Source of the DNA: Candidatus Cybelea septentrionalis
GTDB taxonomy: Bacteria; Vulcanimicrobiota; Vulcanimicrobiia; Vulcanimicrobiales; Vulcanimicrobiaceae
Length of the DNA: 40,088 bases
Direction: 5' to 3'
Assembly (NCBI GenBank): GCA_003158175.1
Contig: PMHJ01000038.1
Span: 6,214 to 46,301, forward strand
How positions within the stretch are numbered: position 1 is the first letter of the stretch; the number at the start of each line of letters is the position of its first letter. A model generated the notes under the pieces. The model saw nothing but the letters and a program-made list of their open reading frames with translations, did no database searches and had not been told where the DNA came from. Positions 1 through 40,088 of this stretch are shown here, in pieces. The position numbers and the translations under genes are program-made.

Positions 1-2954
1 CTGCGATGATTGCGGATGACGCGCAGCATCGGATCGCGGTTTGCCTCGAAGCGCGCGAATGGGCCGAGCTGCTGCGCCATTTCGGCGGACGTCCGGTACG
101 CGGCGCCGGTCATCAGCGACGTGATTGCGGCACACCAGCCGAAGCCTTCCTCGGAATCGTAGGGCAAGCCCAGCCGCATCAACAGCGTGCCGAGATTTGC
201 ATATCCGAGCCCCAGCGTTCGGTAGCCATGATTCTTTTCAGCGATCCGCCTCGACGGCATCTGCCCCATCGTTACCGAGATCTCGAGCGTCGTCGTCCAG
301 ATCCGAGCCGCTTGAGCAAAGCGCTTCGCATCGAAATTGCCATCATCGTTGAGGAATTTGACGAGGTTTAAGCTTGCCAAATTGCAGTTGTGCGCAATCA
401 TGCCTTCGGCGATTACCGAATGCGTGACGGGTTCGGTCACATCATAGACGGTCGTCGTGCCGTCGGGGACCACCGACACGACCTTCGGCGAGCGTGGGTT
501 CTTGAGCTGAGCGTCGAACTCGCCGGCCAAAATCTCGCGAGCCTTGAGCTCCTTTTCCGCCGAACACGGGAAGCCGATCAGGGAGTTAAACTTCCGCGAC
601 TGTTGGTTATAGAGGTGTAGTTGACCTTGCGGATTTTTGCGGCCTTGTGGGTGCGCCCACGAAATGCGCGACGTGATCCCGAGATCGCTTAAAAGAAGCT
701 GGGCAGACCGAAGCAACGCGGGCGAGGAAGATGCCAGCATCACTTCTTTTTCTGCCGCGGCGCCGTTCGCGCGAATGCAGCCGTCGGCCGAAAAGAGTCC
801 CTGCAGATAGGCAACCTTGAGATCTTCGGGCACCCGGTGAATCGCGCTGGGGACGTCCTTATAAAGAGCCGTCGCTTGTTTAAAGCCGTAGCGCGTTTCT
901 AGATGGGAGACGAGCGATGCTTGCGACGCACTCGTCTGCATGACGCCGTTGCTCTGTACGGAGACCTGGCTGGATCGAGCATCCATTCTGGAGCCAGCGA
1001 CATTGACCGCCGCCACCTTCAGGTCGTTCAGCTGCGCGGTCATGAACTCCGCGGTGCGGCGCTCGCGCGGACCGAAGACGAGCGCAACCGTATCCTTATT
1101 GAAGACGCCGTCACCCGTGAGCCACCCGAGCATCTGCCAGCGCTTGACGTCGGCCGCATCGGAGGCAAACGTTACGGAATTACCTGACTCGCGAATCGTA
1201 ATGCGATCCAGACCCAGTTTGAGTTCGTCGAGCCGTTTCCAGCCGTTGTCGGCAGTCAGGAACTTGTGGTCGCCGGTGGCGCGAATCTCGCGGCCATCGG
1301 CCAGCTTCATGCGGAAGACCTCGCGCTCGCCGACCTTCGTTATATAGGCTGGCCGATGGGCACTGAGTCTGCGATGATCGACCTCCGAATGAATGTCGGT
1401 CGTAACGAGGACGCGCTGCCCCGACTCTTGCCGTTCGTAAAGCTCTTCGACGGTCCGTAGGCCGTCGGGCGTGCTGATACGCGTTTCAGGCCCGAAGCAC
1501 GCGGTATCATCTATAAAAACATACTCTGAGCATGGATTGGTGGCGTTGATTCGGTCGTCGTTGGAACAGGTGTGCCATTCTTGGATCGTGTCGTCGAACT
1601 GTAAGCCGGGATCCGCGCACTGCCACGCGGCGACGGCAATCTGCTCCCAGAGGTCGCGCGCCTTTATGCGTTTGACGACGTCGCCGGTGGTGCGCGCGGT
1701 CAACAGCCAGTCCTCGTCGCGGTCGAGCGCATCGAAAAAACCGTTCGTCAGGCGCACGGAGTTGTTGGAGTTCTGCCCGGAGACCGTGATATAGGCTTCG
1801 GAGTCCCACGCCGTGTCGTACTGCTCGATCTCCAAACGCGTATAGCCTTGGCGCGCGTAATCCAGCGCGCTCTGCGCCGCACCGGGAGGAACCCCGGCAT
1901 TGATCGCGTCGCGAATGGCGATGCGTAGCGATGCATTGAGAGCCGGATCGAGGCGCGCGTGGTCGGGAACGCGCGTGTCGTGAGCGGCCGAAATGATGGC
2001 GTTGAGCTGCTTCTCAAAAATGCGCGAGCCGATGACTAAATCGGCCACCTTGCGCTCTTCGCGAACCTTCCAATTGACGAACTCTTCGATATCGGGGTGA
2101 TCCGCATTGAGCACGACCATCTTGGCGGCGCGGCGCGTCGTCCCGCCCGATTTGATTGCGCCGGCCGCGCGATCGAAGACTCGCAGAAACGACATCAAAC
2201 CGCTCGACGTGCCGCCGCCGGTCAGCTTCTCTCCTGCGGACCGAAGCTTTGAAAAGTTGGCTCCGCTGCCCGAGCCGCCCTTGAAAATCCGCGCCTCTCT
2301 CAGGACGCCATCGAAGATGCCGCCCTCGTTGACGAGATCGTCTTCGATTCCAAGGATATAACAAGCGCTGACCTGGGGATGCGAAAAGGTGTCGGCCGAC
2401 GCTCGTGCCGTTTCGTCGGACGGATCGACGTACCAGTGCCCTTGCGCTGGGCCGGAAATTCCGTACGCCCAATGCAGGCCGGTGTTGAACCATTGCGGCG
2501 AGTTGGGCGCGCCGATTTGGCGCGCGAGCATCGCGCACATTTCGTCGAAGTAAACGCGCGCGTCGTCTTCCGAATCGAAGTAGCCGTACTTCCAGCCGTA
2601 GTACGTCCAGCATCCCGCCATTCGGTTGAAGACCTGGCGCGCATCGCGCTCGGGCCCGAACTGCTCGTCGCGAGGCAGGGCCTCCAGTGCGCTGCCGTCG
2701 GCCATCGAGCGCTGGAGCCAATCCGGGACGCCCTCCTCGGCAACTCGCGTGATGCACCTTGGAACGCCGGCTTTCCGACAGTACTTTTGCGCGAGCACGT
2801 CAACGGCGACCTGACTCCACGAGGCGGGAACCATAACGTCGGGCGCCTCGAAGATCACGGATCCGTCGGGGTTGACGATGCGCGAGGTCCGCGGCTCGAA
2901 AACGACGCCGGCATACGGGTTATCGGAGGTGGAATAGGTGCGCGAAAACTTCAT
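1..2954 (-). CDS. nrdJ: Class II (B12-dependent) ribonucleotide reductase with intein, 3' end beyond window
   Basis: Reduces ribonucleotides to deoxyribonucleotides using adenosylcobalamin in the cytoplasm. The frame is open from an ATG at 2954 to the left edge (984 codons visible). A GAGGAG Shine-Dalgarno lies 6 nt upstream of the start. The N-terminus has the NrdJ pattern NPDGSVIFE (residues 28-36) and AQKY (55-58). C198 matches the first redox cysteine, and N473-P-C475-S-E477 is the active-site motif in which C475 should hold the thiyl radical. A glycine-rich stretch (KGGSGSGANFSKLRS) and a GGGTSSG motif are also typical. Residues 486-856 are an intein; the host resumes with CNLASLNLVKF, so the ligated product would read DDTA-CNLASLNL, the normal family sequence. 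About 128 host residues follow before the edge. The C-terminal redox cysteines and any zinc ribbon are off-window. No ATP-cone is visible at the N-terminus. Confidence 0.95.
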   Translation of the reverse strand, partial: MKFSRTYSTSDNPYAGVVFEPRTSRIVNPDGSVIFEAPDVMVPASWSQVAVDVLAQKYCRKAGVPRCITRVAEEGVPDWLQRSMADGSALEALPRDEQFGPERDARQVFNRMAGCWTYYGWKYGYFDSEDDARVYFDEMCAMLARQIGAPNSPQWFNTGLHWAYGISGPAQGHWYVDPSDETARASADTFSHPQVSACYILGIEDDLVNEGGIFDGVLREARIFKGGSGSGANFSKLRSAGEKLTGGGTSSGLMSFLRVFDRAAGAIKSGGTTRRAAKMVVLNADHPDIEEFVNWKVREERKVADLVIGSRIFEKQLNAIISAAHDTRVPDHARLDPALNASLRIAIRDAINAGVPPGAAQSALDYARQGYTRLEIEQYDTAWDSEAYITVSGQNSNNSVRLTNGFFDALDRDEDWLLTARTTGDVVKRIKARDLWEQIAVAAWQCADPGLQFDDTIQEWHTCSNDDRINATNPCSEYVFIDDTACFGPETRISTPDGLRTVEELYERQESGQRVLVTTDIHSEVDHRRLSAHRPAYITKVGEREVFRMKLADGREIRATGDHKFLTADNGWKRLDELKLGLDRITIRESGNSVTFASDAADVKRWQMLGWLTGDGVFNKDTVALVFGPRERRTAEFMTAQLNDLKVAAVNVAGSRMDARSSQVSVQSNGVMQTSASQASLVSHLETRYGFKQATALYKDVPSAIHRVPEDLKVAYLQGLFSADGCIRANGAAAEKEVMLASSSPALLRSAQLLLSDLGITSRISWAHPQGRKNPQGQLHLYNQQSRKFNSLIGFPCSAEKELKAREILAGEFDAQLKNPRSPKVVSVVPDGTTTVYDVTEPVTHSVIAEGMIAHNCNLASLNLVKFLNDDGNFDAKRFAQAARIWTTTLEISVTMGQMPSRRIAEKNHGYRTLGLGYANLGTLLMRLGLPYDSEEGFGWCAAITSLMTGAAYRTSAEMAQQLGPFARFEANRDPMLRVIRNHR
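387..1499 (-). other. Intein with LAGLIDADG homing endonuclease in nrdJ (371 residues)
   Basis: An in-frame protein-splicing element inside NrdJ. It starts with C1 (CFGPETRISTPDGL, block A) and ends with H370-N371 followed by Cys +1 of the host (MIAHN|C, block G). Block B is ATGDHKF near residues 74-80 and block F is VYDVTEPVTHSVIAEG near 351-366. Two LAGLIDADG-like helices are visible: LGWLTGDGV (124-132) and YLQGLFSADG (231-240), each with the acidic residue in place. All splicing residues (C1, the block B His, the penultimate His, Asn371 and Cys+1) are intact, so splicing is expected. Whether the endonuclease cuts DNA cannot be told, but its acidic residues are preserved and the frame is open. 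Insertion follows A485, ten residues after the catalytic cysteine, in the most conserved part of the enzyme, as is usual for inteins. Confidence 0.95.
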
Positions 2955-3014
2955 GCGAACTCCTCGGTAATTACGAACACGCGTTCGAGCTTTATGGCTG
3001 CGCGATCGCACGCT

Positions 3015-3030
3015 AGGTTACCTATTGTGC
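3015..3030 (-). promoter_or_regulatory. NrdR-type box 2 (one good half) overlapping the likely nrdJ -10
   Basis: AGGTTACCTATTGTGC shares the TATTGTG half-site with the box at 3047-3062, while the other half is degenerate. The two sites are offset by 32 bp, three helical turns, which is the classic arrangement for paired NrdR boxes. On the minus strand ACAATA (3028-3023) could be a -10, 18 nt from the TTGTGG in the first box, so NrdR binding would cover the promoter. The promoter assignment is inference. Confidence 0.6.
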
Positions 3031-3046
3031 CACATCGAGCGGCTTA

Positions 3047-3062
3047 CCACAAGATATTGTGG
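3047..3062 (-). promoter_or_regulatory. NrdR-type box 1 upstream of nrdJ
   Basis: Palindrome CCACAAGATATTGTGG closely resembles the known NrdR box pattern (CACwATATATwGTG-like). NrdR is the ATP-cone repressor of ribonucleotide reductase genes. The site lies about 95 bp upstream of the nrdJ start. Its first half also supplies a possible -35 (TTGTGG on the minus strand, 3052-3047). Confidence 0.75.
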
Positions 3063-3202
3063 TCCTCGCTGAAGTCCTTGTGGGCCGGCTGTGGTTATGG
3101 CCGCAAAGATGTGGACAGTTCCCTCAACCAGCGGGCAGGCGAGTGGAGGCCATGTGGAAAGCCCCGAGGATACGGGGGATAACATTTGCGAACGCAAGCG
3201 AT

Positions 3203-3682
3203 ATGTTCGGGCCCGATCGTTTCGCTCCAAGGCTGCATGACGTGCCTCACGAGGAGCTCGAGGCCGCAGGCATCCGCGGCCTCATCGTGGACCTCGACAA
3301 CACCCTTTTGGGTTTTCGCGAGACGGAGCTCGGGGAGGAGCACATCAGTTGGGTGGCTCGGGCTCACGACCGCGGTTTTCGCATCGTGATGCTTTCGAAC
3401 AACCAGTCGGGGCGGGTCAACCTGCTGGCGGCTCAGCTGCAAGTCGAGTGCATCCCTAATGCCCTCAAGCCGCTGCCTTTTGGTTTCTTGCGGGCAAAAC
3501 GCCGGCTGGGCATGCGCCGGCACGAGATCGCGGTGGTTGGCGATCAGCTTTTCACCGACGTTCTTGGCGGTAAGCTCTGCGGACTGTATACGATCTTGAC
3601 CGAGCCCATCGAGGGCAAAGATTTTCCCGTCACTCGATTCTTTCGTTTCTTCGAGCGCTTGATGCTGCGTGGCCGAAGATGA
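3203..3682 (+). CDS. YqeG-family HAD IIIA phosphatase
   Basis: A cytoplasmic HAD-superfamily protein of the YqeG type, 159 residues from this start. Motif I is DLDNTL (D30, D32), motif II region LSNN (about 70) and the acidic motif GDQLFTD (about 113). The start was chosen because MFGPDRF aligns with the usual YqeG beginning (a short PDRF-like N-terminus about 25 residues before motif I). In-frame alternatives are ATG 3152, with GGAGG only 2 nt upstream, and GTG 3059. The reading frame ends in an ATGA overlap with aroE. In Firmicutes yqeG lies close to aroE and to the yqeH GTPase gene; here yqeH is absent between them. The substrate is not known from sequence; phosphatidylglycerophosphate phosphatase activity is reported for some relatives. 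Confidence 0.85.
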   Translation: MFGPDRFAPRLHDVPHEELEAAGIRGLIVDLDNTLLGFRETELGEEHISWVARAHDRGFRIVMLSNNQSGRVNLLAAQLQVECIPNALKPLPFGFLRAKRRLGMRRHEIAVVGDQLFTDVLGGKLCGLYTILTEPIEGKDFPVTRFFRFFERLMLRGRR

Positions 3683-4419
3683 TGAGGCTGGCGCTGATCG
3701 GCGATCCGGTCGAGCACAGCGCGAGCCCCACGCTGCATCGCGGCTTCCTCGACGAAGCCGGCATCGACGGTGAGTACGTCGCGATTCGCGTGGCGCGCGG
3801 CGATGGCGCTCGAGCGATTCGGCACCTTCGTGCCGATGGCTTCACCGGTTGCAACGTCACCTATCCGCTGAAAGAAGAGGCGTTTGAGGTGAGCGAGACG
3901 CGCAGCGATGAAGCGCGTCGAGCACAAGCCGTCAACACGATTTTCTTTGGGCGCGAAATTCTGGGTACGACGACCGACGGCGCCGGCGCCCGCACGGCAA
4001 TCGAGACTCTCCTCGATGAACCCGTCGCGCTAAAACGAGTCGGCGTCCTTGGCTACGGTGCGACGGCTCGCGCAATTCTCGCCGCATTGCAAGAGAACGA
4101 TGCGTACGCATTTGTGTGGGGACGCGACGCGGAGCGCGTGAGCCAGACCTGTCGCCGTTTCGAAGCGAAGCCTTGGCCGGACTCCAACCCGCCTGAGATT
4201 GTCGTCAGCACCCTTCCGCCCGAAGCGTCTCTGTCCGCCGAGCTGATCGCGCAGCTCCGAAGCGCCGATATGGTGATGGATGCGAACTACGGGGATCGCT
4301 CGCAGCTGGCCCACCGGCTCAATCGCGAAGTGATTGCGGGCGACGCAATGTTGGAGGCTCAAGCTCGCGCGAGCTTCGATTTTTGGCTCGCGCATCTCGA
4401 TCGCGTTGCAGGCGGCTAG
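3679..4419 (+). CDS. aroE: Shikimate dehydrogenase
   Basis: Reduces 3-dehydroshikimate to shikimate with NADPH, a step of chorismate and aromatic amino acid synthesis. The 246-residue protein has the N-terminal substrate motif GDPVEHSASP (8-17) and GCNVTYPLKE with catalytic K65. It also has AVNT, TTDGAG with the partner aspartate, and the nucleotide-binding loop GYGATARA. It is slightly shorter than typical AroE (about 270). The start ATG overlaps the yqeG stop by ATGA, so the two are probably translated together. A second pathway gene, aroQ, lies 11.5 kb away at 15951. Confidence 0.93.
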   Translation: MMRLALIGDPVEHSASPTLHRGFLDEAGIDGEYVAIRVARGDGARAIRHLRADGFTGCNVTYPLKEEAFEVSETRSDEARRAQAVNTIFFGREILGTTTDGAGARTAIETLLDEPVALKRVGVLGYGATARAILAALQENDAYAFVWGRDAERVSQTCRRFEAKPWPDSNPPEIVVSTLPPEASLSAELIAQLRSADMVMDANYGDRSQLAHRLNREVIAGDAMLEAQARASFDFWLAHLDRVAGG

Positions 4420-4421
4420 AG

Positions 4422-4445
4422 TCACCTGCAATTTAGTTCAGGTGA
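4422..4445. terminator. Hairpin after aroE
   Basis: TCACCTG (4422-4428) and CAGGTGA (4439-4445) form a perfect 7-bp stem with a 10-nt loop just after the aroE stop. There is no T-tract, so it is not a classic intrinsic terminator. It could be a bidirectional transcript end or a regulatory palindrome. Confidence 0.35.
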
Positions 4446-4582
4446 ACGCCGCAGTCTGGTTCGGCGCCCGGTCGCAGCAGCAGTGGCCGCCCACAGAATC
4501 GGCACGGAAGTATCTGCGCCTCGCCATCAGGGAATCGGTCTTGAGGGCTGCCCCGCACAACGTACTCGTCGCTGAAGTCCAT
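4433..4582 (-). CDS. Possible small zinc-ribbon-like protein (49 aa)
   Basis: Open frame from ATG 4582 to TAA 4433. The C-terminal half reads LPCRFCGRPLLLRPGAEP then DCGVH, so it has CxxC followed by C and H, a possible zinc site. No good Shine-Dalgarno is seen. The frame remains open upstream through the tRNA-Ser gene, which shows that openness alone proves little in this high-GC DNA. It fills the aroE-tRNA gap. I do not recognise a named family. It may be a chance ORF. Confidence 0.35.
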   Translation of the reverse strand: MDFSDEYVVRGSPQDRFPDGEAQILPCRFCGRPLLLRPGAEPDCGVHLN

Positions 4583-4642
4583 AAGGGCCCAGGTTAGCAC
4601 GCGCGTCAAGCGGCGTTCGCGAAGCGAAGCTAGCCGCAAATC

Positions 4643-4733
4643 TGGCGGAGAGGGAGGGAGTCGAACCCTCGAGAGGCTCATCACCTCTGCTCGCTTTCCA
4701 AGCGAGTGCATTCAGCCGCTCTGCCACCTCTCC
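4643..4733 (-). tRNA. tRNA-Ser(GGA)
   Basis: Acceptor stem GGAGAGG (4733-4727) pairs with CCTCTCC (4653-4647), followed by discriminator G and an encoded CCA (4645-4643). The anticodon stem CTCGC/GCGAG encloses loop TTGGAAA, giving anticodon GGA, which reads UCC and UCU serine codons. A long variable arm and a TTCGA T-loop are present, as expected for a class II tRNA. Confidence 0.95.
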
Positions 4734-4783
4734 AGGCTGCCTCGCTGGATTGGGGCGCCGAGCAGCGAACTCCTCGGTCGCGT

Positions 4784-5377
4784 ATGAGGCTCACGCTGGT
4801 TCGGCACGGGCCGACGGAATGGAACGCGCTGCGGCGCTTCCAAGGAAGGACGGATATGCCGTTGTCGGCGCATGGGCGCGCCCAAGCGCGGGCGATCGCG
4901 GAGACGTTGCACGCCGAGTCGTTCGACTGCATCTATTCGAGCGATCTTGTTCGCGCGGCGGAGACGGCGCGAATGCTGGGCGAATCTCACGGCGCTGAGA
5001 TTACATTTGACGACCGCCTGCGAGAGTTCGATTTTGGGCGTTGGGAAGGCCTGACGTGGGACGAAATCGTCGCAGCCAATCCGCACCTCGCCGGCCACGG
5101 TTCGACCGCGGTGAAGCTGTACGCGCCCGAAAACGGCGAATCGTTCCCGCAGGTCCGCACGCGCTTGGCGTCGTTCCTCGATGACATCACACGGCAGAAT
5201 CGCCGAGCCGCTGCGGTCGTAACGCATGCCGGCGTGCTGCACGCCGTGTTTTCGGTGCTTGGGCTCGAGCCACCGGAGCGCTTTACTCCGGGGGGCATAA
5301 CCCGAATCGCAATGGAGGAGGGCGGCGCCTCGGTACTATCGCTCGACGATCGGCGGCATCTCGATGACGCGAGTTGA
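4784..5377 (+). CDS. Histidine phosphatase (phosphoglycerate mutase family)
   Basis: A 197-residue member of histidine phosphatase branch 1. LVRHGPTEWN carries the phosphorylated H8 in an RHG motif. YSSDLVRAAETA gives the second arginine, LREFDFGRWEG the conserved glutamate (about 85), and VVTHAGVLHAV (about 147) the second catalytic histidine. The family includes cofactor-dependent phosphoglycerate mutase, CobC alpha-ribazole phosphatase and broad phosphatases. The length and the FDFGRWEG pattern are closer to the phosphatase group. A CobC role would suit a B12-dependent organism, but no cobalamin genes are nearby. The start at ATG 4784 puts the RHG motif at the normal distance; an upstream extension would run into the tRNA. 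Confidence 0.88.
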   Translation: MRLTLVRHGPTEWNALRRFQGRTDMPLSAHGRAQARAIAETLHAESFDCIYSSDLVRAAETARMLGESHGAEITFDDRLREFDFGRWEGLTWDEIVAANPHLAGHGSTAVKLYAPENGESFPQVRTRLASFLDDITRQNRRAAAVVTHAGVLHAVFSVLGLEPPERFTPGGITRIAMEEGGASVLSLDDRRHLDDAS

Positions 5378-5996
5378 TCGCTGCTGGACGCTGTTCTTGG
5401 CCATCGCGATACTAGCGGTTACCGCAGCGCCCGCTCGTTCGGCTCGGCATACCGTTGTTGGGCACTTCATCGTACCCAGGTCGAGCGCGCGACCTTTTTC
5501 TGGGTACGGCGCGAACCTCATCACGAATCCTGGTTTCGAGAGCGGTAATGTCGACGGCGGGTGGCATCAGTGCGGCGACGTGCGCGCGTACGTTGTGCGC
5601 GACCACCCGTTTAGCGGCTCTTACGACGAGTATTCCGGAACGGCAAATGGCCGACGCGAACCCTCGGGAAACTCCGGGGTCTGCCAAGAGATAATCATCC
5701 CGCCAGGCGGCGTTCTGACCGCGAAGCTCTATCAGCTTTCCAACGAAGCCGACACGACGTTTGCGTATCAGGAGGCGGATCTACTCGACAACCGTGGGAA
5801 CGTCGTTGTAAATCTCTATAAATCCGTCAACAACAACCCATCCTGGGTTAGCGGCATGTGGAACCTCGGCGCCTTTTCCGGACGAACCTACTGGCTCTAC
5901 TTTGGGGTGCACGGTGACGGCTATTCGAGTCTCTCGACCCAACAGTTCCTGGACGACGTGCGGCTGGCCGGCAGCGCTTCCGCGCCTCGGAAATAG
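5364..5996 (+). CDS. Secreted protein, possible carbohydrate-binding-module-like fold
   Basis: 210 residues with an N-terminal signal peptide (LFLAIAILAVTAAPARS, cleavage near ARSA). The mature part begins with NLITNPGFESGNVDGGW, a phrase common at the start of beta-sandwich modules such as CBM4/9-like and PEP-CTERM-associated domains. It continues with alternating strands ending FLDDVRLAG, which is also typical of those modules. No catalytic motif is seen. It starts 14 nt inside the upstream phosphatase gene, so the two may be cotranslated. A binding role at the cell surface is inference; the ligand is unknown. Confidence 0.7.
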   Translation: MTRVDRCWTLFLAIAILAVTAAPARSARHTVVGHFIVPRSSARPFSGYGANLITNPGFESGNVDGGWHQCGDVRAYVVRDHPFSGSYDEYSGTANGRREPSGNSGVCQEIIIPPGGVLTAKLYQLSNEADTTFAYQEADLLDNRGNVVVNLYKSVNNNPSWVSGMWNLGAFSGRTYWLYFGVHGDGYSSLSTQQFLDDVRLAGSASAPRK

Positions 5997-6030
5997 GGAC
6001 TGGGCGCCCCACGCCGCGAAGAAGGGCACC

Positions 6031-6225
6031 ATGCAGTCGCGCAAGATGCTGTGGATTGGTTTAGGAGTCGGCGTAGTGGGCTTAGCCGCTGCGGTGGCTA
6101 TTGTGGTCTATCGCTTGACATCCCATGAAACGCGCGAGGATCCGACGACGCAGCGCATCCAACACCTGATCGACGAAGCGAACTCGTTGCTCAAGGCGCT
6201 TGACGAGCAGCGACACAGCGCCTAA
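6031..6225 (+). CDS. Small single-pass membrane protein (64 aa)
   Basis: ATG 6031 is preceded by GAAGGG. Residues 7-28 form one strongly hydrophobic segment (IGLGVGVVGLAAAVAIVVYRL). It is followed by a short polar helix with coiled-coil-like spacing (IQHLIDEANSLLKALDEQ), probably cytoplasmic. No family is recognised. The stop at 6223-6225 lies 26 nt inside the rlmD frame and 4 nt before a palindromic repeat. Confidence 0.6.
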   Translation: MQSRKMLWIGLGVGVVGLAAAVAIVVYRLTSHETREDPTTQRIQHLIDEANSLLKALDEQRHSA

Positions 6226-7615
6226 GAGCGTCCTTCGACAAGCTCAGGACGACACGCTGAGGGCCGGCGCCGAACTCGAGATCGAATTTACGGATGTTCT
6301 GGCCAACGGACAAGGTGTCGGTCGGGCGTCCGGCATCGTCGTTTTTTGCTTTGGACCGCTGCCCGGCGAGCGGGCGCGCGTTCGCATCGAGACGGTCAAG
6401 CAGCGGTACGCGGTCGCCGAGATGCTCGAGTTGCTGGTCGAGTCGCCCAAGCGAGCGCGTCCGTTCTGCCCGGTCTTCGGAGCCTGCGGCGGATGTCAGC
6501 TCCAACATCTTGCCTACGATGCGCAACTGACGTGGAAGCGCGACGTCGTGCGCAATGCGTTGTCGCGCATCGGCGGCTTCGCGGACGTTGAAGTGAGCGA
6601 AACAATCGGCATGAACGAGCCGCGCGCCTATCGGAACAAGATGTCCGTTGTTGTCGACCATCGTTCGGAGCCGCCGGCTCTGGGGTTTTACCGGCAACGC
6701 TCTCACGAGGTCGTTCCGATCGATGCCTGCCCGATCGTTACCCCGCAGCTCGACGCCGTGCTTGCGGCTTTGGCCGAGAATCGGGTAAACGCAACGGTCG
6801 CCCCAATGCTTCGCGGCGCGCGGCACCTCGTGGCGCGAGCCGCTCGCGCGACCGGTCAGGTCGTGCTCACGGTGACGACCGACGAAGCAATTGCAGAGGC
6901 AAAGCGGAACGCGCGCGCGGTCCGGCGCGAACTGCCTGCAGTGGCGGGTATCGGCAACTCGTACGGCCCTGCGAGCGAAAACGCCGTCCTGGGGCGGCAC
7001 TACCAGTTGCTCGACGGCGACGGCGAAATCGAAGAGTCGGTGGGCGGGGTGCGCTATCGGATCTCCGCCGCTTCGTTCTTCCAAATCAACGTCCAGATAC
7101 TCGAGCGAATCTTCGACTTTATCGAACCGTGGCTGAAAACTCCCGGCAGCATCGTCGATCTCTACTGCGGATCGGGAACCTTTGCGCTCTACTTCGCACG
7201 GCGCGGTTGGAGCGTTACCGGGATCGAGGAGAACCGGAATGCAATCGCCGAGGCAGAGGCAAACGCGCGACTCAACGGGCTAGGAGGGCGCGCTCGCTTT
7301 GAGGCCGGCCGAGTCGAGCAGATGGCCGCCGTCCCACGGGTGGCTGGCATTTTACAAGAGGCGGACGTCGTTTTTCTCGATCCGCCGCGCAAAGGTTGCG
7401 ACAACGTGGTCCTGAGCGCAATCGCGCAGGCACGCGTGCGCAACGTCTGGTACCTTTCTTGCGACGCGGCCACGCTGGCACGGGATTTGAAGTTCTTGGC
7501 ATCCAAGGGCTATCGCCTCGGCGTCGTGCAGCCCTTCGATATGTTTCCGCAAACCGGGCACGTCGAGACGCTGGTCCAGTTGGAGCATTTTAAGATTGAC
7601 ACCCGACACGATTGA
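6200..7615 (+). CDS. rlmD: 23S rRNA (uracil) methyltransferase, RlmD/TrmA family
   Basis: SAM-dependent 5-methyluridine methyltransferase acting on rRNA. A TRAM-like domain occupies about residues 22-80. The iron-sulfur cysteines are in CPVFGACGGC (about 89-98), with the fourth in DACPIV. The SAM loop is DLYCGSGTF (about 319), followed by DPPRKGC (about 394) and the catalytic cysteine in YLSCDAATLARD (about 419). Length 471 is normal. The start is TTG 6200; no ATG or GTG lies between it and the TRAM domain. The first 20 or so residues are partly encoded by a palindromic repeat (6230-6253) and are probably not part of the ancestral protein. Whether the substrate is U1939-like or another uracil (RlmC/RlmD/RlmCD) cannot be decided from sequence. 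Confidence 0.9.
   Translation: MTSSDTAPKSVLRQAQDDTLRAGAELEIEFTDVLANGQGVGRASGIVVFCFGPLPGERARVRIETVKQRYAVAEMLELLVESPKRARPFCPVFGACGGCQLQHLAYDAQLTWKRDVVRNALSRIGGFADVEVSETIGMNEPRAYRNKMSVVVDHRSEPPALGFYRQRSHEVVPIDACPIVTPQLDAVLAALAENRVNATVAPMLRGARHLVARAARATGQVVLTVTTDEAIAEAKRNARAVRRELPAVAGIGNSYGPASENAVLGRHYQLLDGDGEIEESVGGVRYRISAASFFQINVQILERIFDFIEPWLKTPGSIVDLYCGSGTFALYFARRGWSVTGIEENRNAIAEAEANARLNGLGGRARFEAGRVEQMAAVPRVAGILQEADVVFLDPPRKGCDNVVLSAIAQARVRNVWYLSCDAATLARDLKFLASKGYRLGVVQPFDMFPQTGHVETLVQLEHFKIDTRHD
6230..6253. repeat. Palindromic repeat copy inside the rlmD 5' end
   Basis: 24 bp: GTCCT, then TCGACAAGCTC, then AGGAC-GAC. It is the same unit as the repeats around 14.4 and 14.9 kb, with C for AT changes in the arms. 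It is translated in rlmD as VLRQAQDD and lies 4 nt after the stop of the small membrane protein. Confidence 0.8.
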
Positions 7616-7886
7616 TATCCGTTACGTCGCGACGCTGGCGCGCATCGCGCTGAGCGACGACGAGATCGAGCGCTTTTCAAAGGAGCTGGGCGAACTGCTC
7701 GGGCACGTCCGTGCGCTCCAAGAGCTCGATACTGCCAGCGTTCCGGCCACGGCGCAAGTCGTCGAATCGCGTAACGTCCTGCGCGAGGATGTCGAACGGC
7801 CCTGCCTCGATCGCGAGGTCGTGCTCGACGGCGCTCCGCAACGGCAGGGCGGCTTCTTTCGTGTGCCGCGCATCATCGCCGAATGA
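7596..7886 (+). CDS. gatC: Asp-tRNA(Asn)/Glu-tRNA(Gln) amidotransferase subunit C
   Basis: 96-residue GatC, which wraps around and stabilises GatA in the GatCAB complex that converts Glu-tRNA(Gln) and Asp-tRNA(Asn) to the amidated forms. It has the usual VATLARIALSDDEIERF N-terminus, the LDTASVPAT segment and a C-terminal FFRVPRIIAE. It starts at TTG 7596 inside the end of rlmD (20-nt overlap) and ends in an ATGA overlap with gatA. Gene order C-A-B supports the call. Confidence 0.93.
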   Translation: MTPDTIDIRYVATLARIALSDDEIERFSKELGELLGHVRALQELDTASVPATAQVVESRNVLREDVERPCLDREVVLDGAPQRQGGFFRVPRIIAE

Positions 7887-9352
7887 ACGCTGCAGAGATC
7901 GCACGCGACGTAAGCGCGCGACGCGTCAGTGCCGCCGAGGTCACCGCGGCGACGCTTGCACGGGTGCAAGCCGTTGACGGCGACGTGGGCGCATATCTCA
8001 CCCTGCTCGGAGAAATCGCGCGCTCCTCCGCGGCGCGCGTTGACGAGCGCATTGCGGCCGGGGAACACCTCGCGCTGGCGGGCGTGCCGATCGCGCTCAA
8101 AGACAACATGTGCCTGGAAGGCGCGCGAACGACCTGCGCCAGCAAGATCTTGGAACATTGGATCGCGCCCTACACCGCGACGGCCGTTGCGCGGCTGCTC
8201 GAAGCCGGCGCGATTCCGATCGGCAAGGCCAACTGCGACGAGTTTGCGATGGGCAGCTCGTGCGAGAACTCGGCGCTGGGTGTCACGCGCAATCCCTACG
8301 ATTTGGCTCGCGTTCCCGGCGGATCCAGCGGCGGCTCGGCCGCGGCGGTTGCCGCCGGCGAAGCGGCCATCGGATTGGGGAGCGACACCGGCGGTTCGAT
8401 TCGAGAGCCGGCCGCGTTCTGCAACTTGGTGGGATTCAAACCGACCTACGGACGAGTTTCACGTTATGGTTTGATCGCTTTTGCTTCCAGCCTCGATCAA
8501 ATCGGGCCGCTCGCGCGGAGCGTCGAGGACGCCGCGCTCGCCTACGATATCATGGCCGGTTACGATCCGATGGATGCGACCTCGCTCGACCGGCCGGTAG
8601 AACGCACGGCGGACTCGTTGCGCGCCGATCTGGCGGGCCTGCGCGTCGGCATCGTGCGGGAGTTCGACACTAAGGCCCTTGGCGAGCGTTCCGACGCGCT
8701 CTACCGCGAGGCGTATCGCGACTTGGAGCGTCTCGGAGCCGAGCTCGTCGACGTCTCGCTCCCGACGGCAGATTACGGGCTGGCGACGTACTATCTGATC
8801 GCGCCGGCAGAGTGTTCGTCGAATCTCGCACGTTTCGACGGCGTCCGCTATGGATTGCGAGTCGAGGGCGCCGACGTTCGAGCGATGTACGACAACACCC
8901 GCGCCGCGGGCTTTGGACCCGAAGTCAAGCGGCGTATCCTGATCGGAACGCACGCGCTCTCGAGCGGCTATTACGACGCTTACTACGTCCGCGCCCAAAA
9001 GGCTCGCACGCTGATCGCGCGAGATTTCGAACGCGCCTTTGCCCAGTGTGATCTCATCGCTTGCCCCGCGGCGAGCTGCCCGGCTTTTGTGTTCGCCGCG
9101 AAGAGCGATCCGTATAGCATGTATTTGATGGACTACTACACGATTCCAATGTCGCTGGCCGGCCTGCCCGCGCTCTCGGTTCCGTGTGGCTGGACGGTCC
9201 CCGAAGGCGGGAACCTGCCGCTACCCATCGGTCTGCAGCTCTGTGCCCCGCTCTTCGGGGAGAAACTGCTGCTCGGCGCCGCCGCCGCCTACGAACGAGC
9301 GACGAATCATGCGCTCGCACACCCCGCGCAGATTGGGACGGTGCCCGCGTGA
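7883..9352 (+). CDS. gatA: Glutamyl/aspartyl-tRNA amidotransferase subunit A
   Basis: Amidase-signature subunit that releases ammonia from glutamine for GatB. The 489 residues carry the complete Ser-cisSer-Lys triad: K73 in PIALKDN, S148 in PGGSSGGS, and nucleophile S172 in GSDTGGSIREPAAFC. Spacing matches characterised GatA proteins. It overlaps gatC by ATGA and gatB by GTGA, indicating a translationally coupled operon. Presence of GatCAB implies indirect Gln- and/or Asn-tRNA formation here. Confidence 0.96.
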   Translation: MNAAEIARDVSARRVSAAEVTAATLARVQAVDGDVGAYLTLLGEIARSSAARVDERIAAGEHLALAGVPIALKDNMCLEGARTTCASKILEHWIAPYTATAVARLLEAGAIPIGKANCDEFAMGSSCENSALGVTRNPYDLARVPGGSSGGSAAAVAAGEAAIGLGSDTGGSIREPAAFCNLVGFKPTYGRVSRYGLIAFASSLDQIGPLARSVEDAALAYDIMAGYDPMDATSLDRPVERTADSLRADLAGLRVGIVREFDTKALGERSDALYREAYRDLERLGAELVDVSLPTADYGLATYYLIAPAECSSNLARFDGVRYGLRVEGADVRAMYDNTRAAGFGPEVKRRILIGTHALSSGYYDAYYVRAQKARTLIARDFERAFAQCDLIACPAASCPAFVFAAKSDPYSMYLMDYYTIPMSLAGLPALSVPCGWTVPEGGNLPLPIGLQLCAPLFGEKLLLGAAAAYERATNHALAHPAQIGTVPA

Positions 9353-10809
9353 ACCGCGCGTGGGAGCCGGTCATCGGGATCGAATGCCACGTCGAGCTCA
9401 AGACGGCGACGAAGATGTTCTGCGGATGCCGCAACGAGTTCGGTGGGGAGCCGAACACCAAGACCTGCCCCGTTTGTTTGGGCATGCCCGGGGCGTTGCC
9501 GGTGCCCAACGCCAAAGCGATCGAACAAATCGTGCGAACCGGTCTGGCTTTTGGCGCCGAGATCCCGGCCTTTTCGAAGTTCGATCGCAAGAACTACTTC
9601 TATCCGGACATGCCCAAGGATTACCAGATCTCGCAGTACGACATGCCGCTGACCGTTGGCGGCATCGTCAAGTACTGGCTTGAGGACGGCACGATGAAGC
9701 AGTGCCGCCTGACGCGGATTCATTTGGAAGAGGACACGGGAAAATCCACGCACGCGGGTTCCGGCGACGGCCGCATCGCGGGAAGCTCCTATTCGCTCCT
9801 CGACTTCAATCGCGCGGGAGTTCCCCTTATGGAGTGCGTCTCAGAACCCGAGCTGCACAGCGCTCGCGACGCCGTCGCATACTTAGAGTCGCTGCGCAGA
9901 ACGCTGCTCGCTCTCGAGGTAAGCGATGTTAAGATGGAGGAAGGCTCGTTGCGCTGCGATGCAAACGTCTCGGTGCGCGTGGCCGGCACGACGGAACTTG
10001 GTACCAAGAGCGAGATCAAGAATATGAACTCGTTCCGTTCCGTCGAGCGTGCGATCGCCAGTGAAATCGCGCGTCAGATCGAGGTCCTCGATTCGGGCGG
10101 ACGCGTCGTGCAAGAGACGCGCGGCTGGGACGAGCTGCACGGCGTCACGCATCCGATGCGCAGCAAGGAAGAGGCGCACGATTATCGCTACTTCCCCGAT
10201 CCCGATCTTGTGCCGCTCGCGATCGCGCGCAACGACGTCGAGCGTTGGAAGGAGAAACTTCCCACGTTGCCGTGCGAGCGCTTCGAACGCTATACCGGGG
10301 AGTACGGACTGAGCGTCAACGCGGCCGCGCAGCTCATCGACAATATCCCGCTCGCGCGGTATTTCGACGAGGTCGTGGCGCGCAGTGAAAATCCGCAGCA
10401 GTCCAGCAACTTCGTGCTCGGCGAGCTCTCCCGTCTGGCGAACGAGACCGGCGTCGCCGTCGGCGATTCAAACGTAACCGTCGAACATCTGGCCGAGCTC
10501 GTCGCGTTGGTGCAAAGCAAGCGGATCAACTCCAAGATCGCCAAGGAACTGCTGGCGCGCATGTGGGAGGGCGGCGGCTCGCCCAACGCGATCGTGGAAC
10601 GTGAAGGTCTCGCGCAGACCAGCGATCCCTCCGCGGTCGAGCGTTTCGTCGACGAAGTTCTCGCCGCCAACGCGGCGGTCGTCGCGGATTATAAGGCGGG
10701 CAAGACGAACGTGCTCGGTTTTCTCGTCGGTCAAGTGATGAAGGCTTCGCGCGGGAAGGCCGACCCCGCGCTGGCTAACGAGCTGGTAAAGAAGAAGCTC
10801 TCATCCTAG
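9349..10809 (+). CDS. gatB: Glutamyl/aspartyl-tRNA amidotransferase subunit B
   Basis: Kinase and tRNA-binding subunit of GatCAB. It phosphorylates the tRNA-bound Glu or Asp and accepts ammonia from GatA. The 486 residues contain GIECHVEL at the start, KNYFYPDMPKDYQISQYD, HLEEDTGKSTH and LDFNRAGVPLMECVSEP, all hallmark segments. A YqeY-like tail follows. Start GTG 9349 overlaps the gatA stop (GTGA) and puts GIECHVEL at the normal distance; the frame stays open upstream inside gatA by chance. Confidence 0.96.
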   Translation: MNRAWEPVIGIECHVELKTATKMFCGCRNEFGGEPNTKTCPVCLGMPGALPVPNAKAIEQIVRTGLAFGAEIPAFSKFDRKNYFYPDMPKDYQISQYDMPLTVGGIVKYWLEDGTMKQCRLTRIHLEEDTGKSTHAGSGDGRIAGSSYSLLDFNRAGVPLMECVSEPELHSARDAVAYLESLRRTLLALEVSDVKMEEGSLRCDANVSVRVAGTTELGTKSEIKNMNSFRSVERAIASEIARQIEVLDSGGRVVQETRGWDELHGVTHPMRSKEEAHDYRYFPDPDLVPLAIARNDVERWKEKLPTLPCERFERYTGEYGLSVNAAAQLIDNIPLARYFDEVVARSENPQQSSNFVLGELSRLANETGVAVGDSNVTVEHLAELVALVQSKRINSKIAKELLARMWEGGGSPNAIVEREGLAQTSDPSAVERFVDEVLAANAAVVADYKAGKTNVLGFLVGQVMKASRGKADPALANELVKKKLSS

Positions 10810-10822
10810 CCCGCCGCTCCCG

Positions 10823-13171
10823 ATGACCATCGCGGATTCTCGCACGCTCGATGCGCTCGATTTTGCAAGCGTGCGCGATCGAGTCGTGGGCGCGACGCGG
10901 ACGCAGCGCGGCCGGGGCTTGGCAGACGATCTGCAACCGGAATCCAATTTCGACGTCGTGCGCCGCGAACAGCTGCGCACGGAGGCGATGCGCTCGCTGG
11001 CCGCCGGTGCCGACGTCACGATCATGCCGGCCGCCGAAACCGCCGACTCGACCGAGGCTGCAAAGGTGGGGCAAACGCTGGGTCCCAGCGATCTTCGTGC
11101 GATCGGCGATACGCTCGCGGCTGCGGCCGCGGCATACAAAGCGGTGCGCGAGCATCCCGATCTGACGGCGGTCGTCGCGCCGTACACGCCACTTCGCGAG
11201 CTGCAGCATTCGCTCACCGACGCTATCGACGAACGCGGCACGGTGCTCGATCGTGCCTCGCCCGGGCTGCGTCGTATTCGGCGCAGTCTCGCCCAGGCGC
11301 AATCGGAGGCGCGCGAGCGCATTAGCGCGATCCTCAACGGAGCGAAGTACGCGAAGGTAATCCAAGATCGCGTCGTTACGATTCGCGACGGGCGCTTTGT
11401 GATACCGATCAAAGCGGAGTTCGCCGGCGCGATGCCGAGCATCGTTCACGACACCAGCTCGAGCGGACAGACGCTCTTCGTCGAACCGCTCGCGGCACTC
11501 GAAAGCAACAACCGCGTCCGAACGCTGCAAATCGAAGAAGAGCGCGAGGTGCAGCGCGTCTTGCAGGCGTTATCGGCGGACGTCGGCCGATCTGCCGCCG
11601 AGATCGACGCCAACGTCGAGGTGTTGGCCGCGCTCGATCTGCTCGCCGCGAAGGCGCAACTCGCCGGAGCCAGCCACGCTATCATGCCGGAGTTGAGCGA
11701 CGAACCGACCGTCGCGATCGTCGGCGGACGCCATCCGTTACTTGACGAGCGAGCCGTCCCGCAGTCGTTGACGCTCGGCGACCAAACTCGCCTGCTGGTC
11801 ATTAGCGGGCCCAACATGGGCGGCAAGACCGTCGCCTTAAAGATGGCCGGGCTCTTCGTCGTGATGGTGTATTGCGGCATGCAGGTTCCGGCCGGTGCCG
11901 GGACGTGCATCGGCCGCTTCGAGCGCGTCGTTGTCGACATCGGCGACGAACAATCGCTAGTCGCCAACACCTCGACGTTCTCGGCGCATCTGCAACGGAT
12001 GCGCGAGGTGATGGACGGTGCGAACTCGCGGACGCTCGCCATCGTTGATGAAATAGGCGGCGGCACCGAGCCGACGGCCGGTGTCGCGCTCGCCATCTCA
12101 ATGCTGGAGTGGTTGCTCGCGAGCGGCGCGCGGGCAATCGTTTCGACGCATTCGACGGAACTCAAACTTTTCGCGCACGCGACGCCGGGCGTTGCAAATG
12201 CCAGCGTGCGCTTCGATCCGGCGACGTTTAAGCCAACCTTCGAGCTCGACCTCGGTGCGCCAGGGCAGTCGCTAGCTTTTCCGCTGGCGGCGCGGCTAGG
12301 CATCTCCGAGGAGATCGTAGAGCGAGCCACGGCGCTGATGGAAGACCGCGAACGCGATTACGAAGCGGCGCTGGCCGAGCTTGCCCTGCGCAACAGCGAG
12401 TTGCGCGACGAACGACTGCGATTCGAACGCGAACGCCGCGAGCTCGCCGGAGAACGCGACCTTGTGGCGCGGGATCGCGCGAGCCTCGATGCGGAGCGCC
12501 GCCGGTTCGGCAGCGGCGCCGAAGAACGCTTGCAACAGGCGCTTCGCGATTTCGTGCGGGAGTTGCAGCGCCGGTCGGCGGAATCGGGTTTCGACCGAAC
12601 GCGGACTCGAAAGGCGCGAGTAACGCCCTCGCAGACGGCGCTGCTGGGGCAGACGATCGAGGCAATCCATCGCGACCTTGGAATTCGGCCGGAAGAAGAG
12701 CGCGCGTCCGACGAGCGAACGTACGCGCCCGGCGATCGCGTTCGCATCCTTTCCGTAAATCAGGAGGGTGTCGTTGCTGAAGATTGGGATGAAAGATTGC
12801 TCGTTTCGATCGGTTCGATGAAAATGATGGTGGATAAGAGCGACGTTCGGCGCGAGGCCGGCGCGGCGAAAGTCGCCCGCACCGTAGCCGGTGGAACCGA
12901 TGCGCGCATGGCGGCCGCGGGTCGCACGGCGGCGGCGCTGGACGTGCGCGGGAAGCGCTATGCCGAAGCGGAGCCGCTGGTCGAGCGCTGGATCGACGAT
13001 GCGCTGCTGGCGGGAAACTCACCGCTGCGATTGATCCATGGTAAAGGCACGGGCTTGCTGGGACGCGGCTTACAGGAGCACTTGCGCACGCATCCGGCGG
13101 TGACGAGCATTCGTTACGGCACGGAAGAGGAAGGCTCGACCGGCGTCACGATTGTCGAGCTACGCTCGTGA
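10823..13171 (+). CDS. mutS2: MutS2 family ATPase / Smr nuclease
   Basis: 782 residues. The MutS core has Walker A GPNMGGKT (about 330), Walker B with VDEIGGGTEP (about 402) and the STHSTELK switch. A long charged helix follows at about 490-570, probably coiled coil. The C-terminal Smr domain begins at LDVRGK (about 706) and contains LIHGKGTG. MutS2 proteins act in suppressing recombination and, in some bacteria, in rescuing collided ribosomes; they lack the mismatch-recognition domain of MutS, as here. The gene sits between gatB (13-nt gap) and tyrS (GTGA overlap), so it is part of a translation-related operon, which fits the ribosome-rescue role. Confidence 0.95.
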   Translation: MTIADSRTLDALDFASVRDRVVGATRTQRGRGLADDLQPESNFDVVRREQLRTEAMRSLAAGADVTIMPAAETADSTEAAKVGQTLGPSDLRAIGDTLAAAAAAYKAVREHPDLTAVVAPYTPLRELQHSLTDAIDERGTVLDRASPGLRRIRRSLAQAQSEARERISAILNGAKYAKVIQDRVVTIRDGRFVIPIKAEFAGAMPSIVHDTSSSGQTLFVEPLAALESNNRVRTLQIEEEREVQRVLQALSADVGRSAAEIDANVEVLAALDLLAAKAQLAGASHAIMPELSDEPTVAIVGGRHPLLDERAVPQSLTLGDQTRLLVISGPNMGGKTVALKMAGLFVVMVYCGMQVPAGAGTCIGRFERVVVDIGDEQSLVANTSTFSAHLQRMREVMDGANSRTLAIVDEIGGGTEPTAGVALAISMLEWLLASGARAIVSTHSTELKLFAHATPGVANASVRFDPATFKPTFELDLGAPGQSLAFPLAARLGISEEIVERATALMEDRERDYEAALAELALRNSELRDERLRFERERRELAGERDLVARDRASLDAERRRFGSGAEERLQQALRDFVRELQRRSAESGFDRTRTRKARVTPSQTALLGQTIEAIHRDLGIRPEEERASDERTYAPGDRVRILSVNQEGVVAEDWDERLLVSIGSMKMMVDKSDVRREAGAAKVARTVAGGTDARMAAAGRTAAALDVRGKRYAEAEPLVERWIDDALLAGNSPLRLIHGKGTGLLGRGLQEHLRTHPAVTSIRYGTEEEGSTGVTIVELRS

Positions 13172-14361
13172 ACGCAGGCGTCGGAGATCTGCTCGACGGC
13201 TTCGATCACGTCGAAACGGCAAATGAGTTCGCGCAAAGGCTTGCACTCGGGCGTCCATTGCGCGTTAAGCTTGGAATCGACCCAACGAGCGCCGATCTGC
13301 ACCTTGGGCACATGGTCGTGCTGCATCCGCTGCAGCGTTTCGCGCAAGCGGGGCACCGCGTCACGTTGATTATCGGTGATTTTACGGCGCGCATCGGCGA
13401 CCCCAGCGGCCGCAACGTCACGCGGCCGCAGCTTTCGCAAGACGAGATCGAAGCGAACATGCAAACGTATATCAAGCAGGCCGGAAAGGTGGTCGATCTC
13501 GACCAAATCGAGATTCGGTACAACTCCGAATGGCTGGACAAACTAAACTTCACCGATGTGGTGAAGCTCTTGGCGAAGACGACCGTGGCGCAGATGCTCG
13601 AGCGTAACGATTTTAGGCAGCGTTACGACGCGGGTGCGCCGATCTCGCTGCACGAGCTGCTCTATCCGGTCGCTCAAGCGTACGATTCGGTCGCGATCGA
13701 AGCCGACGTCGAGCTCGGGGGGACCGATCAGCTCTTCAATTTGCTGCTCGGACGCCAGTTTCAGCGCGAGTTGGAGCAGCGGCCGCAGATTTGCGCGACC
13801 GTACCGCTGCTCGTCGGTCTCGACGGAGAGAAGAAGATGAGTAAGTCGCTTGGCAACTACGTCGGCGTCGACGAGCCGCCGGCCGAGCAGTTCGGGAAGC
13901 TGATGAAGATCTCCGATGAGTTACTTCCGATTTACGCGCGTCTTGCGGCATTTCGCCCCGAACGGGAGTGCCAGCAGTTGGCGGACGAGCTGGCAGCAGG
14001 ACGGCTCAATCCGATGGACGAGAAGAAGCGACTCGCGTGCGAGATCGTCGCGCGCTATCATGGCAAAGAGGCCGCCGCTGCGGCCCGCGATTTTTTCGAG
14101 CGCACGGTTCAGCGCAAAGAGATTCCCACCGAAGGTCTCGACCAAATCGAACTCGGCGAGTGCAAGCGCGTGGCGGAAGTGCTCGTCAAGGCCGGCTTCG
14201 CACAGAGCCGTCGCGAGGCCGAGCGACTGATCGCCGGAAACGCGGTCAAGATAGACGGCGAGCCCGTGCGCGATCAAAACCAAAGATGGACCTCGCAAGA
14301 AGTCGCCGTCCTCTCAGTAGGCTCCCGCCGCTTCATCCGCATCCTCCCTTTGTCATCCTGA
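13168..14361 (+). CDS. tyrS: Tyrosyl-tRNA synthetase
   Basis: Class I synthetase, 397 residues, charging tRNA-Tyr. The HIGH-type motif is HLGHM (about 46) after KLGIDPTSADL. The KMSKS loop is KKMSKSLGNY (about 221) and a C-terminal S4 RNA-binding domain covers about 330-390. The pattern resembles the TyrZ-like bacterial subgroup. The start is GTG 13168, overlapping the mutS2 stop. The last residues (PLSS) and the TGA stop are encoded by the beginning of a palindromic repeat cluster, so the native C-terminus has probably been altered slightly. Confidence 0.96.
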   Translation: MNAGVGDLLDGFDHVETANEFAQRLALGRPLRVKLGIDPTSADLHLGHMVVLHPLQRFAQAGHRVTLIIGDFTARIGDPSGRNVTRPQLSQDEIEANMQTYIKQAGKVVDLDQIEIRYNSEWLDKLNFTDVVKLLAKTTVAQMLERNDFRQRYDAGAPISLHELLYPVAQAYDSVAIEADVELGGTDQLFNLLLGRQFQRELEQRPQICATVPLLVGLDGEKKMSKSLGNYVGVDEPPAEQFGKLMKISDELLPIYARLAAFRPERECQQLADELAAGRLNPMDEKKRLACEIVARYHGKEAAAAARDFFERTVQRKEIPTEGLDQIELGECKRVAEVLVKAGFAQSRREAERLIAGNAVKIDGEPVRDQNQRWTSQEVAVLSVGSRRFIRILPLSS

Positions 14362-14485
14362 GCCCCCAATGTCATCCTGAGCCCCAATGTCATCCTGAGC
14401 CTGTCGAAGGATGACCAAGCAGCCACGCCTCCCAATGTCATCCTGAGCGCTTCCGTTGTCATCCTGAGCCTGTCGAAGGATGACC
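14350..14485 (+). repeat. Palindromic repeat cluster, left of GIY-YIG gene
   Basis: Two full 27-bp units (14389-14415 and 14458-14484), with arms GTCATCCT and AGGATGAC around GAGCCTGTCGA, plus three half-units (GTCATCCTGAGC) near 14352, 14371 and 14437. Short AT-containing spacers (CCCAAT) recur. All are in the orientation GAGCCTGTCGA on the plus strand. The first half-unit supplies the tyrS stop codon. Unit spacing is irregular, so this is not a CRISPR array. Confidence 0.9.
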
Positions 14486-14491
14486 AAGCGG

Positions 14492-14818
14492 TCACCGTGG
14501 ACGGGACTCGGTTGACGGATAACACTGGCGCCCTAGGCTGTTTCTTGCTAAACGCGAGATGCGCGGCCAATCGTTTTTGGTCAAGGCCAGCTTTTTTGCG
14601 CGTGACCAGCCTTTGAGTTGCTTCTCCCAGGAGATCGCTTCATCGATGTGATGGAAATCTGAAGCGTGAACTAAGACCAGCGGTCTGCGTGTGAAAGTGT
14701 AGCAGCGGCGGTCGAAGCCGAAGTCGTGCTGCGCGATGCGAAGCTCTAGATTGTTCGTTACGCCGACGTAAAATGACTCGTCGGAACATAGGAGCATATA
14801 GACGTAGTACGTTTTCAC
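14492..14818 (-). CDS. GIY-YIG family nuclease (single domain)
   Basis: 108 residues from GTG 14818. The N-terminus YVYMLLCSDESFYVGVTNN carries the two tyrosine motifs of the GIY-YIG fold. The conserved arginine is in LELRIAQH, and the metal-binding glutamate region is AISWEKQLKGWSRAKK. NDWPRIS closes the domain as in the UPF0213/YhbQ-like group. A short basic tail ends near the left repeat cluster. The protein could nick or cleave DNA, but substrates of this small subgroup are mostly unknown. It lies between two clusters of the same palindromic repeat in opposite orientations, an arrangement reminiscent of REP elements with their nuclease or transposase genes. Confidence 0.88.
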   Translation of the reverse strand: MKTYYVYMLLCSDESFYVGVTNNLELRIAQHDFGFDRRCYTFTRRPLVLVHASDFHHIDEAISWEKQLKGWSRAKKLALTKNDWPRISRLARNSLGRQCYPSTESRPR

Positions 14819-14872
14819 TCAGCTCTTCTGTGCCGAAGCGCTCCCAAGGCAAGATGATGAAGGTCACCGCTC

Positions 14873-15012
14873 GGTCATCCTTCGACAAGCTCAGGATGAC
14901 ATTGGGAGTTCAGGATGACAACGGGAGGCGTCCTCGCTCGGTCATCCTTCGACAGGCTCAGGATGACATTGGCAGTTCAGGATGACATCGGGGGCGCTAG
15001 GATGACAGCGGG
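14873..15012 (-). repeat. Palindromic repeat cluster, right of GIY-YIG gene
   Basis: Full units at 14874-14900 (centre TCGACAAGCTC) and 14941-14967 (centre TCGACAGGCTC), with arms GTCATCCT and AGGATGAC. Half-units ending in AGGATGACA lie near 14910, 14977 and 15000. Orientation is the reverse of the left cluster, so the nuclease gene is bracketed by inverted arrays. Confidence 0.9.
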
Positions 15013-15015
15013 CGG

Positions 15016-15900
15016 CTAATCCCTGTTTAGCAGTTCGCGAACTTCTTCGGATGTAAAGACGTAGCGAGTCTTGCAGTACTCGCAGGTCGCTTCGGTGAGA
15101 TCTTGCTTGCGCGTTAGCTCGAGGAGCTCGTCGGCTCCCATGCCGAGTAAAACCGATTCGACCTTGGCGCGATTGCAGCGGCAGGCGAAGCGGACGTCGA
15201 TGGAGCGGTACGAACGAAGATCGGCCTCGCCGGTCAACGCGCGCAAGAGTCCTGCGGCATCGGCGCCGTCGGCAATGAGTTGCGTTACGGGCGGCATCGT
15301 TAGCGCGCGCTGCTCCAGTGCCGACAGCGCTCGTTCGTCGGCGCCCGGCAGCACTCGAGCGAGAATGCCTCCGGCGGCGATGATGCCGTTAGGATTGGCG
15401 AGCACGCCGAGCGCGACGACGCTGGGAGTTTGTTCGGATTGTCCGAGGTAGTGCGCAAGGTCTTCGGCGATCTCGCCCGATGCCAGCGGTACGACCCCGA
15501 CATAGGGTTGGCCGGCGTCACTTGAGCGCGTCACGTGCAACGATCCTGCGCCGATCGCTCCGGCGACGTTAAACTTTCCACGTGCGTCGACGGGAAGATC
15601 GACCTGCGCATTACGCGCGTATCCTCGCGCTCCGATGGTTCGCTCGTCGAGCAGCCAGCTATCGGCCGCCACCGTTCCCAGAGGACCGTTGCCCGCGATC
15701 TGCAGCGAAATTCGCTCGTTCCCTTTCAAGTTCGTCGCCGCAAAGAGTGCCGCCCCAGTTGTAAGGCGTCCCACCGCGGCGGTTGCGGTCGGCCACAGAT
15801 CGTGCCGATCGCGAATCTCGGCGACGAGCTCGGTTGTGATTGCAGCGGCCACCGTGATTGCGGCGCCGGCGACTGAAGCCGCCACGATCGTGTCGGGCAT
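15016..15900 (-). CDS. hslO: Redox-regulated chaperone Hsp33
   Basis: 294 residues. Hsp33 is a cytoplasmic holdase activated when oxidation releases zinc from four cysteines. Those are visible as C240-x-C242 and C273-x-x-C276 (CRCN, CEYC) at the C-terminus, the expected arrangement. The N-terminal domain contains RHDLWPTATAAVGR, with LQIAGNGPLG later. The gene ends next to the right repeat cluster and is divergent from aroQ (50-bp gap, which must hold both promoters). Confidence 0.95.
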   Translation of the reverse strand: MPDTIVAASVAGAAITVAAAITTELVAEIRDRHDLWPTATAAVGRLTTGAALFAATNLKGNERISLQIAGNGPLGTVAADSWLLDERTIGARGYARNAQVDLPVDARGKFNVAGAIGAGSLHVTRSSDAGQPYVGVVPLASGEIAEDLAHYLGQSEQTPSVVALGVLANPNGIIAAGGILARVLPGADERALSALEQRALTMPPVTQLIADGADAAGLLRALTGEADLRSYRSIDVRFACRCNRAKVESVLLGMGADELLELTRKQDLTEATCEYCKTRYVFTSEEVRELLNRD

Positions 15901-15950
15901 GAGCGCCTCTGGCTCAAAGGCTCGACGTTTTCCTTCACGAAGCCACGACG

Positions 15951-16385
15951 ATGCGCGTTTTGGTGCTGCACGGCCCGAATCTCAACCTGCTCGGCGAACG
16001 AGAGCCTGAGATCTACGGGCGGCAGACGCTCGACGAGCTCAATGAATCGATCGCACGCGAAGCGTCCGCAGCCGGAGCCGAGGTGTGTTGCGAGCAGTAC
16101 AACGGCGAAGGGCAGATCGTCGACGCGCTCCACGCTGCTCGCAAAGCGTATGCCGGCGTGGTGCTCAATCCTGGCGCCTACGCTCATTACTCCTATGCGA
16201 TCGCCGACGCAATCGCGGCGATTGGCATTCCCGTGGTCGAAGTACACTTGTCGAACATCGCCGGCCGTGAAACGTTTCGGCGCACCAGCGTCACGGCAGC
16301 CGCTTGCCGAGGGGTGGTCAGCGGTCTCGGAGCCGCCGGCTATGGCCTGGCCCTGCGCACGCTCATCGAAATTCTCGGCGCTTAA
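15951..16385 (+). CDS. aroQ: 3-dehydroquinate dehydratase, type II
   Basis: 144-residue dodecameric-type dehydratase of the shikimate pathway, the step before AroE. Key segments are LHGPNLNLLGEREPEIYG (with the catalytic tyrosine), QYNGEGQIVDALH, the histidine loop LNPGAYAHYSYAI and VEVHLSNIAGRETFR. Length is standard. It is divergent from hslO. A short CCCCT-GCA-AGGGG hairpin follows the stop. Confidence 0.95.
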   Translation: MRVLVLHGPNLNLLGEREPEIYGRQTLDELNESIAREASAAGAEVCCEQYNGEGQIVDALHAARKAYAGVVLNPGAYAHYSYAIADAIAAIGIPVVEVHLSNIAGRETFRRTSVTAAACRGVVSGLGAAGYGLALRTLIEILGA

Positions 16386-16451
16386 TCGCCCCTGCAAGGG
16401 GAGGAAGCGACCCCATCGCTACGTATACTCCCCCGAGTAGGAGATGCGACG

Positions 16452-16760
16452 TTGACGAAAGCCGATGTGATTGACGCCGTCGCTGCAGAAGCCGACCTTT
16501 CCAGGCGCCGGGCCGGTGAAATACTTGACCTGATCCTTAACGAAATCAAAGGAGCGTTGAAAAAGGGCGACCGCGTTGCGCTCAATCCATTCGGAAGCTT
16601 TGTGGTTCGAGCGCGCCAAGCTCGCGAAGGGCGCAATCCGAAAACCGGTGAGAAGATAACGATTTCTGCTCGCAAGGTGCCGGTCTTTGTTGCCGGAACA
16701 TCGCTCAAAGACGCCGTCGGCGGCGGCCGGTCGCGAGCGAAGAGAGAGAAAAAAAGTTAG
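16452..16760 (+). CDS. HU-type nucleoid DNA-binding protein
   Basis: 102 residues. It has the HU/IHF fold with an MTKADVIDAVA N-terminus, GDRVALNPFGSFVVR, the minor-groove arm RNPKTGEKITI and VPVFVAG. The basic tail (RSRAKREKKS) extends past the usual 90-residue HU. TTG start with GGAG 8 nt upstream (16440-16443). HU bends and compacts DNA and assists recombination and replication. The stop abuts the tRNA-Pro gene with no space. Confidence 0.92.
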   Translation: MTKADVIDAVAAEADLSRRRAGEILDLILNEIKGALKKGDRVALNPFGSFVVRARQAREGRNPKTGEKITISARKVPVFVAGTSLKDAVGGGRSRAKREKKS

Positions 16761-16835
16761 CGGGCTGTAGCGAAGCTTGGTTATCGCGCTAGTCTGGGGG
16801 ACTAGAGATCGCTGGTTCGAATCCAGTCAGCCCGA
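16761..16835 (+). tRNA. tRNA-Pro(GGG)
   Basis: Acceptor CGGGCTG (16761-16767) pairs with CAGCCCG (16828-16834), and the discriminator is A. The anticodon stem CTAGT/ACTAG encloses loop CTGGGGG, giving anticodon GGG. The T-arm has loop TTCGAAT. CCA is not encoded. The 5' end directly follows the HU stop codon, so the tRNA may be processed from the HU transcript. Confidence 0.95.
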
Positions 16836-16843
16836 GATTTCCC

Positions 16844-16880
16844 AAGGCCAAACTCTCTGCGAGTCTTGGCCTTTGTCTTT
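16844..16880 (+). terminator. Rho-independent terminator after tRNA-Pro
   Basis: AAGGCCAA (16844-16851) pairs with TTGGCCTT (16866-16873). The stem is extended by ACTC/GAGT across a one-base bulge, with a 5-nt loop and a T-rich tail TTTGTCTTT. Confidence 0.75.
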
Positions 16881-17004
16881 CGCTAAAAAGAACACGCGAC
16901 TGCGGGTGTTGGAACCTAAAGATCCGGTTGTCCGAAGAAAGCTCGGAACGGAATGGCGCCCGCTAGTAACGAACCATACGGCGTTAAGAAGGGGCGGTGC
17001 ACCG

Positions 17005-17640
17005 ATGGCGAGTCGCATTCTCTGGGCGTCTCTTTTGAGCTTCGTTTGCGTCCTGTACGGTTGCGGAAGTAACCCGCCCGTTCGGCCTGTCTCCACCGAT
17101 ACGTTGCCGCAAACCTCTAGCGAGGCGGGCACCGGAAATCGGCCTCCAAAGTGCAAAGGTCAAGTTATCGTTGGCCATCACGCGGAAGTGACGGAACGCG
17201 TTCCGAGGGAAGGCGCAGCCCTTTGTGTGCCATCGTTTAGGGGCTTCGGTGGCGATCTAGGGTTTCCAGCCGTCGATCCCGCGCCGCAACCCGTTAAGCT
17301 CATCGTTAACGCGCCGCAGAAAGGCATGTTGCTTGCGAACCACCGGCCCATATTCAACCTGGAATGGTTACCGGCCGAGCAGTTCACCTTTGGAAAGGCT
17401 GCACCGCCCGGTGGGATAAGCGGAGCGAGTATGATTCCCGGAAAGACGTACACCGGCTACGGTGTCATTGGATTTAAGGGCGGCAGCAAAAAGATCGGTC
17501 CCTGCTATTCCGTTGCTACCCGAGGGAAGTATGGCGGTGTGTTCAACAACCTCGGGACGCTGATGGAAAAACAGGGCGGTTCCTTCATCGTCTGGGACCT
17601 TACGATTTACGACGGCAAAGAGGCTAGCCGCAAATGCTAG
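17005..17640 (+). CDS. Predicted lipoprotein, function unknown
   Basis: 211 residues with a signal peptide and lipobox VLYGC, lipidated C20, so it should be anchored outside the cytoplasm. The mature part is Gly/Pro-rich, has about six cysteines that could form disulfides, and contains HAEVTERVPREG. No family is recognised. Start ATG 17005 follows AAGGGGCGG and gives a proper signal peptide; the longer open frame upstream runs through the tRNA-Pro region and is not real. The 125 bp between the terminator and this start show no clear promoter. Confidence 0.7.
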   Translation: MASRILWASLLSFVCVLYGCGSNPPVRPVSTDTLPQTSSEAGTGNRPPKCKGQVIVGHHAEVTERVPREGAALCVPSFRGFGGDLGFPAVDPAPQPVKLIVNAPQKGMLLANHRPIFNLEWLPAEQFTFGKAAPPGGISGASMIPGKTYTGYGVIGFKGGSKKIGPCYSVATRGKYGGVFNNLGTLMEKQGGSFIVWDLTIYDGKEASRKC

Positions 17641-17664
17641 ATGTTTCGCGCGTAGGAGCGGAAT

Positions 17665-18102
17665 GTGCTTGATCTTGGACTAGCGATTGGCCACCACCTC
17701 ATCATCTTCGCGCTCTTTGGGATCCTTGCCGCCGAGCTTGTTTTGGTGCGGCGTGGGATAAGTCTGGACGTGATTACCCGGATCGCGCGCGTCGACATCT
17801 GGTACGGCGTGCTCGCGGCCGCCATTGTGATCGTCGGCTTTTGCCGAGCGATTTTCGCCGCTAAGGGCTGGGCGTATTATTCCCACAACGCATTCTTCTG
17901 GGCGAAAATCGGGACTTTTTTGCTGGTGGCCGTTTTATCGGTGCCGCCAACGATCCAGTTCATCAAGTGGCAGCGTGCCGGTGGAGCGCCGAGCGGCTCG
18001 GAGGTGAGCCGCGCGCAAAAATTCCTGTATGGGGAGCTCGTGCTCTTTGCGTTCTTGCCAATCTTCGCAGCAGCAATGGCGCGCGGCTACGGCGAATTCT
18101 GA
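17665..18102 (+). CDS. DUF2214-like membrane protein
   Basis: 145 residues with four hydrophobic segments (about 7-28, 46-66, 79-96 and 119-140). The pattern LAIGHHLIIFALFGILAAELVLVRR and the closing FLPIFAAAMARGYG match DUF2214 proteins, whose role is unknown. Start GTG 17665 with GGAG about 7 nt upstream. The paired histidines in helix 1 could bind a metal or heme, but this is a guess. Confidence 0.75.
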   Translation: MLDLGLAIGHHLIIFALFGILAAELVLVRRGISLDVITRIARVDIWYGVLAAAIVIVGFCRAIFAAKGWAYYSHNAFFWAKIGTFLLVAVLSVPPTIQFIKWQRAGGAPSGSEVSRAQKFLYGELVLFAFLPIFAAAMARGYGEF

Positions 18103-18108
18103 ACGAGT

Positions 18109-18387
18109 ATGAGAATCGGAACGCTAGAAATGAAGATCGCCCGCGTGGAAGGCTTCCAAGTGCGGGTCCGCACGTCGGATGGACGCGACATTCGCTCGGA
18201 CCGCGAAGGAATGCCGTCATGGCCCTACGAGAAGGCGGCGCGCGACCGCTGGTCGGTCGCACGCTGGAAGCAGGATCGCTTTATTAACCTGTATCCTGGT
18301 TTTGGCGTCGACGTGCTCGACGGCGACGGCACCGTCGTGGAGTTTGGCCAAACGTTACTCGAGACAGTCCGTGAGAGCTATGATTAG
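18109..18387 (+). CDS. Conserved-looking hypothetical protein (92 aa)
   Basis: A small soluble protein beginning MRIGTLEMKIARVEGFQVRV, probably mostly beta. Starts 7 nt after the DUF2214 gene and likely shares its transcript. MPSWPYEKAARDRWSVARWK is notable for its tryptophans and basic residues, suggesting a compact nucleic-acid- or protein-binding fold. No family recognised. Confidence 0.5.
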   Translation: MRIGTLEMKIARVEGFQVRVRTSDGRDIRSDREGMPSWPYEKAARDRWSVARWKQDRFINLYPGFGVDVLDGDGTVVEFGQTLLETVRESYD

Positions 18388-18458
18388 GCAGGCACCCGCC
18401 ATGTAAATCAGGCGCTCGCGCCGAAATCGTGTTGACGAAGCTGACGCTCGGAGAAGTT

Positions 18459-19859
18459 ATGAAGAGACGGTTGTATCTGATGGCGACCCTGCTCGGCGCC
18501 GCGGTTGCGCTGAGTGCCTGCGGAGGCGTTCCGAACGCCGTTCCCGCTGGAAACGCGTCGCGAACGAGCGCTCGCCATTACACCTATTCGTATCCGATAA
18601 CCCACGTCGTCCTCATCGTGCAAGAGAACCGGACGTTCAACGATTTGTTCGCAACGTTTCCGGGCGCCGAGGGAACCACCACCGGCTTGGAACTCATAGG
18701 TAAAGGAAAGAAGGCAAAACAGGTCCCGATTAACTTAACCGAAGTCAACCTCGCCGACCACAGGGATCTCAACCACTTCTACACGGCTTTCAAAGCGGCG
18801 TACGATCACGGAAACATGGACGGGTTCAATCGCATCAAACGTCAGACGACCGGGCAACCTGAAGGAGACCTCCCCTACCAGTACGTCAACCCCGATCAGG
18901 TCCAGCCATACTGGACGATGGCGACTGATTACGCGCTGGCGGACCAACTCTTCCAGACGCAAGGCAGCGGAAGTTTCACCGCACATCAGGACCTGATCCG
19001 CGGCGGCACCGAGATCGACTCGTCGGAAAGCCTAATCGACGATCCGACGTCCTCGTCCGCCTGGGGCTGCTCGGCGCCGCCCGGAACAAAAACGTCGCTG
19101 ATCACGACGAGCCTCAAGTTGGAGAAGAACCAGGGGCCGTTCCCCTGCACGAACATGTTTCCGGGGTCGGGTAGCTCCTACCTAACGCTCGGGGATCTGC
19201 TCGACGGTGCCAACGTTTCGTGGAAATACTACACACCGGCTCCGAAGCTTCACACGACTGGTGCGCTATGGAACGCGTTTCTCGTCATCAACTCGATCTA
19301 TGGCAATAAGAGCGAGTGGACCGAGCACATCTCCACTCCCCAGACCAATGTTTTAAAGGACATCGCGAGCGGCAATCTGCCCGCGATGTCCTGGGTGATT
19401 CCCGACGCGCTCAATTCCGATCATCCGGGATATAAGTCCGACAAAGGGCCTTCTTGGGTGGCAAGCATCGTCAACGCGATTGGCGCGAGCTCCTATTGGA
19501 ACTCGACGGCAGTCATCGTCGTTTGGGACGACTGGGGCGGCTTTTACGATTCGGTTGCGCCGTCGGTCCGCGATACTCAAGGCGGACCCGGCTTTCGCGT
19601 GGGTATGATCGTCGCGTCGCCTTACGTACCGCCCAATGAGATCTCGCATACGGTCTACGGTTTCGGAAGCATCATCAAGTTTATCGAACAGGTCTGGAAT
19701 CTCGGGAGTCTCGGAACGACGGACCAAACCTCAACGAGCATCTCGAATATATTCGTGTTCACGCAAAAGCCTCGCAGTTTCAAGGCGATCCCCGCGAAGT
19801 ATTCGCGCTCGTTCTTCCTGCGTCAGAAGCCCTCCGGCCTTCCAGTCGATACGGAGTAA
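18459..19859 (+). CDS. Phosphoesterase-family lipoprotein (AcpA / phospholipase C superfamily), copy 1
   Basis: 466 residues with lipobox LSAC (C21). The alkaline-phosphatase-fold phosphoesterase domain opens with HVVLIVQENRTFNDLFATFP, containing the metal-binding ENRTF motif. It continues with MDGF, a TQGSGSFTAHQDL block likely to hold the nucleophile serine, SDHPGYKSDKGPSWV, and WDDWGGFYDSVAP. It ends with the FTQKPRSF and LPVDTE tail. Relatives are extracytoplasmic acid phosphatases or phospholipases C. ATG 18459 is used because GGAG lies just upstream and a lipoprotein signal follows. It is the first of three tandem paralogues. Confidence 0.88.
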   Translation: MKRRLYLMATLLGAAVALSACGGVPNAVPAGNASRTSARHYTYSYPITHVVLIVQENRTFNDLFATFPGAEGTTTGLELIGKGKKAKQVPINLTEVNLADHRDLNHFYTAFKAAYDHGNMDGFNRIKRQTTGQPEGDLPYQYVNPDQVQPYWTMATDYALADQLFQTQGSGSFTAHQDLIRGGTEIDSSESLIDDPTSSSAWGCSAPPGTKTSLITTSLKLEKNQGPFPCTNMFPGSGSSYLTLGDLLDGANVSWKYYTPAPKLHTTGALWNAFLVINSIYGNKSEWTEHISTPQTNVLKDIASGNLPAMSWVIPDALNSDHPGYKSDKGPSWVASIVNAIGASSYWNSTAVIVVWDDWGGFYDSVAPSVRDTQGGPGFRVGMIVASPYVPPNEISHTVYGFGSIIKFIEQVWNLGSLGTTDQTSTSISNIFVFTQKPRSFKAIPAKYSRSFFLRQKPSGLPVDTE

Positions 19860-19866
19860 CACAGCG

Positions 19867-21315
19867 TTGCGCACCGCCGGCGTCTGCATTGCCTTCCTCG
19901 CGATGAGCGCGGCGATCCTCGCATGCGGTGGCGGCTCGCACGGCACGATGCCCGTGCTTCCTTCGGAAGGCGGCGCGGCGACCGCGCCTTCAACGAAAAT
20001 AAAGCACGTCATCATCGTCATCCAAGAGAATCGCAGCTTCGACAATTTCTTTGCAACGTTCCCGGGAGCGGACGGCACGACGACGGGAAAGGCTGCGGCG
20101 ATGCCGGGCTCGATTGCCAATAGTTGTCCCGTGCCGATCAGAAAGGCGACGACGATCCCCTTGACGGAGGTCGATCTCCTTGGCAGGGGATTCCCTTCGT
20201 CATATGGGTATCCGCCGAATCAAGATCTCGGCCACATGTACGCCGGCTTCCAGCTCAACCGCGATCAAGGAAAAATGGACGGGTTCGATCTCGAAGGCAG
20301 AGGCGCGCGGGGAAGCGGCTCGCCGGCGTGCACCTACCCGTACCAGTACGTCAATCCGAACGATATCGCCCCGTACTGGGATATGGCACACCAGTACGTG
20401 CTCGCAGACCATACGTTTCAAACGCAAGGCAGCGGAAGCTTTACGGCGCACCAGGATCTGATCGCCGGCGGGACGGGGCTCTCGAGTACCCAAGCGCTCA
20501 TCGACACGCCTTCATATTTTCCATGGGGTTGCGACGGAAATCCGCAGCATTTGGTCACGGCTGTTATCAAACGCAGCGGTAAGGTTTACGAATACGGCGG
20601 CCCATTTCCGTGCCTAACCTATTCGACGCTGCGCGACCTGCTCGACGCAAAATCCGTTTCGTGGAAGTTCTATGCGGTAAGGGTCTACCCGTACACGAAC
20701 TGCCCCAAGTGCCAGGGCGCCGGAATCTGGAGCGCGTTCGACGCGATCAAAGCAGTGCGTTACAGCTCCGAATGGAAGGACAACGTTACGCGCAGCAACC
20801 TCGATATCTTTACCGACATCTCGAACAAGAAGTTGCCGGCCGTATCGTGGATCACGCCCAACGGGGGCGACTCCGATCATCCGGCCACCAAGAGCGACAC
20901 GGGCCCTTCCTGGGTCGCATCGATCGTCAACGCCGTGGGGAAGAGCTCGTATTGGGATTCCACCGCCGTCGTGATTTTGTGGGACGATTGGGGCGGTTTT
21001 TACGATCACGTCGCTCCGCCGGAGCCACGCGACTGGCAGGGTGGCCCGGGGTTCCGAGTCCCGATGCTGATCGTCTCCCCCTACGTCAAACCGCACGTGG
21101 AGCATACGCAGTACGAGTTTGGCAGCATTCTGCGCTTCATCGAAGACAACTGGGGTCTCGGCACGCTCGGAAGGAACGATGCGAATTCGAGGAGCATCGG
21201 AAACGCCTTCGACTTCAACCTGAAGCCGCGCGCCTTTAAGGTTATCCCTTCAAAATATCCGAGCGCGTTTTTCTTGCGCCGGCCGCCATCTGACTTACCG
21301 CTGGATACAGAGTGA
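19867..21315 (+). CDS. Phosphoesterase-family lipoprotein, copy 2
   Basis: 482 residues from TTG 19867, seven bases after copy 1 and preceded by GGAG within the copy 1 stop region. Lipobox ILAC (C20). It has the same motifs as copy 1: VIVIQENRSFDNFFATFP, MDGF, TQGSGSFTAHQDL, SDHPATKSDTGPSWV, WDDWGGFYDHVAPPEPR and the LPLDTE tail. Extra cysteines in NCPKCQG and NSCPVP suggest disulfides. ATG 19903 is a less likely start because it would lose the signal peptide. Probably a recent tandem duplication product with an independent substrate range. Confidence 0.88.
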   Translation: MRTAGVCIAFLAMSAAILACGGGSHGTMPVLPSEGGAATAPSTKIKHVIIVIQENRSFDNFFATFPGADGTTTGKAAAMPGSIANSCPVPIRKATTIPLTEVDLLGRGFPSSYGYPPNQDLGHMYAGFQLNRDQGKMDGFDLEGRGARGSGSPACTYPYQYVNPNDIAPYWDMAHQYVLADHTFQTQGSGSFTAHQDLIAGGTGLSSTQALIDTPSYFPWGCDGNPQHLVTAVIKRSGKVYEYGGPFPCLTYSTLRDLLDAKSVSWKFYAVRVYPYTNCPKCQGAGIWSAFDAIKAVRYSSEWKDNVTRSNLDIFTDISNKKLPAVSWITPNGGDSDHPATKSDTGPSWVASIVNAVGKSSYWDSTAVVILWDDWGGFYDHVAPPEPRDWQGGPGFRVPMLIVSPYVKPHVEHTQYEFGSILRFIEDNWGLGTLGRNDANSRSIGNAFDFNLKPRAFKVIPSKYPSAFFLRRPPSDLPLDTE

Positions 21316-21701
21316 ACGTATTCATTCAGCGATTGCTCGCGCTCGGTGTCGGCTGCGAGCTGGCCGGCTGTGCATTGGGTTCACACTCGCTTGCCGCGAC
21401 GGGCGCCGGCAAGATCGATCACATCGTCTACATCGTGCAGGAGAATCGCAGCTTCAACGATCTCTTCCAGGGCTACCCATGCGCATCCGTGCAGTACGAG
21501 ACGGCCAGCATGCTGCGCTTCGCCGAAGATCTTTGGGGACTCGATCGACTAGCGGCGGCGGATAAGCGCGCCACGTCGCCGGCGGCCGATTGCTTCGACT
21601 TCACGCAAAAACCGCGCGCCTTCATTCCGGTCGAGGCGCCGAAGGGTGAATCGTTCTTCCTCCAGCAAGTGAACGATTATCGCGCACCGGACTACGAATA
21701 G
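21312..21701 (+). CDS. Internally deleted phosphoesterase, copy 3 (remnant or miniature form)
   Basis: 129 residues where about 470 are expected. It keeps a lipoprotein signal (LAGC, C20) and the first catalytic segment HIVYIVQENRSFNDLFQGYP. It then jumps directly to the C-terminal part YETASMLRFAEDLWGLDRL, CFDFTQKPRAF and the APDYE end. The central part with the TQGSGSF, SDHP and WDDWGGFYD motifs is missing, so phosphatase activity is not expected. The frame is intact across the junction near residues 57-60. GTG start overlaps the copy 2 stop (GTGA). It could be a degrading pseudogene, a deletion in the assembled strain, or a retained short protein. Confidence 0.8.
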   Translation: MNVFIQRLLALGVGCELAGCALGSHSLAATGAGKIDHIVYIVQENRSFNDLFQGYPCASVQYETASMLRFAEDLWGLDRLAAADKRATSPAADCFDFTQKPRAFIPVEAPKGESFFLQQVNDYRAPDYE

Positions 21702-21705
21702 TACG

Positions 21706-22659
21706 ATGCCCAAAGCGGTGCAACTCTCCGCCTACGGCGGAATCGAGCAACTAAATCTCGTCGACGTCCCGAAGCCCCAGCCGAAGGCCGGCGAAGTGGT
21801 CGTTCGCGTTGTCGCCGCAGGCACGAATCCCGGCGAGATCTCGATTCGCGAGGGACGCCTCAAAGATGTGTTCTCGATGGATTTTCCGTTCGGCCAAGGG
21901 GCGGATTTTTCGGGACGCATCGATTCCGTCGGCGCCGGAGTCGCGGAGTTTGCAGCTGGAGACGAGGTCCTCGGTTGGTCCGAAGAACGCTCGGCGCAAG
22001 CCGAGTACGTCGTCAGCAATCCGTCGCGGCTCATTTCCAAGCCGCCGGCACTCGATTGGTTCCGCGCCGGAAGCCTCTTCGTCGTCGCGTCGACCGCAGT
22101 CGGCGCCGTGCACGCCGTTGCGCTGAGGCCGGGAGATGTGGTGGCGATCAGCAATGCGGCGGGGGGCGTCGGCTCGCTCGCGGTCCAGCTAGCTCGTCGC
22201 ACCGGCGCGCGCGTCATTGGCATCGCAAGCGAAGCTGGCGAAAAGTTCTTACGTTCGGTTGGCGTCGAACACGTCGCCCACGGTGACGGGCTCGCCGAGC
22301 GGCTGCGCGCACTTGCGCCGAAGGGAATCGACGCATTCCTCGACCTCTTTGGCGGCGGTTACGTCGAGTTGGCGCTCGCGCTCGGCGTTGCGCCCGAGCG
22401 CATCGATACGATCATGGACTTTGCGGCCGCGGAGAAACACGGCGTTAAGACCGACGGTTCGTCGGCAGCCGCCAGCCGCGAGACGCTTGCATTCATCGCA
22501 AACCTCATCGCTTGGGGCGAGATGGTGATGCCCCTAGCCGCGGTCTATCCCTTGGCGCAGTTTAAGGACGCGTATGCCGAGCTCGCCCGCCGCAAGGCGC
22601 ATGGAAAGATCGTGCTCGCGGTGGATGCGCCGGTATCGCAACCGCTCCATCCGGGGTAG
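21706..22659 (+). CDS. Quinone-oxidoreductase-like MDR protein (NADPH-dependent)
   Basis: 317-residue medium-chain dehydrogenase/reductase. The N-terminal GroES-like part includes AGTNPGEISIREG. The Rossmann loop is ISNAAGGVGSLAVQLARRTGARVIG. There are no zinc-ligand cysteines, which places it with zeta-crystallin/quinone oxidoreductase types. It starts 4 nt after the copy 3 stop, so it sits in the phosphoesterase transcript, although no functional link is evident. It converges on the HAD gene with a 9-bp gap. Confidence 0.88.
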   Translation: MPKAVQLSAYGGIEQLNLVDVPKPQPKAGEVVVRVVAAGTNPGEISIREGRLKDVFSMDFPFGQGADFSGRIDSVGAGVAEFAAGDEVLGWSEERSAQAEYVVSNPSRLISKPPALDWFRAGSLFVVASTAVGAVHAVALRPGDVVAISNAAGGVGSLAVQLARRTGARVIGIASEAGEKFLRSVGVEHVAHGDGLAERLRALAPKGIDAFLDLFGGGYVELALALGVAPERIDTIMDFAAAEKHGVKTDGSSAAASRETLAFIANLIAWGEMVMPLAAVYPLAQFKDAYAELARRKAHGKIVLAVDAPVSQPLHPG

Positions 22660-22668
22660 GCAAAGGGC

Positions 22669-23712
22669 CTACTGCCAGGAAAAGATGCGCTTCCAATCGT
22701 CTTTCATGCTGATGAGTTGCCACCCGCTCGCCTTGGCTTTGTCGTAGAGCGCCTGACTAAACGCGCCGATTTTGGAATCGGGCAATCCTTCGGCAGGGCC
22801 GTAGGCGAACTCGCGGGCCGCGTCGTCGTGAAGCACAAGTAGCATCGCGCTCGCGCCCCCGCCGGCTTGCGTGTACTCGAGCATTGCCGCGTCGCCTTCC
22901 GTGTTCCCGAACGCGATCTTCGGCGCACGTCCGGTGAAGAGGTAGATGTCCTCGGCCTTGCCCGAGAAATTGTTATTCAGCACGAGTTTTGGAGCCAGCG
23001 TCATTCTTCCGTTCGCGCCATTGAATTGCGTTCCGACGGCCGTACCGATGATGTCTTGGGGCGGAATTCCGTAGGCCTTTTCAGCGTAAGCCCGCACGAA
23101 CGCCTGAGTGCCGCCGGTAACGATGTACGTCCGATAGCCATTCGCGCGAAGGTAGCTCATCGCTTCGAGCATCGGCAGATAGATGAGGTCGGTATAGGGC
23201 CGCTGCCAGCGACGATCCTTGGCACTCGTAATCCAGGCTTTGACGGCGGAGTTAAAGTCGCTGACGCTTACACCAGTATGGGTCGCGACGATGATCTTCT
23301 CCCATTGCGCCTTTGCAAAAGAGGCGATGGCAGACTTATTTCCGCCGATCACGGCGTCGAAGGGCTCGCTCGTCTTCCATTCCGGGTGCTCGTGCGCCAG
23401 CTCGACGACGCGGTCCAGCGAAAATAGCACTTCGCTGTAGACGGGATCGTGTTCGACCCAGGTGGTGCCGTCCTGATCGAACGTGGCAATCCGCTCACCT
23501 TCGGCGACGAAATTCGGACTGCCGTGAGTCGTCGTTGCGACGACGAGGTCGATAATCGCTCGCTTCGCGGCTCCGTCGTTCCACGATGGAAGCGGATCGT
23601 TTGCCTGCGCTAGTGTGATTCCGGGCCGGAGAACCGTGGCCAGCGATGCTGCGCCCGCAGCAAAAAGCATGCTGCGCCGGGTCAGAGCGCGAGGGTCGCG
23701 TTCAGCTTCCAT
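22669..23712 (-). CDS. Exported HAD-superfamily phosphatase
   Basis: 347 residues. The N-terminus has a Tat-like signal LTRRSMLFAAGAASLATVL. Motif I is ATFDQDGTTW with the two catalytic aspartates, motif II is in the YIVTGGT region, and motif III/IV is in the APKIAFGNTEGDAAML segment. Length and pattern match the haloacid-dehalogenase-like group that includes nonspecific acid phosphatases. ATG 23712 follows a perfect AGGAGG (minus strand, 23724-23719). It is co-directional with the upstream secreted protein gene, whose TAG stop runs into this Shine-Dalgarno. With the three phosphoesterases nearby it suggests extracytoplasmic phosphate release, which is inference. Confidence 0.8.
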   Translation of the reverse strand: MEAERDPRALTRRSMLFAAGAASLATVLRPGITLAQANDPLPSWNDGAAKRAIIDLVVATTTHGSPNFVAEGERIATFDQDGTTWVEHDPVYSEVLFSLDRVVELAHEHPEWKTSEPFDAVIGGNKSAIASFAKAQWEKIIVATHTGVSVSDFNSAVKAWITSAKDRRWQRPYTDLIYLPMLEAMSYLRANGYRTYIVTGGTQAFVRAYAEKAYGIPPQDIIGTAVGTQFNGANGRMTLAPKLVLNNNFSGKAEDIYLFTGRAPKIAFGNTEGDAAMLEYTQAGGGASAMLLVLHDDAAREFAYGPAEGLPDSKIGAFSQALYDKAKASGWQLISMKDDWKRIFSWQ

Positions 23713-23722
23713 TTTGAGCCTC

Positions 23723-24616
23723 CTATGGTGGTGGTGGTGGAGCGTCTTTTCGCATCTGTTCGAGAAGCAGGCCAAGGTAATCCGGTTCGCCGGCCGCCTG
23801 GTGGTGCTGGTACGCGGCGCCATCGAACAGCCAGTCGGGGAGGGACGGCGGCAAACCGATCTCGTCATTTTGAACGTCGAACAGATAGGAGATCGGGGGA
23901 TTGTCGTAGGTCCAGACTGCGCGCGTAACGACCCAGCACCCAATCACCGAGCGGAAATAGGCGGTGATGTCGCTCGGGCTCACCGGGGCTTGGGGAAACG
24001 GCCGGTACGTTCCGACGAAATGCGCCTTCAGGAGATCGAGCGTTTCAACGTCGATCCAGAGATCGCGTAGGTTATGTTTGCGTGGTTCCGCCAGCGGTCG
24101 CAGCTGCAAATGATAGGCCGCGCGTCCTCCGACGTCCTCAACGGGCGGCGAGGTTTGCGAATCGGGGCCAAATGTGTACGAGGGTTTGGCTACGGCGACG
24201 ACGCTTGCAATGGTCTTGAGTCCGGCGATATCGGGCTGCATCATGACCTCGCCGGCGGAGGCCGGCGCTATATACACCGAGGATCGCATCGTCCAAGCGA
24301 ACGGGCCCAGGAACTCCGGCTCGACCGTGGCCGGAGGAAGCTTTCCATTTGCCGGCGGTTCGCTGACGTTTTCCATTCCGTCGGAGAGCCGTACGGCGTA
24401 CCGATACACTTCGACCGATGACGACTCACCGGTGTAGTAGCCCATCGGCCGTCCCCGAATATGCCACGTCGTCGTCCATACGGCAAACGGGGGCACCGGA
24501 TAGGATTGGAGCCGGCGGAAGCTTTCATCGAAGATCTGTTGGGTGCTGCTCGGTTGCGCCGGCGCCACGCCCGGCGTAAGCAGCATTGCGAGTGCCGCGA
24601 AGGCCCATCTCATCAT
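23723..24616 (-). CDS. Secreted protein of unknown function
   Basis: 297 residues with a signal peptide (FAALAMLLTPGVAPAQ). It lacks recognised catalytic motifs. The mature region alternates hydrophobic and polar residues, with many Trp/Tyr/Pro, and contains GGRAAYHLQLRPL and DLWIDVETLDLLKAHFVG, which resemble the strand pattern of LolA/LppX-like outer-membrane carrier folds. This is only a resemblance. It ends in five prolines encoded by a (CCA)n run. It precedes the HAD phosphatase and is divergent from the duplicated-domain protein. Confidence 0.6.
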   Translation of the reverse strand: MMRWAFAALAMLLTPGVAPAQPSSTQQIFDESFRRLQSYPVPPFAVWTTTWHIRGRPMGYYTGESSSVEVYRYAVRLSDGMENVSEPPANGKLPPATVEPEFLGPFAWTMRSSVYIAPASAGEVMMQPDIAGLKTIASVVAVAKPSYTFGPDSQTSPPVEDVGGRAAYHLQLRPLAEPRKHNLRDLWIDVETLDLLKAHFVGTYRPFPQAPVSPSDITAYFRSVIGCWVVTRAVWTYDNPPISYLFDVQNDEIGLPPSLPDWLFDGAAYQHHQAAGEPDYLGLLLEQMRKDAPPPPP

Positions 24617-24634
24617 AGCTTCATTACTTCAGGT

Positions 24635-24651
24635 GGGGGCCGGCGGCCCCC
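24635..24651. promoter_or_regulatory. GC-rich perfect hairpin in a divergent intergenic region
   Basis: GGGGGCC-GGC-GGCCCCC, a 7-bp stem with 3-nt loop between the divergent genes at 24616 (minus) and 24672 (plus), about 20 bases from the latter's start. It would fold strongly in RNA on either strand. No role is assigned. Confidence 0.4.
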
Positions 24652-24671
24652 CGGCTCGAAGTTTGTCGCCC

Positions 24672-25388
24672 ATGATACGTAAAATTGTTGCCACCGCTTC
24701 GTTCGCAGCACTGACGATGGTTCTCGGCTCCGTAGCGATGGCGCAGACGGCCGCGGCGCCGCCGGCGTCCGCCGGCGTCATGACGCTCCACTTCACGACA
24801 TTTCTTACCGACGTTCTCGCCGGACGCGTGCCGACGGGAATCTCGGAGACGTTGGAATCGCAGTCGTCAACGATGCTGACGCAGGTCCGCAGCGACCTTG
24901 GAAAGTTCGGAGGGTTTCGGCGGCTACAATACGTGCGGCAGGACACGTCGGAAGGATACCGTCAGTATCACTACGTCGCCGTCTTCGACAAGGGATCGCA
25001 ACCGGTCGTCTTCGTCACCAATTCGAGCGGCGTGATCTACGGTTTCTTCCAGGACCAGCCGACGCCGAAAGAGGCCAGCCCGCCGAGCAGCTCGCTGACG
25101 GAGACGTTTTCGGGATTCTTCACCGACGTGCTGGCCGGAAGAGTGCCTTCGGCAAGTATGTCGTCGACGATGCGAAGTGGGCTAACGCCCTCGATGATGT
25201 CGCGAATCCGCGGCTCGTTCGCATCGCTGGGTGCGTTCGTGCGGCTGCGTTTCGTCAAGCACGACACGACCCAGGGGTATCAGGGCTACCACTATAGCGC
25301 CGTATTCCAAAACGGTTCGCAACCGATCGTGTTCGTTACCGACTCGAGCGGCACGATCGTCGGGTTTTTGCCGGATCAGCCGCAATAG
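24672..25388 (+). CDS. Secreted protein with two tandem homologous domains
   Basis: 238 residues with a signal peptide (FAALTMVLGSVAMAQ). Two copies of one domain of about 80 residues follow. Each has FFTDVLAGRVP (or FLTDVLAGRVP), then LGxFxRLxxVxxDTxxGYxxYHYxAVFxxGSQPxVFVTxSSGxIxGFxxDQP. The copies lie at about 40-125 and 145-238. This resembles DUF3887-like small alpha/beta domains that precede hydrolases, but I am not certain. No enzymatic motif is seen. ATG 24672 is chosen for the signal peptide. Confidence 0.65.
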   Translation: MIRKIVATASFAALTMVLGSVAMAQTAAAPPASAGVMTLHFTTFLTDVLAGRVPTGISETLESQSSTMLTQVRSDLGKFGGFRRLQYVRQDTSEGYRQYHYVAVFDKGSQPVVFVTNSSGVIYGFFQDQPTPKEASPPSSSLTETFSGFFTDVLAGRVPSASMSSTMRSGLTPSMMSRIRGSFASLGAFVRLRFVKHDTTQGYQGYHYSAVFQNGSQPIVFVTDSSGTIVGFLPDQPQ

Positions 25389-25394
25389 GCTGCG

Positions 25395-26420
25395 CTAAAA
25401 AATCTGTCCGTCGCTAAGCGCTAGGCCTTGGACGATGCCATAGTTCTTGACGCTGATCTTCTCGCGAAGCACGTTGGGACTTCCGTTCGGATTGAGTAAC
25501 GGATAAGGAGAAGCGTAGATGTAGCCATGATCCAGGCTCGAAACGAAGAGCGTGTTCTCGTGCGAATCGATTGCGAGCTGCGTCGGGATGTCCTTCACGC
25601 CTACTTCGAGCGTCGGGACCCCGTAACCGGGTGGGAAGACGTCGATGCGATCGGTTTGGCTGGTTCCGCCCGTCTCGACGGTAAGAATCGTTCCCTCGTT
25701 TGTCACGACGACACCCTGCGGCTGATCGAGCGACATGCCCAAGACGGTGCCTTTACCCGAATGCGGATTGAACTCTTCGATGCTGGCCGTTCCGCTTCCG
25801 TAGTAACTATAGCCGGAGCGATAGGCAACGTAGAGGTTTCCTTGGACGTCGAAGCCGAGCCCGTCCGCTTCTGAGCCGGGCGTGTGGAGGACTTGCTTGG
25901 GGCTCGTGCTGCCGTGCTTATACTCCACGACGGTGCCATTGTCGGCATTGCTGACCCACAGGTTCTGATTGCTGTCGACTTCCGGATAGAGTGGGCGTTC
26001 GAGATCGTCCGAGTATGTCTGCGAAGGTTCCGTCGAGCCGGGCGGATAGACGACGACCGTGTTGCTATACTGATTGGCGACGTACAGATTGCCGTACCGG
26101 TCGATGCAGAGACCGTACGCGGAATCGACCCCATCGGTGATCTTGCCGATTGGTGCGGGATTACGAGGGCCTTGCGGAAAGATCAGGATCTCCGTGCCGT
26201 CGGCGACGTAGACGGTACGCCGAAACCGTACGGAAGGCGAGATCCAGCCTCGCTCCTTCGTACCGTGATGCGCACGGAACAAGGGCGATGCGAACGGCTG
26301 CGGGGCTCTCGTCGACAGGTCGGTAACGCCGGCCGGCGCGTCCGCACCCGAGCACCGTGCAAGGCCAATGGCGAGCGATGCTGCCGTGGCGCAAAGCGAG
26401 GCCCGTAGAATCACGCTCAT
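25395..26420 (-). CDS. Exported beta-propeller (NHL/SMP-30-like) protein
   Basis: 341 residues. After an N-terminal signal (possible lipidated C23, though LARC is a weak lipobox), repeated blades have the pattern DRYGNLYVANQYSNTVVVYPPG, DSNQNLWVSNADNGTVVEY, DVQGNLYVAY, VTNEGTILTVE and DSHENTLFVSS. About six blades fit. Such proteins are usually extracytoplasmic ligand-binding or lactonase-like scaffolds. No enzymatic residues are identified. It is followed upstream (26447) by a related propeller, so the two are a tandem pair. Confidence 0.75.
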   Translation of the reverse strand: MSVILRASLCATAASLAIGLARCSGADAPAGVTDLSTRAPQPFASPLFRAHHGTKERGWISPSVRFRRTVYVADGTEILIFPQGPRNPAPIGKITDGVDSAYGLCIDRYGNLYVANQYSNTVVVYPPGSTEPSQTYSDDLERPLYPEVDSNQNLWVSNADNGTVVEYKHGSTSPKQVLHTPGSEADGLGFDVQGNLYVAYRSGYSYYGSGTASIEEFNPHSGKGTVLGMSLDQPQGVVVTNEGTILTVETGGTSQTDRIDVFPPGYGVPTLEVGVKDIPTQLAIDSHENTLFVSSLDHGYIYASPYPLLNPNGSPNVLREKISVKNYGIVQGLALSDGQIF

Positions 26421-26446
26421 GAGCTACTCCTTCGTTTCATTCGAAA

Positions 26447-27484
26447 CTAGTGCTGGGTGCTGACCGTGACGCCGTAGGGATGCCTGAAGTGACCGAGCTC
26501 TATGGTGGGACTGCCGCCCGCGGGATAATGGTACAGGCCCACGACGTCGAGATTCGCGTCGGGTCCAATTATGCTCGTATCCTTGATGGCAAAACCCACG
26601 ATGTCTTGCGCGCCGGTGAAAACCGTCGTGCCGACGATCGCTCCGCCCGCGCCGGTGGTTTGGTAGGCTGCGGATTCTACTTGATCTTGATACATTTGAT
26701 CGCCGACGACGACATACGTGCCGTCCCACTGGATGGCGCCGGGCCAATAAATCGTCCCGTTGAGCGCGATGTTCTCAAATTTTAGTTTGCCGCGTGGAAG
26801 CTCGGCGAACTCGAAGTGGCCGGACGTGTCGAAGCCGTCAATGTAGAGATTGCGCTCGTTATCGTAGGCGCAAAAGTAGACGTAGTAAATATTGGGATCG
26901 GTCAAAATGGTCGGCGGCCCGGACCCGTTGTGATAGATGGCGACGCTGCCTTGCCCGCTGCCCAACGTGAAGATGTTGGTTACGGCGATCGCACCGGTTC
27001 TCGGTTCGACGGCGCATCCCAGCGGGTGTTCGCCGGGATCGCTGAGGGCCTTGACCTGCGTCGTTCCTCCGTGCGCGTACTCGACGATATCTTGCCCGAG
27101 ATTGTTGACGATCCAGACGTTGCCCGCAAAGTCGTGGCAAAGGCCGTCGGGCCCATCGAAACCGGTGAGCGTCCCGGACAGTTTGCCGCGTTGAAAGACG
27201 AGCACGTCGTCATCGTAGTAGTTGGAAACGTAGAGCAAACCGCAGGGCGGCAGTTTTCCGTTGTAGGGGCAGCTCGCTGCGGACGGCAGCATCCACGATT
27301 TGCCATGATCCGGCCGCATGATGCCTCCGGCGCGAACCGCGCCGCTGCTCGGGATCGCAAGGGGCGCTGGGTTCGCCGCTCCGGTGGCTCCTCCAAGCGT
27401 CGTGAACTGCGAGGTGCCGCAGCCGGCGAGAAGAGCCGCGACGGCGGCGGTCGCGGCGTGCGGCAAGGAAGGCCGGCTCTTCAT
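26447..27484 (-). CDS. Beta-propeller lipoprotein
   Basis: 345 residues with a clear lipobox LLAGC (C22). The body has propeller blades such as LYVSNYYDDDVLVFQRG, GNVWIVNNLGQDIVEYAHG and NLYIDGFDTSG. It matches a 6-blade fold similar to its downstream neighbour but is clearly diverged from it. Its ATG lies 26 bp upstream of the neighbour's start region, with GAAGGATGAG further upstream. Anchoring on the outer face of the membrane is likely; ligand unknown. Confidence 0.75.
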   Translation of the reverse strand: MKSRPSLPHAATAAVAALLAGCGTSQFTTLGGATGAANPAPLAIPSSGAVRAGGIMRPDHGKSWMLPSAASCPYNGKLPPCGLLYVSNYYDDDVLVFQRGKLSGTLTGFDGPDGLCHDFAGNVWIVNNLGQDIVEYAHGGTTQVKALSDPGEHPLGCAVEPRTGAIAVTNIFTLGSGQGSVAIYHNGSGPPTILTDPNIYYVYFCAYDNERNLYIDGFDTSGHFEFAELPRGKLKFENIALNGTIYWPGAIQWDGTYVVVGDQMYQDQVESAAYQTTGAGGAIVGTTVFTGAQDIVGFAIKDTSIIGPDANLDVVGLYHYPAGGSPTIELGHFRHPYGVTVSTQH

Positions 27485-27571
27485 CTGCGTTGCTCATCCT
27501 TCTATCCGGAAGTTCGCGGATAACCAGAGAGTACAACTAGCTTACCACAATTGCCACGCAAGAGTCAGCGC

Positions 27572-27604
27572 AAAAAAAAAGAGCGCCGGTCTTACCCGAC
27601 GCTC
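27572..27604 (-). terminator. Rho-independent terminator of the 27624-27992 gene
   Basis: On the minus strand GAGCGTCGG pairs with CCGGCGCTC (9 bp, one G-T) around loop GTAAGA, followed by nine Ts. It starts 20 nt after the stop of the upstream (higher-coordinate) gene. Confidence 0.9.
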
Positions 27605-27623
27605 TCGCCTACCAGAAGGAGCG

Positions 27624-27992
27624 TTATTGAGCACCAATTTTTTCGTTAGCGTTATCCATTAGGTAGATCTTGTCGGCGTGGGCGCCGCCCAGCGCCTTTC
27701 GATCGTAGACGACGGCGACGTATTGGCCGGCCTTCACCTTGCCCATTTGGTACGTCGTTTTGCCGTTGGCGGAAAAGACTTGGTCGAACTTCGGAACGAG
27801 CAAGAAGCTCATGGTCTGTTTCGTCCGGGGATCCTGCACCTTGATGTTGTTGGTCGAAACGTGAACGGTTATTCCGTAGAAGGTCCACGTGGTCGCCGCT
27901 CGAGCGCTTTGCGGAAGCGCCCAGACCAGTGCGGTTGCGAATACGAGCGTCGCCAGCACCAGGGCGGTTCGAATGGGGGATAATTGCGTCAT
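27624..27992 (-). CDS. Small exported protein of unknown function
   Basis: 122 residues from ATG 27992 (ATG 28010 is also in frame). Signal peptide ALVLATLVFATALVWALPQSARA. The mature part is about 90 residues, mostly strands, with GKVKAGQYVAVVYDRKALGG, suggestive of an OB-like small beta barrel. It has its own strong terminator, so it is a single-gene unit. It is divergent from the RNase H-like gene. Confidence 0.6.
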   Translation of the reverse strand: MTQLSPIRTALVLATLVFATALVWALPQSARAATTWTFYGITVHVSTNNIKVQDPRTKQTMSFLLVPKFDQVFSANGKTTYQMGKVKAGQYVAVVYDRKALGGAHADKIYLMDNANEKIGAQ

Positions 27993-28052
27993 GCCCAATG
28001 GTGTACCCACCTGGCGGGCGGTCTATGCCTCACCGCCGAAGCCCGCGCAGGT

Positions 28053-28469
28053 ATGGAAGCCACGCTCTTTGCCGATGGGGGCTCACGCGGAAATCCGGGG
28101 CCCGCGGCGAGTGCCGCCGTCCTCATCGACGCCTCCGGGGAGACGATCGAGGAAATCGACGCCTACCTGGGCATCGCCACGAATAACGTCGCGGAATGGA
28201 CCGCGCTGTTGCTTGGCTTGCAAGCCGCGGAAAAGCGCGGAATACGCCGTTTGACCGTTCGTCTGGATTCCGAGCTCGTCGTCAAGCAGTTGCTCGGCGA
28301 ATATCGCGTCAAACACGAGAGCCTCCAGCCACTCTATCAGCGGGCGCGCGGGCTCCTGCGCAGCTTCGAACACGTTGACATCGCGCACGTGCGCCGCGAG
28401 CAGAACGTCCTGGCCGACCGGTTAGTCAACCGTGTGCTCGACCAGGAAGCCCACGCGTCGACAAAGTAG
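28053..28469 (+). CDS. RNase HI-like protein
   Basis: 138 residues. FADGGSRGNPGPAA carries the first catalytic aspartate in the classic DGGSRGNPG motif. NNVAEWTALLLGL provides the glutamate, and LTVRLDSELVVKQLLG the second aspartate. A final acidic residue is in NVLADRLVN. It hydrolyses RNA in RNA:DNA hybrids; the form is the short archaeal/Gram-positive RnhA-like type lacking the basic protrusion. ATG 28053 is chosen as it begins just before the first beta-strand. Confidence 0.88.
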   Translation: MEATLFADGGSRGNPGPAASAAVLIDASGETIEEIDAYLGIATNNVAEWTALLLGLQAAEKRGIRRLTVRLDSELVVKQLLGEYRVKHESLQPLYQRARGLLRSFEHVDIAHVRREQNVLADRLVNRVLDQEAHASTK

Positions 28470-28477
28470 GCGCCGGG

Positions 28478-29128
28478 ATGCGGCGTTTCCCTATCGAGGT
28501 CGTGATCGTCGCGCTATGCGTGGTCATGCTGATCTTGGGTTGGCGGATCTACGGTGCGGGAGAGATGGGGCGCTTCGCGCCGGTGATCCACGCGCAAAAG
28601 GCGCCGAGCGCGCTCTACGCTCGGCTGACGATCAATTACGCCAAACCCCCGATCGCCACCGAAGAGTACCGCATGTCGGACGTCGAGGGCGTCTCTTCAT
28701 TTCAATACTCGATTCGCGGCTACGACGGCAGGCTGATCACCGTCAACGCGCCGCCGGCCCGCGTCTACGACGTAAGCTTTTTCTTCGGCCGGCTCGTTCA
28801 GGACGGGGTGTGGGATATCGTCGACAAGGCCTCGCTGTCCGACGCTAATGCGCACTATACCGTGTTCGTCAGACAGCTCGCCGATTATCAACGAGGCCAG
28901 CGTACCGTGACGTTTACCGACCCGCAATATTGGGCGACGAAAGTCGGGCGGCAGTACACGATCGACTTGTCGAAAGGCGTGCCACGCGACCTGTTGCACG
29001 TGCAGAGCTCGGAAGTCGCCGATCCGCGGTACGAACAGATCATCAAGGATTTTCGCGATTTTGGCCCCGACGTTTTTCGCCACAACGTCACCGCCGCGCA
29101 GGAACGCATTCGCGGCACGCACGGTTGA
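28478..29128 (+). CDS. Membrane-anchored hypothetical protein
   Basis: 216 residues with one N-terminal hydrophobic segment (IEVVIVALCVVMLILGWRIYG), then a soluble extracytoplasmic part. No family is recognised. It lies 9 nt after the RNase H gene and 5 nt before the polysaccharide deacetylase, so it is probably cotranscribed with both. Its topology would put it beside the deacetylase on the outer face of the membrane. Confidence 0.6.
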   Translation: MRRFPIEVVIVALCVVMLILGWRIYGAGEMGRFAPVIHAQKAPSALYARLTINYAKPPIATEEYRMSDVEGVSSFQYSIRGYDGRLITVNAPPARVYDVSFFFGRLVQDGVWDIVDKASLSDANAHYTVFVRQLADYQRGQRTVTFTDPQYWATKVGRQYTIDLSKGVPRDLLHVQSSEVADPRYEQIIKDFRDFGPDVFRHNVTAAQERIRGTHG

Positions 29129-29132
29129 TCGC

Positions 29133-29921
29133 GTGAAGCGGCGCTGGCTCGTGCGCGCGGCCGTCGCCCTAGCATTGCTAGGAGCGGTCGTCTACGAGGC
29201 GTATGAAGTTGTGGAGAGCCCGGGCAGCCAGCTCTTCGGCAAGACGCTGGTCAGCGGTCCGAAGAATCAGCGCGTCGTCGCGCTCACCTACGACGACGGG
29301 CCGAATCCGCCCTACACGGGCGAGCTGCTCTCCGTTCTGCGCGCGGAGGGCGTTCACGCCACGTTCTTCGTTGTGGGCCGCGCGGTTGCGGCCTACCCGG
29401 GCGTCGTGCGGCGTGAAGTACTCGACGGCGACGCCGTCGGCAATCACACCTGGAGTCACGAGCACTTGGTGCTCGACGGCCAGAGCAGCCTTCGCCGGAC
29501 CCTCGAACGCACCGATCGGGCAATCTTCGAGGCTGCCGGAGTTCACACTAGGATCATGCGGCCGCCCTTTGGGGGGCGCGACTGGATGGTGCTCGGCGAA
29601 GTGCGCAGGCTGGGGTACACTCCCGTGATGTGGTCGGTTCCACTCGCGAACGACTGGGAGTATCCGCCGGCGCGCGTGATCGCCGCGCGAGTCTTGCGTT
29701 ATGCCGGTGACGGGGCGATCATCGACCTCCACGACGGCAACCGCGGACTCCTCTGCGCGCAGATGCACGACGCGGCGCACGAATGCGATCGCAGTGCCGA
29801 CGTCGCGGCGACGCGTTTGATCGTCGACGCGCTAAAACGCCAAGGCTATCGGTTTGTGACGATCCCCCAGCTGCTGCGGATGCAGGCCGCTACGCGTACA
29901 CCTTCCCATGCAAGCGAATGA
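29133..29921 (+). CDS. Polysaccharide deacetylase (NodB-type), membrane-anchored
   Basis: 262 residues from GTG 29133. An N-terminal transmembrane segment (about 7-22) is followed by the NodB fold: TYDDGP (52-57, catalytic D54 and metal ligand D55), NHTWSH (104-109, metal histidines H105 and H109), RPPFGG (about 146) and a late LHDG motif with catalytic histidine. It removes N-acetyl groups from surface sugars such as peptidoglycan or an N-acetylglucosamine polymer; the substrate is not determined. The C-terminal 32 nt overlap the convergent DUF3465 gene. Confidence 0.9.
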   Translation: MKRRWLVRAAVALALLGAVVYEAYEVVESPGSQLFGKTLVSGPKNQRVVALTYDDGPNPPYTGELLSVLRAEGVHATFFVVGRAVAAYPGVVRREVLDGDAVGNHTWSHEHLVLDGQSSLRRTLERTDRAIFEAAGVHTRIMRPPFGGRDWMVLGEVRRLGYTPVMWSVPLANDWEYPPARVIAARVLRYAGDGAIIDLHDGNRGLLCAQMHDAAHECDRSADVAATRLIVDALKRQGYRFVTIPQLLRMQAATRTPSHASE

Positions 29922-30255
29922 AACCGCCGCGACGATCGCGCTCGGGGTCGTGATGTGTCCAATGAACGATCGGGGGGCGTCCCGGATCGTGTACCATTTG
30001 GCCGCAGATCTCGATCGAGTCGCCGGTTCGTACCGGGCAGCGCGGCGCGATGTCGACGTTGTCGACGACTTCCAACCCGCCGGCGCTGCTTCGTACGTCG
30101 AACGCCTCGTGCATGGAGTGTGTGCGCGAGCCGTAGAAGTAGCGCGGTGCGGAAGAAACGATCCCCGTAAAGTCAACCCACGCCGGCGATCGGCTTGCAT
30201 AGGCGGATGCCAAGTCCATCGCGGCTGCCATCACGCGCAATGGCGAGGATATCAA
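29890..30255 (-). CDS. DUF3465-like protein
   Basis: 121 residues. The C-terminal half, PVRTGDSIEICGQMVHDP followed by IVHWTHHDPERDRRGGFI and LHGKVYA, matches the DUF3465 pattern (GD..E..G.........HWTHHDP.G....G.I...GK.Y). No good signal peptide is seen from the chosen start ATG 30255; ATG 30231 is an alternative. Family members are usually small and exported, often seen near surface enzymes. The WTHHDP histidines could bind metal. Convergent with the deacetylase gene (32-bp overlap). Confidence 0.7.
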   Translation of the reverse strand: MISSPLRVMAAAMDLASAYASRSPAWVDFTGIVSSAPRYFYGSRTHSMHEAFDVRSSAGGLEVVDNVDIAPRCPVRTGDSIEICGQMVHDPGRPPIVHWTHHDPERDRRGGFIRLHGKVYA

Positions 30256-30278
30256 GGGCGAGTTTTGTCGCGGTGCTG

Positions 30279-30848
30279 ATGATTCAAACGCAGCGCTTAC
30301 GGCTCGTTCCCGTGACCGCGGCCAACGCGGGTACTCTCTGGGAAGTTTTGCAAGAGCCCGATCTTCGCGATTATCAAGATCTGCCCAACGTCAATCGCGC
30401 GCAGCTTCTTCGCGCGGTTGCCGCTCGGCCGGCGCGGTTTGCTCCGGGAGTCGTGGGGCGCTTCGAATGGCTGCTCCATTTCCTTGAAGGCGAGAGCTCG
30501 GCGCTGGGGTGGGTTTCGCTGCGCGTTTCGGATAGCGATCGGTCGTCGGCGGAGATCGGCTATAGCGTCGTGCGGGCGTATCGCGATCGCGGCATCGCGA
30601 GTGAGGCAGTCGCAGCGCTGGTCGACGAGGGGTTCAATCGCGGCCGCCTTCAACGGATTCGCGCGTTTTGTTTGCCGGAGAATCACTCATCGCGCGCCGT
30701 CCTCAAGCGCAGCGGTTTCGAAACCGAGGCCACGCTGCCGCGAGGTGCAACGGTGCAGGGAAAACCCGTGGACGTGATGGCGTTCACGCTCGTGCGCGAA
30801 GACTGGGTCTCGGCGCTCAGAGGGAATCGGCAGGCCACTCAATCGTGA
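30279..30848 (+). CDS. GNAT-family N-acetyltransferase (RimJ/RimL-like)
   Basis: 189 residues from ATG 30279. It starts QTQRLRLVPVT as RimJ-type acetyltransferases do. The acetyl-CoA loop region reads GYSVVRAYRDRGIASEAVAALV (the R/Q-x-x-G-x-G/A position is modified to RDRGIA), followed by RIRAFCLPENHSSRAVLKRSGF. It acetylates an amine; ribosomal proteins or small molecules are possible, and the substrate is unknown. Its 3' end overlaps the convergent Nudix gene by 32 bp. Confidence 0.85.
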   Translation: MIQTQRLRLVPVTAANAGTLWEVLQEPDLRDYQDLPNVNRAQLLRAVAARPARFAPGVVGRFEWLLHFLEGESSALGWVSLRVSDSDRSSAEIGYSVVRAYRDRGIASEAVAALVDEGFNRGRLQRIRAFCLPENHSSRAVLKRSGFETEATLPRGATVQGKPVDVMAFTLVREDWVSALRGNRQATQS

Positions 30849-31338
30849 TGCCCGCCTCGTGATAGCCCGAATAGCGTTCGCTGCGACCCTCGAGATAGGC
30901 GACTAACGGCTCGCGCACCACGCGCACCGCAATTCGTGCGCTGACCTCGTCGAGCGGAACCCACTCCACCCCAACAACATGATCTCCCTCTCCCAGTGTC
31001 ACCCTGACCCTTCGACTCGGCTCAGGGCTGCGCTTCGCGCAGGCGCTAAGGGATGATGACTTATCGATAGGCTCCAGCAAAAACGTCGCGTTGAGGAAGT
31101 GCCGATCGCCGTCGTAGCTCTCGCTGACGTAGGCGAGCTCGCCGGCGCGAACGCGCAAGTGCGTCTCTTCGTAAAACTCGCGAACGACGGTCTCGACGAG
31201 AAGCTCTCCGGGCTGTTGGCGCCCGCCGGGCAGATTCCACAATGGGTGCGGTTGATTGGGATAACGTGACGCGACCATCAGCAGGCGTTCGTCCTTCACC
31301 GCGATTCCGGTCGCAAGATGGATTACCGACTGAGGCAC
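30817..31338 (-). CDS. Nudix hydrolase with an in-frame repeat-encoded insert
   Basis: 173 residues from GTG 31338. The Nudix box reads GRQQPGELLVETVVREFYEE then THL, keeping G-x5-E-x7-RE-x-x-EE but with His at the penultimate glycine position. Nudix enzymes cleave nucleoside diphosphates linked to other groups; the substrate is unknown. Between the box and the C-terminal part there is a 21-residue segment (about SSSLSACAKRSPEPS then RRVRVT), encoded exactly by a 63-bp palindromic repeat at 30998-31060. It is in frame, so the protein is still complete. The gene lies 4 nt after the upstream glycosyltransferase. Confidence 0.85.
   Translation of the reverse strand: MPQSVIHLATGIAVKDERLLMVASRYPNQPHPLWNLPGGRQQPGELLVETVVREFYEETHLRVRAGELAYVSESYDGDRHFLNATFLLEPIDKSSSLSACAKRSPEPSRRVRVTLGEGDHVVGVEWVPLDEVSARIAVRVVREPLVAYLEGRSERYSGYHEAGITIEWPADSL
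30998..31060. repeat. 63-bp long form of the palindromic repeat, inside the Nudix gene
   Basis: Starts with GTCACCCTGACCCTTCGAC, runs through CTCAGGGCTGCGCTTCGCGC and ends GGATGATGAC. It has the same GTCA...TGAC ends and TTCGAC/CTCAGG core as the 27-bp copies at 14.4 and 14.9 kb, plus an inner hairpin GCGCTTCGCGC. Its length is a multiple of three. Confidence 0.85.
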
Positions 31339-31342
31339 GCGG

Positions 31343-32374
31343 CTATAACGTCCCTTCGATCGTTTCGAGCGTCCGCGATGCCGTTCGATCCCAGGTAAAC
31401 GCGGCAGCACGAGCCAGGCCGCGACCGCGCAGTTCGTGCGCGTATGCGTGATCTGCGGTAACGCGCGCGATCGCCACCGCGAGCGCGGCGGCGTCGCCCG
31501 GCGGAACGTACGCCGCGGCGTCGCCGCCGGCTTCGGGCAGAGAGGAGGCATTCGACGCGATAACCGGCGCACCGTAGCTCATCGCCTCGAGCACCGGCAA
31601 GCCGAAACCTTCGTAGCGCGATGGAAAGGCGAGGACGGCGCACGCGCGATAGAGTGCCGCCAGCGTATCGTCGTCCACATATCCCAGCTCGACCAGTCGA
31701 ACGTCCGACGGCACTGGAAATTGACGGTCGAGCCGCGTCGTTACGACGAGTGAGAGCTCCGGGCGCTCGTGCGCTAAGAGAGTCATCGCCTCGAGCAGCG
31801 TATCGAAGCCCTTTCGTCGCTCGGCCGTTCCGACGTAAAGAACGTACCGCTCGAGTGCCCTGACGTCGAGTTTCACGTCCTTCGGCAGTCGTGGCGGAGT
31901 AACGCCGAGCTCGATTGGAACGAGCCGCTCGGGGACGAGCCGCAGCTCGCGCGCGAGCTCGCCCTGCGCGAAGTGCGAATCGGTGATCAGTGCGCGACAG
32001 CGCTCTGCTGCCGCTCGAAAGATCCGCTGCGTCTCCGGCGCATAATCTGCGACGACAAAGTTCGACGCGTCGTGCAGCGTTGCCGTCGCAGGCAAGGTGA
32101 AGTTCGTCCAGCTGCATCCGTTAAACGGAAACCAGAGCGCGTTCAAGCCGGCGCGCGCGTGCCCTCGTCGCGAGACGATACGATACTGCGCGGGCTCGAC
32201 TTCGCGGAGATAGCGTTGTCGCACCGTCCACGAGTGCCACTCCGGCACGATCAAAGTCACCTCGACTCTATCGCGCTCGCGCTCCCGCCACACCCGCAGA
32301 ATCTCGCGGAGATAGCGTCCGATTCCGCGATGATCGCCGGGGAGATTCCATGCGTCGACGCCGATGCGAATCAT
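31343..32374 (-). CDS. Glycosyltransferase, GT4-like
   Basis: 343 residues. The opening IRIGVDAWNLPGDHRGIGRY and C-terminal VLYVGTAERRKGFDTLLEA, SRYEGFGLPVLEAMSYGAP (E-x7-E motif) mark a GT-B glycosyltransferase of the GT4 type. It transfers a sugar to a lipid-linked or polysaccharide acceptor. It overlaps the upstream glycosyltransferase by ATGA and shares about the same length and motifs, so the pair arose by duplication. Confidence 0.88.
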   Translation of the reverse strand: MIRIGVDAWNLPGDHRGIGRYLREILRVWRERERDRVEVTLIVPEWHSWTVRQRYLREVEPAQYRIVSRRGHARAGLNALWFPFNGCSWTNFTLPATATLHDASNFVVADYAPETQRIFRAAAERCRALITDSHFAQGELARELRLVPERLVPIELGVTPPRLPKDVKLDVRALERYVLYVGTAERRKGFDTLLEAMTLLAHERPELSLVVTTRLDRQFPVPSDVRLVELGYVDDDTLAALYRACAVLAFPSRYEGFGLPVLEAMSYGAPVIASNASSLPEAGGDAAAYVPPGDAAALAVAIARVTADHAYAHELRGRGLARAAAFTWDRTASRTLETIEGTL

Positions 32375-33423
32375 CTCGCCACCGAGCGAAAGAGCACCAC
32401 GTGCCCGTCCGCGCTTCGATCCCAACTGAAGAACTTCGCTCGTTCCAGCCCGGCCGCGCGCAGCCGCTGCGCAAGCTCCTCGTCGTCGACGATTCGCCGC
32501 AACGAAGCGGCCCATTCGCGCGCATCGTCCGCAGGCGCATAGAGGGCGGCCTCGCCGCCGATTTCGGGAAGCGAGCCCGCCCGCGACGCCACCACCGGTG
32601 TTCCGCATGCCATCGCTTCGAGCATCGGCATGCCGAACGTCTCGTGGTACGACGCCAGCGTCAATGCGATCGCTCCGCGGTAACACGCGCGCAGCGCATC
32701 GTTGCCGCCGGCCCTCAAGTCATCGCCGAGATTTCCAACGTGGACGACTCCCGGCAGCTCCGGCGCCCTTGGCCCGGCGATGGCAAGAAGCGGCCCATCG
32801 AGCAGCGGCCAGGCCTGCCGATAGGCCTCGTATAACAGGTCGAAGTTCTTCCGGGGCTCGCCGATCGGGTCGCCGACGAAGAGCAAGAAGCGCCGGCCCT
32901 GCAAACTCAACGGCAACGGCTGTGCCGCCCCTGGCGCAAACGTGGGCTCGATGCCGTGCAGAATTACTTCGATTCGTTCGGGCGGCAGCTCGAGCAGTGC
33001 GTGCAGCTCGCTCCGGCCGAACTCCGAGACGGCGATCACGCGTCGCGCCGTGGATGCCGAGCGCAAGAACGGGCGCTGCGCGTGCTCGCGGCGCTTTGGA
33101 TCGCGATCCGGATAGCGGAAGGGGACGGCATCGTGAATCGTGGCGACGCTGGGAGCGCGCGAGGGGAAGAAGGTGCCGTTCGCGGGATGCCAGATAACTT
33201 CGGCGTTGCTGGGAACTCGCGATCTCACCACAAAGTTGCCGTTGCCGAGCGCGCGAACGTACGCATCGCGCCGGCGCTGCCGAAAGAATCCGTCGGCAAG
33301 CAGCGTTAGCTCGAGATCATCGCGGAGAACCAGCCGCCGCAACACGGCCCGCGCGTATCGCCCGATTCCGCGGGTATCCTCTGCGATGACGCGCGCATCG
33401 ACGGCCAAGCGCAAAGGCGGCAT
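32371..33423 (-). CDS. Glycosyltransferase, GT4-like (second of pair)
   Basis: 350 residues from ATG 33423. The opening LRLAVDARVIAEDTRGIGRYAR matches its neighbour's start; FVGDPIGEPRKNFDLLYEAY and ASYHETFGMPMLEAMACGTP (E-x7-E) are the donor-site motifs. A cytoplasmic enzyme of surface glycan assembly. The operon (this gene, GT4 partner, Nudix) reads away from a divergent GT2 gene 57 bp upstream, so promoters for both must be in that gap. Confidence 0.88.
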   Translation of the reverse strand: MPPLRLAVDARVIAEDTRGIGRYARAVLRRLVLRDDLELTLLADGFFRQRRRDAYVRALGNGNFVVRSRVPSNAEVIWHPANGTFFPSRAPSVATIHDAVPFRYPDRDPKRREHAQRPFLRSASTARRVIAVSEFGRSELHALLELPPERIEVILHGIEPTFAPGAAQPLPLSLQGRRFLLFVGDPIGEPRKNFDLLYEAYRQAWPLLDGPLLAIAGPRAPELPGVVHVGNLGDDLRAGGNDALRACYRGAIALTLASYHETFGMPMLEAMACGTPVVASRAGSLPEIGGEAALYAPADDAREWAASLRRIVDDEELAQRLRAAGLERAKFFSWDRSADGHVVLFRSVAR

Positions 33424-33480
33424 CGCGCTCGATTTCGCGCAGCTGGCGGAAACTCCGTCGGCGCGCCCGAAGCGCTGGCG

Positions 33481-34371
33481 ATGAAGCCGCCGGTGGATGG
33501 CGTCGCCGCTCATTTGATTCTGGGAGAGCGCGACGAGCCGTTCTTGAGTGCGATGCTCGCGTCGATTGCCGATGCCGCGACACTCTTGATCGTCAACGAC
33601 AACTCCCTAGGAGACTCGCCGCACGCCGCGATCTTGGCGGCAAGCCGCTTCGGGCAAGAAGACCGGCTGGTCGTCGATCGCACGCCGTTCGGCGGTTTCG
33701 CCGCCGCCCGAAATGTTTGTCTACGCATCCACGAAGAGCTCGGTGCCGGCAGCTGGGTCGCGTTCGTCGATGCCGACGAAGTTCACGGTGCCGGCGTGCG
33801 CCGCATCGCAGAACGGCTCGCCGGCGTTCCGGCGGGGTACGATTTCGTCGACGGCTACACGTGGCATTTCTTCGCATCGTTCGAGTACTACACTTCGATC
33901 GAGCGGCGGATGATGTTTTTCCGCTACCGGCCCGGCCTGCGGTGGGAAGGGGCCGTGCACGAACGGCTGACGGGATTGTCCGGCAAGCGGATCGCGTTGC
34001 CCTACGTGTACGCGCACTACGGACACACGCTCGAACCTCGTCGCCATGCCGAGAAGGGGCGCCACTATTCGTCACTCGGCGCACCGGGCGACGTGCTGCC
34101 GCAGGATCGGCTCGCGGACTTCGACGTCGTACGCTATTTCAAACCGGTCTATCCGCGCTTGCTGCATTTCGGCGGCTCGCATCCGCCCGCGGCGCTGGCG
34201 ACTCTGGATCTGCTCAAACCGAGGTTACGCCGCGACCACGAGCGCACCGAGCGCATCGTTCGCTCGCAGACCACGGCAATCAAAGCTCGCAACGTCGTCC
34301 GCCGGTTGAACTACGAAGTGCGCTGGAGGACGCGGCTTATCGATCCTTTCGCGCGCCTGCTCGTCAAGTAA
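33481..34371 (+). CDS. GT2-like glycosyltransferase
   Basis: 296 residues. An N-terminal GT-A-like fold contains LLIVNDNS, then GGFAAARNVCL and VAFVDADEVHG, where DAD is the metal-binding DxD motif. A C-terminal part with HYGHTLEPRRHAEKGRHY follows, as in GT2 members that make lipid-linked or capsular sugars. No transmembrane segment. It is divergent from the two GT4 genes and likely belongs to the same pathway. Confidence 0.82.
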   Translation: MKPPVDGVAAHLILGERDEPFLSAMLASIADAATLLIVNDNSLGDSPHAAILAASRFGQEDRLVVDRTPFGGFAAARNVCLRIHEELGAGSWVAFVDADEVHGAGVRRIAERLAGVPAGYDFVDGYTWHFFASFEYYTSIERRMMFFRYRPGLRWEGAVHERLTGLSGKRIALPYVYAHYGHTLEPRRHAEKGRHYSSLGAPGDVLPQDRLADFDVVRYFKPVYPRLLHFGGSHPPAALATLDLLKPRLRRDHERTERIVRSQTTAIKARNVVRRLNYEVRWRTRLIDPFARLLVK

Positions 34372-34408
34372 AAGAGCGCCTGCTTGGCAACGCTAAAAAG
34401 CCGCCTGG

Positions 34409-34437
34409 TTGCATGGATGTCGTTAAGACTATATACT
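34409..34437 (+). promoter_or_regulatory. Sigma-70 promoter of the SARP-like regulator
   Basis: TTGCAT (34409-34414), exactly 17 nt, then TATACT (34432-34437). Both are close to consensus. A start near 34444 gives a short 5' UTR holding GGGAGG. Confidence 0.7.
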
Positions 34438-34459
34438 GGGTGCCCAGGGAGGTAACCGT

Positions 34460-34483
34460 ATGAGCCCCTCTGGCTCTCAATGA
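34460..34483 (+). CDS. Seven-codon leader ORF coupled to the regulator
   Basis: GGGAGG lies 7 nt before ATG 34460. The ORF reads MSPSGSQ and stops at TGA 34481-34483, overlapping the regulator's ATG 34480 (ATGA). The regulator itself has no Shine-Dalgarno, so ribosomes ending the leader probably re-initiate on it. It is too short to have been called by usual gene finders. The peptide is not proven to be made. Confidence 0.55.
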   Translation: MSPSGSQ

Positions 34484-35952
34484 ACCGAAGGATGCCGCGT
34501 CAGGGCCCGACGATCGTGCGCCGGGCACGAGTCGAAGACTGGTTGGAGCGCTTTAAGAGCGCCCCGGTTCGCTTTTTGACGGCCCCGCCCGGTTTCGGCA
34601 AGACGATGGCACTATTGGATTATCTGCGCCATCGCGCGGCAAACGGATACTACTGCGCCCTCACTGCCGGTGCGACGCGGGAAGTAGTTTGGAGCGAGCT
34701 CGCCGGAGCGCTGGAAGAGGATCGCGGATGGACTTCACAAGAGGACCTGCTACGCGCACTCGGCGAGCGGGCACCGTTGGAGTTGGCTATCGATTGTGCG
34801 GGCGTTCCCTCCGCAGACGGCATCGCCGCTATCCTGCGCCTGGTTGAGGAGGTGCCCGAAGGCGTCTCGCTGCTGATTGCGTGCCGTTCGCGCGCTGCAT
34901 TCCGGGTCAGGGAGTTGGTCTCTCGAGGACTCGCTTCACTCTGCGATGCCGAGCGTTTGGCGTTTTCTGCTGATGAGATCCGCCATCTGGCAGAAACGTG
35001 CCGCGTGCGATTCGCGCACGGCGACGTGGTGCGGCTGCTCGAGCAGACCGAGGGCTGGCCCTTGGTTGCGAGCGGCGCGATAAGCAAGGCCGCCGAGGAT
35101 AACTGCAGCCTTCACGAAGCATTCGGGAATTGGCGGACGCGCCGCGGGCATTTCCTCAATGAGTTCATCGCTGCCGTTCTGACGGACGCGCCTGAAGAGC
35201 ATGCCACGCTCGTTTACAAATTGATGGCCGGTTCGCAGCTCGACGATCTGCAACAGCTGCAGGCGCTCGAGGAACAAGGCCTCTTCGTAACCCATACCGC
35301 CGACGGCTATCGCGCGCTGCGCGCTCTTTCGCGCAGCAATTTATATCGTCGCTACGCGAGCGCGCTCCCGGCCTCGCCAATGCAGGTGCGGCTTTTTGGG
35401 TGGTTCGAGGCCGAAATCGAGGGACGTCCGATTCCGTGGGTCAGACGGCGCGACCGCGAAATCTTCCAGTACGTCGCACTCAAGCCTGGCGGCATCGCCT
35501 CGCGGGGCGAACTCGGCGAAGCTTTCTGGCCTGGCGTTGAGAAGCATCTCGTGGCCCAGAGTTTGCGGACTGCCTGCTCCAATATCCGCAAAGCGATCGC
35601 GCACCTCGTCGGTTTCGACCAGGTCGATACCTATTTCAGGACGGGGCCCAGCGACGTTTCCATCGATCCCGATAATGTCGTAGTGGACGTCAAGAGCTTC
35701 ATCGCCCACGCAAACGATGGCGACGAGCAGTACGACCACGGCGAAATGGAAGCCGCGCTCGTGCATTACGGTTTGGCCGAAGCGCTGCACACCGGGTCGC
35801 TCTTGATCGGGCACGGGAGCGGGTCGTGGGTAACCTTACACGCCGCAAGTCTCGAACAGCGTCACCTTACCATCCTCGAAAGGCTTGCGGAGATCTCGGC
35901 CGACCGTCAGCGTGTGCCCTGGTCGGACGGGCGCTTCGCCGCCGGCGCCTAA
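34480..35952 (+). CDS. Transcriptional regulator: N-terminal STAND-like ATPase plus C-terminal SARP/BTAD-like region
   Basis: 490 residues. Walker A is TAPPGFGKTM (G40-K41-T42), with LELAIDCAG a weak Walker B; the arrangement resembles MalT/LAL-type ATPases. From about 302 the sequence MQVRLFGWFEAEIEGRPIPW starts an OmpR/SARP-type winged-helix (ALKPGGIASRGELGEAFWP), followed by a helical BTAD-like tail. SARP proteins have the DNA-binding part at the N-terminus, and the ATPase-first order here is unusual. Expressed from its own promoter through the coupled leader. Target genes are unknown; the neighbouring glycosyl and membrane genes are candidates. The 3' end overlaps the convergent M15 gene by 4 bp. 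Confidence 0.8.
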   Translation: MNRRMPRQGPTIVRRARVEDWLERFKSAPVRFLTAPPGFGKTMALLDYLRHRAANGYYCALTAGATREVVWSELAGALEEDRGWTSQEDLLRALGERAPLELAIDCAGVPSADGIAAILRLVEEVPEGVSLLIACRSRAAFRVRELVSRGLASLCDAERLAFSADEIRHLAETCRVRFAHGDVVRLLEQTEGWPLVASGAISKAAEDNCSLHEAFGNWRTRRGHFLNEFIAAVLTDAPEEHATLVYKLMAGSQLDDLQQLQALEEQGLFVTHTADGYRALRALSRSNLYRRYASALPASPMQVRLFGWFEAEIEGRPIPWVRRRDREIFQYVALKPGGIASRGELGEAFWPGVEKHLVAQSLRTACSNIRKAIAHLVGFDQVDTYFRTGPSDVSIDPDNVVVDVKSFIAHANDGDEQYDHGEMEAALVHYGLAEALHTGSLLIGHGSGSWVTLHAASLEQRHLTILERLAEISADRQRVPWSDGRFAAGA

Positions 35953-36533
35953 ACCAGCGAGGTGCGGGCAAACTCCGGCACCGGCAGGTCGCCAACCCAC
36001 CAGCGGCGTGTCGCGGAGTCGAGATGAACGTGGTCGTCGTAGTAGCCCATTCCGCCCGAGATCGCACGCGACCAGCACGCATTGAAGAGATCGCGAGTAG
36101 AGATGCCGGGCACGTACATGTCCGCGGCCTTCGCATAGACGTGCATGCTGTTGCGGGCTGCGTTCTCCGTCGCGTTGTTCGTTTGCACCGTGCGGTAGCC
36201 ACTCGTGATTACCAAAGGTTCGCGGATTCCGTGGAGCAGCAGTGCCTGCTGCACTTCCCAGAGCGCCTCGATCTCGACGATGTCGACTTGAACGTATCCT
36301 TGAGCCGGGGCGACGTGACGATCGCGCATGAGCCAGCAGATCTGCCAATAGCCGGGCATATAGACCGTCCGGCCGTCGACGCAGAAGGGCGCGACGATCT
36401 CATCGCTATAGCCGGCGCGGCGCAGCCACAAAACCCGCCGCGTGGCCGCGGGGACCGCCGCCGCGACGGCCATCGGCGACATGCCGGCAAGCGCCGCACC
36501 GGCCAAGGAAAGCAAAAATTCGGGACGTCGCAT
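35949..36533 (-). CDS. M15-type peptidase / DUF882 family exported protein
   Basis: 194 residues with an N-terminal signal with RR (MRRPEFLLSLAGAALAG, Tat-like). The family features are VITSGYRT, NSMHVYAKAADMYV (metal histidine then aspartate), GGMGYYDDHVHLDSATRRWW (second zinc histidine). It resembles murein-endopeptidase-like M15 enzymes such as YcbK/MepK, which act on cell-wall cross-links. A periplasmic wall-maintenance role is likely; the substrate is inferred. Confidence 0.82.
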   Translation of the reverse strand: MRRPEFLLSLAGAALAGMSPMAVAAAVPAATRRVLWLRRAGYSDEIVAPFCVDGRTVYMPGYWQICWLMRDRHVAPAQGYVQVDIVEIEALWEVQQALLLHGIREPLVITSGYRTVQTNNATENAARNSMHVYAKAADMYVPGISTRDLFNACWSRAISGGMGYYDDHVHLDSATRRWWVGDLPVPEFARTSLV

Positions 36534-36586
36534 AGACGAGCGAATTATAGCACACTATCGAGGTGCTCGCTGAAGGGGAGAGCTGG

Positions 36587-37966
36587 ATGAACCGGATTAC
36601 GGCCGTCATCCTCCTGGCCTCTCTTGCTGCACTCGCGGCACAGACGGCCCTCATCACTCGGACCGGCTTTCTCATGGGGGACTTTCGCGCGTTCTATTGC
36701 GCGGCGCGCGTGACCTCAGAGGGCGCAAATCCGTATCTCGCGCAGCCGTTGCGGACGTGTGAAATCGCGATCGGTCGGAATCTCTTCTTTCGCAAGAACC
36801 CCGGCGTAACGATTCCCGCGCCGCTCCCAGGGTATGCGCTGGCGGCGCTCGTGCCGCTCGCTGCACTGCCGTTCGTTATTGCGGCGACTCTCTGGACGAT
36901 GCTCTTGCTCTGTGCGTGCGCCGCGTGCATCGTGACGCTTTCTCGATTTGCCGGCGTCGAGTGGCAGATTTCGCTTGCCGTCTTTGCGCTCTCGCTCTGC
37001 ACGATTTCGCTGCCCTTCGGCGAAGTCGTTCCGCTCGCGCTGGCGTGCATCTGCGCGGCGGCGTACTTCGCATGGCGAAGTCGCTGGCGCACCGCCGCGC
37101 TTTTCGCCGCGGGCGCGATGATCGAACCGCATCTCGGGCTTCCCGTCTGCATCGCGCTTGCCGTCTGGGCGCCCGCTACACGGTTGCCACTCGTGTTCGC
37201 GCTCGGCGTTCTCGCGATCGTCTCGCTTGCGGTGCTCGGCCCGGCGACGAACCTCGAATACTTTACGAGCGTGCTGCCCGCACACGCGCTCTCCGAAGCA
37301 ACGCGCGACACACAGTATAGTCTGACCGCGGTGTTATTTTCGTTGGGCGCACCGGAGGGCGTCGCGCTGCGAATGGGGTTGCTCTGGTACGGCGCGATGC
37401 TCGCCTTGGGAACGTTCGTTGCCGGACTGCTCGCACGAAAAACGGGAAATGATGCGTTTCTCGTCTGCGTCCCGCCGGCCTTTGCAGTCTTCGGTGGCAC
37501 CTTCATTCACGTGACGCAGATCGCGGCGGCTCTTCCAGCCGCGGTGTTACTCATCTCCTCAGCAAAGAAAGAGCAGCAGTCGCTCCCGGCTATCGCTGTG
37601 CTGCTGCTCGCCGTGCCGTGGGCATGGGCCATCTCGCCGGCGCTCATCATTGCACCGCTCTTGCCGGTGGGGTATCTCGCGTGGCGCTACTGGAAGGGTA
37701 ACGCGCGCGTCGCCTTGCTGGCAGCGCTCGCTGCAGCTCTGCTGTTGTGGGGTTTAGTGGAGTTGGCCGGCGGCGCCCCGGGCGCAGCAGTGCACGCGCG
37801 TACGCTTGCGATCGACCCGCGCCTAGCCGAAGCAACGTGGAGCAACTTCACCCAGAAGAGTTCGACGAATAGTATCGCGGCGTGGATGCTGCGCGTTCCG
37901 ACGTGGGCGGGTTTGCTGTTGCTCCTGACGCGTACGACTGCTTACGCCCTGCGCGAGGCTCGGTAG
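36587..37966 (+). CDS. GT87-like multi-pass membrane glycosyltransferase, copy 1
   Basis: 459 residues with about ten hydrophobic segments. An early GDFRAFYCAARV with an acidic residue in the first loop is typical of DUF2029/GT87 proteins (integral-membrane mannosyl- or arabinosyltransferase-like). Later comes HALSEATRDTQYSLTAVL and the ending IDPRLAEATW then WMLRVPTWAGL. ATG 36587 is preceded by GGGGAG. It would use a polyprenyl-linked sugar donor on the outer side of the membrane; this role is inferred from the family. It is followed after 2 nt by its paralogue. Confidence 0.75.
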   Translation: MNRITAVILLASLAALAAQTALITRTGFLMGDFRAFYCAARVTSEGANPYLAQPLRTCEIAIGRNLFFRKNPGVTIPAPLPGYALAALVPLAALPFVIAATLWTMLLLCACAACIVTLSRFAGVEWQISLAVFALSLCTISLPFGEVVPLALACICAAAYFAWRSRWRTAALFAAGAMIEPHLGLPVCIALAVWAPATRLPLVFALGVLAIVSLAVLGPATNLEYFTSVLPAHALSEATRDTQYSLTAVLFSLGAPEGVALRMGLLWYGAMLALGTFVAGLLARKTGNDAFLVCVPPAFAVFGGTFIHVTQIAAALPAAVLLISSAKKEQQSLPAIAVLLLAVPWAWAISPALIIAPLLPVGYLAWRYWKGNARVALLAALAAALLLWGLVELAGGAPGAAVHARTLAIDPRLAEATWSNFTQKSSTNSIAAWMLRVPTWAGLLLLLTRTTAYALREAR

Positions 37967-37968
37967 CC

Positions 37969-39390
37969 GTGCGCGTGCATTTCGCCATAGCGTTGGCTGT
38001 CGTCTGTACGGTGTTGCCCTTTGCGGGTCAGTTCGCAGGCACCCGCGCCGGCGGCTGGCTCATGATCGATTTTCGGGCCTATTACTGCGCGTCGCTGGCG
38101 CAACGTCAGGGGCGCGATCCCTACTTCACCGCGTCGGTGCACGAATGTGAGAGCAAAACGCCTGCACCGTACTATCGCGCACCGAAGAACGTGACGGTGC
38201 CCGCGCCCTATCCGCCCTATGCGTTGGCATTCTTCGCTCCGCTGACTTTTTTGCCGTTCGCCGTAGCCGCCATCCTGTGGTGGATAGCCTTAGTGCTGAG
38301 CATGCTCGTAGCGGCCTATGCGTTGGCACGCATCGCCCGGCAGCCTATTTTAGTAGCGTGGGGCGCGCTCGTGCTCTCGCTGGGGCTTACCTCGTTCTGG
38401 TCCGGCAACGTCATGCCGGTCGCGTTTGCGGCGATCATCGTAGCCGCGCTCGCAGTGCGACGCGGGCGGCTCGCGATTGCCGTGCCGGGCCTGGCGATTG
38501 CGATGGTTGAGCCGCAGGTAGCGCTTCCTGCGGCGATCGGCCTCTTCGTCGCATGTTCGCGAGCCCGCGCTGCGCTGATCGTCGCAGCTTCCGTGCTTGG
38601 CGTGATCTCGGTCACAAGCTGCGGCGTCGCGCAAACGCTCTCGTACCTTACCGCCGTCGCTCCGGCCCACGCGCTTTCGGAGGTGTCGCGGGACAATCAA
38701 TACAGCCTCGCGACCGTGCTCGCGGCGCTCGGCGTCCCCGACCTTTCGGCCGCGCTCGCCGGAAGCATCTCGTATGTGCTCGTGTCGGCGGTTGGCGTGC
38801 TCGTGGCGTTACGACTGGCGCGGCGCTTCGACGAGCCGTCGTTAACCGTGCTCGTGCCGGCGGCCTTTTCGGTGCTCGGCGGATCCTTCGTGCATACCGG
38901 TGAGATCGCCGTAGCAATACCGGCCTGCCTCCTCCTGTTCGCACAGGCTCGAGCGCTGCGTCCCTGGCTGTTCATCGCATTGATCTTGCTCGTCGTGCCA
39001 TGGATGCTCGCGACGTCCGCGGCGATGTTCCTGGCCCCGGTCTTTCCGGTCGCCTACGTCGCACATACACTATCGCGCGGTGACCGAGCCGTAACATTCG
39101 GCACGGGGTTCGTATCGTTTGCATTCATCGTAGGGCTCTTCGCGCTCTATTCGGTCCACTACGCGCCGATAGGACCCCACCCTCATCTCTATCCGCCGAT
39201 CGATCCGCGACTCGCAGAGTCGAGTTGGCGCCAGTTCGTGCTGCCGAACGTGACGAACCGTCCGGTGATGTGGTTGTTACGGCTCCCGACCTGGGCGGGA
39301 CTGACTATCTTCGCGGCCTGTGCCGCGCTGCTGGCCGAGCGCGGGGGTGCGCGCTCGGTCGTTGCAGAAAGTATAGCGCATGGGCGGTAG
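37969..39390 (+). CDS. GT87-like multi-pass membrane glycosyltransferase, copy 2
   Basis: 473 residues from GTG 37969. It shares with copy 1 the DFRAYYCAS, VPAPYPPYALAFFAPL, AHALSEVSRDNQYSL, FVHTGEIAVAIPA and IDPRLAESSW / WLLRLPTWAGL segments, so it is a tandem duplicate. Membrane segments are similarly placed. The shared Asp-Phe-Arg-Ala motif suggests both are active on related acceptors. ATG of the next gene lies inside its 3' end. Confidence 0.75.
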   Translation: MRVHFAIALAVVCTVLPFAGQFAGTRAGGWLMIDFRAYYCASLAQRQGRDPYFTASVHECESKTPAPYYRAPKNVTVPAPYPPYALAFFAPLTFLPFAVAAILWWIALVLSMLVAAYALARIARQPILVAWGALVLSLGLTSFWSGNVMPVAFAAIIVAALAVRRGRLAIAVPGLAIAMVEPQVALPAAIGLFVACSRARAALIVAASVLGVISVTSCGVAQTLSYLTAVAPAHALSEVSRDNQYSLATVLAALGVPDLSAALAGSISYVLVSAVGVLVALRLARRFDEPSLTVLVPAAFSVLGGSFVHTGEIAVAIPACLLLFAQARALRPWLFIALILLVVPWMLATSAAMFLAPVFPVAYVAHTLSRGDRAVTFGTGFVSFAFIVGLFALYSVHYAPIGPHPHLYPPIDPRLAESSWRQFVLPNVTNRPVMWLLRLPTWAGLTIFAACAALLAERGGARSVVAESIAHGR

Positions 39391-40088
39391 AGGGCGTCTA
39401 GTCCTTCTGAGTTTTCTCATGCTCTTCGTGGAGCTGGCGTTGATCCGATGGGCCGGCGAGAACGTTATCTACCTCTCGTACTTCTCGAACTTCGTGCTGC
39501 TGGGCAGTTTCCTAGGTATTGGCGTCGGCTTTCTGCGAGCGCGGTCCCGCACGGATCTCTTTCCGTGGTCGATCGTTCTTCTGACGTTCCTGATCGGCTT
39601 CGTGCTGCTCTTCCCGGTGACGATCAACCGCTCGGGCAACGAACTGATTTACTTTGGGACCGTACCCGGCGGTCTGCCGATGTGGATCATGCTCCCGATC
39701 ATCTTCCTCGCGGTCGCGGTTGTCATGGCTGCGATCGCGCAAGGCGTCTCGCGCGCCTTCGCGGCTTTCGAAGCACTCGAGGCCTACCGCCTCGATATCC
39801 TCGGGAGCCTCGCGGGAATTGTCGCGTTCTCGCTGCTCTCGTTTACGGGCGCGCCGCCGGTGATCTGGGGCACGATCGTCGCGATCGCATTTCTCGTGGC
39901 GTATCTCCCGGCGGTTCGCCTCATTCAAGTTGTGGCGGCGCTCGGGCTCATCGTTATGCTCGGCCGCGAGTCGCTGACGCCGGGGTTGAGCTGGTCGCCA
40001 TACTACAAGATTTACGCCGTCGCAAAGGGGCCTGGACTCACGGGCCTCGCCGTGAACGGCATTCCGCACCAGTGGATCGAGTCGATGG
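39380..40088 (+). CDS. Multi-pass membrane protein resembling the membrane part of spermidine-synthase-like proteins (cut by window end)
   Basis: ATG 39380 overlaps the copy 2 stop by 11 nt. 236 residues visible, without a stop. At least six hydrophobic helices. LMLFVELALIRWAGENVIYLSYFSNFVLLGSFLGIGVG is the pattern seen at the start of membrane-attached spermidine/spermine-synthase-like proteins. The catalytic aminopropyltransferase-like domain, if present, is beyond the edge, so the activity is not decidable. Likely part of the GT87 operon. Confidence 0.6.
   Translation, partial: MGGRGRLVLLSFLMLFVELALIRWAGENVIYLSYFSNFVLLGSFLGIGVGFLRARSRTDLFPWSIVLLTFLIGFVLLFPVTINRSGNELIYFGTVPGGLPMWIMLPIIFLAVAVVMAAIAQGVSRAFAAFEALEAYRLDILGSLAGIVAFSLLSFTGAPPVIWGTIVAIAFLVAYLPAVRLIQVVAALGLIVMLGRESLTPGLSWSPYYKIYAVAKGPGLTGLAVNGIPHQWIESM

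Follow-up and report, generated by a model that had tools for sequence, protein, structure and literature searches.

The nrdJ gene of Candidatus Cybelea septentrionalis (Candidatus Eremiobacterota, or Vulcanimicrobiota), encoding a ribonucleotide reductase (RNR), is interrupted by a 371-residue insert that, judged from its sequence, is almost certainly a mobile, full-length class 1 intein of the RIR1 type with a LAGLIDADG endonuclease. The kind is already known, and the 371-residue intein is a new member of it. For this intein we demonstrate splicing and endonuclease motifs, precisely empty sites, an endonuclease domain kept by purifying selection, and a spread that is both patchy and cross-phylum. 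The analysis covered a stretch of 40,088 nucleotides, here called the window (contig PMHJ01000038.1, or C25, positions 6,214 to 46,301).

The host gene and its insert

The minus-strand frame, taken to be open through nrdJ in a preliminary description of the window, runs without a stop from GTG 3011 as far as the window edge, the probable start being ATG 2954. It comprises the following features.

1500..2954, minus strand: NrdJ N-extein, residues 1-485 (PF08471, PF02867), with alternative start GTG 3011
1530..1532, minus strand: codon of C475 in NPCSEY, the thiyl-radical cysteine, aligning with C322 of 1xje
387..1499, minus strand: predicted intein, 371 residues, with LAGLIDADG homing endonuclease domain (Pfam/NCBIfam models, empty sites)
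1461..1499, minus strand: splicing block A, intein residues 1-13, with putative nucleophile Cys1 (Cys1 in 24/24 aligned homologues)
1254..1298, minus strand: splicing block B, residues 68-82, with T75 and H78 of TxxH (both in 24/24 homologues)
1107..1127, minus strand: LAGLIDADG motif 1, GWLTGDG, residues 125-131, with D130 (Asp in 23/24, Glu in 1/24)
780..800, minus strand: LAGLIDADG motif 2, GLFSADG, residues 234-240, with D239 (Asp in 24/24)
405..449, minus strand: splicing block F, residues 351-365, with D353 (24/24) and H360 (21/24; Arg in 3/24)
387..404, minus strand: splicing block G, residues 366-371, ending in His370-Asn371 (both in 24/24)
384..386, minus strand: +1 Cys, C486 of spliced NrdJ, a redox-active catalytic cysteine, aligning with C333 of 1xje
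3..386, minus strand: first part of the NrdJ C-extein, ended by the window edge; the gene continues on C25 below 6214

The host is a class II NrdJ, with the B12-type N-terminal domain, barrel domain, NPCxE loop and redox cysteine pair all present. Both PF08471 (134.1 bits) and PF02867 (273.1 bits) score over their cut-offs; the model PRK07562 scores 966.8 bits, its best stretch being residues 1-486, and stays below its whole-protein cut-off of 1737 since the window truncates the protein and the insert interrupts it. Residues C134, C322 and C333 of Thermotoga maritima NrdJ (1xje) align with reference C198, C475 and C486, and we take C333 to have a catalytic redox role. NPCXE is the finger-loop motif, and the cysteine pair lies on strands A and F, according to PMC9669993.

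Translation of 387-1499 yields exactly 371 residues, CFGPET...GMIAHN, followed by the Cys of CNLASLNL, in exact agreement with the earlier account of a segment running from Cys to His-Asn before the Cys of DDTA-CNLASLNL. The insert follows A485 (P0002 numbering) and adjoins the radical cysteine C475 of NPCSEY, which bears out a class II host interrupted in its active-site region ten residues after C475. That account was right on the intein; it missed both a second intein in the gene and the fact that the +1 residue is itself the catalytic cysteine C486.

Class 1 residues Cys1, T75, H78, D353, H370 and N371 are invariant in 24/24 intein homologues, and Cys occupies both position 1 and position +1, within the class 1 set of Cys, Ser or Thr; the roles of these residues, including the block B Thr and His, follow the class 1 mechanism in PMC4031507. 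Pfam Intein_splicing (52.2 bits, cut-off 35.8), TIGR01445 intein_Nterm (54.4 bits, cut-off 24.5) and Pfam LAGLIDADG_3 (PF14528; 50.4 bits, cut-off 22.5) recognise the insert, the last at intein residues 227-309, the second repeat. Hint_2 reaches 24.1 bits, under its cut-off of 28.4, and solved inteins such as 4o1r are matched by sequence at 6.5e-10. GWLTGDG and GLFSADG lie between the splicing blocks, as first described, and with D130 and D239 both present the copy appears intact in its splicing and endonuclease motifs. Selection on the endonuclease domain is purifying, with dN/dS about 0.1 (seven pairs compared: 0.07-0.12 in six, while one was saturated and its dS not estimable), approximately as low as in the N-terminal splicing part (0.05-0.18). 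A search of the same genome for a second copy of the intein gave only a 47-residue match (E 0.19) with a stop inside.

Spread and divergence from the host

The host organism is a soil bacterium. Within its class, 18 of 117 genomes have intein matches, 17 of them complete and one cut at a contig end. Among 23 loci in named genomes (one cut at its start), 21 are NrdJ with an intein at site 485, under seven phylum names including Eremiobacterota and one archaeal phylum; the same-site intein occurs in records labelled Chloroflexi, Deltaproteobacteria, Chlorobiota, Rokubacteria, Methylomirabilota and Diapherotrites. A search of an open-licence library turned up no paper joining "intein" with "Eremiobacterota".

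The intein is more similar than its host in 26/26 pairs between the main Eremiobacterota set (13 rows) and Chloroflexi, and again in 26/26 pairs between that set and family f3. Against the deltaproteobacterium the count is even (6/13), and against the Chlorobiota row it is 9/13; the Diapherotrites copy is the opposite, with the intein at 44%, the host at 62%, and the intein above the host in 0/13 pairs. Between Rokubacteria and Methylomirabilota, the intein is 87% identical and the right extein 67%. In trees, the intein clade of G025, G026, G034 and G038 has support of 93/94 (22 rows), below the level that the tool marks with a star. This clade is rejected by the extein data (p 0.0007 with 22 rows, 0.0004 with 24 rows) and the extein clade is not rejected by the intein data (p 0.094 and 0.083, respectively), the groups in these tests having been chosen after the trees were seen. 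The 22-row trees leave out L090 and L092, whose left extein is contaminated by a neighbouring intein in the 24-row trees and the pair counts. With only one of the two test directions significant, we rejected the trees alone as proof of transfer.

Could the intein splice, with a dead endonuclease, vertical inheritance, and loss accounting for its patchiness? Vertical descent predicts an intein usually more diverged than its host, as found within the main Eremiobacterota set, where the intein is the more similar in only 7/78 pairs, and the intein data do not reject the host clade. However, the endonuclease part is under the purifying selection described above, its motif Asp are kept in 23/24 and 24/24 homologues, and between some classes and phyla, Rokubacteria and Methylomirabilota among them, the intein is closer than the host. 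We regard this reading as unlikely. Since the intein is closer than its host in several records from other phyla and patchy within the class, its spread points to horizontal homing.

None of the 29 stretches that matched a pattern in a scan of viral_contigs encodes a relative of the intein; the scan thus revealed no inter-phylum carrier. The intein matched 32 phage records, all at less than 60% identity (the best 15 of 32 at 22-24%), and 220 plasmid records, also all below 60% (the best 15 of 220 at 23-28%, of which 14 are annotated RecA or LAGLIDADG). Phage carriage was rejected on the viral_contigs result, the distance of the phage matches, and the location of the one phage intein examined, that of SPBc2, at another site.

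Insertion sites and empty alleles

A second intein, of 432 aa, lies in the same nrdJ gene at C25:4811-6106, just outside the window. A 2-N gap at C25:6212-6213 touches the window edge; in its region landmarks are 10 apart here versus 87 bases apart in the five relatives measured. Across the nrdJ family there are seven insertion sites, with up to four inteins per gene. We counted occupancy by junction peptides in 38 nrdJ rows: site 485 holds a complete insert in 9, is clearly empty in 24 and is undecidable in 5, and at site 197, where the junction is highly variable, 17/38 rows are undecided. By this count G009b at 474 and 485 and G040 at 675 are not empty, and truncated inteins run off contig ends in G009b (485), G040 (675), and G039b and G039c (474).

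In the Vulcanimicrobiota class, inteins at sites 474 and 197 use C475 and C198, the remaining two catalytic cysteines, as their +1 residues, and in G038 and L079 all three catalytic-cysteine sites (197, 474 and 485) are filled in one open gene each. An NrdJ invaded at all three catalytic cysteines, each the +1 of a different intein, might have its active site assembled only by three splicings and its maturation redox-gated, a speculation we hold to be decidedly improbable.

A switch proper, in which splicing through catalytic cysteines would be redox-sensitive and active NrdJ would be made only in a reducing cell, strikes us as very improbable. It would fit the use of redox cysteine C486 as +1 nucleophile, together with C198 and C475 at the other two sites, and the finding of nrdJ as the only RNR large-subunit gene in the genome (NrdD was searched for there and not found). 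Conditional splicing is a topic of the literature, and PMC8772380 has the Aquifex R2 intein altering metal loading. Yet three same-genus genomes (G001, G008 and G010) have all seven sites empty, so the enzyme manages without such a switch.

Together with G003 and G004, these genomes encode NrdJ proteins 85-88% identical to the host and without the 371 residues: query residues 1-486 are followed directly by 857-984. The preliminary description had proposed alignment with intein-free NrdJ as a check, and the alignment places a gap of exactly 371 after A485, the insert following reference residue 485 with nothing deleted. It had also named relatives using the segment as a normal NrdJ domain as grounds for refutation; the five same-genus genomes do without it. 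The open frame, together with sites that are exactly empty, excludes both a normal domain and a pseudogene; a domain retained in the enzyme would suit an uninterrupted frame that keeps register with the host, but has virtually no chance of being correct given close homologues without the insert at the exact point, solved class II enzymes (7b9p, 1xje) that align through it uninterrupted, intein models over cut-off, and the separation of two catalytic cysteines that the insert would cause.

Related inteins, mechanism and meaning

A close comparison to the predicted intein is the PRK08332 model of class II NrdJ with RIR1 inteins, which we take to represent Pyrococcus/Thermococcus enzymes. It scores 74.8 bits against the intein alone (residues 49-371), and one continuous match takes in the intein, its C-terminal junction and the host sequence beyond (P0002 534-973 to model 936-1373), which implies an intein at the same junction in PRK08332; the window protein is far below the whole-protein cut-off of 2400. 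The SPbeta bnrdE intein (Bacillus phage SPBc2), annotated as putative, likewise interrupts a large RNR subunit and is 23.3% identical over all 371 residues. However, it lies at NL/CSEV, the equivalent of site 474 rather than 485, in a class Ib NrdE (the class being named in related phage records) rather than a class II enzyme. The NrdJ-1 intein sits at the NPC/SEI site. It too has an NrdJ host, but is split, whereas the window intein is one piece. In Azotobacter chroococcum, nrdJa has a LAGLIDADG-3 intein in a B12-dependent RNR, at host residues 321-690, absent from the A. vinelandii orthologue; the likeness is by description in PMC4465626. The Aquifex aeolicus NrdB (R2) intein also lies at a catalytic centre with Cys at the C-extein junction and splices in a foreign host, although its host is the small, di-iron subunit, unrelated to NrdJ (PMC8772380).

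That the intein splices, cuts and homes, and why it chose this site, we infer from sequence. NrdJ and the intein would be translated as one precursor, in which the splicing domain (blocks A, B, F and G) would fold and Cys1 would form a thioester at A485/Cys1. The +1 Cys, the host's own catalytic C486, would take over the N-extein, Asn371 would cyclise with the help of His370, and an S-to-N shift would then give a continuous NrdJ that again has C486. In nrdJ alleles that lack the intein, the LAGLIDADG domain would cleave the DNA encoding DDTA-CNLA, and repair would copy the intein into the break. The site spans a codon in which the enzyme tolerates no change; for that reason the target could hardly escape by mutation, and any imprecise loss would be lethal.

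Taken alone, this intein is unremarkable, and others like it are well known. With seven sites, up to four inteins per gene, filled and empty alleles within a genus and seven phylum names, the family is a natural set for studying intein spread and is suited to asking why inteins choose catalytic residues. Its three sites at catalytic cysteines offer a clean test of whether inteins settle at positions that the host is unable to mutate, and let one ask whether splicing at redox cysteines regulates DNA-precursor synthesis.

An intein in the sole detected ribonucleotide reductase large-subunit gene

On the minus strand of the window, an open frame extends from 3011, with its probable ATG start at 2954, as far as the window edge, and residues 486-856 of the protein read from that ATG form a 371-residue insert (window 387-1499). 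The insert begins with CFGPETRIS and ends with EGMIAHN, after which the host sequence resumes with CNLASLNL. Its flanks are those of NrdJ, a class II, B12-dependent ribonucleotide reductase (RNR), with PF08471 and PF02867 above cut-off. The best stretch for PRK07562 comprises residues 1-486; the window protein scores below the whole-protein cut-offs of both PRK07562 and TIGR02504, as its interruption and its truncation at the window edge would lead one to expect. The RNR large-subunit barrel family has four matches in the assembly (93.97% complete), all of them pieces of this nrdJ, and no match to NrdD was found there; nrdJ is therefore probably the sole RNR large-subunit gene of this genome, about 6% of which is absent from the assembly.

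Two Pfam families score above cut-off within the insert, the intein splicing domain at 52.2 bits (35.8 required) and LAGLIDADG_3 at 50.4 bits (22.5 required), with Hint_2 under its cut-off, and the NCBIfam model intein_Nterm covers intein residues 1-82 (54.4 bits; cut-off 24.5). The closest solved chains by sequence are the DnaB, DnaE and RecA inteins. Across 24 aligned allelic inteins, the class 1 residues Cys1, T75, H78, D353, H370 and N371 are invariant, with roles assigned as in PMC4031507; the endonuclease aspartates are retained in 23 of 24 and 24 of 24, bearing out the preliminary description of an intein intact in both splicing and endonuclease motifs. The block F histidine is present in 21 of the 24. 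For the endonuclease part, dN/dS was 0.07-0.12 in six pairs, a seventh being saturated for synonymous change. Judged from sequence, a splicing, homing class 1 intein is the best account of the insert; this kind of element is already known, and the window copy is a further example.

The window protein was matched in 35 of 41 genomes searched (its own and 40 relatives). Five genomes of the same genus (G001, G003, G004, G008 and G010), 85-88% identical over residues 1-486, match that stretch and then directly residues 857-984, with zero DNA between. An alignment tolerant of long inserts placed the 371 residues after residue 485 of the intein-free reference NrdJ, by which insertion sites are numbered here, with no host residue lost; the gap of exactly 371 residues foreseen in the earlier account was thus found.

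Two further features lie in the same gene on contig C25, which carries the window:

C25:4811-6106 (locus L034): second intein, 432 residues, between PTG and TIG, just outside the window
C25:6212-6213: two N in the assembly, between the two nrdJ inteins, touching window position 1

The 432-residue intein scores above both Pfam cut-offs, with 36.7 for Intein_splicing (cut-off 35.8) and 70.8 for LAGLIDADG_3 (cut-off 22.5). At E 0.01 or better, intein_Nterm has two matches in the genome, one of which is this intein. Landmarks flanking the two N are 10 bases apart in this contig versus 87 in the five relatives measured; the spot is probably an assembly gap, and the gene therefore lies in two frames.

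Insertion sites and spread of the site-485 allele

The 35 matching genomes yielded 38 nrdJ stretches, the window's included, with seven insertion sites among them.

Insertion sites in nrdJ (38 rows, each a contig; genome G009 gives two and G039 three)
Site: complete insert, clearly empty, undecided
197: 10, 11, 17
229: 4, 28, 6
474: 12, 20, 6
485: 9, 24, 5
675: 6, 26, 6
881: 4, 25, 9
1015: 1, 27, 10

The undecided rows include inteins truncated at contig ends in G009b (485), G040 (675), and G039b and G039c (474). The nrdJ of G016 holds four inteins in a single open frame of 2791 residues. The site-1015 insert (294 aa; L048 2340-3221, minus strand) has intein-like ends, starting CFTGDTRF and ending GVLTGN before C, and matched no family model in Pfam or NCBIfam. 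At L090 2132-2527, a short intein-like insert between NP and C ends YVSRG before CGEQ, lacking the usual C-terminal His-Asn, and the insert at the same place in L092 has a terminal His-Gln. In L035 (G014), the NrdJ match shifts frame between NrdJ residues 163 and 207, through a frameshift or an assembly fault. The incomplete genome G009 carries two different NrdJ genes, on contigs C123 and C184 (L056, L057), one about 60% identical to that of the window (62 and 57% beside the site) and the other 95% over the matched stretch; this is perhaps a mixed bin.

By model search, 18 of the 117 genomes of the class carry the site-485 allele, one of them as a truncated piece, and, at a stricter limit, so do 18 of 149 genomes of the phylum, one of these outside the class; readable nrdJ was checked in 41 of the genomes behind these counts (the window's own and 40 relatives). 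A single scan of named genomes with two peptide patterns, which misses more distant copies, gave 23 loci out of 98 stretches, 21 of them with NrdJ carrying an intein at site 485 and two yielding no NrdJ; one locus, L086, is cut at its start. By the depositors' own labels, the loci belong to Eremiobacterota, WPS-2, unplaced bacteria, Chloroflexi (3), Deltaproteobacteria, Proteobacteria, Chlorobiota, Rokubacteria, Methylomirabilota and Diapherotrites; the Proteobacteria-labelled L087 is G034, of the same class as the window's genome.

Divergence of intein and host

The window's intein is 66% identical to that of Chloroflexi CSP1-4 and 68% to that of G034, versus 52% and 56% for the right extein, the host sequence C-terminal of the intein. 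The host is closer in G014 (intein 91%, right extein 99%) and G023 (73%, 86%); the G016 intein is 90% identical to the window's. G014 and G016 both belong to the same genus as the window's genome. Between the 13 rows of the main Eremiobacterota set and others, identity was higher for the intein than for the host in 26 of 26 pairs with Chloroflexi, 26/26 with family f3, 9/13 with the Chlorobiota row, 6/13 with the deltaproteobacterium, 0/26 with family f2 and 0/13 with the archaeon, and within the 13 rows in 7 of 78 pairs. The site-485 inteins of L090 (Rokubacteria) and L092 (Methylomirabilota) are 87% identical, their right exteins 67%. The intein-tree grouping of G025, G026, G034 and G038 (support 93/94) was rejected by the extein data (p 0.0007); the extein-tree grouping was not rejected by the intein data (p 0.094). 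We read these comparisons and discordant trees as a mixture, with some nodes reflecting lateral movement and others vertical descent.

Inteins at the catalytic cysteines

Residues C198, C475 and C486 of the intein-free NrdJ of G010 align to C134, C322 and C333 of Thermotoga maritima NrdJ (1xje), which we take to be the redox cysteine, the radical cysteine and the second redox cysteine, respectively. The +1 residues of the inteins at sites 197, 474 and 485 are exactly C198, C475 and C486; with seven sites drawn blindly from the protein's 162 Cys, Ser and Thr residues, the probability of hitting all three would be about 5 in 100,000. According to PMC9669993, the catalytic cysteine of class II enzymes sits in NPCXE, and enzymes of classes I and II both employ a pair of cysteines located on strands A and F. 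A class 1 intein at site 485, predicted to splice and to home, could be kept there because its +1 residue is a catalytic cysteine.

One of the three cysteine sites is filled in the window's nrdJ. Elsewhere, all three are filled within one gene:

L050 1700-5341: nrdJ holding its own intein at each of the three catalytic cysteines
L079 1541-5119: nrdJ likewise interrupted by a different intein at each of the three

The inserts, each set in one open frame, measure 250, 372 and 372 residues in G038 and 165, 365 and 373 in L079, which has a further 432 at site 675. All five inserts scanned, the three of G038 and two of L079's four, passed an intein cut-off. Among the titles and abstract openings listed by searches of an open-licence library, we found no report of a single gene with a distinct intein at each of its three catalytic cysteines. 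Catalytic and ligand-binding positions are a known preference of intein sites, according to PMC5874633, so the occupation of the three cysteines is an extreme form of a known rule and not proof of a new function. That all three catalytic cysteines of one gene are taken by separate inteins is a point that specialists may not expect.
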